DNA of 44,812 bases, taken from positions 1-44,812 of IMG/VR virus record IMGVR_UViG_3300032893_000099. One strand, 5' to 3'. The stretch comes from a virus. Positions 1 to 44,812 of this stretch are shown one piece after another. The first letter of the stretch is position 1. Every line of letters begins with the position of its first letter. A program made the position numbers and the translations under genes. A model generated the notes under the pieces. That model was not told the origin of the DNA, did no database searches, and worked only from the letters and a program-made list of their open reading frames with translations.

Positions 1-368
1 CGTAAAACGGTGACGTGTGCCTCTAAGTATACACCGGTATCCGTGGAGCGGCGCACGCCATACTTGGCCCGGATTGCTTCGCGCCTGCCGCCTTTGCCGC
101 GCCAGCTTCGCTCGTCCGCTTCGTGGCCCATCCCCGGCAACTGTTGCGGCGTGGCCTCGGGCTTGCGGTCGCGGTACTTTCGCAGTTCGCGCTCGCGTGC
201 TGCGTGCTTCTCGCGGTTGCGCTCCTGCCAAGCGCGCTTTGACTCGCGGCGCACAGCGACTCGGTGAGCGTCGCAATACTTCTGCGGGCTGCGCGGGTCG
301 GATGGTGTAAACAGCTCGCAGCAGCGGTGGCCGTCTGGATGAACGAAGGTGCAGCGGCGGGTTATCAT
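1..368 (-). CDS. Cys/His-containing small basic protein, allele 1 (C-terminus cut by window edge)
   Basis: Open frame from ATG at 368 to the window edge, 122 codons without stop. It is the same gene as 43741-44124: 24 mismatches and no indels over 368 bp. The N-terminal half has a Cys/His cluster (C6, C16, C17, then C-x2-H near residue 32) suggesting a small zinc-binding fold. The remainder is highly charged and basic, with an Arg/Lys/Glu-rich probable helix. The ATG overlaps the TGA of the upstream methyltransferase (ATGA). Function is unknown; DNA binding beside methyltransferases is a guess. Only the last few codons are missing. Confidence 0.75.
   Translation of the reverse strand, partial: MITRRCTFVHPDGHRCCELFTPSDPRSPQKYCDAHRVAVRRESKRAWQERNREKHAARERELRKYRDRKPEATPQQLPGMGHEADERSWRGKGGRREAIRAKYGVRRSTDTGVYLEAHVTVL
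1..368. repeat. Divergent direct repeat of 43757-44124
   Basis: Positions 1-368 align without gaps to 43757-44124 with 24 substitutions, 93.5% identity. Most differences are synonymous or conservative in the encoded small protein. Similarity stops exactly at the ATGA junction with the next gene, where the two copies carry unrelated methyltransferase genes. Packaged terminal repeats should be identical, so these are better read as two alleles of one locus. Confidence 0.9.
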
Positions 369-877
369 CGTGAGCCTTTCTGGTTATCGTACCAACTCCA
401 CGATGTATCCCCGCGATATCCGGTGACGAAATGAAAAGCAGCCATTGGGCGACCTGTTGGAAATCCTAACTTCGTTCCAGTGCCGTAGATGCGCAAATGC
501 TTTACCCATCCCTTGTCCCTGATATCAGACATCCGCGAATATGACGTAAAAAACGTACTCAGTGATAGCAAGTATACAATATTGTCCGCGATATCTAGGC
601 TATGCTGCAACCAGGCTCGGAAGAGAGAATATGGTGGATTGCTGACAATCCAATCAACGTGTTTATTGTATGAGAAAAAATCACGGCCTCGATCAATCTC
701 ACACCACTCAGACCCCTCGGGGAGAAATTTATAAATCGCGTTTCCGCCAGCGCATGGCTCCAGAACGGTCCCGCAAGGATTGAACCAGGCGACCATATCG
801 CGGGCCACCCAATCTGGTGTATAGACGATATCAGACGGGGCCAACGCTACGCCCATAAGTTGTGGTTGCGTGGTCAT
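365..877 (-). CDS. SAM-dependent DNA methyltransferase, N6-adenine type (allele 1)
   Basis: A 170-aa protein with a SAM-binding motif I (VLEPCAGGNAIYKFLP, about residues 38-53) and the catalytic motif IV of N6-adenine methyltransferases (SNPPY at 79-83) preceded by DWIV. It is short for a methyltransferase and has no separate target-recognition domain, as often seen in phage enzymes. Likely role: methylating phage DNA at adenines, for example against host restriction. It is coupled by ATGA overlaps to both neighbours. The equivalent slot at the other contig end carries an unrelated MT-A70 gene. Target sequence cannot be read from the protein. Confidence 0.85.
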   Translation of the reverse strand: MTTQPQLMGVALAPSDIVYTPDWVARDMVAWFNPCGTVLEPCAGGNAIYKFLPEGSEWCEIDRGRDFFSYNKHVDWIVSNPPYSLFRAWLQHSLDIADNIVYLLSLSTFFTSYSRMSDIRDKGWVKHLRIYGTGTKLGFPTGRPMAAFHFVTGYRGDTSWSWYDNQKGSR

Positions 878-999
878 TTCGCCCCCGCTTCCCGGTCGGG
901 CGCCAGGGCAAGCGCCGCCGCGTTGATTTCGGCTTCGATTTTGTCCATGTCTTCCACGGTCAGCCGTTGGCAGGCATGGAATAGGTTGACCAGCGCGGT
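873..999. repeat. Exact 127-bp direct repeat of the window's right end
   Basis: Bases 873-999 equal 44686-44812 at every position. The base before each copy differs (G at 872, C at 44685) and the window ends at the other side. It covers the 3' part of the 106-aa gene and the ATGA junction. A perfect 127-bp match at a contig end is the footprint expected from a de Bruijn assembly with word size 127, so it marks a join to the same gene, not a biological repeat. Confidence 0.85.
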
Positions 1000-1194
1000 A
1001 TGCTTATTTGCCGCCTGCTCGATGGCTGCGGCGTACCCCTCGGCACGGGCGGAGGCGAGAGCGGCGTCCAGCCTAGATATTTCTTGACCATCTAAACCAT
1101 ACGGAAGCGTACAGCTAACTTGTGGGCAGAAAAAGCTCCATCCCCAATCCTCGTGTATTTCTATCAGTTCGTTGTTGCAAATCGGGCATTTCAT
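874..1194 (-). CDS. Zinc-ribbon protein of unknown function
   Basis: A 106-aa protein starting with a C-x2-C knuckle (C3, C6) and a second pair of cysteines near residues 23 and 28, followed by Trp/Phe-rich residues, then a long alanine-rich probable helix. This suggests an N-terminal zinc ribbon joined to a helical or coiled region. The start at 1194 overlaps the upstream stop as ATGA and the stop overlaps the methyltransferase start the same way, so translation is probably coupled. Its 3' end is present again at 44687-44812. No specific family recognised. Confidence 0.75.
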   Translation of the reverse strand: MKCPICNNELIEIHEDWGWSFFCPQVSCTLPYGLDGQEISRLDAALASARAEGYAAAIEQAANKHTALVNLFHACQRLTVEDMDKIEAEINAAALALAPDREAGAK

Positions 1195-1346
1195 GTTGTC
1201 TCCTTCTCTGTCTGTGCCGCTATTTCTGCGGCGTGTTCCGCTAGGGCGTCGTGCGCTTCGGCGGCTTCCTGCGCGGTGATATGGCCGTTGACAAAGGCCA
1301 TGCTGATATTATCGTTGATCTGGCGGCGCTCCTGCTCCGGGGTCAT
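1191..1346 (-). CDS. Small acidic helical protein, 51 aa
   Basis: A 51-aa reading frame filling exactly the gap between the helicase and zinc-ribbon genes. Its ATG at 1346 overlaps the helicase TGA and its TGA overlaps the next ATG, both as ATGA, which is the operon's standard junction. The product begins MTPEQERRQI and is Glu/Ala-rich, predicted to be helical. No family recognised. The double ATGA coupling is the main evidence that it is real. Confidence 0.7.
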   Translation of the reverse strand: MTPEQERRQINDNISMAFVNGHITAQEAAEAHDALAEHAAEIAAQTEKETT

Positions 1347-2368
1347 TCGCGTTCGCTCCTCTCTGTCCAGTGTTGCGGCAGCGGCTTGTCTGTGTCCTCG
1401 CCACTGTAGCGGCTCACGCTGTTGGTTTCATACATGGCATCGTACAAAAATACTTTGCCGGTAGCGCCTTTTTTCTGCTTTGCGACCTCAACGGCCAAAA
1501 GCCGCTGCGTTACCGTGATGTCCCCAGTTGCGTGTGTCATAAACGTCGTGCCGCGCTGTTGGTGCTTGACCGGCATTTGCACAGTAATAATCCCGTCGCA
1601 GGTCTGCTCGAAGTTGCTTGTTTCCTGTGCGTCGTGCATTTGTGGCTGCTGGTTTTTGCGCTCGCGGATGTCTCGCGTTATCTGACTTCCGATCATGACG
1701 CCGCAGTTGAACGCCAGGGCCATGTCCTTGACGCGGTTTACGATTTCTACAAATCCCAACCGCGCCTCACGTACCTGAATGTCAGTGTAAGAAATACGCT
1801 GTAAGTAGTCCAGCACCACAAACTTGACCGTTTTCTTTTGTGCGTCTACGATGTATTCAAGCGCCTGCGCAATATCGGTCATGGTCAGGCGGGGCCGGCG
1901 GGCATTCTGGTATTCGCTGTGCCCCACCAGCCACAACGGAAAGGCGGCGCGCTTGACGCTGGCCCGGATCATTTCGTTACGCTCATCCTGCGTTACTGAC
2001 CCGCCGTAAATGCTGGCTATGCTAATTTTGCTTGCGTTGGCAATGTCAGCCAGGGCGTAATCTTCTACCGGGTCCTCCCATGTGGCGTATATGCCCACCT
2101 CGCCGGCCTCTGCCTTTAGGTGCTTCGCCGCATTGCGGGCAATGAACGTCATCAAGCCGGTTTTATAGTTCGATGTGTCGCCCAGCACTCCTACCACTTT
2201 CTGCCGGCGCCACATCACGAAATAATCATCGAAATCCAGCGGCAAGCCGGTATACAGGCGGTCCGAATCGTCGTGCTTGCTGATGTCATCGGACTTTTGA
2301 ATAGCCAGTGCGGCGACCTGCGGCGGATCAAAAACGTTATCTTCGGTCTTGAAGCGGCTGGCGGTCAT
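1343..2368 (-). CDS. DnaB-like replicative helicase
   Basis: A 341-aa RecA-fold ATPase of the DnaB/gp41 class. Walker A is GDTSNYKTG (about residues 63-71), with Asn-Tyr where many DnaBs have Gly-Met/Val. The catalytic Glu lies in ATWEDP (near 98). Walker B is VVLDYLQRI (D187), and a DnaB-like SQITRDIRER segment precedes a SNFEQTCDGII motif. It lacks the large N-terminal domain of cellular DnaB. The frame is open upstream to 2470, but the ATG at 2368 overlaps the preceding stop as ATGA and is chosen. With the primase at 3151-4146 it forms the phage replication core. Confidence 0.9.
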   Translation of the reverse strand: MTASRFKTEDNVFDPPQVAALAIQKSDDISKHDDSDRLYTGLPLDFDDYFVMWRRQKVVGVLGDTSNYKTGLMTFIARNAAKHLKAEAGEVGIYATWEDPVEDYALADIANASKISIASIYGGSVTQDERNEMIRASVKRAAFPLWLVGHSEYQNARRPRLTMTDIAQALEYIVDAQKKTVKFVVLDYLQRISYTDIQVREARLGFVEIVNRVKDMALAFNCGVMIGSQITRDIRERKNQQPQMHDAQETSNFEQTCDGIITVQMPVKHQQRGTTFMTHATGDITVTQRLLAVEVAKQKKGATGKVFLYDAMYETNSVSRYSGEDTDKPLPQHWTERSERE

Positions 2369-2826
2369 ACGGCCACATCCTGATATTGTGCGGGGAGTTT
2401 GTCGGCAAAAGCCATGTCCCATTTGACGTACCAGGAATCTGGCTTTGACGGCGGGTGCGTGGCCTGCCATTCATCCGAGAGCCACCAATCCAAAAATGCG
2501 CTGATGGTCTGCTGCTTGTCGCGGGCCTTACGCCAGGCGTATTCCACAAATTCCTGCCACTCTTTCGTAACTGGGCTGATGCGGGTGCGCTTGTTGATTT
2601 CTGCCGCGATAGCCTGTATCTGGTCGCTTTTCGCCTGCCCGGTATTTATCGCCTTGTGCAAAGACGCGAGGATCTCGTCTTTTGTGCGGCGCGGCTCCGG
2701 GCTTTCGTAAAACTTTTTGAACGCCTCGCACAGTTTGATTGTCAGTTCGAGATTATCAACCCCATAAACTGACAGTATGCCGTCTATTAGTAGTCGTAAC
2801 GTTCTTGAGTCTGTTGGTTTTGTCAT
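2365..2826 (-). CDS. Helicase-adjacent protein of unknown function, possible replication accessory
   Basis: A 153-aa soluble protein, mostly helical by composition, with a Trp-rich C-terminal third (EFVEYAW, FLDWWLSDEWQ, DSWYVKWDMAF). No motif identifies it. It lies directly before the DnaB-like helicase with an ATGA overlap, a position where many phages place a helicase loader or DnaD/DnaT-like protein. That role is inference from context only. The start at 2826 has a weak AAAGG about 10 bases upstream. Confidence 0.7.
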   Translation of the reverse strand: MTKPTDSRTLRLLIDGILSVYGVDNLELTIKLCEAFKKFYESPEPRRTKDEILASLHKAINTGQAKSDQIQAIAAEINKRTRISPVTKEWQEFVEYAWRKARDKQQTISAFLDWWLSDEWQATHPPSKPDSWYVKWDMAFADKLPAQYQDVAV

Positions 2827-3150
2827 CGTTTTTGACCTTTCTTTTGTAAAATGGCGGAATCATCCGCAGGGCGGCCTGCACGACTCATTGTCTAAAGACA
2901 TACCCGGTGAGGGAGTGAGTCGCCTACTTTGCGATATTCGGTCTACCCGGTTAGGGTTTCATACCGATCCCCGCCGTTATCTGTGTAGTCCGGGGATGGT
3001 CCTTGCGGACCTGTTTACCATTTCGGCAGTCGGTGTCTGAGCTGTAACGGTTGCGGGTGGTTTCGCCTGGGGCTTGCGCCTTTTTGTGCTGCTTTTATTG
3101 ATCCTCGCCACCCACCCGCGCCTGCGGCGAAGAATTGAATGATGCCAGTC
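2827..3150 (-). other. 324-bp interval without a convincing gene
   Basis: Between the primase stop and the helicase-adjacent gene no frame longer than about 45 codons is open on the minus strand. It holds the candidate 44-codon frame at 2977-3111 and a 21-codon frame (ATG near 2888) that ends in an ATGA overlap with the gene at 2826. Several short GC-rich inverted segments are present but no clear terminator. It could be a leader or a place where a gene has decayed. Confidence 0.5.
2977..3111 (-). CDS. Candidate small basic protein, 44 aa, GTG start
   Basis: A 44-codon frame on the operon strand starting with GTG. Its composition is strongly basic at the N-terminus (INKSSTKRRKPQAK), then Thr/Pro-rich. 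The upstream GTGGGTGG is a poor ribosome site and there is no ATGA coupling, so it is less certain than the other small genes. It is listed because it fills an otherwise long gap in a dense operon. No family recognised. Confidence 0.3.
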   Translation of the reverse strand: MARINKSSTKRRKPQAKPPATVTAQTPTAEMVNRSARTIPGLHR

Positions 3151-4146
3151 TTACACGTGCCTTGCTTGATCCAGCATTCCGAAAATGTCTTGCCTGTCCA
3201 TCTGCCCGGCGTTGAGCATATCATCAATCTTGCCGGCCAGGGTTATCAATCGTGCCCCTACGCTCGAGGCATAAACGCGCCAATCTTCTACCGCGCCGGG
3301 GTCGGGTATCAGCCATACGCCGTCATGGCCTTGCAACTTGTCCGCCACCGTGCGGAATGCTTCTTTGCCCGGTACGCCGATCACCTGCCATAGCGGTTTG
3401 TCAATCGTGAGCAGCGTCACGGCGGCTTTGATTTCGCCCTCCACCACAATCACCCGCTCTGCCCGGTCAATGGGTAGGTCCGGGTCAGAATAGAACGGCA
3501 GCGCGGGAAAGCCGGCGCGCTCGGGTCTGTATTTGTCGTGAGGATCTGTTGGGGACAACAGTCGGTGCCGGATGTTGAGCGGGTCCGTTTGGCCGGGGGT
3601 AAAAATGGGGATAGTCAGTGACGCGGAACGGGTAAACGTTGGGCAGGCCGGCGCATATCCGAAGCGCCAGAAGTTTTGCCAATCGTCCGGTATCCCCCTG
3701 GCCCGCCACAATGCGCGGGTATTTTCCGTGAGTGCATCATGATAGATGACCCAGCGGCGCGCCTCGCGTAGCTCTTCCAGCGCCTTTTGCGCCTGGTTGA
3801 TTTTCTCTTGCAATTCCCGCTCAACCTGTGCGGCGCGTTCTGCCGCTCTGCGCTGGCGTTCCTGTGGGTCGATCTGCTCCCCGCCGATGTTCTTTGCAAC
3901 GTCCTGCATTGACCAGTTATTCAGCGCCCGGAGCAGGGCAATTCCATCATGACCATAGCGATTACACTCAACGCGGGTATGACACGACCAGGCCCGGCCA
4001 TTGTCGAAGATTTCAAAAGCGGCCTCATTGTCCCCGGCGTGAATGGGACAGCGTGAGCGTTTGCCGCTCTTGTCAAATTCGGCCCCGGCGCGTTCTGCCG
4101 TTTGTCGGATGTCAATCAGTGCGTTGAGTTCTGCCGCGTCAATCAT
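3151..4146 (-). CDS. DNA primase with CHC2-type zinc finger and TOPRIM-like domain
   Basis: A 331-aa protein. Residues about 25-75 form a CHC2-like zinc finger (C33-x2-H36, then C55 and C61, followed by GHDGIALLRA). A charged, probably coiled helix spans about 93-135. A TOPRIM-like region follows with VIVVEGEIKA (catalytic Glu near 236) and LIPDPGA (Asp near 282). This arrangement is typical of phage primases that prime DNA synthesis with a separate helicase. The ATG at 4146 has GGAGG/GAGG upstream and overlaps the previous gene by 8 bp. No polymerase gene is visible, so the primers are probably used by host polymerase. Confidence 0.85.
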   Translation of the reverse strand: MIDAAELNALIDIRQTAERAGAEFDKSGKRSRCPIHAGDNEAAFEIFDNGRAWSCHTRVECNRYGHDGIALLRALNNWSMQDVAKNIGGEQIDPQERQRRAAERAAQVERELQEKINQAQKALEELREARRWVIYHDALTENTRALWRARGIPDDWQNFWRFGYAPACPTFTRSASLTIPIFTPGQTDPLNIRHRLLSPTDPHDKYRPERAGFPALPFYSDPDLPIDRAERVIVVEGEIKAAVTLLTIDKPLWQVIGVPGKEAFRTVADKLQGHDGVWLIPDPGAVEDWRVYASSVGARLITLAGKIDDMLNAGQMDRQDIFGMLDQARHV

Positions 4147-4372
4147 TTCGCCTCGCCTCCGTTTCTTTTAGCTCGCAAAACTTATAAAGTGCGCGTTGCG
4201 CTTGGCTTATGCAGGTCCGCTGCTCTAAGCTGTTGGTCTTGTCTCTCGCCAGATGGTTTATGATGTCCAGCACCTCGCCCATTGTATCAGCGTTGGCCGG
4301 GCACCGTACTACCTTCTCGTAAAAGCTTTTATATGACATTTCTGGAAATAATGCCGATTGTAATTCGCTCAT
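4139..4372 (-). CDS. Hypothetical helical protein, 77 aa
   Basis: A 77-aa protein upstream of the primase in the same operon, overlapping it by 8 bp. AAGGAG lies 8 bases before the ATG at 4372. Sequence is mixed charged and helical, with no Cys pairs and no membrane segment. No family recognised. Translational coupling to the primase suggests a replication-related accessory role, but nothing in the sequence proves it. Confidence 0.65.
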   Translation of the reverse strand: MSELQSALFPEMSYKSFYEKVVRCPANADTMGEVLDIINHLARDKTNSLEQRTCISQAQRALYKFCELKETEARRND

Positions 4373-4436
4373 GCTTTCTACTCCTTGCCCCGGCCAGTGC
4401 CAGCCGAGGCGCGTGGGACGACGCGGGTCACTCGCG

Positions 4437-5120
4437 TTATACAGAATGTTTGGCTAAAATGTGCTCTTGTAGCGACTTCTCAGAAAATTTACGCAAACTA
4501 TCTTTTCCCGTACAGTGTGGGCATGTGTATATTCTACGGGACAAATCTATGATTTCATGATGCGCTTTATAATATTCTACAATTTCCGGTACATAACAGT
4601 TCAAACTGCACTCCTCGCAAATATTCATTATTTCGGCAATGGTTGCAATTATCAGATTGTCTTGAGCGTGTCTAAGAATGGCACGGCGGGCTTTTCTAAC
4701 CTTATGAGATATTCGGATGTCAACGCCGTACTTTCTTTCAATCTCGGCCTCAGTCTCAATTATCACAAATCGAGCTTGAGGATCTTGCCTATTTTGTATT
4801 TCTTGAACGAACAAATCGGCGTCAGTATAAGTAAAGATTTCGTGAAGTTCTACGCCGTGTTTTTTGCACAAAAAAGCCTTATCTCTATCTCGTTGCTGTA
4901 GGGCCTCAAATCCGGCTAGGTCGCCATGGAAGTGTGGCGTAAACTTATAATGTTGATCGCCTTGTACTTCTGCTGCTATTTTCAATTCGTCAATGTAAAA
5001 ATCAAGTTGCAGCCGATGACCTGTTTCTCTGAGCCAATCTGGCGCATAATTGCGCCTGATCGAATACTGACCAAATCTGGTAAACAACTCGTTGGAAAGA
5101 TGCTCTTCTAGCTTACTCAT
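4437..5120 (-). CDS. Probable PD-(D/E)XK nuclease with C-terminal C2H2 zinc finger
   Basis: A 227-aa protein. The N-terminal ~95 residues look like a small restriction-endonuclease fold: LQLDFYIDELKIAAEVQGDQHY has the Asp...Glu-x-Gln arrangement, followed by RDRDKAFLCKKHGVELHEI, as in Vsr/DUF559-like enzymes and free-standing phage endonucleases. The last ~30 residues form a C2H2 finger (C-x2-C, then H-x3-H near the C-terminus), suited to DNA binding. It may be a homing-type or recombination nuclease. The gene is AT-richer than its neighbours and is preceded by a long RNA hairpin with a U-rich tail, which suggests separately controlled or acquired DNA. Confidence 0.7.
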   Translation of the reverse strand: MSKLEEHLSNELFTRFGQYSIRRNYAPDWLRETGHRLQLDFYIDELKIAAEVQGDQHYKFTPHFHGDLAGFEALQQRDRDKAFLCKKHGVELHEIFTYTDADLFVQEIQNRQDPQARFVIIETEAEIERKYGVDIRISHKVRKARRAILRHAQDNLIIATIAEIMNICEECSLNCYVPEIVEYYKAHHEIIDLSRRIYTCPHCTGKDSLRKFSEKSLQEHILAKHSV

Positions 5121-5131
5121 AAGAAAACAAA

Positions 5132-5234
5132 AACCTGCTCATTTCTCAAGTGGCTTTTGGCGGCTGGTGGGCTTTTGATTGGCTGCGCTTGACGGGCGCG
5201 GATAACCAAAAACCACCTGAGAAAAAAACAGGTT
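5132..5234 (-). promoter_or_regulatory. Long imperfect hairpin directly upstream of the nuclease gene
   Basis: Arms 5132-5160 and 5206-5234 (29 nt each, 45-nt loop) are inverted repeats with five mismatches. In the leftward (minus-strand) RNA four of the five become G-U wobbles, leaving one mismatch; in the opposite strand they would be unpaired. This points to selection on the minus transcript. The 3' arm is followed by a U-rich tract (UUUUUGUUUUCUU) and then the nuclease AUG at 5120, and the only SD-like AGCAGG lies inside the 3' arm. It could act as a terminator/attenuator or by masking the ribosome site. Confidence 0.75.
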
Positions 5235-5346
5235 TTGTATCAGTGCCACCAGGCCATTGTAAGGTTCGGGGCGGGTGTCAAGCCGCCGTACTTCAATCAT
5301 ACTCTTTCCGCGTCCCGTTGTCAAGCCTGCGGAGCGGTCCAGGTGC

Positions 5347-5646
5347 TCACGGCTTCGCCTCCGGGTCGGAGGCTGCAACAGGGGCCAGGGCTTCGTCTGT
5401 CCATTCCAGAATATCATACAATACCTCGATATTGGCTGGGAGATACGGAGGAACAACGCCGTACCATTCACCCATGCCACTACGGGAGGCGTCGCTGATT
5501 TCGGAGAGTATCCGCTCTAGTGTGGCGATGCGTTCGGAGGCTTCGTTCAGTAAAACATAAGTGCCGGAATGGTCGCTGTCATCATCGTCAATAAAGCAAT
5601 CATATAGCCCGGTATTCTGAACATTCGCAAATATAAACTGTTTCAT
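5347..5646 (-). CDS. Hypothetical acidic protein, 99 aa
   Basis: An acidic 99-aa protein with an Asp-rich stretch (DDDDSDHSG near residues 20-28) and a helical middle (EASERIATLERILSEI). The frame opens earlier at a TTG, but AAGG lies 9 bases before the ATG at 5646, so that start is preferred. It is the last gene before the hairpin at 5132-5234. No family recognised. Confidence 0.65.
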   Translation of the reverse strand: MKQFIFANVQNTGLYDCFIDDDDSDHSGTYVLLNEASERIATLERILSEISDASRSGMGEWYGVVPPYLPANIEVLYDILEWTDEALAPVAASDPEAKP

Positions 5647-5715
5647 CTCGTCCAACCTTTCTGCCCGGCCTCCGCGCAGGTAGCGGGCAACAACGTAGCG
5701 GCGCGGCGCCGGGGG

Positions 5716-5793
5716 CTATCGTTTCAGCCACGGACCGGCGATGTAGACCAGGAACGCGGCGGCAAACAGGATTACCAGAAAGTCGCCGCTCAT
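5716..5793 (-). CDS. Single-span membrane micropeptide, 25 aa
   Basis: A 25-aa frame beginning MSGDFLVILF and ending in a basic KR tail, almost wholly one hydrophobic segment. The ATG at 5793 overlaps the upstream stop as ATGA, the same junction used throughout the operon, which argues for translation despite its size. Probably an inner-membrane micropeptide. Function unknown. Confidence 0.55.
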   Translation of the reverse strand: MSGDFLVILFAAAFLVYIAGPWLKR

Positions 5794-6008
5794 TCGGCCC
5801 CACAATCGCAGGTGCTTTTGTGGTCCCATGCTGCGCAGTTGACCGCGTGCTGCTGTACGGCACTGGCGGGCGGTGTGCCACGCCAGATGATAGCGGCCTC
5901 GACCTTCGCGGGCTGCTTGAGCGTTACGGCCTGCGTACCGTCAACAACAATCGGGGCGCGTTGGGCCTGTTCGTGATTTACTTGGTGTGCCTTGCTCCAG
6001 TCGTTCAT
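5790..6008 (-). CDS. Hypothetical protein, 72 aa, C-terminal Cys/His cluster
   Basis: A 72-aa soluble protein with His and Cys residues clustered near its end (HAVNCAAWDHKSTCDCGAE), possibly metal-binding. It sits in a run of small ATGA-coupled genes between 5716 and 6312. No family recognised. Genes like these are commonly host-takeover factors, but nothing specific is visible here. Confidence 0.65.
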   Translation of the reverse strand: MNDWSKAHQVNHEQAQRAPIVVDGTQAVTLKQPAKVEAAIIWRGTPPASAVQQHAVNCAAWDHKSTCDCGAE

Positions 6009-6205
6009 TTCGTAATCTCGCTTTCAGCGCCCGGAAACGTTGCATAGGCGCAGTGATTGGTGGGGATGTAGTAGACATCGCGGCCAAGCTGGTTAGCCCA
6101 TCGTTGTGCGTCGGCTTCGGTCGGCGCGCTCTCCATGCGGAGCTTGACCGGCGGGAGCTGGTGCGGCTTGACGATGCGCACGGTCGGAACGGCAGGGGCG
6201 GTCAT
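6005..6205 (-). CDS. Hypothetical protein, 66 aa
   Basis: A 66-aa protein with a Pro-rich N-terminus and a compact C-terminal part (EADAQRWANQLGRDVYYIP), linked by ATGA overlaps to the genes on both sides. No motif or membrane segment. Function unknown. Confidence 0.65.
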   Translation of the reverse strand: MTAPAVPTVRIVKPHQLPPVKLRMESAPTEADAQRWANQLGRDVYYIPTNHCAYATFPGAESEITK

Positions 6206-6312
6206 AGCGGCACCCCGTTAGCGGCGAGGCAGATAATTAGGGCCAAAATGACAAACACGACTATGATAGACGTGCCTATTATCCAGATCACGAGCCAGTC
6301 GATTGTGCGCAT
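6202..6312 (-). CDS. Single-span membrane protein, 36 aa
   Basis: A 36-codon frame beginning MRTIDWLVIW with one strongly hydrophobic span (about residues 6-30). GGGAGG lies 5 bases before the ATG at 6312 and the stop overlaps the next gene's ATG (ATGA), so both signals support expression. Function unknown; one of three tiny membrane proteins in this operon. Confidence 0.65.
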   Translation of the reverse strand: MRTIDWLVIWIIGTSIIVVFVILALIICLAANGVPL

Positions 6313-6313
6313 G

Positions 6314-6439
6314 TTAGCCTCCCGCTAACTTGGCAAAGATCAGGACCAGGATGAGCGTTGACAGGCAGCCGAAAACCAGGAAGAGCGATAGCCAGACTAA
6401 GCACCCGTCGCTGGTCTCGATGTCCTCGTAAGTGTCCAT
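6314..6439 (-). CDS. Single-span membrane protein, 41 aa
   Basis: A 41-aa product: an acidic N-terminus (MDTYEDIETSDG) followed by a long hydrophobic span. GGGAGG lies 6 bases before the ATG at 6439; the frame is open further upstream but that part is a shadow of the next gene. The gap to the following membrane-protein gene is one base. Function unknown. Confidence 0.65.
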   Translation of the reverse strand: MDTYEDIETSDGCLVWLSLFLVFGCLSTLILVLIFAKLAGG

Positions 6440-6452
6440 GATAGCCCTCCCG

Positions 6453-6827
6453 CTACTTGACAGAGCGGAATGACACTGTCGGCTCGCCGACCTTGCGGGC
6501 GTCGTTGAGCTGCGGAATGATCGAGGCCATGCCGTCCAGCTTCTTGCTGTCCCAGGTCGTGCGGCCCTTGTTCCAGACGGCCATGTAATGCTCGCCTTTG
6601 GCCGTCTCGCCGCTCGCCAGGACTTCGGCGGAAATCTCATCTTTCAGCGCAGCGATGTTAGCGGCCACGGCTTCGGACTTCCCGCCAAACTCTGCCCGGA
6701 TTTCGGACAGGCGCGCCTTGACTTCGGCGGGAATGGCCTCATCGAGTAGGCGCTGCTGCTCGGCGTTCAGGTAGTCAAGCTGACTTTCGTACTCTGCGAT
6801 TGCGTCAAGTTTCTGTGATGTGTTCAC
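6453..6827 (-). CDS. Coiled-coil protein with conserved phage C-terminal motif
   Basis: A 124-aa protein: a heptad-rich helical region over about residues 5-70, then a compact C-terminal segment (YMAVWNKGRTTWDSKKLDG followed by EPTVSFR). I recall this tail from uncharacterised phage proteins encoded beside recombination genes. It follows the 315-aa recombination-type gene in the operon. A role in phage recombination or nuclease inhibition is possible but not shown. Confidence 0.65.
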   Translation of the reverse strand: MNTSQKLDAIAEYESQLDYLNAEQQRLLDEAIPAEVKARLSEIRAEFGGKSEAVAANIAALKDEISAEVLASGETAKGEHYMAVWNKGRTTWDSKKLDGMASIIPQLNDARKVGEPTVSFRSVK

Positions 6828-6881
6828 TGTGATAGTCTCCTTCCCGGCCTATTGTGCCCGGACCGGGGCGGGATGGGTGGG

Positions 6882-7829
6882 TTACTGCTCGACTGCGGCC
6901 AGCGCCGCCTCAATCAAGGCGATCTTGCCGGCGATTTCTTCGTCTGTTGACGTGGGGCCAATCTTCCAGACTTCGATATTCTCGGGGGTCAACAGCTTGG
7001 CCTTACCTGCCTTGTTCCAGGTGGCGCTAAACTGTGCGCGGGCTTCGCTGGTCTGCGGCATCGGGGCGCGCTTTACGCCTTGCAAGGACTTGGCGGGCTG
7101 GTCTGGGGTGGTGGTCGGCTCGCTGCTCTTGATTTCGGTGACAGTCCCGTCAATGAAGTCCTCGACATCCTGCGTGAAATACTCGCTCAGGCCGGTTGCA
7201 ATCAGAGTAGCGGCAACCAGGGCGCGCTTATCGGCCATTTTCAGGATTGTGTTCACAAGGTCGGCCACATCAGGGTTTTTGATCTGCCCCAATTCCTGTC
7301 CGGTAATGGCCGGGTCATCAGCGGCAAACTCAGTGCCGCACCCGCCGATTCTGGCGAAGCAGTACCAGCCGGGAGCGGCGTCGGGATCATGCTTGGGTGC
7401 GTACTTGCTTTTCTTGATGGCAGGCTTGCCGCACTCGGGGCAAACGCGCTCGCCGCCACGGTAGCGGTATTTCTTTTCCCAGGAGTTGCATGAGCCGTCC
7501 ACCGAAGCGACCAGCACATCACCGCGCCACAAGTTGCAGGTGCGGCGGTAATAGAAGAACGGTTCGCCGCCGTGGTCGGCCCCGGTCCAGTCGTTCACGA
7601 CCTCGGCATCCACGAAGCGGGGATACAGGCCGAAGAAGCTGGTAGCCTTTTCCGCACCGGCCTTGAGTAAGGTCGCCTTTGTGGTACCCGGCACGGCGCC
7701 GTAATCCACACCGCTGCGCATGATACCGTCGATCAAATCCTTTTTGGCTTGGTAGGCGTGCAGTGCATCGTCTACACTCACTACGGGGGCCAAGAAGCCC
7801 GCTTGCACTTTCACGATTTCGTCTGACAT
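6882..7829 (-). CDS. Putative recombination/ssDNA-annealing type protein with zinc-ribbon insert
   Basis: A 315-aa protein. The N-terminal part has GVDYGAVPGTTKATLLKAGA followed by FFGLYPRF. A four-cysteine insert (CPECGK ... C ... GGCG) resembles a zinc ribbon. Then comes KMADKRALVAATLIATG with FTQDVED. I associate this pattern with a phage family found beside recombination and replication genes and suspected to be Rad52/Sak-like, but I cannot confirm the fold. AAGGAGAG precedes the ATG at 7829. The C-terminal third looks like a linker followed by a small helical domain. Confidence 0.65.
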   Translation of the reverse strand: MSDEIVKVQAGFLAPVVSVDDALHAYQAKKDLIDGIMRSGVDYGAVPGTTKATLLKAGAEKATSFFGLYPRFVDAEVVNDWTGADHGGEPFFYYRRTCNLWRGDVLVASVDGSCNSWEKKYRYRGGERVCPECGKPAIKKSKYAPKHDPDAAPGWYCFARIGGCGTEFAADDPAITGQELGQIKNPDVADLVNTILKMADKRALVAATLIATGLSEYFTQDVEDFIDGTVTEIKSSEPTTTPDQPAKSLQGVKRAPMPQTSEARAQFSATWNKAGKAKLLTPENIEVWKIGPTSTDEEIAGKIALIEAALAAVEQ

Positions 7830-7863
7830 AATCTCTCCTTATTGGTTGATTAGTGTTGCTAAT

Positions 7864-7909
7864 CCCCGGTCGCGGTCACGAGCCGCGCGCCGCCATGAGC
7901 GGGCCGGGG
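7864..7909 (-). other. GC-rich hairpin in the leader of the 315-aa gene
   Basis: CCCCGG (7864-7869) pairs with CCGGGG (7904-7909), with further GC pairing inside and a small TTAG/CTAA hairpin just after it in the leftward transcript. It is located between the 128-aa gene and the AAGGAGAG ribosome site of the 315-aa gene. It lacks a U-tract, so it is more likely an RNA-stability or translational element than a terminator. Confidence 0.4.
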
Positions 7910-7916
7910 AAGCTTG

Positions 7917-8303
7917 CTAGTATCCGTACCGTGCGTGATGTGTTTCGGCCTCGCGGTCGGCCTGGTCAGCCTGCGCCGCTGCGTACATCTCGCCAAACAA
8001 TCTAATAAGCCGTTTCTGGCACTCTGCGACCTCAGCAGCGGCGGGCATCTCGGTCGGGTCAGGCTGGACCTGCTCGGTCAGCAACTTGTCGATAAGCGCC
8101 TGCGCCCGGTCGATGACGTGCTGCTCGAAGGCGGCGGCGTTCTGGTCAGCGGCCAGGATATAGGCATCGTAGCGCGCCGTGTGATCTGCGATGAACTCGC
8201 GCAGGGTGTACAGCCGTGTCTCGGTGGTGATTGGTTCTGTATCCAGATCGCTGCTGTAGCGTGCGGCTCGTCCGGTCAGGTTGCCATACAGTGTTCGGGC
8301 CAT
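7917..8303 (-). CDS. Hypothetical helical protein, 128 aa
   Basis: A 128-aa protein, predicted to be helical from about residue 25, rich in Ala/Gln/Glu, with a short basic N-terminus and a His/Tyr C-terminus. It is second in the leftward operon. No Cys motif, no membrane segment, and no family recognised. Confidence 0.65.
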   Translation of the reverse strand: MARTLYGNLTGRAARYSSDLDTEPITTETRLYTLREFIADHTARYDAYILAADQNAAAFEQHVIDRAQALIDKLLTEQVQPDPTEMPAAAEVAECQKRLIRLFGEMYAAAQADQADREAETHHARYGY

Positions 8304-8312
8304 GTCATCCTC

Positions 8313-8672
8313 CTAGCATAAAATCAAATCGGCGGGGTCGTAGGTTGCCCCGGTCAGGTCTAGCACAATCCGCTCGCGGCGGCGTTCGCGCAACGCGGCC
8401 CAGTGCTCGGTATCCTGCAAGCGGCGCAACTGATAGCGGCGCTCATCGGCATCGCTCCAGGTGTCACTAGCGCGGCGGTGGAGCTGGGCGGTTTCGGGCG
8501 TGCGGGGGGCGGGCGGCTCAACGTAACAGCAATCGCGGGAGCTTACGACACGAAAGCCGCCCTCATTGCGGGATTTATGTTCATAGCAGTCATATCCTGC
8601 GGCTGTGCGAGATTTCCTCTCATAGGGCTTGCCGCACTTCGGACATATGCGGGGGGCGGGCTGGGGGGTCAT
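8313..8672 (-). CDS. Zinc-ribbon protein, first gene of the leftward operon
   Basis: A 119-aa protein beginning MTPQPAPRICPKCGKPY. C-P-K-C near residue 10 plus later cysteines suggest a zinc ribbon; the rest is Arg-rich and helical (DERRYQLRRLQ, RERRRER). The frame is open further upstream, but GGAGAG lies a few bases before the ATG at 8672 and the promoter start falls near 8710. As the first gene from the leftward promoter with nucleic-acid-binding character, it could be an early regulator. Confidence 0.7.
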   Translation of the reverse strand: MTPQPAPRICPKCGKPYERKSRTAAGYDCYEHKSRNEGGFRVVSSRDCCYVEPPAPRTPETAQLHRRASDTWSDADERRYQLRRLQDTEHWAALRERRRERIVLDLTGATYDPADLILC

Positions 8673-8716
8673 TTGTCTCTCCTTGTGTGTTCCTGTGTGG
8701 TTTTGATTACAAAGAT

Positions 8717-8745
8717 ATTCTATCATATCGTGTACACAGATGCAA
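8717..8745 (-). promoter_or_regulatory. Strong sigma70-type promoter of the leftward operon
   Basis: On the minus strand TTGCAT (8740-8745) and TAGAAT (8717-8722) are separated by 17 bases. Transcription would begin near 8710, giving a leader of about 38 bases before the ATG at 8672. The -35 element is part of an ATGCAA-N6-TTGCAT inverted repeat, so it is probably regulated. Confidence 0.8.
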
Positions 8746-8819
8746 GCGATTTTGCATATCTGCAAGAAACTCTAATGTATCCAGTGTAAAGATTAGAATT
8801 TGCCAAAAGGGGCTTGCAT
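8740..8819. promoter_or_regulatory. Operator-like TTGCA sites between divergent promoters
   Basis: ATGCAA (8740-8745) and TTGCAT (8752-8757) form a perfect 6-bp inverted repeat with a 6-base spacer. TGCAA follows at 8761-8765, and TTGCATCTG occurs again at 8814-8822 as the -35 of the rightward promoter. Both divergent -35 elements therefore lie inside copies of the same word, as expected for one factor controlling both directions. No obvious repressor gene is adjacent. Confidence 0.55.
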
Positions 8820-8841
8820 CTGGCGGAATTTCGTGTACAAT
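8814..8841 (+). promoter_or_regulatory. Rightward promoter giving a leaderless mRNA
   Basis: TTGCAT (8814-8819) and TACAAT (8836-8841) are spaced by 16 bases. Only six bases lie between the -10 box and the ATG at 8848, so the predicted first transcribed base is the A of the start codon. There is no Shine-Dalgarno sequence at a usable distance. Confidence 0.7.
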
Positions 8842-8847
8842 GTAAGC

Positions 8848-9093
8848 ATGAGTAGAAAAGCTAACCCCAATGGCAATCGTATCCAGCGAGAAAACCAGCT
8901 CGCGTCCGCGCTGGGTCTCGGCACTGGTCGCAGCTTGATGATGGCGATGCTGTCGGCCTATGAAAGCGGCGCACGGGTGCAAATTCGTTTCTTCCCGACA
9001 CGCGGCGATGATGGTGATTTTACTCCGCTGGTGACGTATGCTACGCAGAAAGCCCCCGCCGTTCCGCAAGAGACAGAGACAAGAGAGGATTGA
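8848..9093 (+). CDS. Small hypothetical protein from a leaderless transcript, 81 aa
   Basis: An 81-aa protein with a basic N-terminus (MSRKANPNGNRIQREN), a Gly/Met-rich middle (LGLGTGRSLMMAMLSAYE) and an acidic Thr/Glu tail. The frame opens at 8800, but the -10 box lies at 8836-8841, so the ATG at 8848 is the only start inside the predicted transcript. No family recognised. As first gene on the rightward side of the divergent promoter region it may be an early or regulatory protein. Confidence 0.65.
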   Translation: MSRKANPNGNRIQRENQLASALGLGTGRSLMMAMLSAYESGARVQIRFFPTRGDDGDFTPLVTYATQKAPAVPQETETRED

Positions 9094-9096
9094 GAC

Positions 9097-9942
9097 ATGA
9101 TCGAAATCAAGGACATCAAAATCGGCAACAAGAAATTGGCAACAATTCTCAAGGCACATGAAAAATGGTTGCGCGACGAGCCGGGAGGCGTTCGCGCCGA
9201 CCTGACCGGCGCCAACCTGAGCGGCGCCAACCTGCGCGGCGCCGACCTGAGCGGCGCCGACCTGTACGGCGCCGACCTGCGCAGCGCCGACCTGACCGGC
9301 GCCGACCTGTACGGCGCCAACCTGTACGGCGCCAACCTGCGCAGCGCCGACCTGTACGGCGCCGACCTGTACGGCGCCAACCTGCGCAGCGCCGACCTGC
9401 GCAGCGCCGACCTGCGCAGCGCCGACCTGCGCAGCGCCAACCTGCGCAGCGCCGACCTGTACGGCGCCGACCTGCGCAGCGCCGACCTGTACGGCGCCGA
9501 CCTGTACGGCGCCAACCTGTACGGCGCCGACCTGCGCAGCGCCGACCTGCGCAGCGCCGACCTGAGCGGCGCCAAAAACTTATCTGCGCTCATGGTGGCA
9601 ATGACCACAATTACCCCCGATGGCGAGTTTTTTGCCTGGAAAAAGGTAAAATCATCGGATGGAATAGACCTGTTGGCGCGTCTGTTGATCCCCGCCGATG
9701 CAAAGCGCAGCAACTCCACGGGCCGCAAGTGTCGTGCGGAACGCGCTGTGGTACTGTCGATGGAGACGCTGGCGGGCGAGAAATTACCTGATGACACCGT
9801 TGCTTGGTCAAGTTGGGACAGGACATTTCCGTATACCGTCGGTGCGACACTGATTCCTGATTCGTGGGACGAGAACCGATGGGAAGAATGCAGCCACGGA
9901 ATTCACTTTTTCATCACGCGGGAAGAGGCGGCAAACTTTTAG
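9097..9942 (+). CDS. Pentapeptide-repeat protein with DUF5758-like C-terminus
   Basis: A 281-aa protein. Residues 34-158 are 25 uninterrupted A(D/N)LXX pentapeptides that should form a right-handed square beta helix. Only five dipeptides follow the A(D/N)L core (TG, SG, RG, YG, RS). The ~120-residue C-terminal part ends in [14 protein letters not shown], which resembles the DUF5758 domain often attached to such repeats. Some pentapeptide proteins mimic DNA and protect gyrase; whether this one does is unknown. The ATG follows the previous stop by 3 bases with GAGAGGA upstream. Confidence 0.85.
9196..9570 (+). repeat. 25 tandem 15-bp units encoding pentapeptides
   Basis: Every unit is GCC(G/A)ACCTG followed by one of five fixed six-base endings (ACCGGC, AGCGGC, CGCGGC, TACGGC, CGCAGC). 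There are no synonymous differences between units. Such codon-level uniformity implies recent expansion or continuing recombination between units. It is not a CRISPR array, as there are no spacers. Confidence 0.95.
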
Positions 9943-9969
9943 CAACACCGGGCCACGGCCCGATTTGCT

Positions 9970-10004
9970 GGCGGCGCTCCGGTGGTAAGTTCCGCAGGCC
10001 GCCA
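9970..10004 (+). other. GC-rich hairpin after the pentapeptide gene
   Basis: TGGCGGC (9970-9976) pairs with GCCGCCA (9998-10004). A smaller CGGGCC-ac-GGCCCG palindrome lies just before it. There is no U-tract, so it is not a classical terminator. It opens a 214-bp noncoding interval, most of which can be folded. Confidence 0.45.
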
Positions 10005-10012
10005 AACGTAAC

Positions 10013-10140
10013 GCCCGCGCCTGTGTCCCTGACCATCGGTTGACGTAGGGCGCAATTCAGACCGAGCAGGCGTGGGCACACAGGGGGCCGGCTGTTAGGT
10101 AGCTGTCATGGCACGGCAGCAGGGATAGCAGCCGACCCCC
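10013..10140 (+). ncRNA. Structured RNA leader before the 69-aa gene
   Basis: Nested pairings: GCCCGCGCC (10013-10021) with GGCGTGGGC (10069-10077), containing one G-U pair, and enclosing TCGGT/ACCGA. Then 10083-10094 pairs with 10129-10140 (11 of 12), enclosing GCTGTC/GGCAGC. CCTGTGT (10020-10026) can instead pair with ACACAGG (10078-10084), an alternative or crossing helix. The second hairpin ends directly before AAAGGGAGAGAG and the ATG at 10157. It may be a regulatory 5' leader; no known RNA family recognised. Confidence 0.5.
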
Positions 10141-10156
10141 AAAGGGAGAGAGTAGG

Positions 10157-10366
10157 ATGACAGTCATTACCGACACGGAATATATTCAGCGATTATCAGA
10201 GCAGAATAATCGGCTTATTCTGGAAAAAGAGGCCCTCGAAGCGCAGAATGCCGCGCTACGGAAGGCGCTTTATGAAATTGAAACAGTGACCGAAGTCGAA
10301 GGATCGTGCGCCGTTATCGAAAACAAGACGCATGCCATATTGCGTAAAGTGGGAATAGTAGAGTGA
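10157..10366 (+). CDS. Small coiled-coil protein, 69 aa
   Basis: A 69-aa protein whose first ~40 residues are a leucine-heptad coiled coil (EYIQRLSEQNNRLILEKEAL). GGGAGAG lies about 8 bases before the ATG. It overlaps the next gene by a GTGA junction, so the two are probably translated together. Function unknown; possibly a partner of the nuclease that follows. Confidence 0.65.
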   Translation: MTVITDTEYIQRLSEQNNRLILEKEALEAQNAALRKALYEIETVTEVEGSCAVIENKTHAILRKVGIVE

Positions 10367-10731
10367 CGACCCACGAAGACAAGGCCCAAATGTTTGCTTT
10401 TTTTTGGGCTGTCCACGCTCCCGATATGCCGCGCCTGACCCCGGAGTACGAGTTCGCCCGGTCGGTGCATTACCGCGACAAAAACGGCCACGACCGCACC
10501 CGGAAGTACCGCGCTGATTGGGCCTCGGTCCCGGCGCGTGTGCTGGTCGAAGTGGACGGCGGGCAATACTCAGTACATGGCGGCAGGCACGCGACCGACG
10601 CTGACCGGGACAAGCTCAACACGGCGGCAAGCCTGCGATATCTGGTTTTTCGTTTCAGCCCGCAACAGTTGACCAGCGACCCGGCGCGATGCGTGGAGCT
10701 GGTCAAGAAAGCAATCTTGGATAGTCAATGA
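10363..10731 (+). CDS. PD-(D/E)XK nuclease-like protein (Vsr/DUF559 type)
   Basis: A 122-aa protein with the small-nuclease pattern: RADWASVPARVLVEVDGGQY supplies D52, E63 and D65, followed by GGRHATDADRDKLNTAASL and a C-terminal LVFRFSPQQL strand. This layout matches Vsr-like and related phage nucleases. It starts at a GTG overlapping the previous TGA (GTGA). A role in phage DNA processing or recombination is likely but its substrate is unknown. It overlaps the next gene's ATG by 4 bp. Confidence 0.75.
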   Translation: MTTHEDKAQMFAFFWAVHAPDMPRLTPEYEFARSVHYRDKNGHDRTRKYRADWASVPARVLVEVDGGQYSVHGGRHATDADRDKLNTAASLRYLVFRFSPQQLTSDPARCVELVKKAILDSQ

Positions 10732-11618
10732 AATACTTCCCTCTCGTCTTCGTCCTGCTCCTTTGCGCTTCCTGCTCCTCCGTGTCCGCAACCGGCCCGG
10801 CTCCGCTGGGCACGCCGCAACTCGTCACCAGCGCGCCAACGTTGACGGCAACCGAAAACTGGACGCCGACCGAAACGCCATTGCCGACGGTAGACCACCA
10901 GGGCACAATCGTTGCCGAAACACATCTGCAATCTACAGCCACATTGCAGCGCGAGCAGACGGTAGACGCGGGCACAGAACTGGCAGCGACCCGCACGCAG
11001 TCGGCGTTTGACTTGGCGCTGACCAGCGACGAGAGCAACCGGGCCGCGGGCGCCGTATCGCAGAACAAACAGATGACGATGGTTGCGGAGCAGGGCACAC
11101 AGCAAGCCGACAAAGACGCGATGGATAAAGTGCGCCCGACGATCATTGTTGCGCTTACGCAGGCGACCTACACCGACGCGCACGAGATCACCAATATCGC
11201 GGTTAGTTGGGTGGCGGTCCTGGTGGCGCTGGTTGTTGTAGCTGTGTGCATCGTCTGGTGCGTGGTCAAGTTGCGGACGCCGGTCGATTACAACTATGCC
11301 CTGGGCGATCCTGCGCAGCCGTTGCCGGACCTGGAGCGGCCGGTCAACCAGACCGCGCCGGGCGTGTACGACTTGGATACCGTCCCGCCGGGAGATCCCG
11401 CTAAGTTCAGCAAGTTCGCGGAGTATGCGCTAACGGACGCGCCGCTGGGCATCAATGCGGTCGAGGGCACGAAGATTTACACGCGGACTGAATATGCGCC
11501 TGTGTACGCATGGCTCGCCAAGAAGCAGCACCTAGCGCCGAACAATGGCGCGGTGGGGCTGAGTGACGCGGGAAAACAATTCTGTAAGACGTGGTGCGAT
11601 GGGCACCAGAAAGTATAG
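10728..11618 (+). CDS. Exported, membrane-anchored protein with Thr/Pro-rich linker
   Basis: A 296-aa protein. Residues 1-18 look like a lipoprotein-type signal (FVLLLCASCSS), although the residue at -3 of the Cys is not canonical. A Thr/Pro/Ala-rich linker follows to about 58, then an Ala/Thr/Gln-rich helical region. One clear membrane span lies near 155-182 (SWVAVLVALVVVAVCIVW), and a cytoplasmic-type C-terminal domain completes it. Surface display with superinfection exclusion would fit, but is not shown. Such Thr/Pro linkers are frequent in Chloroflexota lipoproteins, which gives a weak host hint. Confidence 0.75.
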   Translation: MKYFPLVFVLLLCASCSSVSATGPAPLGTPQLVTSAPTLTATENWTPTETPLPTVDHQGTIVAETHLQSTATLQREQTVDAGTELAATRTQSAFDLALTSDESNRAAGAVSQNKQMTMVAEQGTQQADKDAMDKVRPTIIVALTQATYTDAHEITNIAVSWVAVLVALVVVAVCIVWCVVKLRTPVDYNYALGDPAQPLPDLERPVNQTAPGVYDLDTVPPGDPAKFSKFAEYALTDAPLGINAVEGTKIYTRTEYAPVYAWLAKKQHLAPNNGAVGLSDAGKQFCKTWCDGHQKV

Positions 11619-11620
11619 GA

Positions 11621-11860
11621 ATGATGTATCAATGTCCATATTGCGGGGTGGTTGTGCGCGGGTTGCATTACTGCACCAGCCCCGATAACCCATTGAATAT
11701 GCGGCCAAACACCATTACTTACGGGTACGGCGGCGGATGGCCGGCCTACATAGACAACACCATCCTTGAGCGGATAGCGGTGGCGCTCGAAGTGCTCGCG
11801 GGGATACGCGAGGTCCCCTGCTCCACGCCCGCAGACGGGCCAACGGAGCCGGAAAAATAA
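11621..11860 (+). CDS. Zinc-ribbon protein, 79 aa
   Basis: A 79-aa protein beginning MMYQCPYCGVVV with a third Cys near residue 20, so a partial zinc ribbon, followed by Gly/Tyr-rich and helical segments. It starts directly after the preceding stop. Two adjacent ATGs (11621 and 11624) have only a close AGGA upstream, so the exact start is uncertain. The gene ends in a terminator hairpin. Function unknown. Confidence 0.6.
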   Translation: MMYQCPYCGVVVRGLHYCTSPDNPLNMRPNTITYGYGGGWPAYIDNTILERIAVALEVLAGIREVPCSTPADGPTEPEK

Positions 11861-11889
11861 CATAATCATGGCTGCATAATTATGTTTTT
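11859..11889 (+). terminator. Intrinsic terminator
   Basis: AACATAAT (11859-11866) pairs perfectly with ATTATGTT (11879-11886), and the arm runs into a T-tract to 11889. It overlaps the stop codon of the 79-aa gene and separates it from the gene at 11931. Confidence 0.75.
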
Positions 11890-11930
11890 CAGCAGGGGGG
11901 TGGGCAGCGACGCCCGGAAGGAGTAGACCG

Positions 11931-12143
11931 GTGAAAACTACGTACAAGGGATGGGAGATAGATGCTCATAAAGAGCTATCGCTGGGCGGTGAACGCTTGC
12001 TCTATTTTGCGTTGTTCGACACGGAAGGATGCGAAATAGCCAGCGGTCCATATTCTGGCGATGAGACAACCCGCGAGTTTGTTGCGCTGATGAAAAAGCG
12101 CGTTGACCAGGAAATAGCCGATAGGAACAAAAACGATGCGTAA
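11931..12143 (+). CDS. Hypothetical protein, 70 aa
   Basis: A 70-aa protein starting with GTG at 11931, supported by AAGGAG 7 bases upstream. Sequence begins MKTTYKGWEIDAHKEL and ends in a charged helix. It overlaps the next gene by 8 bp. No family recognised. Confidence 0.65.
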   Translation: MKTTYKGWEIDAHKELSLGGERLLYFALFDTEGCEIASGPYSGDETTREFVALMKKRVDQEIADRNKNDA

Positions 12144-12849
12144 ACTACCAACCTACCTCGCCGCCGCCGTCCTGACCTTTACGGTTGATCGTGTGGCGCA
12201 CTTCTTTCACGTCTACATGAACGCGGATTGGCCGCAAGCCTGGGGCTTTGCAATCTCGATAGCTGCCGGTGTGTGGCTGTGTTCATATCTGACCCGCGAA
12301 CACGTCACCCCGAAGGCGCAAACCAAGAAGGCCACGAAGTCACGCGGCGTTATGATTTCTGATATCGTCCGTAAGCAGGCACGCATTTGGCGTTTTGTGC
12401 TGATTGTAGCCGATGGGATATTCAATCTTTCGGACGTTGTGCTGGGCCTGCCGCCCGCTACGGGGCCGCTACTGTTCTGTGTGGCTGTGCTGTATGGCTC
12501 GTTCCCAACGATCCTAGCAGCGGGCCTCGGTTCGCTCCAGGGTGCTGTGGACCGCTTGCCAGCGAGCAGCAAGCGACCCATTCCAATCGTCAGCGACTTA
12601 TTGAGCGGCGCTGATGCGTGGGCGGCTCGTTGGGCAGCACAAATGCGCAAGAAGCCAGCGAAGGCAACGGAAGCAGCGAAGCCAGCGGGGGCGATTTTGG
12701 CAAGCAGCGAACCACTGTTCAAGTGTAGCCGCTGTGACTACCACACCGACCCGGCGGATAGCGATTTCATCCAGCAGAAGCGCATGGCCGGCCACAGCAG
12801 CAGCCACACGCGGGCAGACAAGAAAGCGGAGGCGAAGAAATACCTATGA
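12136..12849 (+). CDS. Membrane protein with C-terminal C2H2-type zinc finger
   Basis: A 237-aa protein. Probable membrane spans lie near residues 5-25, 34-52, 86-105 and 108-130. A basic, Ala/Lys-rich segment (about 170-190) is followed by a C-terminal finger FKCSRCDYHTD with His residues about 20 residues later, a C2H2-like arrangement. A membrane protein with a DNA-binding-type finger is unusual; it might tether nucleic acid or act through protein contacts. It overlaps the following Ntn-hydrolase gene by ATGA. Confidence 0.65.
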   Translation: MRKLPTYLAAAVLTFTVDRVAHFFHVYMNADWPQAWGFAISIAAGVWLCSYLTREHVTPKAQTKKATKSRGVMISDIVRKQARIWRFVLIVADGIFNLSDVVLGLPPATGPLLFCVAVLYGSFPTILAAGLGSLQGAVDRLPASSKRPIPIVSDLLSGADAWAARWAAQMRKKPAKATEAAKPAGAILASSEPLFKCSRCDYHTDPADSDFIQQKRMAGHSSSHTRADKKAEAKKYL

Positions 12850-13388
12850 CGTGCATTGTAGCTCTTGAGAGCGGCGGAAAGGTTTGGATGGGAGGTGATA
12901 GTGCGAGTACGGCTGGGTCAGACTTGAACCTGATTGTTCACCCTAAGGTGTTCGTCGTCAACGATTTTCTCATCGGGTATACCACCTCTTTTCGCATGGG
13001 GCAGTTGTTGCAATACTGTATGCCTTACCCAGAGAACCAATGCAACGGCGACGATATGCGCTATATGGTTGCGCAGTTTATACCCGCCGTTCAGGCCGCG
13101 TTCAAGTCCGCCGGCTTTTCCGAGGTAGACAACAATGTCGAGCGGGGCGGATGTTTTTTAGTTGGGTATCATGGGTTGATCTACTCCATCTACAATGACT
13201 TCCAAGTTACCAGGCACGCCGGCGGATTTATGGCATTTGGGGCAGGAGAAAGTTATGCCTTGGGCGCGTTGGCGGCGCTGGACACGATGCGGCAGAACGA
13301 TCCCGAAAGCGCAATCAGGAATGCACTGGTGATTTCGGAACGATACTGCTCTGCTGTGCGCGGGCCGTTTTGCGTGGTGTCGCTTTGA
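12846..13388 (+). CDS. Proteasome/HslV-like Ntn hydrolase
   Basis: A 180-aa protein beginning MTCIVALESGGKVWMGGDS. Removal of Met1 exposes a Thr nucleophile. Asp18 (GGDSA) and Lys34 (HPKVF) fall exactly at the Thr1/Asp17/Lys33 spacing of proteasome beta and HslV subunits. Length suits a single beta-type fold. Predicted activity is N-terminal-threonine peptide hydrolysis; no ATPase partner gene is visible nearby. Similar proteins occur in some phages with unknown targets. It ends just before a bidirectional terminator. Confidence 0.8.
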   Translation: MTCIVALESGGKVWMGGDSASTAGSDLNLIVHPKVFVVNDFLIGYTTSFRMGQLLQYCMPYPENQCNGDDMRYMVAQFIPAVQAAFKSAGFSEVDNNVERGGCFLVGYHGLIYSIYNDFQVTRHAGGFMAFGAGESYALGALAALDTMRQNDPESAIRNALVISERYCSAVRGPFCVVSL

Positions 13389-13438
13389 CCCTCGGCACAG
13401 CGGCGGACGTAGCCGCGATGGTGGCGTGTGGGATAACA

Positions 13439-13464
13439 GAAACTCCCCTGGTTAGGGGAGTTTC
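13439..13464. terminator. Bidirectional terminator between convergent genes
   Basis: A perfect 11-bp stem (13439-13449 with 13454-13464, loop GGTT) of sequence GAAACTCCCCT. The rightward side continues into ATTTTC; on the leftward strand the stem includes the stop codon of the 67-aa gene. It separates the rightward Ntn-hydrolase unit from the leftward regulator pair. Confidence 0.75.
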
Positions 13465-13655
13465 ATTTTCTGGAGCATGTCCCGCAGTCTGGGTAGGTCC
13501 TCCAGGTCTCTCATGATCGTGCTGCGGTTCGGGTGATCCGAGAACAGGTCGGCGATCTTTTGGAGAGAGAGGCCGGCTAGCCGGCCTGCGTCCTGCATCT
13601 CCATCAGCACAATCAGCCGTGCCGATTTGTTGAGCGAGCCGTCGCGCTGGGTCAT
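13452..13655 (-). CDS. Small helix-turn-helix type protein, 67 aa
   Basis: A 67-aa protein with a winged-helix/HTH-like segment: GLSLQKIADLFSDHPNRSTI places a LSLQKIADLF helix, turn and HPNRSTIMRDLEDL recognition helix at about residues 28-52. It is coupled (ATGA) to the 84-aa gene upstream and shares its promoter. An inverted repeat directly downstream of that promoter start suggests autoregulation. It is the best candidate for a small DNA-binding regulator in the window. Confidence 0.65.
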   Translation of the reverse strand: MTQRDGSLNKSARLIVLMEMQDAGRLAGLSLQKIADLFSDHPNRSTIMRDLEDLPRLRDMLQKMKLP

Positions 13656-13906
13656 GACTGTGCTGCCAAATAAGCTTCATGTGTCTCGGTCACTACCGTT
13701 CCATCCGGGAAGGTGTATTCGCCGAGTCCCGTCATCCGCGCCGGCTTCCTCGAGACCTTGATCTTGACATTGTATTGGTCGCTGGTTGGTTCTGGTTTCC
13801 GGATCGTTGCAGCGAATGTCTCTGCCTTAGACTTGCTCGAAAACTCTTTCTCGTAATGCCATCCGTCGCCCTGGTAGCCGCTGGTTGATAAAACTGTGTA
13901 TGTCAT
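13652..13906 (-). CDS. Hypothetical protein, 84 aa
   Basis: An 84-aa protein with an alpha/beta-like composition (WHYEKEFSSKSKAETFAATI, then strands ending in YTFPDGTVVTETHEAYL). GGAG lies 5 bases before the ATG at 13906. It is co-transcribed with the HTH-like gene, making a two-gene leftward unit inside the rightward region. No family recognised; a toxin-antitoxin-like or regulator/partner arrangement is possible but unsupported. Confidence 0.6.
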   Translation of the reverse strand: MTYTVLSTSGYQGDGWHYEKEFSSKSKAETFAATIRKPEPTSDQYNVKIKVSRKPARMTGLGEYTFPDGTVVTETHEAYLAAQS

Positions 13907-13926
13907 TCTGTCTCCTATCTTGTGGT

Positions 13927-13958
13927 GATCGATCTCGTATCGATCTATAAGTATTGTA
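13927..13958 (-). promoter_or_regulatory. Leftward extended -10 promoter with downstream operator palindrome
   Basis: On the minus strand TGCTACAAT places a -10 box at 13953-13958 with an extended TG motif; no good -35 is visible. GATCGAT (13927-13933) and ATCGATC (13939-13945) form a perfect 7-bp inverted repeat with a 5-base spacer, beginning right at the predicted start near 13946. That is a typical roadblock operator position. Confidence 0.6.
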
Positions 13959-14014
13959 GCACATAACGCAACAAATGAACCTTACAGTTTTGAAAGGTGC
14001 AACTAGCGCAACAG

Positions 14015-14023
14015 TGCTATAAT
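14015..14023 (+). promoter_or_regulatory. Rightward extended -10 promoter
   Basis: TGC followed by TATAAT (14018-14023), an extended -10 of the same form as the divergent leftward promoter. No clear -35. Transcription would start near 14030, placing the ribosome-site GGAG (14030-14033) at the very 5' end of the mRNA for the gene at 14044. Confidence 0.6.
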
Positions 14024-14043
14024 GGATGTGGAGACAAAAAATC

Positions 14044-14742
14044 ATGGAATTCGAAAACTCAGCGGCACTCAATAAATACATGGCCGAGCGGCTAAATGGC
14101 CGGGCAATGCTGGCGTTTAGCTGCGGGAAAGACTCGATAGTGGCCTGGCTGACAATGCGGGAGTATTTTCCAGAGATTACGCCGTTTTACCTGTACCTGG
14201 TGCCGGACCTGGAATTTGTTGAGGAATCGCTCTCGTACTATGAGCAGTATTTTGACTGTCACATTACCCGGTTGCCCCACCCATCCATGTATCGCTGGAT
14301 ATACAATTACATGTGGCAACCGCCGTATGAGATTGAGACAATCCGCGATCTGAAACTGGTGCATTTTGAATATGATGATGTGATCGAGTTGGTATGGCAA
14401 GCGACCGGAAACAGCGGCGAGTATTTTCATGGGGTGGGAGTGCGGGCGGTGGACAGTATTGTGCGCTGGGCCGCAATCAAAAAGTATGGGCCTGTCAATG
14501 AAAAACAGCACAAATTTTTTCCGGTCTATGATTTCCGAAAACAGGATATGCTGGACTGCATCCAGCGGCACAACATCAAGCTGCCGGTGGATTATCGCAT
14601 GTTTGGCCGGTCATTCGATGGCATTGACCATCGCTTCCTCGCACCGATCAAAAAATATTACCCGCGTGATTATCAGCGGATAATAGAAATGGTGCCGCAG
14701 GCTGACATGGAATTGTACCGCTACGAGAAATGGAGCCGATAA
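14044..14742 (+). CDS. PAPS-reductase-like PP-loop protein
   Basis: A 232-aa protein with the PP-loop SCGKDSIVAW (about residues 26-35), followed by PDLEFVEESLSYYEQYF and a VGVRAVDSIVRWAAIKKYG segment as in the PAPS reductase / DndC-like superfamily. These enzymes bind ATP or adenylylated sulfate and use an activated adenylate. In phages they are often linked to nucleic-acid modification, though mostly untested. An earlier ATG at 14026 sits inside the promoter, so 14044 with GGAG upstream is chosen. It is coupled (TAATG) to the next gene. Confidence 0.8.
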   Translation: MEFENSAALNKYMAERLNGRAMLAFSCGKDSIVAWLTMREYFPEITPFYLYLVPDLEFVEESLSYYEQYFDCHITRLPHPSMYRWIYNYMWQPPYEIETIRDLKLVHFEYDDVIELVWQATGNSGEYFHGVGVRAVDSIVRWAAIKKYGPVNEKQHKFFPVYDFRKQDMLDCIQRHNIKLPVDYRMFGRSFDGIDHRFLAPIKKYYPRDYQRIIEMVPQADMELYRYEKWSR

Positions 14743-15104
14743 TGTTTGAGAAAAAGCAGAAGGCCAAGACACCGAAGAAGCCAAAGAACCTTGAGCAGCT
14801 CGAAAAGGTGACTTTGGATGAGTCGCACCAGATTGTTGAGCATATTGCCGAGGCCAGTAAGCAGGAACACAAGCGCCAGATGCTGGCTACTGATTCGGAG
14901 TTCTGGTTTTCGGTTGTGTTCCCGGATCGAGCCAGCAAAGACAAGTTTCTCAAGGCAGTGGGGATGTATGAGATTGCAGACAAATACCTTGACGGGACGC
15001 TCCTCGCGGAGTTGATGGGTATCGCGTTAGATATACCAGACTTGCCGAATAGGGGTAAAATAGATAGCAAGTATGCCGACTTGGCAAATCCGTTGCCTGA
15101 GTGA
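14742..15104 (+). CDS. Hypothetical protein coupled to the PAPS-reductase-like gene
   Basis: A 120-aa protein with a Lys/Pro-rich N-terminus (MFEKKQKAKTPKKPKN), a helical central part and a conserved-looking block FWFSVVFPDRASKDKFLKAV followed by a DKYLDG turn. Its ATG overlaps the previous stop (TAATG) with GGAG 7 bases upstream. I recall similar proteins in the same position in other phages but no function. It may be a partner of the PP-loop protein. Confidence 0.7.
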   Translation: MFEKKQKAKTPKKPKNLEQLEKVTLDESHQIVEHIAEASKQEHKRQMLATDSEFWFSVVFPDRASKDKFLKAVGMYEIADKYLDGTLLAELMGIALDIPDLPNRGKIDSKYADLANPLPE

Positions 15105-15126
15105 GGCGAAAAGGAGGTGAAAGCAT

Positions 15127-15219
15127 ATGGGCCGGTTCCGCTTTTCGAATGGAACGACCCCCGCCGGTGGTGGTCCTCGCGCCGCTGGTGGAGGGGGTGC
15201 CCGCAGTTCGGGCACCTAG
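15127..15219 (+). CDS. Glycine-rich peptide, 30 aa
   Basis: A 30-aa frame beginning MGRFRFSNGTTPAGGG with a Gly/Ala/Arg/Ser tail. It has an essentially perfect ribosome site (AAGGAGGTGA) about 6 bases upstream, the strongest in the window, so it is likely well translated. A GGTGCCCG/CGGGCACC hairpin (15197-15217) lies in its last codons, then a terminator. Function unknown; such peptides recur near terminase genes in uncultured phages by my recollection. Confidence 0.6.
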   Translation: MGRFRFSNGTTPAGGGPRAAGGGGARSSGT

Positions 15220-15225
15220 CAAGCT

Positions 15226-15257
15226 AATAAGGCCGTCGTGATGATGGCCTTATTTTT
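15226..15257 (+). terminator. Intrinsic terminator before the virion operon
   Basis: AATAAGGCC (15226-15234) pairs perfectly with GGCCTTATT (15246-15254) and runs into TTT. It ends the unit starting at 14018 and isolates the promoter of the small-terminase gene. Confidence 0.8.
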
Positions 15258-15282
15258 ATAATTCATTCGTTGAATATAGGTG

Positions 15283-15288
15283 TATAAT
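15283..15288 (+). promoter_or_regulatory. -10 box of a leaderless promoter for the terminase genes
   Basis: A consensus TATAAT lies six bases before the ATG at 15295, the same spacing as at 8836-8848. No good -35 is seen at 16-18 bases upstream, so it may need an activator or a phage-modified polymerase. The G-run GGGGGC between the box and ATG is not placed to serve as a ribosome site. Confidence 0.6.
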
Positions 15289-15294
15289 GGGGGC

Positions 15295-15726
15295 ATGGCA
15301 GATGAAAAGACTGCTAACAGTAGCAAATCACTAAATAAATCGAAGCGCAAAGCCCCGCCGAAAGCTTGGAAGCCGGGGCAGTCTGGCAATCCGAAGGGCC
15401 GGCCGGCGGAGGGGGAGAGCTGGGCTGCGATCATCAAAGAAATCAGCGCCATGTCTGCCGATGAACTGTTCGAGATTGTCGGCAAAACGAACGGGCGTAT
15501 CAATGACCTGGGGGCCGCGTACAAGCAAATGCCGCCGGGCGTTGCCATGAAAAAGCTGGTAGTGGCGCGTATCCTGGCGGCGCTGATGTTCGAGCCGTCT
15601 CATGGTCTATGGCATGAGTTGATGGACCGCGCAGAGGGCACCGTCAAGAGCCAAATGGACATCACCAGCGACGGGAAGGCAGTAACGCTAACTGTCGTAT
15701 ACCAGGAAAAGAAGCCGAATGCCTGA
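15295..15726 (+). CDS. DUF5681-type protein, probable small terminase subunit
   Basis: A 143-aa protein. The basic N-terminus contains KPGQSGNPKGRP (about residues 30-41), the hallmark of DUF5681, which is commonly found directly before TerL in phages. A helical region and a C-terminal strand (AVTLTVVYQEK) follow. The gene overlaps TerL by 8 bp. Small terminases recognise packaging sites and regulate TerL; that role is inferred from domain and position. The start at 15295 is preferred over a GTG at 15280 that lies within the promoter. Confidence 0.8.
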   Translation: MADEKTANSSKSLNKSKRKAPPKAWKPGQSGNPKGRPAEGESWAAIIKEISAMSADELFEIVGKTNGRINDLGAAYKQMPPGVAMKKLVVARILAALMFEPSHGLWHELMDRAEGTVKSQMDITSDGKAVTLTVVYQEKKPNA

Positions 15727-17041
15727 GTATACGATCACCCTGCCTACTCCGCACGAAAAGCAGCGCGCCTTCATCGACAGTCCGGCCAAGCGCAAGGTAA
15801 TCAGGGCCGGTCGCCGTGGTGGCAAGACCGTAGGCGTAGCAATCTACGCAGTAAAGCAATTCCTGGCAGGTCGGCGGGTACTCTACGCAGCGCCTACGGC
15901 AGAGCAGATCGACCGATTTTGGACCGAAGTATGCCGGGCGCTTGAGCAACCGATTGACGGGGGAGTGTTCGAGAAAAACGAGACGAAGCACATCATAGAG
16001 TTACCGGGAACAGAGCAGCGCATCAGGGCAAAGACCGCATGGAACGCAGATACCCTTCGTGGTGACTATGCCGATGAATTGATCCTTGATGAATACCAGC
16101 TCATGAACGAGGAAGCGTGGTCAGTCGTTGGCGCGCCTATGTTATTGGACAATAACGGCAACGCGACGTTTATTTATACCCCACCGTCGCTGCACAGCCG
16201 CAGCGCGTCGAAGGCCGATGACCCACAGCACGCCGCAAAGCTGTTTCAGAAAGCAGCGCAGGATACATCCGGGCGCTGGGCCGTGTTTCACTTTTCGAGC
16301 CACGAAAACCCGTATATCAGCGCCGAAGCCCTGGCCGACATATCGAAAGACATGAGCGCATTAGCGGTGCGGCAAGAGATCAACGCAGAGGATATTGACG
16401 AAGCGCCGGGCGCGCTGTGGCACAGGCGCAAGACACTGGTAGGCACGCAGTTTGTACTTGGCATCGAAGATAACCGGGTGGACATTGCGCCTGAACTTAT
16501 CCGCGTTGTTGTTGGCGTGGACCCGTCCGGGTCATCGAAAGGCGACGCTTGCGGTATAATAGGCGCAGGTATTGACATCCGCCGTCATCATTACACATTG
16601 AAAGACGCCAGCGTACAAGGTAGCCCGAATGTATGGGCGCAAGCGGCATGCGAGTTGTATCATAAACTCAAAGCTGACTGTATGGTGGCTGAAAAGAATT
16701 ATGGTGGCGAGATGGTAGAGACGGTAATCAAAGGCGTCGATCCTACCGTCAACGTCAAGTTAGTTACGGCCACGCGCGGCAAGGCAATCCGGGCAGAGCC
16801 TATATCGGCGCTGACAGAACAAGGCCGGGACCACATCGTCGGTGCATTGGCAGAGCTTGAAGATGAGTTATGCTTATGGCTGCCAGGCGACGCAAGCCCC
16901 AACCGGCTGGATGCGAAAGTGTGGGCTGACACGGAATTGAGCAATTCGGCCCCGCCATTACCGAACAACCAACCGGGACAGCGCAGCAAGTGGCTTGACG
17001 GCAGCGAGAACGAGGCCGAAGGGCCACGATGGAAATACTAA
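15719..17041 (+). CDS. terL: Terminase large subunit
   Basis: A 440-aa packaging ATPase/nuclease. Walker A is RAGRRGGKT (residues 29-37), Walker B with catalytic Glu is LILDE (121-125), and an SFIII-like ATPase coupling segment FIYTPPS follows. The RNaseH-like nuclease has VGVDPSG (D268), AEKNYGGEM (E325) and a late Asp (D398, NRLDAK). All catalytic elements are present and the length is normal. The type of packaging (headful or cos) cannot be assigned by eye, but the assembly's circularity favours permuted headful genomes or cohesive ends joined by read overlap. Confidence 0.95.
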   Translation: MPEYTITLPTPHEKQRAFIDSPAKRKVIRAGRRGGKTVGVAIYAVKQFLAGRRVLYAAPTAEQIDRFWTEVCRALEQPIDGGVFEKNETKHIIELPGTEQRIRAKTAWNADTLRGDYADELILDEYQLMNEEAWSVVGAPMLLDNNGNATFIYTPPSLHSRSASKADDPQHAAKLFQKAAQDTSGRWAVFHFSSHENPYISAEALADISKDMSALAVRQEINAEDIDEAPGALWHRRKTLVGTQFVLGIEDNRVDIAPELIRVVVGVDPSGSSKGDACGIIGAGIDIRRHHYTLKDASVQGSPNVWAQAACELYHKLKADCMVAEKNYGGEMVETVIKGVDPTVNVKLVTATRGKAIRAEPISALTEQGRDHIVGALAELEDELCLWLPGDASPNRLDAKVWADTELSNSAPPLPNNQPGQRSKWLDGSENEAEGPRWKY

Positions 17042-17065
17042 CGAGCGCGAGAAAGCAGCGGAACA

Positions 17066-18697
17066 ATGAGCAAGCGAACACGGCACGGTAACAGCAGCAA
17101 CTATGCGGCACAGAAAGCGCCCACGCCAACAGCACCAGACCTTTTGCCTGGGCAGATAGTCACGCCCCCGGCGGGCATCCTGGGCGGCGATGAGCTGACG
17201 AAGAACGCAGCGCAGCCGCCTGACCTTGAGGTCGGCGTTACTGGCCTGGCTCAATTCAGCGGGCTTATCTTTCAAGAGCCGCTTGTTGAGCTACGCGGGC
17301 GCGAGGCATACAAACGCTACAACGAAATGCGGCTAAACTCGCCCATTATCGGCGCGATGCTGCTCAGTATCGAAAACCCCCTGCGCTCAACGTCTTGGAA
17401 CTTTGCCAGCGATACGGACAATGATCCGCGCCTTGACTTGCTCGAAGCGGCCCGCGCCAACCTGGATCATAGCTGGAATGACTTTATCAGCGAAGCACTG
17501 ACTATGCTCCCGTTTGGCTTCTCGATCTTCGAAATGATATACGAGCAGGTAGACGGTCAAATGCTTTGGCGCAGCTTCTCGCCACGCGGGCAGGATACGG
17601 TGTATCGCTGGCTGTACGAGGAATTGCGGAACTCGCCAGATGACCCCAATCCCAAGCCGCGCCTACGGGGCTTCGTGCAGCTTGCCCCGCCGCACTACCA
17701 CCCGACCGCTATCCCGATTGAGCGGTTGCTGATATTCCGTATGCGCACAGAGCGCGACAATCCCGAAGGCCGCTCGATGTTGCGTACCGCCTGGGTGCCG
17801 TATTACTACATCAAGCATTTGCAGCAAATTGAGGCGATCGGTATCGAGCGGGATTTGGCCGGGTTGCCAGTGATTACGCTTCCACCAGGCGCCAGCACGG
17901 GCGGCACAGACACGGACGATGCGAAAGCCGCAAAGATCGTGCGCAACATCCGCAACGACGAACAGGCCGGGATTGTCAAGCCGGATGGCTGGGTGCTTGA
18001 GCTGCTATCATCTGGCGGCTCACGCCAGATCGATACCGACAAGATCATCAACCGCTACGAAAAGCGCATCCTGACCAGCGCCCTGGCTCAATTCCTTATG
18101 CTTGGACAGGATGGCGTCGGCTCACTTGCGCTCTCGAAAGACCAGACAGATTTCTTTACGATGTCCGTCAATGCCGTTGCTGACATCATTGCAGAAGTGT
18201 TCACCAAGACCGCAATCAAGCATCTTATGGAACTCAACGGCTACGACGCCGAAGGCCTGCGCCTTGAGCATACACCCGCACAGGGCGAGACCGGCGTATC
18301 TGTTGCGGCGGACTTCATGCAGAAAGTCGGCCCCTACATCACCTTTGGGCCGGAGGATGAAGTTTGGTTGCGGCAGATTATCAACATGCCAGAGAAAGAC
18401 GTGGAAACCATCCAGGCCGAAGCCGAAGCGAAACAGGCCGCCGCTGCGGCGGCAGCGCAGGCCATCCAAGCACAGAAGATGCAGCAAGGCCAGCAGCAGC
18501 AGGAGCAGCAACTTGGGCAGACCGGCGAGGCCATCGTACAGGACAAAGGCAAGATGGCCGCAGAATGGTACGCGGCCAACGCGCCCGACATCAAGAAGCG
18601 CCAGAAGCTAGAGCGAGAATGGAATAAGGCCGTTCGTGATTACTTCGAGGCGCAGAAAAAGCGCATTCTGAAAGCGGCAAAGGAAATCGGGCGCTAA
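17066..18697 (+). CDS. Portal protein, Mu gp29-like (DUF935)
   Basis: A 543-aa protein with the layout of Mu-type portals: an N-terminal part, NSPIIGAMLLSIENPLRSTS, then FGFSIFEMIYE, an IPIERLLIFR segment, and LSSGG...DTDKIINRYEKRI. The C-terminal ~130 residues are Gln/Ala/Glu-rich and helical (residues ~450-490 very Gln-rich). It forms the dodecameric ring through which DNA passes. It lies between TerL and the minor head gene, the standard position. GGAAC precedes the ATG. Confidence 0.9.
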   Translation: MSKRTRHGNSSNYAAQKAPTPTAPDLLPGQIVTPPAGILGGDELTKNAAQPPDLEVGVTGLAQFSGLIFQEPLVELRGREAYKRYNEMRLNSPIIGAMLLSIENPLRSTSWNFASDTDNDPRLDLLEAARANLDHSWNDFISEALTMLPFGFSIFEMIYEQVDGQMLWRSFSPRGQDTVYRWLYEELRNSPDDPNPKPRLRGFVQLAPPHYHPTAIPIERLLIFRMRTERDNPEGRSMLRTAWVPYYYIKHLQQIEAIGIERDLAGLPVITLPPGASTGGTDTDDAKAAKIVRNIRNDEQAGIVKPDGWVLELLSSGGSRQIDTDKIINRYEKRILTSALAQFLMLGQDGVGSLALSKDQTDFFTMSVNAVADIIAEVFTKTAIKHLMELNGYDAEGLRLEHTPAQGETGVSVAADFMQKVGPYITFGPEDEVWLRQIINMPEKDVETIQAEAEAKQAAAAAAAQAIQAQKMQQGQQQQEQQLGQTGEAIVQDKGKMAAEWYAANAPDIKKRQKLEREWNKAVRDYFEAQKKRILKAAKEIGR

Positions 18698-18698
18698 A

Positions 18699-19295
18699 AT
18701 GACAGACCCGCGCCAGCTCCAGTTTTGGGACGATGAAGAGGATGAACTTTGGGACAGCCTGCAAGACCTGCTCATACAGACCTACATGAGCGGGATTGAA
18801 GGCGGCACTGATACGTTGCCCACCAATGTGCAGCCGTTGGTTGACTATAACCACGTCAACCAGGCCGCGCTCAATTTCTCGCACTCTTACCGCTACCAGT
18901 GGATCAAAGGCATCACCGAGACCAGCCGAACGCAGGTGCAGCAGGCTATTGCCGATTGGATGCGGGAAGGTACGCCGCTCTCGGCGCTTGAGGCGAAGCT
19001 GGGGCCTATCTTTGGCGACGCCCGCGCCGCGATGATCGCGGCAACTGAAGTCACCCGTGTATACTCGCAGGCCAATATGGACGCCTGGGAAAGCACCGGG
19101 ATGGTAGACAGCAGCACGTGGATGACGGCAGAGGATGACCTGGTTTGCCCCATCTGTGGCGAGTTGGATGGCACAGATGTGGGCCTGGGCGACCGTGACG
19201 CGGCCCCGCCAGCGCATGTAAATTGTCGCTGTTACTTGCAGCCGCATGTCAGCGAAGAGATGGTACACAACAAGCTATTGGAGATATTCTCATAA
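18699..19295 (+). CDS. Minor head protein, Mu gpF/SPP1 gp7-like
   Basis: A 198-aa protein with the signature of the phage Mu F family: MIAATEVTRVYSQANMDAW, then WMTAEDDLVCPICGELDG and PPAHVNCRCYL. It is shorter than many relatives, keeping mainly the C-terminal domain. The Cys/His set (C-x2-C plus H-x2-C-x-C) is complete. The protein is expected to associate with portal and incoming DNA. It is coupled to the next gene by TAATG. Confidence 0.9.
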   Translation: MTDPRQLQFWDDEEDELWDSLQDLLIQTYMSGIEGGTDTLPTNVQPLVDYNHVNQAALNFSHSYRYQWIKGITETSRTQVQQAIADWMREGTPLSALEAKLGPIFGDARAAMIAATEVTRVYSQANMDAWESTGMVDSSTWMTAEDDLVCPICGELDGTDVGLGDRDAAPPAHVNCRCYLQPHVSEEMVHNKLLEIFS

Positions 19296-19741
19296 TGCCC
19301 ATCGAAGTGCGCGGCCTCAACGAAGTCATAGCAAAGATGCAAGCCTACCCGGAGAAGCTCCAGGCAGGCATGAAGACCGCCATGGACGCTGCGCTGCTGG
19401 TGGTGTGGGAGAACGTCCCGCCGTACCCGCCGCAACCGTCTGGTGTGTCGTATCGTCGCACGGGCACGCTTGGGCGCAGCTTGGGCAGCGGCGAAGGTGG
19501 CGGCAAGTCGGGCGGCGAGCCGGAGATATACGAGGTCCGCGCCCTGGGTGCCGCAAGTTATGAGGGGCGCTTTGGCACAAATCTTGAGTATGCCCGGTAC
19601 GTCATTGGCGACGATGACCAGAATATCCACCTGGGCTACTGGTGGCAGATGAAGGATGTAGCTGCGAGAGCCACAGAGAAAGTGCAACGGGTCTTTGCGG
19701 ACCTGGGCCGCGTGATGGCCGATTGGCTGGACAGTCAGTAG
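19295..19741 (+). CDS. HK97 gp10-like / virion morphogenesis protein
   Basis: A 148-aa protein beginning MPIEVRGLNEVIAKMQAYPE, an N-terminus typical of HK97 gp10-like neck or tail-completion proteins, with a Tyr/Pro-rich segment and a C-terminal helix. The frame is open back to 19223, but the ATG at 19295 overlaps the previous stop and is chosen. It probably acts at the head-tail interface. Confidence 0.7.
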   Translation: MPIEVRGLNEVIAKMQAYPEKLQAGMKTAMDAALLVVWENVPPYPPQPSGVSYRRTGTLGRSLGSGEGGGKSGGEPEIYEVRALGAASYEGRFGTNLEYARYVIGDDDQNIHLGYWWQMKDVAARATEKVQRVFADLGRVMADWLDSQ

Positions 19742-19761
19742 ACAAACAGGAGCGCGCCTGA

Positions 19762-19962
19762 ATGACAGTAGCAATCGTGAAAGACGAAGCTGAAACAAAA
19801 CTGCGCATCCGCGACTATCGCTGCAAATGCGGGCGGCTACAGTTCCGCATCCGCTACCCGCTGGTGCCTGGGCTGTATGTCGAGGTGCGCTGTCCGAAGT
19901 GCGGATACATGAATGTTTTGACGACCTACGAAGGAGAGCAACACAATGACCCTATCTCTTAG
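19762..19962 (+). CDS. Com-like zinc-ribbon protein
   Basis: A 66-aa protein with C21-x-C23 and C44-x2-C47 in the context YRCKCGRLQF ... EVRCPKCGYMN, closely resembling the Com family of phage Mu, where Com is a zinc-binding mRNA-binding activator of mom translation. The first knuckle is C-x-C instead of C-x2-C. Its 3' end overlaps the ferritin start by 17 bp, mirroring the overlap of com with mom. By analogy it may control ferritin translation; this is inference. Confidence 0.75.
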   Translation: MTVAIVKDEAETKLRIRDYRCKCGRLQFRIRYPLVPGLYVEVRCPKCGYMNVLTTYEGEQHNDPIS

Positions 19963-20434
19963 TATGCACCAGGCGCTACAGGCGCAGATGACCAAAGAAC
20001 GCCAGAACGCCGCGATCTATGACGCCGCAGACTTTGCACTGCGGTATATCAGTTGGCCCGGATCCGCTCATTACATGCACGAAAGCGCGGAGGAAGAGCG
20101 AGAACACGCCAAGAAGTTTGGCAAGTACTTGATTGCCCGAGGCGTGGAGCCGGAAGCGCAGGCGCTTGCAGACGTTGCGGCTCCGTCCGGCGCGCCGCTG
20201 GGCGAATACTTTTCACTGGCATTGAAAACTGAGCAGGACACCACAGCGGCTATCAATGCACTGTATGCAATGGCCGACGAAGAGAATGACCCGCAGACCT
20301 GCGCATTCTTGCAATGGTTCTTGCGCGAACAGACCAAGAGCGAGGACGAGTTACAAGGCATACTCAAGCAGATCAGCCGCACGGATGAGAGCGACCTGCC
20401 GACGCTGGATAAGCGGTTCGGAAAGATGGAATAG
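19946..20434 (+). CDS. Ferritin (non-haem, FtnA-like)
   Basis: A 162-aa four-helix protein of ferritin length. Compared with E. coli FtnA, the di-iron residues align as E18, Y25, E51, H54, E96 and Q129, and AFLQWFLREQ matches the FLQWYVSEQ helix. The position of FtnA Glu130 appears to be Ser132 with Glu133 next to it, so one site may be altered. Predicted function is iron oxidation and storage in a 24-mer cage. AAGGAG lies 8 bases before the ATG, inside the com-like gene. It sits within the head-gene cluster, far from any metabolic gene, so it may be a virion or late-infection protein. Confidence 0.85.
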   Translation: MTLSLSMHQALQAQMTKERQNAAIYDAADFALRYISWPGSAHYMHESAEEEREHAKKFGKYLIARGVEPEAQALADVAAPSGAPLGEYFSLALKTEQDTTAAINALYAMADEENDPQTCAFLQWFLREQTKSEDELQGILKQISRTDESDLPTLDKRFGKME

Positions 20435-20436
20435 GC

Positions 20437-20465
20437 TTGACATCTGCCTGAATTTGAAGTAGGAT
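20437..20465 (+). promoter_or_regulatory. Near-consensus sigma70 promoter after ferritin
   Basis: TTGACA (20437-20442), 17-base spacer, TAGGAT (20460-20465). Transcription would start near 20472. A perfect terminator follows about 40 bases later, before the next gene. Confidence 0.75.
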
Positions 20466-20471
20466 AATAGA

Positions 20472-20540
20472 GCAAGAACGCCTCCGAGCGTCGCAGCAAT
20501 AGAGCTTCTCAGAGAGCCGCAGAAACGCGGCTCTTTTTGT
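20472..20540 (+). ncRNA. Short terminated transcript (sRNA or attenuated leader)
   Basis: Between the promoter at 20437-20465 and the terminator at 20513-20543 lies a ~65-nt RNA with no start codon followed by a useful frame. It could be an independent small RNA or a leader whose readthrough controls the protease/scaffold and capsid genes. The 5' part is weakly structured. Confidence 0.5.
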
Positions 20541-20543
20541 TTT
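20513..20543 (+). terminator. Intrinsic terminator before the protease/scaffold gene
   Basis: AGAGCCGC (20513-20520) pairs with GCGGCTCT (20527-20534), loop AGAAAC, followed by TTTTGTTTT. The next gene's GGAG lies just downstream, so the terminator sits in its leader. Confidence 0.8.
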
Positions 20544-20553
20544 CGGAGAACCT

Positions 20554-21816
20554 ATGGCAACGAAGAAAGAAGCGGACGGCGAGCACTCGGCAGGCGACTA
20601 CCTGGTAGTGGATGATCCTGAAAGCCCCTCTACCTGGCATTTGCGCGTCAAGTCGGGGGGCAAGCCGGACCATACCTTGATGGGTGCGGCCTGGGCTGCA
20701 TTGCATGGGGGCTACCGCGGCAACAAATACGAGGGGCCGAACAAATCCGCTGCAATCGACAAACTCAAGAAGATGTACTCATCCGAGAACATGGACACGC
20801 CGGGACAGAACATGGAAGCCCAGCGCGTGTTCGATGCACTCGTAGCGACGAAGCCTGGCGACCCTTACCGCCTGTTGCCATTCGGCCAGATCAAGCGCGC
20901 CAATGGTGGACCGGCCCGCGAGTTTACCCCCGCCATGGCAGCCGCCTTCAAACTGCCCCACTTCCAGCCCCCCATGAAACTTGGCAGCCATGACGACACC
21001 ACACCGGCCGGCGGGCACATCAAGGCGCTCGAAGTCCGCGCCGATGGGCTGTACGCTATCCCCGAACTTACCGAAAAGGGCGCGAAAGCCTGGGCGGATG
21101 GCGATTACAAGTACCACAGCCCCGAGATTATCTGGCCGGGCGGCGGGATTGAAGATGCAACCACGGGCGAGTTTATTCCAGGCCCGCTTATTGTCGGAGA
21201 TGCACTCTTGCACACCCCGGCGTTGGGCGAAGCGACGGCCCTCTACACGTCGCAAGTGAAACAAGGAGAACCAATGACAGCAGAAACCGTACAGGTCGAG
21301 AAAGGCGTATGGGATCAGCTTGCGGCGTTGTTTGGTAAGCAGCCCGATAAGCCCGAACCGCAGATTCCAGACGAGTACAAGGCGGCTATGAAGGAGCGTG
21401 ACGAACTCAAGGCGCTCCAGGCGAAGGCCGAAGCCGACAAGCTGCACGCTGAGACCGTCACGACCCTGACCGCCGAACTCAAGAAGCCCGAGCGGTTCAG
21501 CGCGGCATACAAAGACGACAAGGCCGCGACCGAAGCCGCCGAGCAGTTGGCAGCCATGCCGCAGCCTCAGCGCGATTGGGTCATGCAGCAATTGGCCGCG
21601 ATGTCCAAACGCATCGACTACAGCAAGCTGACTACTGAGATTGGCAGCGGCGGAACCGGCGTCGAGAGTGACCCGCGCAAGGCGTTTGCCGGCGCAGTCG
21701 AGGCCAAGATGAAGGCCGCCAAAGTCGACTACATGTCGGCTTACAACCTCGTGAAGACCGAAGCCCCGGAACTGTTTGAGGCTTATGCCGCATTCCGGCC
21801 CGGCAAGGAGAAATAA
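20554..21816 (+). CDS. Head maturation protease/scaffold, Mu gpI-like
   Basis: A 420-aa protein. The N-terminal ~235 residues resemble Mu-type head proteases: FTPAMAAAFKLPHFQPPMKLGSH is followed by HIKALEVRADGLYAIPELTEKG, KYHSPEI and GDALLHTPAL. The C-terminal ~180 residues are Glu/Lys/Ala-rich and coiled (scaffold-like). Catalytic residues are not assigned with certainty; H and S residues of KYHSPEI are candidates. GGAG lies 6 bases before the ATG. The layout matches Mu I with nested scaffold Z. Confidence 0.8.
   Translation: MATKKEADGEHSAGDYLVVDDPESPSTWHLRVKSGGKPDHTLMGAAWAALHGGYRGNKYEGPNKSAAIDKLKKMYSSENMDTPGQNMEAQRVFDALVATKPGDPYRLLPFGQIKRANGGPAREFTPAMAAAFKLPHFQPPMKLGSHDDTTPAGGHIKALEVRADGLYAIPELTEKGAKAWADGDYKYHSPEIIWPGGGIEDATTGEFIPGPLIVGDALLHTPALGEATALYTSQVKQGEPMTAETVQVEKGVWDQLAALFGKQPDKPEPQIPDEYKAAMKERDELKALQAKAEADKLHAETVTTLTAELKKPERFSAAYKDDKAATEAAEQLAAMPQPQRDWVMQQLAAMSKRIDYSKLTTEIGSGGTGVESDPRKAFAGAVEAKMKAAKVDYMSAYNLVKTEAPELFEAYAAFRPGKEK
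21274..21816 (+). CDS. Nested scaffold protein from internal start (predicted)
   Basis: AAGGAG stands 6 bases before an in-frame ATG at 21274 (Met241 of the long product, MTAETVQVEKG), exactly where the protease-like part ends and the coiled part begins. This would yield a 180-aa scaffold, as with Mu I/Z and lambda C/Nu3. Known from those systems; here inferred from the ribosome site and domain boundary. Confidence 0.6.
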   Translation: MTAETVQVEKGVWDQLAALFGKQPDKPEPQIPDEYKAAMKERDELKALQAKAEADKLHAETVTTLTAELKKPERFSAAYKDDKAATEAAEQLAAMPQPQRDWVMQQLAAMSKRIDYSKLTTEIGSGGTGVESDPRKAFAGAVEAKMKAAKVDYMSAYNLVKTEAPELFEAYAAFRPGKEK

Positions 21817-21818
21817 CT

Positions 21819-22217
21819 ATGGCACAAGCATTCACCACCCGTTACGATACCATCCCCGGCCTGACCGCAGCCGCCGACCTGTCCACCACTGGGCAGTTCT
21901 TGGCCGTCAAGTTGCTCTCCACCGCCGGGACGATCAATCTGCTTGCAACCAGCACGGCCACTGAGACCGTGGTTGGCTTGCTCCAGAACAACCCCAAATC
22001 CGGCGACGCCGCCGAAGTCGCATACCAGGGCATTGCAAAGGGTATTGCCGGGACTTCCACGATTGCGATTGGTTCCCTGTTGGCGTCCAACTCGACCAGT
22101 AAGCTGGTCAAGACCACCACAGACAATCAGAAGATCATCGGCATGTCACTCTCGAAGGCCTCGGCTATCGGCGATGTGATTTCCGTCCTGCTGATCCCCG
22201 GCAGCCTCCGGTATTAG
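21819..22217 (+). CDS. Capsid decoration protein, DUF2190-like
   Basis: A 132-aa beta-rich, Ser/Thr/Ala/Gly-rich protein with the style of capsid cement proteins (VVGLLQNNPKSGDAAEVAYQ, then GIAKGIAGTSTIAIG and a C-terminal VISVLLIPGSLRY). It lies immediately before the capsid gene. It probably trimerises on the capsid surface. Confidence 0.75.
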   Translation: MAQAFTTRYDTIPGLTAAADLSTTGQFLAVKLLSTAGTINLLATSTATETVVGLLQNNPKSGDAAEVAYQGIAKGIAGTSTIAIGSLLASNSTSKLVKTTTDNQKIIGMSLSKASAIGDVISVLLIPGSLRY

Positions 22218-22235
22218 GCGAAAGGATAAAACACC

Positions 22236-23186
22236 ATGGCACAGCCGACTATCGGTAATGTCCAACAGATCGACCCGGTACTCACCAACCTGGCTATCGG
22301 GTATCAGCAAGCGCAGGACCGCTTCGTGGCCGCGAAGGTTTTTCCCTACGTGCCCGTTGACAAGGCCCGCGACACGTACTATGTCTTTGACAAGAAATAC
22401 TGGTTCACCGACTCCATGCAGCCCCGCACGCCGGGCGGCGACTTCGCCCGCAGTGGCTACAGCCTGTCAACCGGGACCGTTGTCACACTGCAATATGCGC
22501 TGGCGCACCAGATTCCCGACGAAGTTGTGGCGAATAGCCAGGTGCCTTTCAGCCTGGAAGAGGCCGGCACCCGCTGGCTGGCGCAGCAGTCCTTGATCCG
22601 CAAGGAACGCGCCTTCTCGACTGACTTCATGGCGATTTCGGTCTGGGGCACGGATGACAACAACAGCGCGACCGACTGGAACAATTACACCGCCGGCGAT
22701 CCTGTGACCAATGTCCTGACCGCCCGCCGCACCATCAGCAACAACACCGGCATCGATGGTAACTCCATGGTCCTGGGCTATTTCGTTCACCAAGGCCTCA
22801 TGAACCATCCCGACATCATCGACCGCGTGAAGTTCGTCCAGATGGCAACCGCCGCGAATGTCGAGAGCGCCATGGCTGCGTTGTTCGGCCTGACGAACTA
22901 TTGGGTGGGCAAGGCCAGCTACAACAGCGCCAACGAAGGCCAGACCTTTAGCGGCTCCGGCATCATCGGCAACGATGCGCTGGTATGCGCCGTGACTGGC
23001 AACCCCGGCATCTTCGAGGCCTCGGCTGGCTACAGCTTCATGTGGCAGCCCGGCGGCGGACAGGGCACGATTGCCCGTTACCGCGACGACCACATCCGCA
23101 GCGACGTTTTGCAGTCGTTCGAGCAGTGGGATCAGAAAGCAGTTGCAACGGACCTGGGCTACTTCTTCCACACCATCGTTGCATAA
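22236..23186 (+). CDS. Major capsid protein
   Basis: A 316-aa protein located after protease/scaffold and decoration genes. It begins MAQPTIGNVQQIDPVLTNLA and contains FVAAKVFPYVPVDKARDTYY, a segment typical of HK97-fold capsids of Mu/related lineages, and a Trp-rich C-terminal part. Length fits an HK97-fold subunit without a delta domain. It is preceded by a GAAAGGA ribosome site. Confidence 0.85.
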   Translation: MAQPTIGNVQQIDPVLTNLAIGYQQAQDRFVAAKVFPYVPVDKARDTYYVFDKKYWFTDSMQPRTPGGDFARSGYSLSTGTVVTLQYALAHQIPDEVVANSQVPFSLEEAGTRWLAQQSLIRKERAFSTDFMAISVWGTDDNNSATDWNNYTAGDPVTNVLTARRTISNNTGIDGNSMVLGYFVHQGLMNHPDIIDRVKFVQMATAANVESAMAALFGLTNYWVGKASYNSANEGQTFSGSGIIGNDALVCAVTGNPGIFEASAGYSFMWQPGGGQGTIARYRDDHIRSDVLQSFEQWDQKAVATDLGYFFHTIVA

Positions 23187-23198
23187 GGAGGCTTTGAA

Positions 23199-23666
23199 AT
23201 GACAGCCGACCATGCACAGAATAGCCCCCGCGGGCTGTACGCCAAGAACAAGATCGTACTCGCCAACTCGACCGGCACGGTAACACTGACCCCCGTTGCG
23301 GGCGGCTTCAAGGCCGCGAATACCACAGGCGGGATCAGCATTACTCCCATCACAGCCGGTGGCGTGAAGTTTTCCAACTCGACCGGGGCCGTCTCTTTGA
23401 CACCTGTTGCCTCGGGTGGGTTGAAGGTTGCCAATACCACGGGCAACGCGACCCTGACCGCCTATTCCGGCGGCATGACGTTTGACGGCGGATTGCGGGT
23501 CAGCGGAAAGACTGTTGGAACACTCACCGCCAATACTACTGGCTTGCTTGTTGCTAATGCCTTGCGCATTGGCACAAAAGCGGTTTACCTGACCAGCAAC
23601 AGTACCGGCGTGCTGCTTGGTGCCAAATATCTCTTTGTAACTTCCGTCGCCGGCGGAGGCCAATAA
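23199..23666 (+). CDS. Repetitive beta-rich head protein (decoration or head fibre)
   Basis: A 155-aa protein with roughly 20-residue imperfect repeats containing Asn-Ser/Thr-Thr-Gly (ANSTGTVTLTPVAGG, ANTTGGISITPITAGG, SNSTGAVSLTPVASGG). It should form a beta solenoid. Position after the capsid suggests a capsid-surface fibre. AAGGAGG lies about 9 bases before the ATG. It is followed by a hairpin. Confidence 0.65.
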   Translation: MTADHAQNSPRGLYAKNKIVLANSTGTVTLTPVAGGFKAANTTGGISITPITAGGVKFSNSTGAVSLTPVASGGLKVANTTGNATLTAYSGGMTFDGGLRVSGKTVGTLTANTTGLLVANALRIGTKAVYLTSNSTGVLLGAKYLFVTSVAGGGQ

Positions 23667-23674
23667 CCTTATGG

Positions 23675-23721
23675 ATAAGGGGCCTGGGCCGCTTGCGCGC
23701 TCAGGTGACCCGGCCCCCTAT
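23675..23721 (+). other. GC-rich hairpin between head genes and glycosyltransferases
   Basis: ATAAGGGGCC (23675-23684) pairs with GGCCCCCTAT (23712-23721) with one mismatch; a T-rich TCTTCTC follows. It may be a weak terminator or a stability element separating capsid transcripts from the less needed downstream genes. An ATG at 23671 with an open frame runs through it but is not the preferred start. Confidence 0.45.
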
Positions 23722-23742
23722 CTTCTCAGCGCGGAGAAGAAA

Positions 23743-24645
23743 ATGAAACAACAGAAACGGTACGAAGGCGCTTGCTACGTTGGTGTGGTGGGCGCAGAGG
23801 ACGAAAACGGCGCATGTCGTGACAGTATCCAGAACATCAACCTAAGACCCGGTGATAGCACCCCCACCTGGGCGCGTGGCACAAAAGGATTCGAGACTCG
23901 CCAAATGCACCTTGACAAATTCATGGAAAGCCCGCAGTTTGATTTCTTGCTGCTGCTCGATCATGACATGCTCTTTCCGGTCCACACCCTCGAACGCCTG
24001 CGCTCGCATGGCCTGCCCTACGTGAGCGGCCTCTATATGCGCAGGCGTTTTGCGCCTATGGCCCCCATCTGGTTCGAGCCTGGTCCACGCAGCCAATTGC
24101 CGCTCAAGTGGTGGACAAGCGTACCCGAGCCGGACACACTGTACAAGATCGGCGGCTCCGGTTGGGGTTGCGTATTGCTACACCGCGATGTTGTAACAGC
24201 AGTGCGTGGGCAGCTCAAGGGTGAGAAAGAGGTTCTCGAGGACGATATGGACCTCTTCCCCTATGACCTGGCGCGGGTGATGGACGCTATCAAGAACCTG
24301 CAATCTCTGGCAACGGAAATGCCGGCACGCGGCATCATGGCCCCGGCATTGAAGCACTACACCGAAGTCCTGACAGAGGAAATCCGGCCCCTACGCGGCG
24401 AAAAGTCCAGCATCGTCGGTTCCGATGTGCGTTTCCCGTTCTACGCGAAACTAGCTGGCTTCGACCTGTACGGCGACAGCGGCGTCCAATGTGGGCACGA
24501 CCTGCATTATCCGCTTATGCCAGCCGACTTTGCGCAAAGTCCCGAAGAAGCCCGGCAGGAATTGCGGCGCTACACTGACCAGACGTACCGGCAGGACCGG
24601 CGCAAAGTGGCTGAGACATTGAAGGCCCTGCGAGGTGCGGCATGA
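23743..24645 (+). CDS. GT-A-type glycosyltransferase (probable)
   Basis: A 300-aa protein with a DxD-like motif in FLLLLDHDMLFP, followed by LRSHGLPYVSGLYMRRR and GGSGWGCVLLHRDV. This is the pattern of GT2-like phage glycosyltransferases. A later GDSGVQCGHDLHYP resembles the metal-binding His segment of such enzymes. GGAG is 6 bases before the ATG at 23743; the frame is open to 23671 through a hairpin. It likely glycosylates a virion protein or DNA base. ATGA overlap with the next glycosyltransferase. Confidence 0.75.
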   Translation: MKQQKRYEGACYVGVVGAEDENGACRDSIQNINLRPGDSTPTWARGTKGFETRQMHLDKFMESPQFDFLLLLDHDMLFPVHTLERLRSHGLPYVSGLYMRRRFAPMAPIWFEPGPRSQLPLKWWTSVPEPDTLYKIGGSGWGCVLLHRDVVTAVRGQLKGEKEVLEDDMDLFPYDLARVMDAIKNLQSLATEMPARGIMAPALKHYTEVLTEEIRPLRGEKSSIVGSDVRFPFYAKLAGFDLYGDSGVQCGHDLHYPLMPADFAQSPEEARQELRRYTDQTYRQDRRKVAETLKALRGAA

Positions 24646-25484
24646 ACATCCACATCGTGTCACCGTACCAGTCGGCAGCAATGCAGCGCATGACACAGCC
24701 GCTCGTAGATGGCCTGCCAGCGACGATCAGCGAGAAGGTAGACATGGCAGCGGATATCAATTACCACGTGCCCTATCACACGCTTGTTGGGCTAGAAGGA
24801 TGTCCGGGCAAGCACGTCATGCTGTACACGCACTGCAACCCGCCAGACAAGGCGCTTTTGTTGGATGCTTGCGAGCGAGCAGATGCAATCGTATGTATGA
24901 CCCATCGCGGCGCAAGCGAGTTGTATGAGCGCGATGTCAACTCGAACAAGATCAGCGTGATTTATCCGGGCGTCGCCTTCCCGTTCCGCCGTCGCAACAT
25001 CGGCGTGATTGGCTACGAACAGCCAAACGGGCGCAAGCGGGCACATATCCTGCTCGACATCCCGTGGCGGCTCAACCCTGACCTGTATCACTTTGTTCTG
25101 GTGGGCGACGGTTGGGAAGAATTGGCCGCAATGCTACAGAACGCGGGCACCAGCGCACAGCACATCAAGCACATCCAAGACCCGGAGTTGTTGAGCATCT
25201 ACAACCAGTTGGACTTGCTGCTGGTGACAGGATATGCCGAAGGCGGCCCCTTGCCAGTGCTCGAGGCGATGGCCTGCGGTGTGCCGATACTCTCGCCCCG
25301 CTTCGGCTTTGCGGCTGATTTCCTCGGCCCCGAGAGTATCTATGACTCATCTGAGGAAATGCTGCTCAAGCTGCGACAGCGTTTCTCAGAGACCGAACGG
25401 GCATTGAATATCACGATACCGCTAACTTGGGAAAACTATACCCAACAGCACGCGGAATTGTTCAAGAAGCTGATGGCGGCCTGA
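24642..25484 (+). CDS. GT-B-type glycosyltransferase (GT4-like)
   Basis: A 280-aa protein with the GT4 C-terminal signature EGGPLPVLEAMACGVPIL (E-x7-E near residues 205-213), preceded by YHFVLVGDGWEEL and a NQLDLLLVTGY strand. The N-terminal Rossmann part has VMLYTHCNPP and ISVIYPGV. It is shorter than typical GT4 enzymes (~350-400 aa). It is coupled by ATGA to the GT-A gene, so the two probably act on the same acceptor. Confidence 0.85.
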   Translation: MNIHIVSPYQSAAMQRMTQPLVDGLPATISEKVDMAADINYHVPYHTLVGLEGCPGKHVMLYTHCNPPDKALLLDACERADAIVCMTHRGASELYERDVNSNKISVIYPGVAFPFRRRNIGVIGYEQPNGRKRAHILLDIPWRLNPDLYHFVLVGDGWEELAAMLQNAGTSAQHIKHIQDPELLSIYNQLDLLLVTGYAEGGPLPVLEAMACGVPILSPRFGFAADFLGPESIYDSSEEMLLKLRQRFSETERALNITIPLTWENYTQQHAELFKKLMAA

Positions 25485-25485
25485 T

Positions 25486-25779
25486 ATGCCAGTCTATGTG
25501 TATGTCGATGGCGCAGGCCATGAGCAGGAAATCGTCCACGCGATGAACGACGACACGCAGCGCACTTGCCCGTTCTGCGGCTCGATCATGTGGCGCAGGC
25601 CGCAAATAACGGCAGTGAATTGGGGCGGCTTGCCTCCGCACTTGGAGAGCGCACGCAGCCCGGCAGTACAGAAAATGATAGACGGCGCGGATAGACGGCG
25701 CGAGGAATATCTGGCAACGAAAGACACTAACCCGTTCAATTCGGAACGGCCCGAACTAAAAAATAAGGAGCGCGTATAA
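25486..25779 (+). CDS. FmdB-like zinc-ribbon protein
   Basis: A 97-aa protein beginning MPVYVYVDGAGHE and containing CPFCGSIMWRR, like FmdB-family small proteins, but the first Cys pair of that family is missing. The C-terminal half is charged and helical. It lies between glycosyltransferase and connector genes. Function in phages is unknown. Confidence 0.65.
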   Translation: MPVYVYVDGAGHEQEIVHAMNDDTQRTCPFCGSIMWRRPQITAVNWGGLPPHLESARSPAVQKMIDGADRRREEYLATKDTNPFNSERPELKNKERV

Positions 25780-25780
25780 C

Positions 25781-26098
25781 ATGGCACCGAAACAGACAGC
25801 AGTCAAAGAAGTCAAGGACGAACAGAATTTTCAGTACGTTGTGTTGGGTGGCCCCGAGCGGGAATTGGGATTCGACATTCTGGACGAGTTGGGCGAAGCG
25901 ACCCACTACAAGCCCGGTGATGTGTTCGTTCCCGCGAAGCATTGGCAAGAATTGCCACCGACCCCCGACGATGGCCCGGACACAATCAAGTTCTCCGTGC
26001 CGTACATCATCAACCCGGAAGCCAAACGCGATGAGCGCGTCACGAACTGGCGCACGGTGATCCTGCGCCTGCAAAAGGTTGCAGTCACAAAGGAGTAA
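25781..26098 (+). CDS. Hypothetical protein, 105 aa, in connector region
   Basis: A 105-aa acidic protein (YVVLGGPERELGFDILDELG ... YKPGDVFVPAKHW) preceded by AAGGAG and starting one base after the FmdB-like gene's stop. Position between capsid and connector genes suggests a virion or assembly role. No family recognised. Confidence 0.65.
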   Translation: MAPKQTAVKEVKDEQNFQYVVLGGPERELGFDILDELGEATHYKPGDVFVPAKHWQELPPTPDDGPDTIKFSVPYIINPEAKRDERVTNWRTVILRLQKVAVTKE

Positions 26099-26100
26099 CA

Positions 26101-26415
26101 ATGGCCTTTTCACGCAATGCCCCGGCAGGGCTGATTTCAAAGGCATTTCAGCGTATCGCGCTCAACTCCACGGCGACCGCGCTCAACTCCACGGCGCAGG
26201 TCGGCACGACCGTACTGGTGAGTGTGGAAGCGCAGAACGTGCGCGTGACGCTGGACGGATCAACGACCCCGACCGCAAACACGGGTATCCTGCTCATCCC
26301 TGGCAATTCCCCGTATTGGTTCGATGGCGTGGACGCCAGCAAAATGTCCTTTGCCCGCGCTACCTCTGGCGCCATCATCCAGGTGCAATCCTACAAGCGG
26401 GTAGGAGATAAGTAA
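26101..26415 (+). CDS. Small beta-rich structural protein, 104 aa
   Basis: A 104-aa protein with a small repeat (ALNSTAT-ALNSTAQ) near residue 20 and beta-rich sequence (TTVLVSVEAQNVRVTLDG, ILLIPGNSPYWF). AAAGGAG lies 4 bases before the ATG. It overlaps the next gene by one base pair junction. It resembles small head or neck decoration proteins by composition only. Confidence 0.6.
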   Translation: MAFSRNAPAGLISKAFQRIALNSTATALNSTAQVGTTVLVSVEAQNVRVTLDGSTTPTANTGILLIPGNSPYWFDGVDASKMSFARATSGAIIQVQSYKRVGDK

Positions 26416-26984
26416 TGACCACCCTGCGCGCCGATAGCTACAGCTCAACCGGCGAAGTCGTAGCCTTTGCCCGCCATTTACTTGACGGGCAAAGCACCTT
26501 CAATTCCACCACACGGCCAACCGGCAATGATGTGATTACGTTTCTCAATCGTGCCAGCGGCGTTATCAACGGCGCATTGGCGCAGCGCGGCTTCAAACCA
26601 ACCAGCGTCATTGCAAACAGTACGGCGAAGCTGATGGTGGACGATTGGGTGACGATGCAGGCTGTCAAATACGTTGAGCTTACGCAGCGCAGCACGGGTT
26701 ACTCAGACCAGCAAGGCTCGCGCATCGGCGCGTTCAATGGCCTGTACAAGTCGGCAGCGGATTTCGTGGAGCAGAACAAACTCGGCTTGCAGCGTATCGG
26801 CGTTGTACAGACGTACAAGCTCAGCGATGGGTTGCAATTCACCGGCCTTACTTCGCAGGAAAACCGCACAGATCCCAGCGACGATAGCCTGGCGCAGCCG
26901 TTCTTCGTCCGCAATCAATTCGAGTTTCCGAAGTCCAACACAGACAGCAGCGTTGATAGCAACGTGGAAGGCACGGACCGGTAA
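26415..26984 (+). CDS. Head-tail connector/adaptor protein (probable)
   Basis: A 189-aa protein. The N-terminal helix-rich part (DVITFLNRASGVINGALAQR ... KLMVDDWVTMQAVKYVEL) resembles the helical adaptors (gp6/gp15-like) that bind the portal. The Ser/Asp-rich C-terminus is probably disordered. The position between head and tail genes supports the assignment. Overlaps neighbours by 1 bp on each side. Confidence 0.6.
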   Translation: MTTLRADSYSSTGEVVAFARHLLDGQSTFNSTTRPTGNDVITFLNRASGVINGALAQRGFKPTSVIANSTAKLMVDDWVTMQAVKYVELTQRSTGYSDQQGSRIGAFNGLYKSAADFVEQNKLGLQRIGVVQTYKLSDGLQFTGLTSQENRTDPSDDSLAQPFFVRNQFEFPKSNTDSSVDSNVEGTDR

Positions 26985-27427
26985 TGGCTTACTCGGACGG
27001 CGAGGCGCTGGTACTGACGCAACTGCAAGCTGTGAGCGGCTTTTCGGCCAATAACACCTCACGCGGCAACTGGCGCATCCTGAACAGCGGCAAAGATAAG
27101 TGTTATGCCATTGTCAAGCCGGGCAGTTGGAAAGTGTCGGAACGCTCCCAAATTGGGACAATCTGGCGCACGGTTATACAGGTGTATCAACGCTATAAGG
27201 ACGACAGCACCAGCATGACCGACCTCGAAGGCCATTATGCCGCAATCAAGTTGCGCTTTGACCAGTACCGCAAGCTGGGCGACACGACCGGCACCATCAG
27301 CGACTCGCGGCCCATTGAGGGAAGCCTGGTCGAAGATGTGAAGTATGGACCAGACGGCCCGAGTTGGCTACGGCAGGAAATAACAATCGAATGGAGCGAG
27401 GAAAACCATGTCACCTACGCCGAATAA
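26984..27427 (+). CDS. Tail terminator/completion-type protein (probable)
   Basis: A 147-aa protein with mixed alpha/beta sequence (WRILNSGKDKCYAIVKPGSW, TVIQVYQRYKDD, LRQEITIEWSEE), in the usual position for the tail terminator, just before the tail tube. It overlaps the next small gene by 20 bp. Assignment is by position and size. Confidence 0.55.
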   Translation: MAYSDGEALVLTQLQAVSGFSANNTSRGNWRILNSGKDKCYAIVKPGSWKVSERSQIGTIWRTVIQVYQRYKDDSTSMTDLEGHYAAIKLRFDQYRKLGDTTGTISDSRPIEGSLVEDVKYGPDGPSWLRQEITIEWSEENHVTYAE

Positions 27428-27599
27428 GCGCACCATCATTCCCGACCAACTCGCGCAGGATATAGCGCGGATGGAAGAAGAAGTCAGACGACAGGAAGAA
27501 AGCGGCCAATTCAACACTGCCAGTCACGAAGTGCTGGCGAACCTGAAGCGCGCCGCACAGACGCCGGCGGTTGCGCCGGAAAACGATAAGGAGCAATAA
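27408..27599 (+). CDS. Small charged protein, 63 aa
   Basis: A 63-aa, Glu/Gln-rich helical protein (DIARMEEEVRRQEESG) that overlaps the previous gene by 20 bp and ends 2 bases before the tail-tube ATG. GGAG precedes the start. Function unknown. Confidence 0.6.
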   Translation: MSPTPNKRTIIPDQLAQDIARMEEEVRRQEESGQFNTASHEVLANLKRAAQTPAVAPENDKEQ

Positions 27600-27601
27600 C
27601 A

Positions 27602-28018
27602 ATGGCAAACTCTACCTACAAGGATGTAGCCCTACGTCTGGGCGGGGCCAGCACCAGCGTACTGACCGCCATCACGGCATACGTCAACCAGCACTCACTC
27701 AAGCGCACCTGTGCCTTGATGGATAGCAGCGCATACAGCGACACGAACCGGCGCTATATTCCTGGCTTGTCTGGCACCACGATCTCAATCAACGGTTGGG
27801 TGAACACCACGACAGACGGCATCCTGGGGCCGCTGGTGGCTGCACAGACCAGCGTCAGCAAGCGGTTCGAGCTCAAGACCTACACTAACCGGTTCTACAA
27901 TGGCAACGTCTTTATCACCGATGTCCAGTACAGCGGCAAGCTGAACGACATGCAGACGTTCTCCGCTAACTTCACCTTCGATGGCGCAGTCAACCGCACC
28001 AGCGTAACCCTGTCCTAA
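27602..28018 (+). CDS. Major tail tube protein
   Basis: A 138-aa beta-rich protein (TYKDVALRLGGASTSVLTAI ... GTTISINGWVNTTTDG ... FELKTYTNRFYNGNVFI). Size and position before the tail chaperones and tape measure are characteristic of tail tube subunits. AAGGAG lies 7 bases before the ATG. Confidence 0.75.
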   Translation: MANSTYKDVALRLGGASTSVLTAITAYVNQHSLKRTCALMDSSAYSDTNRRYIPGLSGTTISINGWVNTTTDGILGPLVAAQTSVSKRFELKTYTNRFYNGNVFITDVQYSGKLNDMQTFSANFTFDGAVNRTSVTLS

Positions 28019-28027
28019 GAGGCGATC

Positions 28028-28324
28028 ATGGAATACAAGAACGATGAATTGAGCGCGAGGTTTACCGTTCCCGATAAGCTGACCGTGCGCCAGCAATTGC
28101 AGTATTACTCCACCGTGGCATTTTCCGACAAAAAGGACATGGTGGAGCGCAGTTTCGAGGGCGCCAAGTTGCTGATCGACGAATGGCACTGCGATCTATT
28201 GCCGAGCCTCGACGATAGCCTGGACGAAGTGACCAACCCGCTTGTTGCAGATGTCATTTTGTGGGCCACGCGCAAAGTCCGAGAGCACGTCTCCCAACTG
28301 CGAGAACTTCCAAAAAACTCTTAG
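28028..28324 (+). CDS. Tail assembly chaperone, unshifted product
   Basis: A 98-aa acidic protein (LTVRQQLQYYSTVAFSDK, then FEGAKLLIDEWHC) located between tail tube and tape measure. Its last codons contain a slippery A AAA AAC in the zero frame two codons before the stop. This is the G-type chaperone as in lambda gpG. Confidence 0.8.
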   Translation: MEYKNDELSARFTVPDKLTVRQQLQYYSTVAFSDKKDMVERSFEGAKLLIDEWHCDLLPSLDDSLDEVTNPLVADVILWATRKVREHVSQLRELPKNS

Positions 28325-28596
28325 CGGCGGTGGTTGCCGTTGTTGATGACAACGGCGCAGCCCCGCCGGAGCTAGAACTCGCCTGGCAGTGCGAACGTTG
28401 GCACGCCTTGCCGGATACCGGCGCCATGCTCGACCAGGATGCACGCACCATGTTTCTGATGGCGGCGTATTCGAACATTCACGACACTATGACCCGCCTG
28501 CGCAATGCGTCTGGCGAAGAGATCCACTCACTCACGACCCACGACCGCCAGATTTTGCGGATACTTATCGACATGGGATTGATATTCAATGGCTGA
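28028..28596 (+). CDS. Tail assembly chaperone, -1 frameshift fusion
   Basis: A -1 slip at A AAA AAC (28312-28318) joins 97 zero-frame codons to 92 codons of the overlapping frame, giving 189 aa (the GT-type product). The second frame has no good start or ribosome site of its own and ends 8 bp inside the tape-measure gene. Its sequence (LELAWQCERWHALP, IHDTMTRLRNASGEEIHSLT) is a normal protein. The ratio of products usually matters for tail assembly. Confidence 0.8.
28312..28356 (+). promoter_or_regulatory. Programmed -1 frameshift signal
   Basis: Heptamer AAAAAAC at 28312-28318 in the X-XXY-YYZ phase of the upstream gene, 3 bases before its stop codon context (TCT TAG). GCCGTTGT (28336-28343) pairs perfectly with ACAACGGC (28349-28356), and GC-rich flanks (28326-28332 with 28361-28367) can extend the stem. 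Heptamer plus downstream stem is the classical arrangement. Confidence 0.8.
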
Positions 28597-30406
28597 TACA
28601 GTCGAAATCATCATCAGAACGTTGGCCGAAGGCGCTGGGGTCACTGACGCCGAAATGGGCATGATGGGACTGAACCAGGCTATTGAACTTGGGCAAAAGG
28701 TTATCGAGGGGATACACCAGGCGTATGACGCTACAATCGGCTCAACGCTTGAGTATGCGTTGTCTGTCCGAGAAGTGGCAGCCCAAACTGGCATGACCAC
28801 GCAGGCCACCAGCCAAATGATAGACCTATTCGACAAATTCGACGTGTCTACCACAGCGCTGACGATGGCACAAAAGACCCTTGCAAAAGAGGGTCTTTCG
28901 CTCAATATCGACACGCTCAAACAACTTTCCGACGAATACAACAACATCCAAAACCAAAGCGCAAAAACTGAATTTCTGGTGAAGAACTTCGGGCGCTCCG
29001 GATTGGAAATGGCCGACATGTTGGGCCAGGGGTCGGCGGCCCTACAAAAATATAACGACGAGACGGAACAAAGCAACGTCCTAACCCCGCAGCAGACTCA
29101 GCAAATGCAAATGCTCAGTATCCAGCAGAAAGAGGTTGCGGACAGCGGGCAGGGGCTTGCAAATACCGTCTCTTTCCAGGTTGCACCGGCTTACTCGCGG
29201 GCGCTGTCCATGTCTCAGGATTTCGTATCGTCGCTAGACGATCAAATCCAGAAGCACGGCATACTGTCCATGATAATGACGGGCAGCTATGCCAATGTGT
29301 TTGGCTCGTTTGTCCAGAAGCGCGTAGAGGCCGCCAACGCAGCGCAAGCCGAAGCCGCCGCAGCAGGCATTACCAACGATGAGCTCATCAAGGCACAGGG
29401 AGCCGCACAACGTACTACAGAATCATATGATGGATTGATTGGCGCTACTCAGAATATTAGCCAAGAAACATCAAAGTATTATAGCGTTCAGTCAAATCTT
29501 CTTACGCAGCAAGATACTGCTAAGGCGGCTCTCGATAAGCTAGAAGCTGGGTATTATGGATATAGCGGGGCAGCCGCCTCCGTAGCAACATCTCTCGCCA
29601 ACGTAAACAAGCAAATCGGTGATTTTGTTGTTGGAATAAGCGGCACTGACCAAGATTTGAATAAGCTAAAGAAAGAGCAAGATGATTTGCAATCAAAGCT
29701 GTCCCTTACGTCAGCCACGTGGGGGCAAAACAGCGAAGCAGTAAAACAGGCGCAAGAAAAATACGATCAAATTACCGGACAAATCTCGGCAGCAGCGGCG
29801 GCACACGAAGCGGCACTAAAAAGAATGGCATATTCTGATTTTATGCAGGCGGAGTCATCTAAGGCGATGACGCTTGCTGAGTTCACAAAACAAGAACAGG
29901 TCGGCGTATCTTTGGGAGTTTTCACGCAAGCCGAGGCGACTACTGCCATAAAAATGAGAGAGTTGGTAAACGAGATGGCGGACGGTAAAATTAGCGCCGA
30001 AGAGTTTGCCAAAGCAATTGCAAACGTTGACAAGGTCTCTAGCACTGCGGGCATGTCTGCCACTGGACAAGAGGCCGCCGCAGCATGGAAGCAATCCAAC
30101 ACCCCGCAGGCTACAACCCCCACGCAGACCGCCGCGACCGGGCAGGAAGCCGCCGCGCAATGGCAGGCGCAACAATCGAAAGAGCAGCAGGCCGCACAAA
30201 CTGCGCAGCAGCTTATCAAGCAGACCGGAGATACAGCGGCCAGCGCCGTGGCGACCTTTACGCAGGGCGTAAGCTCGAACGTAGAGAGCGCATCAAAGAA
30301 AATGGCCGACCTGCTTGGGCAGTTTGACAAGCTCAAGGGCGAGAACTTCACGATCACGGTCAAGACGACTGTTGACAGTACCGCCGGAGGTAGTGAATAC
30401 CCATGA
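28589..30406 (+). CDS. Tape measure protein
   Basis: A 605-aa, mostly helical protein after the chaperones. It has an N-terminal Gly/Met-rich part, hydrophobic helices and Ala/Gln-rich coiled segments (about 420-560). Its length implies a tail of very roughly 90 nm using the usual ~1.5 angstrom per residue. No lysozyme or peptidase domain is evident. It has a direct repeat in its C-terminal third (TGQEAAAAWKQ / TGQEAAAQWQ). It overlaps the next gene by ATGA. Confidence 0.85.
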   Translation: MADTVEIIIRTLAEGAGVTDAEMGMMGLNQAIELGQKVIEGIHQAYDATIGSTLEYALSVREVAAQTGMTTQATSQMIDLFDKFDVSTTALTMAQKTLAKEGLSLNIDTLKQLSDEYNNIQNQSAKTEFLVKNFGRSGLEMADMLGQGSAALQKYNDETEQSNVLTPQQTQQMQMLSIQQKEVADSGQGLANTVSFQVAPAYSRALSMSQDFVSSLDDQIQKHGILSMIMTGSYANVFGSFVQKRVEAANAAQAEAAAAGITNDELIKAQGAAQRTTESYDGLIGATQNISQETSKYYSVQSNLLTQQDTAKAALDKLEAGYYGYSGAAASVATSLANVNKQIGDFVVGISGTDQDLNKLKKEQDDLQSKLSLTSATWGQNSEAVKQAQEKYDQITGQISAAAAAHEAALKRMAYSDFMQAESSKAMTLAEFTKQEQVGVSLGVFTQAEATTAIKMRELVNEMADGKISAEEFAKAIANVDKVSSTAGMSATGQEAAAAWKQSNTPQATTPTQTAATGQEAAAQWQAQQSKEQQAAQTAQQLIKQTGDTAASAVATFTQGVSSNVESASKKMADLLGQFDKLKGENFTITVKTTVDSTAGGSEYP

Positions 30407-32580
30407 ACCTGACGCCGTACTACTACACCGGTCCAAGCGGCTCGCCTACCTATCTTGATGGCTCAACGTCCAGCACGCATTTTTCCGCGTCCATCAGTAA
30501 CACCCCCATGCAGCCAACCGCACAGGTCGTTTGGACTGCAACCAACAGCGGCAAAGACCCGTACCCGTCCGGCAAACACATGGCCGGCGTGGTGCTTGAG
30601 CTATCCATTGTTGCGCATGGTACACCCATCGGCGCGGACCTGGATACTCTGGCCGCCGTGTTCGATGTCCACGATACCACCCTGCGCTTGCTGGTGTGTA
30701 AAGACACTGATAACACAAGCCGCCAGTGGTTCGTCTACTGCACGCCGACCGAAAACCCAAAGAATACCGGCAAGAGCGTGATCGTTCGGCTGGCCGTCAA
30801 GTCGGCCTACTGGCTGACCGTTGACACCGTGACGGAGGCAGCCTGGGGTGTAACGGCAACTGGTCAGACAAAGACCTATACCATCAACACTGGAAATGTT
30901 GACACGTTGCCGGTTATCCAGATCACCCCGACTGCAAGCAAGTCGCCCACGGCAGGCGGCTCGTCACACATGCGCTTTGTCGCGGCGTACAACCGCACGC
31001 AGGCGGTCGCCCATGCTTACCCAATCGACATCACCAACGGCGGGCTAAACACCGCCGCGCTAATCAACGATACAACTGTTAGTAACCAACTCAACGGCGC
31101 GATTGGTGCGGGTGACCTGTCTTTCCCGATTGATACTCCGGTCGGTGGCGGCCTGTCTGTTTCAGGGGGAATACTGTACGTTGACACGGAACAGATATAC
31201 TACACGGCCATTACCGCCGGGTCTGTCATCGTCTACAACGACGGCGCGGGCACGACCGGGCGCGGTTGGGGCGGGACCACCGCAGCAAGCCACGCGGATA
31301 ACGCCGTTTGCGCCCGGTCGAAGATGTTGGCGAGCGGCGATGATATTGTAATCGCCGTAGGTATCGGTAACGGGCACCTGGCCGTTGTGCCGCGCTGGCT
31401 GGACAGCATCAACACCACCAGCACAAAGATATGGGTCAGCTACAACTTCCCCGCACGGGCGCAAGGCAAACTTGCCGCCGCGATCAACTCAGCGGTGACG
31501 GCTTGCGCGATCAATGCGGCAGAGGGTAGCATACACGCCAGCGCCGGCCTGTGCCTAGTTGACAGTGAGCTAATGAGTGTCACCGCTTATACTAGCGGCG
31601 CGCTAACTGGCATGGGGCGCGGCGTGTACGGCACAAGCGCAGCCAGTCACGCGAAGGGCGCGCCGGTCATCTTCCTGAATGCGTTCTGGATGTTTTACGG
31701 CGATGTGACGGTGCCGCCGCTGGTCCAATCCGATGCGCAAAAGCCGGTCATCGACCTGAATACCTCCACTAATAGCAGTTGGGTTTATACATCCTTCGAC
31801 AGCAGCACGAGCCAGGATTGCTCATCGTGGTCGCAAATACGCAGCGGAGGCACTGCCATATGCTATAAAGCGGATCAGGATTATCTCAATGCATCGCCCG
31901 TCGATCCGGTTACAGATATCGGCGTAAGCGTGGTAAACAAGAACAACAGTGCCGCATGGCTGCTACATCTGCCGTTCGGATATACTTTGGCGGAATTTAC
32001 AGACCTGGACCGGCGCAACCTGCCGGCCAATCAGGGGCACATCGGCGTTCCAAACGGTGCTAGCGTCGCAATAGCAGCCACTTCGGTCAACAACACGTGG
32101 CAAAGCACCAGCCAGACTTTCACTCCCGGATCAACTCTGTTTAGCTTGCAGCTGTATCTCAAGAACACCAAAACAACAAACTACACCACTCGGGCGGCGG
32201 TGAACGCCGGCGGATGCACGGTAACATTGGACACCACCACAACCAGCGCCAAAAAAGGCGTTCCGCTTGTTATTCTCGGAGCGGAGCAAGATGTTCCATA
32301 TGCGCTCAACGCCACACTCTCCAATGCAGCTACAGGCGAAAGCATCACGCTCCAATACAACATGAAAACCAATGAGACGCTCGAGATAGACACACTCAAC
32401 AAGAAAATCACCTACCTGCTCAATGGAGCGGTGGCATTTTCGGCGCTCATGCCCTACCCGGCGCGCAATGAATGGCTACGCCTCGTACAAGGGGCCAACG
32501 TCATCACGTATACCGAAACCGGTGCCTCTGGCGTGACTGTCGTCGTCAAGCACCAGGACCGCAATAACACGGCGGCGTAA
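30403..32580 (+). CDS. Distal tail / baseplate protein
   Basis: A 725-aa beta-rich protein directly after the tape measure. It contains Ig/carbohydrate-binding-like segments, internal similarity (YYTAITAGSVIVYN/MSVTAYTSGALTGMGRG, both followed by TAASHA or SAASHA repeats near 290 and 410) and a C-terminal phage-tail module (NETLEIDTLNKKITYLLNG). It likely combines a distal-tail (Dit) domain with carbohydrate-binding repeats. Confidence 0.7.
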   Translation: MNLTPYYYTGPSGSPTYLDGSTSSTHFSASISNTPMQPTAQVVWTATNSGKDPYPSGKHMAGVVLELSIVAHGTPIGADLDTLAAVFDVHDTTLRLLVCKDTDNTSRQWFVYCTPTENPKNTGKSVIVRLAVKSAYWLTVDTVTEAAWGVTATGQTKTYTINTGNVDTLPVIQITPTASKSPTAGGSSHMRFVAAYNRTQAVAHAYPIDITNGGLNTAALINDTTVSNQLNGAIGAGDLSFPIDTPVGGGLSVSGGILYVDTEQIYYTAITAGSVIVYNDGAGTTGRGWGGTTAASHADNAVCARSKMLASGDDIVIAVGIGNGHLAVVPRWLDSINTTSTKIWVSYNFPARAQGKLAAAINSAVTACAINAAEGSIHASAGLCLVDSELMSVTAYTSGALTGMGRGVYGTSAASHAKGAPVIFLNAFWMFYGDVTVPPLVQSDAQKPVIDLNTSTNSSWVYTSFDSSTSQDCSSWSQIRSGGTAICYKADQDYLNASPVDPVTDIGVSVVNKNNSAAWLLHLPFGYTLAEFTDLDRRNLPANQGHIGVPNGASVAIAATSVNNTWQSTSQTFTPGSTLFSLQLYLKNTKTTNYTTRAAVNAGGCTVTLDTTTTSAKKGVPLVILGAEQDVPYALNATLSNAATGESITLQYNMKTNETLEIDTLNKKITYLLNGAVAFSALMPYPARNEWLRLVQGANVITYTETGASGVTVVVKHQDRNNTAA

Positions 32581-32581
32581 T

Positions 32582-33694
32582 ATGGCAGATACCGTTATTG
32601 TATTCGACCGGACAGGGAAGCCGCTCGACGAACTAAATGTAGTCGTCAAGCGACACATGAAACTCGATCACGTTCTGGACTTTGATCGAGGTTCTTTCAA
32701 TCTGCCTGTCAACGATCCAAAAGCGACCGAGATCAACCTGCGCCGCAATAACCTTATATACGTGACATCGGACCAGCCGGGCATCCGCCCTTGGGCGGCT
32801 ATTATTTGGTACGACGAATCGCGCGGGCTGCAAATCACGCAGGACGGTGAATATATCATTACCCTGCGCGGCGCTGAATGGCTAATGGCGCAACGCTTTA
32901 CCTCGGCAGATGAAAAGCCTCCCTATGCCTGGGCTCCTGGTTATCTAGCAGAGTACCTCATAAAGATTATGCAATCTGTCGCTCCATTTCTCCCCGTTGC
33001 GTTAGACCTGACAAACTTTGACGGTATCGGGTTGCCATCCATCCCGTCGTGGAGTTATGCAAATATTTACGAGACAATCTGCAAATTGGCGCAGGATAAT
33101 GCACTGTATTGGCGTATCGACGCCAAACGTGATTGGGACCCGGTAGCCTGTACCGGAACAGGTAATTTGATCTTGACACCCTCCATGCACGCCAAAGCCG
33201 GGAGGCCACACTCGTTTGCGATGGTTGCGCGCACAACCGGCGGTAACGCCGACGAAGCGACCAACCTCTCTGGCGGGATGATCTATGAGCGCAGTAAGCA
33301 CCCTTTTGCCAATCAGGTGATAGCCTACGGAAAGACGAAGACAAAAGAAAATATAGAATACGTGGCCGATAACACGGCAAGTCAGGGAGAAGTCGGTATC
33401 GTGCAAACTGTTCTTCCGGTTCTGACAGCCACGACGGTGGACGATCTAACAGGGCCGGCGCGGGGCGAGCTCTCGCTGTGCTCTCCGCGTTTGTACGTAG
33501 ATGGCGAACTCTCCAACGTGACTACTTTTCCGAAATGTGGTGACGTTGGGCGGGTCATGCCAGATTACCAGGGCGCGACCTGGCTAGCCGAGAAGTACGG
33601 GAACGTTGTGCGGATGCAGGTTATTGAAACTAACTATGATCCGCAGTCAAACAAAATGGCTGTTTTACTAGAAGGAATGACCCCCGATGAGTGA
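32582..33694 (+). CDS. Tail-tip protein, Gp37-like
   Basis: A 370-aa protein beginning MADTVIVFDRTGKPLDEL with LDFDRGSFNLPVND, in the style of siphovirus Gp37-like tail-tip proteins (a gp27/Tal-type fold). Aromatic-rich middle (PSWSYANIYETICKLAQ). Gene position between distal tail protein and fibre supports a baseplate hub. It overlaps the fibre gene by 8 bp. Confidence 0.7.
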   Translation: MADTVIVFDRTGKPLDELNVVVKRHMKLDHVLDFDRGSFNLPVNDPKATEINLRRNNLIYVTSDQPGIRPWAAIIWYDESRGLQITQDGEYIITLRGAEWLMAQRFTSADEKPPYAWAPGYLAEYLIKIMQSVAPFLPVALDLTNFDGIGLPSIPSWSYANIYETICKLAQDNALYWRIDAKRDWDPVACTGTGNLILTPSMHAKAGRPHSFAMVARTTGGNADEATNLSGGMIYERSKHPFANQVIAYGKTKTKENIEYVADNTASQGEVGIVQTVLPVLTATTVDDLTGPARGELSLCSPRLYVDGELSNVTTFPKCGDVGRVMPDYQGATWLAEKYGNVVRMQVIETNYDPQSNKMAVLLEGMTPDE

Positions 33695-36692
33695 CCTCCT
33701 GAACGAACTCCGAACACGCAATAACGCACAACTAAATGCGATCCGCGACATCCACGCCAAAGTAAATTTGTTGCTGCAAGCCGCGAACGGCGCAGAGGAA
33801 GACGCCGCCGAACCTGGCCGGCTGTACTCCGATATTATTCTAAGCGCCGCTGGAAAAATCGTAACGATGACCCCGCGAGAAAGCGGCCAGATAGCCCTAT
33901 TTGGGGATAATGACTTCGACACATACAACCTGCCTCCGACCATTACGCTCGATTTTACAGCTGCGACTTCGGGGAAAAAGCAAGCTATGTATTTGTACGT
34001 CGATCACTCATCGACCGATGCAACGGGGGATAATCCGGTCATCGCGGCAGAGTATGAGGCGTGGACAAACGAAACCACGCGGGCGACTGTGCTGGAAAGT
34101 GTTAGCGGCGTGCTGCTCAAATCGACAGACCATACCCGGCGCTGGGTTGGTGACGCCTACTATGACGGCACGACTGTCAGCGTTCCGGGCGGGATCGATC
34201 CCCTGGCCGGTACATGGTTCGGAACTGGAAATCCCAACAGCATAGATTCCTCCACAAATGGCATTGGGATGCAGGCACCAGGCGTCCTAATAAGCGGCAC
34301 GCGCTATAACCTATTCTCGATCCAGGCCGGTACATTGATGATGGGTGTAAGTGCCGATGATGGTACGGTATACGCTCAAGATGGCGTGTTCGACGGCACC
34401 ATCTATGCTCACGCCGGAACGATTGGAGGATTTACCATCACGGATGATTACCTTATCCGCGAAGGCGCGGGCGACTCAACCGCTGCTGGTATCGCGCCGG
34501 AAGATTATCCATTCTACGCTGGCATGAGATATGCCAATCGCGCCGTGGCACCATTCCGGGTCACGACTGCGGGTGCTTTGTACGCCAGCAGCGCCACGAT
34601 AAGCGGGGCAATTACAGCAACGACCGGGGCAATTGGTGGGTGGGCTATTTCGGCAACGGCTCTCAAAGATGCTGCCGGAACGGTTGGCATGTCCTCTGTA
34701 GTAACGGATGGGGACGATATAAGGTTTTGGGCAGGCAATACTACGCCAGGAAGCGCGCCTTTCCGGGTAACTGAAGCCGGCGTGCTTACTGCATCGTCTG
34801 GCACAATAGCAGGGTGGTCTATATCTTCAACTACCCTGCAAAAACTAACGGCCAACGTTGGTATAGTGCTCGATTCTAGTGGGCCTACGATCAAAGTGGG
34901 GGATACCGGAGCAACTTACGTTGCTATCGACGGAGCCAATCATAGGATTGTATCGAGTAACTACGCTTCCGGCTTGCTGGGCTCTGTGTGGGATACATCC
35001 ACAGGCAACGCCGAATTCAACAATGTAACCGTTAGGGGCGCGATTAGGTCGACCGTGTTGCAGTACGGGTATGTCACTGCAACCAACGGCACTCTTCTGG
35101 TTACCCCCGCGTCGGGTGTACTACGTGATGACTGTACATCGGTAAACAGTCCAACCACATTTCCCGTCAACATAAAAGACCCGGACGGGATGAGCCACGC
35201 AGCGGCGGGCACCCTGTGGACTGTGGGTGACGTTATCCGTATGAAGGAACCGCTCACGGGTGACTTATGGGCCACGATCTCAAGTAAAATTGATAACACA
35301 ACATATTGGACTTTGAACGTAGTAAAACAGCAACCGGGAGCTGGGACGAATTACACGTTCCGGGCCGGCCTGGGCGTAGTGGATTATGGTGCTTCAGGAT
35401 CGGGATTTATCGCAATATCCGCCGATGGTGCGTTGGGATCGACACCTAATATCACGCTGGCTACACATGCAGGAAGTCCATGGACTACCTATAGTAATTA
35501 TATGCGCGTTGGTAATTTGGCTAATTCATACGGATACGGAGCGTCAACTGTTTATGGCGTGGGCATGGGGGCCTACGGCTCTACTGGGCAGCCAGCTCTG
35601 ACGCTGGACACCACAAACGGGCTACGGATTTTCAACAACACAACAGTCCGAGTTGGCATTTCCACCGCAGGCGTAATGACGATCAATGACAGTGCCGGAA
35701 CGGCAGTATTCACCTTTGACGCTTCGGCTGGTGCATATATTACCAAAGTTCTGAACATGAGTGGGGCGAGCGCAGCGATTGCAGTCGGTTCCACTCCGCC
35801 CGCTTCGGCAACAGTTGGCACTGGATTGTGGATAGACCGGACGGGGTTATATAGTCTGTCTTCTAATGTTCAAAATATCAAAATAGACTCCAGTGGTATT
35901 TCCGCCGTTGTCACGTCTGCGTATGCTATGCCAACATCTTACAAATTTATGGATGGATCATCAAATTGGATTGGCGGCATGTCTGGACTGGCTGACTCTG
36001 GAGCATCTCAAGACTCAATCAGAATAAACTCGTGGTCCATTCCGGGATATGATGCCCTTATGTTTTTGAATGTTCTCGCCCCGGCAGGGAAAAACGCTGA
36101 ATTACAATTGCAGGCAGGGGTCACCGGCGGCAGCTCGAGCACTTTGAGTATGTATGGATATGGATGTACTTTGGTCGCTCCGTATCTAAACGTTTATGAA
36201 ACAGACGCGGTAACATCGTATGTATATTTTGACGGCACCAATGGTCGCCTTGGCGTCGGCACCTCTTTCCCCGGCTATACCCTGGATGTAAACGGTACGC
36301 TCCATGTTTCCGGTTTTTCTACTTTGAGCAGCGGAAAGTTTACTGTAGGAACAGATCAGAATTTATTGGTCACGAGCGATGGCTCTATACCTTGTCTATT
36401 TTTAGCATGTGTAAATGATCTCAATAACGCATACACGGTTATGGAGTTGGCTGGAAGCAAGGTCATTATCAATTCTACGGGCGGCTCTGGTAATGTTGGT
36501 ATTGGTACAAGTTCCCCACACTCCACGGCAATTTTGGATGTGCAATCGACCACTCAGGGTTTCCGGCTCCCACGTATGACTACAACGCAGCGCAATGCCA
36601 TATCTGTAACACCCGCCGGTACTATCATGGTATTTGATACAACGGTAGGGCGACCGTATTACTACAACGGAGCATCGTGGGTGCAAATCTAA
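33687..36692 (+). CDS. Tail fibre / receptor-binding protein
   Basis: A 1001-aa fibre. It has an N-terminal attachment helix (residues 1-35), several similar modules of about 70-80 residues (GAIGGWAISATALKDAAG, GTIAGWSISSTTLQKL), and a long beta-rich shaft of Gly/Ser/Thr repeats. The C-terminal block NVGIGTSSPHSTAILDVQST is followed by GFRLPRMTTTQRNAI and ends YYYNGASWVQI, a fibre tip common in phages of diverse bacteria. It is AT-richer toward the C-terminus, as expected for an exchanged receptor-binding end. Confidence 0.85.
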   Translation: MSDLLNELRTRNNAQLNAIRDIHAKVNLLLQAANGAEEDAAEPGRLYSDIILSAAGKIVTMTPRESGQIALFGDNDFDTYNLPPTITLDFTAATSGKKQAMYLYVDHSSTDATGDNPVIAAEYEAWTNETTRATVLESVSGVLLKSTDHTRRWVGDAYYDGTTVSVPGGIDPLAGTWFGTGNPNSIDSSTNGIGMQAPGVLISGTRYNLFSIQAGTLMMGVSADDGTVYAQDGVFDGTIYAHAGTIGGFTITDDYLIREGAGDSTAAGIAPEDYPFYAGMRYANRAVAPFRVTTAGALYASSATISGAITATTGAIGGWAISATALKDAAGTVGMSSVVTDGDDIRFWAGNTTPGSAPFRVTEAGVLTASSGTIAGWSISSTTLQKLTANVGIVLDSSGPTIKVGDTGATYVAIDGANHRIVSSNYASGLLGSVWDTSTGNAEFNNVTVRGAIRSTVLQYGYVTATNGTLLVTPASGVLRDDCTSVNSPTTFPVNIKDPDGMSHAAAGTLWTVGDVIRMKEPLTGDLWATISSKIDNTTYWTLNVVKQQPGAGTNYTFRAGLGVVDYGASGSGFIAISADGALGSTPNITLATHAGSPWTTYSNYMRVGNLANSYGYGASTVYGVGMGAYGSTGQPALTLDTTNGLRIFNNTTVRVGISTAGVMTINDSAGTAVFTFDASAGAYITKVLNMSGASAAIAVGSTPPASATVGTGLWIDRTGLYSLSSNVQNIKIDSSGISAVVTSAYAMPTSYKFMDGSSNWIGGMSGLADSGASQDSIRINSWSIPGYDALMFLNVLAPAGKNAELQLQAGVTGGSSSTLSMYGYGCTLVAPYLNVYETDAVTSYVYFDGTNGRLGVGTSFPGYTLDVNGTLHVSGFSTLSSGKFTVGTDQNLLVTSDGSIPCLFLACVNDLNNAYTVMELAGSKVIINSTGGSGNVGIGTSSPHSTAILDVQSTTQGFRLPRMTTTQRNAISVTPAGTIMVFDTTVGRPYYYNGASWVQI

Positions 36693-36823
36693 TGAGAAAA
36701 ATTTTAGTTATCCTTGTGTTTCTTATTTTAGTGGCGTCGGGCAACGAATTGCACCTTGACGCATCTAGTGAGATGGTTGTGGGGCAACGGTGGGCAATCA
36801 GGTATCACCAATACTTCCCGTGA
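36692..36823 (+). CDS. Small exported/membrane protein, 43 aa
   Basis: A 43-aa frame starting at TAATG on the fibre's stop. The N-terminus is a classic signal or anchor (MRKILVILVFLILVASG), followed by 26 polar residues. No lipobox Cys. It could be a small lysis (spanin- or antiholin-like) or signal-anchored protein. Function unknown. Confidence 0.5.
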   Translation: MRKILVILVFLILVASGNELHLDASSEMVVGQRWAIRYHQYFP

Positions 36824-36833
36824 CGCAAAGTGA

Positions 36834-36839
36834 TACAAT
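36834..36839 (+). promoter_or_regulatory. Probable extended -10 promoter of the lysis region
   Basis: TGATACAAT places TACAAT at 36834-36839 with an extended TG motif. It stands ~20 bases before the ATG at 36860, whose AAGGAG ribosome site lies between. No convincing -35. Confidence 0.45.
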
Positions 36840-36859
36840 AGGAGCAAGGAGAGCAAAAA

Positions 36860-37240
36860 ATGAAACTTACATTACGGCAACTTATCGAATCGCGCGAGGC
36901 ACTGATTACCGTGGGGAAGAAAGACCTACCCGCCAATATTGCCTGGCGTTATGCACGCAATTGCAAGCTTATCAACCCGGAGCTTGAGACGTACCAGGAA
37001 GCGGTCAAGAAACTGTGGACCACCTACGGCGAGCCGGTCCTGGACAAGGACGGCAAGCCTACTGACCAGATGAAGGTCACGCCGGAGCGCCGCCCAGAGT
37101 TCGAGGCCGAAATCAAGAAACTGCTCAATGAAACCGTTGAGCTGGCGATAGCCAAAATCAACATCAATGAGTTGTCAGGAACGTTCCAGGCGCTCGAACT
37201 CATGGCGCTGGACTGGATGCTGGACGCGCCAGAAGAATAA
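36860..37240 (+). CDS. DUF1617-like phage protein
   Basis: A 126-aa protein (MKLTLRQLIESREALITVGK, then LPANIAWRYARNCKLINPEL, ending in LNETVELAIAKININEL). The layout is that of DUF1617 small phage proteins found between tail fibres and lysis genes. Its function is unknown. AAGGAG precedes the ATG. Confidence 0.65.
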   Translation: MKLTLRQLIESREALITVGKKDLPANIAWRYARNCKLINPELETYQEAVKKLWTTYGEPVLDKDGKPTDQMKVTPERRPEFEAEIKKLLNETVELAIAKININELSGTFQALELMALDWMLDAPEE

Positions 37241-37242
37241 AA

Positions 37243-37992
37243 ATGACACGCGCAAAGGTTATCGAACTCACCCGCTACTCGAAGCCCTGGCAAGACGCCT
37301 GGCTAACACAGAACGACGCCGTAATTCAGCGCGCCGGGTCGCAGGGTGACGGCGTGACGGTAGCGGGCAGCCTGGATAACAACTGGACCAGCTTCCACCC
37401 GCACGTGATGCAATTCCCCGTTCGTGGCGCTTACTGGTATTTCGGCGGGCGCGTAGCATGGCAGAAGCAGGCCGATATCTTTCTGAAAATCCTCGGGCAG
37501 GATTTTCATTTTCTTGCCTGCGATTTTGAAGATGCAAGCCTACTCAACAAAACAGGTGTGGCGAGCGCGATGGAGTTTTGCCTATATCTCAAGGCGCACG
37601 GCCAGCGGGTTATCTTTTACACCAACTCATCCATCTATCAGGATTACGTTGCCAAGTACGACGCGTCCCGCGCCGCTCAGTTTCCGTTCTGGTTCTCCTG
37701 GCCGTTGCCGACGGTCGCGCTACCGTCATATGACGTATATCTGCCCCCCACGCCAAAAGCGCGACCTGATTGGACGTTCTGGCAATACCTCTTCGGGGAG
37801 CATAGCGCAGATGGGTGCGAGCATGACGTGTTCAACGGTAGCGTTGACGACCTGCGCAAATGGGCTGGGGTCGTGCCGGTCGTGCCCGATCCCACCGTTA
37901 CCACATCCCTGCCGGTCGGCGGCGTCACGGTCAACACGACGCTGACGTTCCATGGCGACCAGACCGTGACCGGAACCTGGAGGCCTGCATGA
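37243..37992 (+). CDS. GH25-like endolysin
   Basis: A 249-aa protein resembling the TIM-barrel GH25 lysozymes: GAYWYFGGRVAWQKQADIFL, an acidic centre LACDFEDAS (candidate catalytic Asp/Glu near residues 94-96), FYTNSSIYQDYV, and DWTFWQYLFG. A C-terminal ~35-residue tail is Thr/Val-rich. It would hydrolyse host cell-wall muramyl bonds. The gene is coupled (ATGA) to the next. Confidence 0.75.
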   Translation: MTRAKVIELTRYSKPWQDAWLTQNDAVIQRAGSQGDGVTVAGSLDNNWTSFHPHVMQFPVRGAYWYFGGRVAWQKQADIFLKILGQDFHFLACDFEDASLLNKTGVASAMEFCLYLKAHGQRVIFYTNSSIYQDYVAKYDASRAAQFPFWFSWPLPTVALPSYDVYLPPTPKARPDWTFWQYLFGEHSADGCEHDVFNGSVDDLRKWAGVVPVVPDPTVTTSLPVGGVTVNTTLTFHGDQTVTGTWRPA

Positions 37993-38627
37993 GTGGATTA
38001 CCCGCCAAAGTCCAATCGGCAAATAACCGCAAGCTGTACGCCAGCTTGCCCGGCCCCCGCGTGGGGATCTGCCGTATCCGCCACGATCGAGAATGCAGCG
38101 AGAAACGCGGCGGCGGCACCTATCCATACCTATCGCGGAATTACAGCCAGCAAAAGGTGCGCGGCCTACCTGAGACCGTGCGCTACAACGGCGACAGCGG
38201 GCATGTGGTGCTCGATCCGCCGTATGAGCAGCTCATCCGGCAGCATAATTCAGCAGCGGCGTTTGCGTACCTATCCCGACCACAAAGTGGCTGGGTAAAC
38301 TTCGGTAAGTGGCCGCAGGTAGAGCAATTAGGCTTCGGCGGGGATTTCGTGGTGGTGACAGCAATCGAGGGGGACAAATGTTACATCGAGAGCTATGACA
38401 ACCACCAATCACCCGCCTGGTATCAGCGCGACTACCTGCAACTGTTTGGCGTCGTGTACTCGGATGATAGCGTCGGCGTGCCCGACTGCTCGCCGGTGAC
38501 GACCTGCGTTATCGCCAATCCGGGTGAGCGCCTTTGGATGCACAGTTACGATTTGACGTACTTCCGGCCACTCATCACGACGCCGGAACCGGTAGCACAA
38601 CGACTTGCAATGCCAATCCCCGCATAG
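37989..38627 (+). CDS. Lysis-region protein of unknown function, 212 aa
   Basis: A 212-aa protein starting at an ATGA overlap with the endolysin. It contains RIRHDRECSEKRGGGTYPYL, FVVVTAIEGDKCYIES and three further Cys residues (PDCSPVTTC). It is not obviously membranous. It might be a second wall-active or surface protein given its place between endolysin and holin-like genes. The frame is open to 37860 but that is a shadow of the endolysin. Confidence 0.6.
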   Translation: MSGLPAKVQSANNRKLYASLPGPRVGICRIRHDRECSEKRGGGTYPYLSRNYSQQKVRGLPETVRYNGDSGHVVLDPPYEQLIRQHNSAAAFAYLSRPQSGWVNFGKWPQVEQLGFGGDFVVVTAIEGDKCYIESYDNHQSPAWYQRDYLQLFGVVYSDDSVGVPDCSPVTTCVIANPGERLWMHSYDLTYFRPLITTPEPVAQRLAMPIPA

Positions 38628-38643
38628 GAGAGGAGCCGCACCA

Positions 38644-38910
38644 ATGACCAACAACATCGATACCGCAGAGTTTGACCATGACAGCCTGGCAGCGCAGGTC
38701 AAAGATTTGCTCAGCCGCAAGAAACGCAGCACCGAGGGGTATCTGATGTTGGCGCTTATTTGGTCCACTCACGAAGGTCAGCGCGAGGCCATGAAGCGCA
38801 TTCTCGATCACGAGAAGCGGATTTCGGTCATGGAGAAGCTCACCGCGGGCACGATTGCGGTATTACTGGCCGCGTTGATTGCGGTAGCATTCCGACCATT
38901 GACACCGTAG
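38644..38910 (+). CDS. Holin-like protein with C-terminal membrane span
   Basis: An 88-aa protein: a charged helical N-terminal part (KDLLSRKKRSTEGYL ... EAMKRILDHEKRISVMEKL) and one strong C-terminal span (TAGTIAVLLAALIAVAF). GGAGAGGAG lies about 9 bases before the ATG at 38644. This topology matches single-span (pinholin or XhlA-like haemolysin) lysis proteins. It is the last gene of the rightward virion operon. Confidence 0.65.
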   Translation: MTNNIDTAEFDHDSLAAQVKDLLSRKKRSTEGYLMLALIWSTHEGQREAMKRILDHEKRISVMEKLTAGTIAVLLAALIAVAFRPLTP

Positions 38911-38968
38911 CCGCTTGCATTCCGGCGCGTTTTGGCGTATCATTGAATTGTCTCCTCCCTCTTGTGGC

Positions 38969-39016
38969 GCATCCCCCGGCGGGGTCCCGGCATATTATCC
39001 GGGCACCGGGGGATGC
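38969..39016 (+). terminator. Strong GC hairpin downstream of the virion operon
   Basis: GCATCCCCCGG (38969-38979) pairs perfectly with CCGGGGGATGC (39006-39016), with a second CCCGG/CCGGG stem inside. No long T-tract follows, but a conventional terminator comes 11 bases later, so the two probably act together at the end of the late transcript. Confidence 0.6.
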
Positions 39017-39026
39017 CGTGTTATCA

Positions 39027-39055
39027 AAACAGGCTCCCAGTTTGGGAGCCTGTTT
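39027..39055. terminator. Bidirectional intrinsic terminator
   Basis: A perfect 13-bp stem AAACAGGCTCCCA (39027-39039) / TGGGAGCCTGTTT (39043-39055) with a 3-base loop. It separates the rightward virion genes from the convergent leftward repeat gene, whose stop lies at 39057-39059, and can serve both. Confidence 0.85.
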
Positions 39056-39056
39056 G

Positions 39057-39818
39057 CTATTCTACGAACCCGGAGATTTTCCGCAAGCGGTCATGGAATC
39101 TGGCCGCCGCCGGGGCGCGCACCTTCTGGTACTCGGCCGCCGCCGTGTCGCGCACCTTCTGGTACTCGGCATACGCCGGGGCGCACACCTTCTGGTACTC
39201 GGCCTCCGCCGTGTCGCACACCTTCTGGTACTCGGCATACGCCGGGGCGCACACCTTCTGGTACTCGGCCGCCGCCGTGTCGCGCACCTTCTGGTACTCG
39301 GCCGCCGCCGTGTCGCACACCTTCTGGTACTCGGCATACGCCGGGGCGCACACCTTCTGGTACTCGGCCGCCGCCGTGTCGCGCACCTTCTGGTACTCGG
39401 CATACGCCGGGGCGCGCACCTTCTGGTACTCGGCATACGCCGGGGCGCGCACCTTCTGGTACTCGGCCGCCGCCGTGTCGCGCACCTTCTGGTACTCGGC
39501 ATACGCCGGGTCGCGCACCTTCTGGTACTCGGCATACGCCGGGGCGGCCTTGCGGAGAGCCTTTTTGACGATCTCAACAATCTCGTCCTTATTTCCTTCG
39601 GCCCAGCCTGGCAAGGTGCCGTTCTCATCAAACTCAAGCGTTTTGATATGCCAGTCCGGGCACTGCACGCGCACGAAGCTTCTCAGATGCGCATTGATGT
39701 TATCTTTCCAGCCCAGTGCATTCAAAATGTCAGAGTGGCTCATGTTGCCGTCAGAATCGGGCAACGTGAAATAGCCTTTCAGTTCTTTGCTGACGATCAT
39801 CCCAAAGCCTTCACACAT
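39057..39818 (-). CDS. Protein with thirteen 11-residue AEYQKV repeats
   Basis: A 253-aa protein. Residues ~1-85 form a globular domain (MIVSKELKGYFTLPDSDGN, then ILNALGWKDNINAHL and CPDWHIKTLEFDENGTLPGW). Residues ~90-235 are 13 tandem 11-mers PAYAEYQKVRD or TAAAEYQKV(R/C)A, predicted to be a long amphipathic helix. A short basic tail follows. Position-11 A is always followed by P, and D by T or P. Similar 11-mers occur in uncharacterised phage proteins by my recollection. GGAGAGGAG lies 7 bases before the ATG. It is convergent with the virion operon and has its own regulated leader. Confidence 0.8.
   Translation of the reverse strand: MCEGFGMIVSKELKGYFTLPDSDGNMSHSDILNALGWKDNINAHLRSFVRVQCPDWHIKTLEFDENGTLPGWAEGNKDEIVEIVKKALRKAAPAYAEYQKVRDPAYAEYQKVRDTAAAEYQKVRAPAYAEYQKVRAPAYAEYQKVRDTAAAEYQKVCAPAYAEYQKVCDTAAAEYQKVRDTAAAEYQKVCAPAYAEYQKVCDTAEAEYQKVCAPAYAEYQKVRDTAAAEYQKVRAPAAARFHDRLRKISGFVE
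39108..39550 (-). repeat. Tandem 33-bp units encoding the 11-mers
   Basis: Each unit contains the invariant core CACCTTCTGGTACTCGGC (plus-strand reading) joined to one of two variable halves, GCCGCCGTGTCGC or ATACGCCGGGGCGC type. Nearly no synonymous variation exists between units, and the two halves are shuffled along the array. This indicates recent duplication or unequal recombination. Confidence 0.9.
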
Positions 39819-39845
39819 TTTGTACTCCTCTCCATTTGCACAAAA

Positions 39846-39928
39846 CCGCCCGGTTGAACCGCGTTTGCTTAGGACGCTGGATGGTTCAACCGGGCGGGTC
39901 TGTGTAAGTTGTGGCGCGTCCTAAGCAA
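39846..39928 (-). promoter_or_regulatory. Crossing-helix leader (attenuator or pseudoknot) of the repeat gene
   Basis: Stem 1 pairs 39846-39860 with 39883-39897 (15 bp, perfect). The loop segment 39865-39877 pairs perfectly with 39916-39928 (13 bp) outside stem 1. The two helices interleave. In the leftward RNA the 13-bp helix would form first; stem 1 then ends in UUUUG and stands ~25 bases before the ATG at 39818, like a terminator. So either a pseudoknot or a terminator/antiterminator pair is encoded. Confidence 0.7.
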
Positions 39929-39932
39929 TTAT

Positions 39933-39961
39933 ATTTTAGCACGCGGCGCGGCGAATTGCAA
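39933..39961 (-). promoter_or_regulatory. Leftward sigma70 promoter of the repeat gene
   Basis: TTGCAA (39956-39961), 17-base spacer, TAAAAT (39933-39938) with an extended TGC before the -10. Predicted start near 39926, at the outer edge of the crossing-helix leader. Confidence 0.75.
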
Positions 39962-40021
39962 TAGGCAATATATCAGTTTACATCTCCGCAAACAATGTAA
40001 ACAAATCGTCCCGTTTTGTTG

Positions 40022-40027
40022 TACAAT
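40022..40027 (+). promoter_or_regulatory. -10 box of the metallophosphoesterase promoter
   Basis: TACAAT at 40022-40027; transcription would start about 40034, at the ATG of a 25-codon frame, ~90 bases before the enzyme's ATG. A -35 is not clear. It diverges from the repeat-gene promoter 60 bases away. Confidence 0.5.
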
Positions 40028-40034
40028 AGTATAT

Positions 40035-40112
40035 ATGGCGTCAGACAGTAAGGCACCACTACCTGTGGCGGTACTGGCCCGGAGCATCGGGTCTGGTGCC
40101 GCTGCACTTTGA
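40035..40112 (+). CDS. Candidate leaderless leader peptide, 25 aa
   Basis: A 25-codon frame beginning MASDSKAPLPVAVLARS, starting 7 bases after the -10 box and ending 12 bases before the next ATG. It may be a translated leader in front of the phosphoesterase. No ribosome site. Low certainty. Confidence 0.3.
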   Translation: MASDSKAPLPVAVLARSIGSGAAAL

Positions 40113-40124
40113 GAGAGGAGACAA

Positions 40125-41012
40125 ATGAAAGACAACGAGAAGGAAATCCAGAAGCTATCGCACAACGTTCTGAGGGTGACGTTTCCAAATGTTCTGAGCG
40201 GCTTCGAGCAATGGTTCTTGCTCTCGTCAGACCGTCACCACGACAGCCCGCATTGCAACCGGGAATTGGAGCTTGAGCACCTGGAGCAGGCCCGAGAGCG
40301 CGGCGGGTATGTGCTGGATTTTGGCGACATCTTCGATGCGATGCAGGGCAAGTACGACCCGCGCCGCAATTACCCGGATATGCGCGAGGAATATTTGACC
40401 GCGATGATAAAAAAGAAAGTGGGGTACCTGGATTGCATCATCGATGACGCGGCAAAGTTCTATGGTCCATACGCTGACCGCTGGCTGCTAATGGCACAAG
40501 GCAATCATGAGACGGCGATCTTGAGCCACAACGATATCGACCTCAACCAGCGCCTTATCGGGATCATGAACCAGGAGCACGGAACGCAAATCAACTTTGG
40601 CACATACGGGGGATACATCATCTTTCTTTTCAAGATTGGCAAAACGCAATATGAGCGGATTGTACTGAAATACTTCCACGGCTCGGGCGGCGGCGGTCCT
40701 GTCACTAAGGGCGTCATTCAATCCAACCGGCAAGCCGTCATCTATCCGGACGCCGATATTGTGGTAAACGGGCACATCCACGAAAGTTGGGTTGTCACGC
40801 TGGCCCGCGAGCGCCTATCGCAAAAGGGTGTGGTGGAGCGCGGATACCAGTACCATGTGCGGACCCCAACGTACAAGGACGAGTACCGCGACGGGGCAGA
40901 CGGTTGGGCAGTCGAAAAAGGTATGCCCCCTAAGCCCATTGGCGCGGTGTGGCTGCGGATATGGCACTACCAGCAGCACATGCACATTCAACTGATGCAG
41001 GACGTAAGATAG
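40125..41012 (+). CDS. Calcineurin-like metallophosphoesterase
   Basis: A 295-aa protein with all class motifs: SSDRHHDS (D-x-H type metal site, with Arg-His), DFGDIFD, AQGNHET (GNHE), KYFHGSGG and NGHIH. Predicted two-metal phosphoesterase acting on a nucleotide, nucleic acid or phosphoprotein. Phage members include repair nucleases (SbcD/Mre11-like) and phosphatases, and the substrate here is open. GGAG lies 5 bases before the ATG. It is the only enzyme gene in the short right-hand rightward unit. Confidence 0.85.
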   Translation: MKDNEKEIQKLSHNVLRVTFPNVLSGFEQWFLLSSDRHHDSPHCNRELELEHLEQARERGGYVLDFGDIFDAMQGKYDPRRNYPDMREEYLTAMIKKKVGYLDCIIDDAAKFYGPYADRWLLMAQGNHETAILSHNDIDLNQRLIGIMNQEHGTQINFGTYGGYIIFLFKIGKTQYERIVLKYFHGSGGGGPVTKGVIQSNRQAVIYPDADIVVNGHIHESWVVTLARERLSQKGVVERGYQYHVRTPTYKDEYRDGADGWAVEKGMPPKPIGAVWLRIWHYQQHMHIQLMQDVR

Positions 41013-41151
41013 AGTATAATTAGTCATTGGCGCGGCGCATTTCAAACAGCCGGCCTCTTACCCCAGAAACCCCGCTTGAAGCGGGTATACTGCCTGCCCC
41101 GGCCCTGACGTTTCAGGATACCGGGGCAGCACGTTTGTGGTAGAATATCGG
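41013..41151 (+). other. Noncoding segment with hairpins before the tRNA-like gene
   Basis: No gene is seen. TATAAT occurs at 41015-41020. CCCGC/GCGGG (41071-41085) and TGCCCCGG/CCGGGGCA (41095-41102 with 41121-41128, enclosing CCTGA/TCAGG) are strong hairpins without T-tracts. They may end the phosphoesterase mRNA or form part of a longer noncoding RNA that includes the tRNA-like element. Confidence 0.5.
41141..41146 (+). promoter_or_regulatory. -10 box immediately upstream of the tRNA-like gene
   Basis: TAGAAT at 41141-41146; the expected start (about 7 bases on) falls at 41153, the first or second base of the tRNA-like sequence. No clear -35 at the usual distance because the region is a GC-rich hairpin. 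Confidence 0.45.
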
Positions 41152-41223
41152 AGTGGGCGGACGGTCTGGCATCGTAGAGGCCCCATAAGCCTCGCCAATT
41201 GGGTTCAACTCCCAAGCCCGCAA
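41152..41223 (+). tRNA. Noncanonical tRNA-Met(CAU)-like gene
   Basis: A 72-nt cloverleaf. Acceptor pairs 2-7 with 66-71 (one G-U), but bases 1 and 72 are A-A. D stem ACGG/UCGU encloses a loop containing GG. Anticodon stem GAGGC/GCCUC holds loop CCCAUAA (anticodon CAU). Variable region is 5 nt. T arm is UUGGG-UUCAACU-CCCAA. No CCA is encoded. Oddities: C at position 33 instead of U, G at position 8 instead of U, and a 1-72 mismatch as in bacterial initiators (the C11-G24 pair is elongator-like). CAU could also mean tRNA-Ile2 if lysidinylated. Flanked by its own -10 box and hairpins. Confidence 0.6.
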
Positions 41224-41234
41224 CTCTGTATAAA

Positions 41235-41266
41235 AATACCTGTACTCTTCCACAAGTACAGGTATT
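41235..41266. terminator. Hairpin terminator after the tRNA-like gene
   Basis: A perfect 12-bp stem AATACCTGTACT (41235-41246) / AGTACAGGTATT (41255-41266). The rightward tail (ATGTTT) is weak; the leftward side runs into TTTTTATA and is stronger. It probably isolates the tRNA-like gene from leftward transcription as well as ending it. Confidence 0.65.
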
Positions 41267-41324
41267 ATGTTTCATGCTTCGCTTGTGAGTAATTCCGTAA
41301 CTTCGGATACATAAAACATAACAA

Positions 41325-41351
41325 AAAGCGCCTCCGCAGTGGAGGCGCTTT
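41325..41351. terminator. Terminator of the 41364-41937 leftward unit
   Basis: A perfect 11-bp stem AAAGCGCCTCC (41325-41335) / GGAGGCGCTTT (41341-41351), loop GCAGT. In the leftward direction the stem continues into TTTTTGTT, directly after the stop codon of the 95-aa gene. Confidence 0.8.
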
Positions 41352-41363
41352 GTTCGTCGCTTG

Positions 41364-41651
41364 CTACTGTTTCCGTGGCCGTCCGCCGCGCTTGCCGTTC
41401 TCGCGGCTGGATGCGGCCTTGCGTTCGCTGCGGATCGAGCCCAGGGCGGCGCCGGGATTATTACGGCGCTTCCACGCCTCTTCCGCTTCCACATCTGTAT
41501 CATATTTTCCAAGAATGACACTATTGAGAAGAAGAGTTCCTTGCCACTCCTCGCGAACAAGATAGAACTTATCCTCATCAGTCACTCGCAGGGTGCTGCT
41601 TGATCCTTGCTGAATGAAAGTTACATCATTGCGATCAAATTTGTTTGTCAT
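41364..41651 (-). CDS. Small basic-tailed protein, 95 aa
   Basis: A 95-aa protein: a beta-rich N-terminal part (DVTFIQQGSSSTLRVTDEDK, FYLVREEWQGTLLLN) and a basic C-terminal tail ending KRGGRPRKQ, an AT-hook-like GRP motif. This suggests nucleic-acid contact. AAAGG lies about 8 bases before the ATG. It is second in a two-gene unit from the strong promoter at 41965-41993. Confidence 0.65.
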   Translation of the reverse strand: MTNKFDRNDVTFIQQGSSSTLRVTDEDKFYLVREEWQGTLLLNSVILGKYDTDVEAEEAWKRRNNPGAALGSIRSERKAASSRENGKRGGRPRKQ

Positions 41652-41700
41652 TTTGAAACCTTTCTGCCGGTTACAAGGCGACCGGCGGCGCTCGGTGAGT

Positions 41701-41937
41701 TTATCGGCTCTTGATTTCTGCTACAAAGGCCTTGAGCGCGACAGGATCACTCTTGACTTCGTTGAACTTTGCGACATCGGCGGCTGCGGCTTCCTGCGTC
41801 TTGGCCGTCCAGGAAAAGACAATATTGCCGCGTTCGTTCTCGACGGTCAGGTAAAACTGCGAAACAACGCTCATTTTCCCGTCCACCATCTGGCCGCGCT
41901 TCTCTTCGTTGCTGCTAACCTTGAATGTGTTTGTCAT
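41701..41937 (-). CDS. Hypothetical protein, 78 aa, strongly expressed unit
   Basis: A 78-aa protein with beta strands (SVVSQFYLTVENERGNIVFSW) followed by an Ala-rich helix and a Lys/Arg end. It has the best promoter in the window and GGAG upstream, suggesting high early expression. Its N-terminus (MTNTFKVSSNEEK) is broadly similar in style to that of the downstream 95-aa gene (MTNKFDRND), so the two may share ancestry. Function unknown. Confidence 0.65.
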   Translation of the reverse strand: MTNTFKVSSNEEKRGQMVDGKMSVVSQFYLTVENERGNIVFSWTAKTQEAAAADVAKFNEVKSDPVALKAFVAEIKSR

Positions 41938-41964
41938 CTCGTCATCTCCTTTTCTGTTGTATAT

Positions 41965-41993
41965 AGTATATACCTATAGTTAGGTTTTGTCAA
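41965..41993 (-). promoter_or_regulatory. Consensus leftward sigma70 promoter
   Basis: TTGACA (41988-41993), exactly 17 bases, TATACT (41965-41970). It gives a ~20-base leader to the ATG at 41937. The spacer holds short symmetrical AT words (CTATAG, TATATACTATATA) that might bind a regulator. Confidence 0.85.
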
Positions 41994-42030
41994 TAGGCAA
42001 TCCTATCAATTCCGCAAACTGGCAAACAAA

Positions 42031-42054
42031 AAGCCTCGGCGTGTGCCGGGGCTT
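42031..42054 (-). terminator. Terminator of the holin-like leftward unit
   Basis: AAGCCTCGGC (42031-42040) pairs with GCCGGGGCTT (42045-42054), one G-U or mismatch, loop GTGT. On the minus strand it continues into TTTTTGTTTG. It lies ~20 bases after the stop of the holin-like gene at 42075. Confidence 0.75.
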
Positions 42055-42074
42055 CGTCGTGCGTGGTCGTGCCG

Positions 42075-42452
42075 CTATCCCGCAGGTGGCGCGGGCGGCG
42101 TGGCGTTGGCGGCGAGGTCCTGCTTCAAGTCAAATACGGCAGCTTCGATCAGGCCTCGCACGGTATTTTCGTCAATGGCGAGACCTGCCCGGGCAGCTTC
42201 CGTGGTCAGGTATTCGGCGGCGGCATCATAAGCGGCTCCGTTGTTGGCGCTCAGGCCCTTGAAGACCTGCTGCGAGGCTTTGACGGCGACCTGCGCCATA
42301 TCCTTGAGCACCCAGTCCCACGCTTGCGGCAGGCGGCTCTCAACCCAGGCCGCACCACGCCAGAACCAGCCGGCAGCGACGCCAACCAGGGCGAAGATCA
42401 CAGCGGCAAGGATTTGGTTCACGATGGGGGTAAAGATTGCGTTCCAGTCCAT
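42075..42452 (-). CDS. LLH-type phage holin (probable)
   Basis: A 125-aa protein: an N-terminal span (QILAAVIFALVGVAAGWFW, residues ~13-31) followed by a helical part and a C-terminal ENTVRGLIEAAVFDLKQDL, the pattern of LLH-family holins (lambda-unrelated, one span plus cytoplasmic helices). It is on the strand opposite to the endolysin operon, so holin timing would be set separately. Coupled with the 62-aa gene upstream. Confidence 0.7.
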   Translation of the reverse strand: MDWNAIFTPIVNQILAAVIFALVGVAAGWFWRGAAWVESRLPQAWDWVLKDMAQVAVKASQQVFKGLSANNGAAYDAAAEYLTTEAARAGLAIDENTVRGLIEAAVFDLKQDLAANATPPAPPAG

Positions 42453-42479
42453 ATTATCTCCTATTCGTTTGATTGACGA

Positions 42480-42668
42480 TTACGGCAGCGCGGCCCGCAC
42501 GAAACAGTCCTTGGCCTCGAGCAGCTTGCGCATTCCGGCGGACTTCTCCGGGCCGTCGGGCAACTTCTCTTCCATTTCGTGAGCCAGGTTGTAGAAAGGC
42601 TCGCTGATTTTCTGGAGAGCCGCCGGCAGATGTTGATAGTCGAAATATTTGATCGTGGTTGTTGGCAT
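42480..42668 (-). CDS. Small helical-hairpin protein, possible Acb2/Tad1-like
   Basis: A 62-aa protein with two predicted helices: KISEPFYNLAHEMEEKLPDG and SAGMRKLLEAKDCFVRAAL. The pattern (LPDxxEKxxGxRKLLEAKDxxVRAAL) is common in phages and similar in layout to the Acb2/Tad1 hairpin domain, whose members bind cyclic oligonucleotides to block CBASS or Thoeris. I cannot verify membership. It has its own promoter and AAGGAG ribosome site, upstream of the holin-like gene. Confidence 0.65.
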   Translation of the reverse strand: MPTTTIKYFDYQHLPAALQKISEPFYNLAHEMEEKLPDGPEKSAGMRKLLEAKDCFVRAALP

Positions 42669-42688
42669 GTGTTTTACTCCTTTACCCT

Positions 42689-42694
42689 ATTGTA
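42689..42694 (-). promoter_or_regulatory. -10 box for the 62-aa/holin unit
   Basis: TACAAT on the minus strand at 42689-42694 followed by AGGGTAAAGGAGTA and the ATG at 42668. The -35 region is weak (AT-rich). An inverted repeat CGTAGC/GCTACG (42719-42738) just upstream may terminate the preceding gene cluster. Confidence 0.5.
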
Positions 42695-42742
42695 CATCAT
42701 TTTTGCGAGTTTTCGCGTCGTAGCCATTCCTGACGCTACGCT

Positions 42743-43015
42743 CTACAGGGGCACTTCTGGCCCATCTTCCGGCGCGGCTTCGAACAGCGCCGCGTGCCAG
42801 GCTGCGTAATCGGCCCGGTGCGTTCCCGGCTTGCGCGCAATGGCGATGTCCTGTACCAGCCCTTCCATGCCCTCTATCGCGCCCTGCGTGACCGTCTCCC
42901 ACGGATTCGGCCTGTCATGCGCCCAGCCGCGCCCGAGCAGATGGCCCAGACCGCGCAGGACCAGCCCCATGACCACGCCACCGAGGATACCTCCCAGGAT
43001 ACCCAAGGCGCTCAT
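42743..43015 (-). CDS. Small Gly-rich membrane-associated protein, 90 aa
   Basis: A 90-aa protein with an N-terminal Gly/Leu-rich hydrophobic segment (LGILGGILGGVVMGLVL) and an amphipathic remainder. It could be a membrane-inserted phage protein; no family recognised. ATGA junction with the upstream gene marks it as the last member of the long leftward operon. Confidence 0.6.
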   Translation of the reverse strand: MSALGILGGILGGVVMGLVLRGLGHLLGRGWAHDRPNPWETVTQGAIEGMEGLVQDIAIARKPGTHRADYAAWHAALFEAAPEDGPEVPL

Positions 43016-43182
43016 GGCTTCGCCTCCGGCGCTTTTCCGGGTACGATCTCATTGCAGCGCACGCAGGCCCAGCCGTTGAGGCCGATGTATACATGCTTGC
43101 TCAGTAGGCCGCACTTCGAGCAAAACATCGGCTGCGTCGGCTTCGTGACGACGATGTGCTTCGGGGTGGCGTAGGGGGTCAT
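43012..43182 (-). CDS. Zinc-ribbon protein, 56 aa
   Basis: A 56-aa protein with two C-x2-C pairs (FCSKCGLLSK ... WACVRCNEI), a complete zinc ribbon. The ATG at 43182 overlaps the upstream stop (ATGA) and its stop overlaps the next start. Function unknown; a small transcription- or translation-modifying factor is possible. Confidence 0.7.
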   Translation of the reverse strand: MTPYATPKHIVVTKPTQPMFCSKCGLLSKHVYIGLNGWACVRCNEIVPGKAPEAKP

Positions 43183-43739
43183 AGTGCGCCCCACTGCTCC
43201 GCCATTGCGGCGGCTATTCCAGCATAGGTTTTACTGCGCTCCCGTTGACGGTCAGGACCGGGGGCCATTTTCCAAACGCGCTCCAGCCGACCATCAACAA
43301 TATTAGTCGGGCGCAGTGGCGGCAAATCGCGCAACCACAAACCCGTGCGCTTAGTTTCGCCGTGTCCGAATTGCCACGGCTGAATATACTGCGTTGGCTT
43401 TCCTAGCTTACTCATGGTTGATAACACTCCCGCCGGGTTTTCCAGTGCCAACTTCCCTACATACCCCGCATAAAACCAAATGCGCTCTACAAAAGCTACG
43501 GCATATTCCCGCGCTTGTGTTCCGGCGTACCAGCGATTACCAGACAAGCACAGCGCCGTACACGGCGGATGCACGATTACCAAATCCCAACCCAACCCCA
43601 GAACATCGAACAAATCGCACTGATAATGCTGACCCGGTATGCGGCTCGGCATCAGGTCACACGACCACGCATTATGACCGCGTGCCCGGAACGCTTCCCG
43701 AACCGTTGCGCTTTCTTCGCATCCGACAAGGACATTCAT
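43179..43739 (-). CDS. C5-cytosine DNA methyltransferase-like protein
   Basis: A 186-aa protein with truncated C5-methyltransferase features: N-terminal SAM loop NVLVGCEESATVREAF, VIVHPPCTALCL with the catalytic Pro-Pro-Cys (C60), and a later LENPAGVL (ENP). It lacks a full target-recognition domain, as in widespread short phage relatives. Whether it is an active methyltransferase is not certain. The frame continues upstream to 44075, but that portion is a shadow of the neighbouring gene; ATG at 43739 is preferred. Confidence 0.8.
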   Translation of the reverse strand: MNVLVGCEESATVREAFRARGHNAWSCDLMPSRIPGQHYQCDLFDVLGLGWDLVIVHPPCTALCLSGNRWYAGTQAREYAVAFVERIWFYAGYVGKLALENPAGVLSTMSKLGKPTQYIQPWQFGHGETKRTGLWLRDLPPLRPTNIVDGRLERVWKMAPGPDRQRERSKTYAGIAAAMAEQWGAL

Positions 43740-43740
43740 C

Positions 43741-44124
43741 TCACATCCTCTTTCCGCGTAAAACGGTGACGTGTGCCTCCAAGTATACACCGGTATCCGT
43801 GGAGCGGCGCACGCCGTACTTGGCCCGGATTGCTTCGCGCCTGCCGCCTTTGCCGCGCCAGCTTCGCTCGTCCGCTTCGTGCCCCATGCCCGGCAACTGT
43901 TGCGGCGTGGCTTCGGGCTTGCGGTCGCGGTACTTGCGCAATTCTCGCTCACGTGCTGCGTGTTTCTCGCGGTTGCGTTCCTGCCAGGCGCGCTTTGACT
44001 CGCGGCGCACAGCGACCCGGTGAGCGTCACAATACTTCTGCGGGCTGCGCGGGTCGGATGGCGTGAATGGCTCATTGCAGCGGTGGCCGTCAGCGTGAAC
44101 GAAGGTGCAGCGGCGGGTTATCAT
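43741..44124 (-). CDS. Cys/His-containing small basic protein, allele 2
   Basis: A 127-aa protein, complete copy of the gene truncated at 1-368, with an N-terminal Cys/His cluster (C6, C15, then YCDAHR) and a basic Arg-rich helix. It is coupled to the MT-A70 gene by ATGA. Differences between alleles are mostly conservative, implying functional constraint in both. Function unknown. Confidence 0.8.
   Translation of the reverse strand: MITRRCTFVHADGHRCNEPFTPSDPRSPQKYCDAHRVAVRRESKRAWQERNREKHAARERELRKYRDRKPEATPQQLPGMGHEADERSWRGKGGRREAIRAKYGVRRSTDTGVYLEAHVTVLRGKRM
43757..44124. repeat. Divergent direct repeat of 1-368
   Basis: Partner of the repeat at 1-368. With this copy the circular genome would be 43,813 bp (873 to 44685); with the left-end copy it would be 43,756 bp (1 to 43756). 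The 57-bp difference reflects the unequal lengths of the two methyltransferase cassettes. Confidence 0.85.
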
Positions 44125-44690
44125 TCTTTGGCTCCTATCTCAACATCGTTAGGAATTTCGTTTCCAAACGCGTCCCAACCGGCGCGGGGGCGGCGGGCGA
44201 ACATTTCGAGATAATTCATGCCCGGATATAACGCCTCAATCTTGCGGTACTGGTCGGCTGGCTTACGGCTGTGTTCTTGCACTCCCTCGTAAATTAGAGC
44301 CTGTATGCTCCTATTGGCGGGCTTAGGGAGATGTCCCTTTGTTGCCAATAAGCACGGTTCCGAATTAGACCGCGTATAATAGCCCATCCCGTGAAAGAAA
44401 CCGAATCCCGTTGGGTTGGCTTTTATCCATACCCACGCAAGAGTTTTGTACTCGAAGCCCCACGCGGTAATGACCTGCATGGCATCGGGTAGCATCGGCC
44501 AACATGCCCAAAGGAACAATACAGCATCATCCTTTGTTGGGGGCACGAGTTTGCAAATATCATCCGTGGTAGCCGTTGGGTAGTAGCGATTAGCTCCCCG
44601 CGACCGATTGTGTAGCATCCCCGGAGCATCAGCGGCATAGTTTTGGAAATGCCACGGAGGATCTGCTAGAACCACGTCATACAGCGTCAT
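44121..44690 (-). CDS. MT-A70-family adenine methyltransferase (allele 2)
   Basis: A 189-aa protein with ADPPWHFQN (DPPW catalytic motif, residues 10-13), LFLWACWPML and a C-terminal KIEALYPGMNYLEMFARRP, diagnostic of MT-A70-like N6-adenine methyltransferases. Common in phages as DNA adenine methylases. It occupies the same ATGA-flanked slot as the unrelated methyltransferase at 365-877. Confidence 0.9.
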   Translation of the reverse strand: MTLYDVVLADPPWHFQNYAADAPGMLHNRSRGANRYYPTATTDDICKLVPPTKDDAVLFLWACWPMLPDAMQVITAWGFEYKTLAWVWIKANPTGFGFFHGMGYYTRSNSEPCLLATKGHLPKPANRSIQALIYEGVQEHSRKPADQYRKIEALYPGMNYLEMFARRPRAGWDAFGNEIPNDVEIGAKE

Positions 44691-44812
44691 TTCGCCCCCG
44701 CTTCCCGGTCGGGCGCCAGGGCAAGCGCCGCCGCGTTGATTTCGGCTTCGATTTTGTCCATGTCTTCCACGGTCAGCCGTTGGCAGGCATGGAATAGGTT
44801 GACCAGCGCGGT
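44687..44812 (-). CDS. 3' part of the 106-aa zinc-ribbon gene (partial, second copy)
   Basis: The window ends inside the gene. The visible frame ends with the same C-terminal residues and TGA as 874-1194 and is identical at the base level over the repeated 127 bases. It is expected to continue as in 1000-1194 if the contig is circularised through this allele. Confidence 0.85.
   Translation of the reverse strand, partial: TALVNLFHACQRLTVEDMDKIEAEINAAALALAPDREAGAK

Follow-up and report, generated by a model that had tools for sequence, protein, structure and literature searches.

A lineage of ferritins carried by tailed phages is tied to head gene clusters, and three of its members have lost the glutamates of the third iron site. 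One of these three is encoded in the window, that is, the whole stretch of 44,812 bp analysed here, an IMG/VR virus record, where the gene comes last in the block of portal and neck genes (Table 1).

Table 1. Features around the ferritin gene (window coordinates)
Feature	Position	Strand	Basis or remark
Terminase small subunit (putative)	15280..15726	+	Position upstream of terL, shared by homologues in L004 and L014
Terminase large subunit	15719..17041	+	PF17289, phrog_2
Portal protein, Mu type	17066..18697	+	PF06074, phrog_113
MuF-like minor head protein	18699..19295	+	PF04233
Neck/tail-completion protein	19223..19741	+	phrog_5
Zinc-ribbon (Com-like) ORF, 66 aa	19762..19962	+	Overlaps ferritin start by 17 nt
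Shine-Dalgarno-like GAAGGAG before ferritin ATG, within zinc-ribbon ORF	19926..19945	+	Sequence read directly
Ferritin, non-heme, EQTKSE motif, 162 aa	19946..20434	+	PF00210, AF2, Foldseek, ligand table
EQTKSE, codons 128-133; FtnA E126/Q127 kept, E129 to K131, E130 to S132	20327..20344	+	
Sigma70-like promoter TTGACA-17-TAGGAT	20437..20465	+	After ferritin stop
Intrinsic terminator-like hairpin in leader before protease gene	20511..20543	+	
Mu I-like head maturation protease/scaffold	20554..21816	+	PF10123, phrog_328
Small head protein, annotated head scaffolding	21819..22217	+	phrog_673
Major capsid protein (MCP)	22236..23186	+	phrog_1005, E=3e-65

Identity and fold of the phage ferritin

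The reading frame, which starts with ATG and ends with TAG, matches Pfam PF00210 with 101.8 bits (curated cut-off 24.5 bits; E=4.1e-29) over residues 9-145, covering profile positions 2-141 of 142. The best sequence match in the PDB is the ferritin of Thermotoga maritima (E=2.4e-18), and 234 distinct PDB sequences were matched in all; with the Pfam result, this means that the assignment is not a product of chance. The NCBIfam non-heme ferritin profile gave a weak match, below the equivalog cut-off.

The AlphaFold (AF2) model, obtained with 50 related sequences as input, has a pLDDT of 95.4 and a pTM of 0.90. Helices are predicted at residues 5-34, 38-64, 85-112, 116-145 and 148-158, forming a four-helix bundle with a short E helix, like FtnA-type cages and unlike Dps. 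In Foldseek the model reached TM scores of 0.95 to E. coli FtnA (1eum) and 0.96 to T. maritima ferritin (1z4a), with rmsd values of 1.1-1.3 on these structures, among 557 PDB matches at E<=0.001. Judged from sequence and model, the frame encodes a real ferritin of the classical 24-mer type (PF00210). The first-pass annotation, which had proposed a ferritin for the 162-aa product, is borne out by the Pfam match, the predicted fold and the ligand residues: the structural comparison that it suggested gave a ferritin fold close to that of FtnA, and the di-iron residues are there.

As regards other ferritin classes, Dps proteins (mini-ferritins) are 12-mers, with subunits lacking the E helix and iron sites placed between subunits. 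This class was rejected for the window protein, which has the E helix and intrasubunit ligands, and whose best structural matches are maxi-ferritins. Bacterioferritins carry the haem ligand Met52, as well as His130 in the centre; they were rejected too, the window protein having Arg52 beside E51 and Ser132 at the 130 position, with neither the Met nor the His. The sequence EQ-x-K-S recalls the EQ-x-K-A/S motif of eukaryotic H-chain ferritins, but in the PDB sequence search neither these nor the bacterioferritins were nearer overall. E. coli FtnA and T. maritima ferritin (1z4a/1vlg) resemble the window protein in length and in the bundle with its E helix, and have in common with it sites A and B, except for Glu130, and the pair E126/Q127; they are 27-30% identical to it, and differ from it in the glutamates 129 and 130.

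Ferroxidase centre and third iron site

The ligands were mapped in a multiple alignment including the window protein, four other viral ferritins, E. coli FtnA (in what we take to be its sequence) and 45 cellular ferritins. Residues E17, Y24, E49, E50, H53, E94, E126 and Q127 (FtnA numbering) are invariant in the 45 cellular and five viral sequences, and correspond to E18, Y25, E50, E51, H54, E96, E128 and Q129 of the window protein, in which all site A/B ferroxidase residues are present except FtnA Glu130. Since the other four viral ferritins are only 32-47% identical to that of the window, the conservation of these eight positions speaks for a ferroxidase site under selection. It also bears on the idea of a degenerated fold, kept for its shape as scaffold or decoy and devoid of iron chemistry. 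That three members have lost the site-C glutamates, and that helix D of the L005 ferritin (AF2 pLDDT 93.5) is broken by a 7-residue insertion, would fit such a decay; the other ferroxidase ligands, invariant in 50/50 aligned sequences while the rest goes down to 27-47% identity, make it very unlikely.

The earlier reading had matched E18, Y25, E51, H54, E96 and Q129 to FtnA, and the alignment places all six correctly; the FLQW reported as conserved sits at residues 121-124. The change noticed at the Glu130 position is also real, S132 being found there and in two other phages, while a second one, from Glu129 to K131, had been overlooked. Both positions are Glu in 45/45 cellular relatives. Among the viral proteins, K and S occur also in L005 and L093, E and G in L175, and E and E in L176. 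The cellular ferritins were gathered by patterns around E50/E51/H54 and residues 114-121, away from positions 129/130, so that the viral-cellular contrast at these positions is not built in.

Regarding site C of the prokaryotic FtnA type, the window protein keeps E49 and E126 and lacks the defining Glu129/Glu130. As the third-iron-site glutamates are replaced, a two-iron centre with altered turnover is predicted for the ferritins of the window, L005 and L093. Site C sets bacterial and archaeal ferritins apart from eukaryotic H-chain ferritin and bacterioferritin, which have a two-iron centre without it (PMC4653698), as predicted here. In site-C variants of E. coli FtnA the Fe:O2 ratio moves to about 2:1 and regeneration is faster, and the E130A change in a diatom ferritin makes mineralisation about 10 times faster (PMC4653698). 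Oxidation was, however, abolished in a Pyrococcus ferritin without site-C ligands (PMC4653698), and hence the iron-oxidising activity of the window ferritin is not guaranteed.

The slot in the head gene cluster and its occupants

The gene had been placed between neck and protease/scaffold genes by the first reading, in agreement with the present assignments (Table 1). The ferritin gene is flanked by these phage genes within a single block and overlaps one of its neighbours, which makes host DNA or an assembly chimera within the viral contig extremely improbable, even though many bacteria have ferritins and several ferritin-bearing 'phage' records proved to be bacterial contamination; an independent contig with the same gene order (L005) also contradicts it. 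The Com label of the zinc-ribbon frame has weak backing, PF13717 matching below its cut-off (E=0.0047); homologues of the frame precede the slot in L004 (50%), L005 (47%), L012 and L016.

The sigma70-like promoter begins three bases past the ferritin stop codon. Promoters with 10-11/12 matches are found at the same boundary in L004 (6329-6357), L007 (976-1004), L008 (2901), L016 (6312), L021 (4131) and L093 (6446), and across the phage family such a promoter is followed by a leader of 70-130 nt and then by the protease-MCP genes. A strong terminator-like hairpin lies in this leader region in the window, L005, L007, L008, L015, L016 and L093. In the window, the stretch 20437-20543 resembles a terminated leader RNA or a point of antitermination; the Rfam search of the window matched no RNA family. 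The ferritin gene ends the upstream gene block just before this recurrent promoter, which makes its place an insertion-tolerant one, and its position is what an optional cargo gene would also show.

In the slot comparison, made among MCP relatives of the window from IMG/VR, a ferritin was present in L005 and L006 (MCP 83%). L004, the relative with the most similar capsid protein (87%), is without it, about 30 bp separating its zinc-ribbon and protease frames, and in the other, more distant head-cluster relatives spanning the slot, no ferritin was found, the slot being empty or holding other genes. A PF00210 scan of 40 MCP-relative records matched the record of L005 only, the L006 fragment falling below detection. 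The ferritin gene is thus optional in this phage family. In L021, an NDP-sugar epimerase/dehydratase-like frame (2538-3953) lies between the neck and zinc-ribbon frames, as cargo near the same slot.

Searches were also made from the ferritin itself. The IMG/VR close-relative scan with the window ferritin alone found nothing, and FLxEQTKSE, searched as an exact motif with serine codons limited to TCN, was seen only in the L005/L006 contigs. Searches of IMG/VR by ferritin similarity alone yielded three new loci, L093, L175 and L176, and found L005 again; the PF00210 cut-off is far exceeded by the window protein and by each of the four other phage ferritins. The search of phage databases beside Com-like genes, recommended in the first-pass annotation, has thereby led to related ferritins at four other loci, all in head clusters and three of them between the portal/neck genes and the protease/head-gene block. 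In L093 (48%) the portal belongs to other PHROG families and the ferritin directly follows a frame in the neck position, while L175 (67 kb) has the order portal, ferritin, frame in the protease position, MCP. The fourth, L176, carries the ferritin upstream of a T4-type portal, in the order ferritin, zinc ribbon, portal, S77-like protease, MCP.

In a maximum-likelihood tree the ferritins of the window, L005, L093 and L175 group together (100/98) and away from the cellular ferritins sampled, although long viral branches mean that this grouping could be helped by long-branch attraction. The EQTKSE trio (window, L005, L093) is nested within the viral clade (100/95), and L176 is separate. Related ferritin genes at nearly the same place in very different viruses hint at a use during virus assembly. 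L093, L176 and L005/L006 are contigs of 5-18 kb, perhaps called viral because of their head genes (ascertainment bias), and the unbiased evidence for the recurrence comes mainly from the window and L175, in which the portal/neck-to-protease interval amounts to about 3% and about 1% of the record, respectively.

Phage ferritin as such is not new. The five viral ferritins all match phrog_16594, a family which carries no ferritin name, and two deposited proteins with ferritin fold, UniProt A0A8D9C9X5 (uncultured marine phage; TM 0.95 to the window model in BFVD) and A0A8S5Q7U4 (Siphoviridae ctrzs15), show 18-21% structure-aligned identity to the window protein. The fold search of BFVD also gave weak, suggestive matches to uncultured-phage proteins, namely prohead proteases and Dps-named entries of 500-700 aa (among the matches A0A6J7XDU5, A0A6J7WIS1 and A0A6J7WPK9); with E values of 0.01-0.05 they were not used, but they are possibly ferritin-like domains fused to head proteins. 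The tblastn search of 50,697 GenBank phage records had no hits other than unannotated contigs from the human gut and two Staphylococcus records, and no match to a genuine phage survived inspection, in which four gut contigs were covered. These four (MT838998, MT839617, MT836766 and MT838721; L002, L003, L187 and L188) encode blaR-like, thioredoxin reductase, aldolase, Hsp20 and response regulator genes, and were rejected as bacterial DNA; labelled 'Bacteriophage sp.' and obtained from human faeces, they look like host contamination of the phage collection. The two Staphylococcus records look like host DNA, and plasmid matches were set aside as ordinary bacterial ferritins.

The literature on phage ferritin yielded only the ferritin of giant viruses (NCLDV) and a claim for a Vi01-like phage. 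The former is encoded by eukaryotic viruses, is of the eukaryotic iron-storage type and has been proposed to manage iron during infection; the portion of that source consulted reports no link to head genes (PMC7136201). The latter, gp217 of the Vi01-like phage Sajous1, was detected by mass spectrometry of a virion preparation, claimed as a ferritin and linked with the Ferrojan horse idea (PMC10892097). It was rejected as a ferritin here: it has 117 aa, belongs to Pfam DUF5856, matches neither PF00210 nor the ferritin profile used here, and gives a BLASTP E of 13 and an hhalign probability of 0.1% against the window protein.

As regards the host, the best prokaryote match of the window MCP lies in a Chloroflexota genome (45%), compared with 26% or less in a Bacteroidota sample; of the cellular copies of the head cluster found here, the one in this genome is the nearest, and no ferritin accompanies it. 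The MCP match and the bacterial-type promoters favour a bacterial host, possibly, and with low confidence, of the Chloroflexota, these promoters arguing against an archaeal host despite a terminase nearest to that of the Methanosarcina virus MetMV (62% identical). The L004 terminase is only 28% identical to that of the window, though the MCPs share 87%: the packaging gene has been exchanged. Just upstream of the packaging genes, a PAPS-reductase-like gene (phrog_2302, E=4e-26) occupies 14026-14742. Glycosyltransferase-type genes lie downstream of the MCP: the region 23671-25484 holds a frame without Pfam match and then a glycosyltransferase of family 1 (24642-25484), both conserved in nearly all relatives.

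Proposed function in the infected cell

From its sequence and model, the window protein is probably a functional non-heme ferritin, made late together with head and neck proteins, which would oxidise and store iron in the infected cell. Subunits would assemble there into a 24-subunit cage, Fe(II) being oxidised at the two-iron centre by O2 or H2O2 and stored as Fe(III). Free iron would thus be removed during DNA packaging, while the cell dies, and Fenton damage to phage DNA and proteins would be limited. Without site C, about 2 Fe should be used per O2 and the centre should clear faster, which would make it a detoxifying, rather than slow-release, design. The gene was probably acquired into the permissive slot ending the portal-neck block, and was probably kept in those few lineages for which iron stress in the course of infection is important. 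The earlier interpretation is supported in part: the phage-encoded ferritin in a head cluster and the changed Glu130 are retained, the former being strengthened by the recurrence at head clusters, while the cage made in assembly or packaged, as it envisaged, stays conjectural.

Alternatively, the cage or its subunits could be a component of the virion or of its assembly, in or on the head or neck, where it would supply iron or shield the DNA inside the particle. In the window, L005/L006, L093 and L175 the ferritin lies in the interval from portal/neck to protease, and in the T4-type L176 its neighbours are portal, S77-like protease and MCP, even though L093, L175 and L176, with L005, were retrieved by ferritin similarity alone and the interval is so small a part of the long records. 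Such recurrence in diverged phages exceeds what random cargo would need, and could point to a structural role. Nevertheless, assembly can do without the gene, which is lacking in the closest relative and in most of the family; of the four other loci, three are short contigs likely called viral through their head genes, and the late promoter boundary is also a natural site for optional genes. We consider a virion component unlikely. Its stronger form, a phage-specific lineage selected in head operons, whose two-iron cage would be built into or packaged with the virion and carry or clear iron, appears quite unlikely.

A cargo gene of moron type, its ferritin protecting or feeding lysogens to the advantage of host and prophage rather than of the lytic cycle, is not a likely explanation either. 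Its variable presence at the operon boundary would agree with this, as would the Chloroflexota genome with the same head cluster, which indicates that related elements can be host-borne. Against it, no integrase was noted in the parts of the window examined, and the ferritin gene overlaps its upstream neighbour and lacks an obvious promoter for itself, since the good one lies behind it.

Iron handling by phages has so far been discussed mainly through the Ferrojan horse idea, with iron in tail proteins, and through host regulation. A true ferritin recurring at the head clusters of tailed phages offers a concrete gene for testing phage iron management during assembly. Furthermore, a natural ferritin of prokaryote type without the usual site-C glutamates would be useful for studies of ferritin mechanism.
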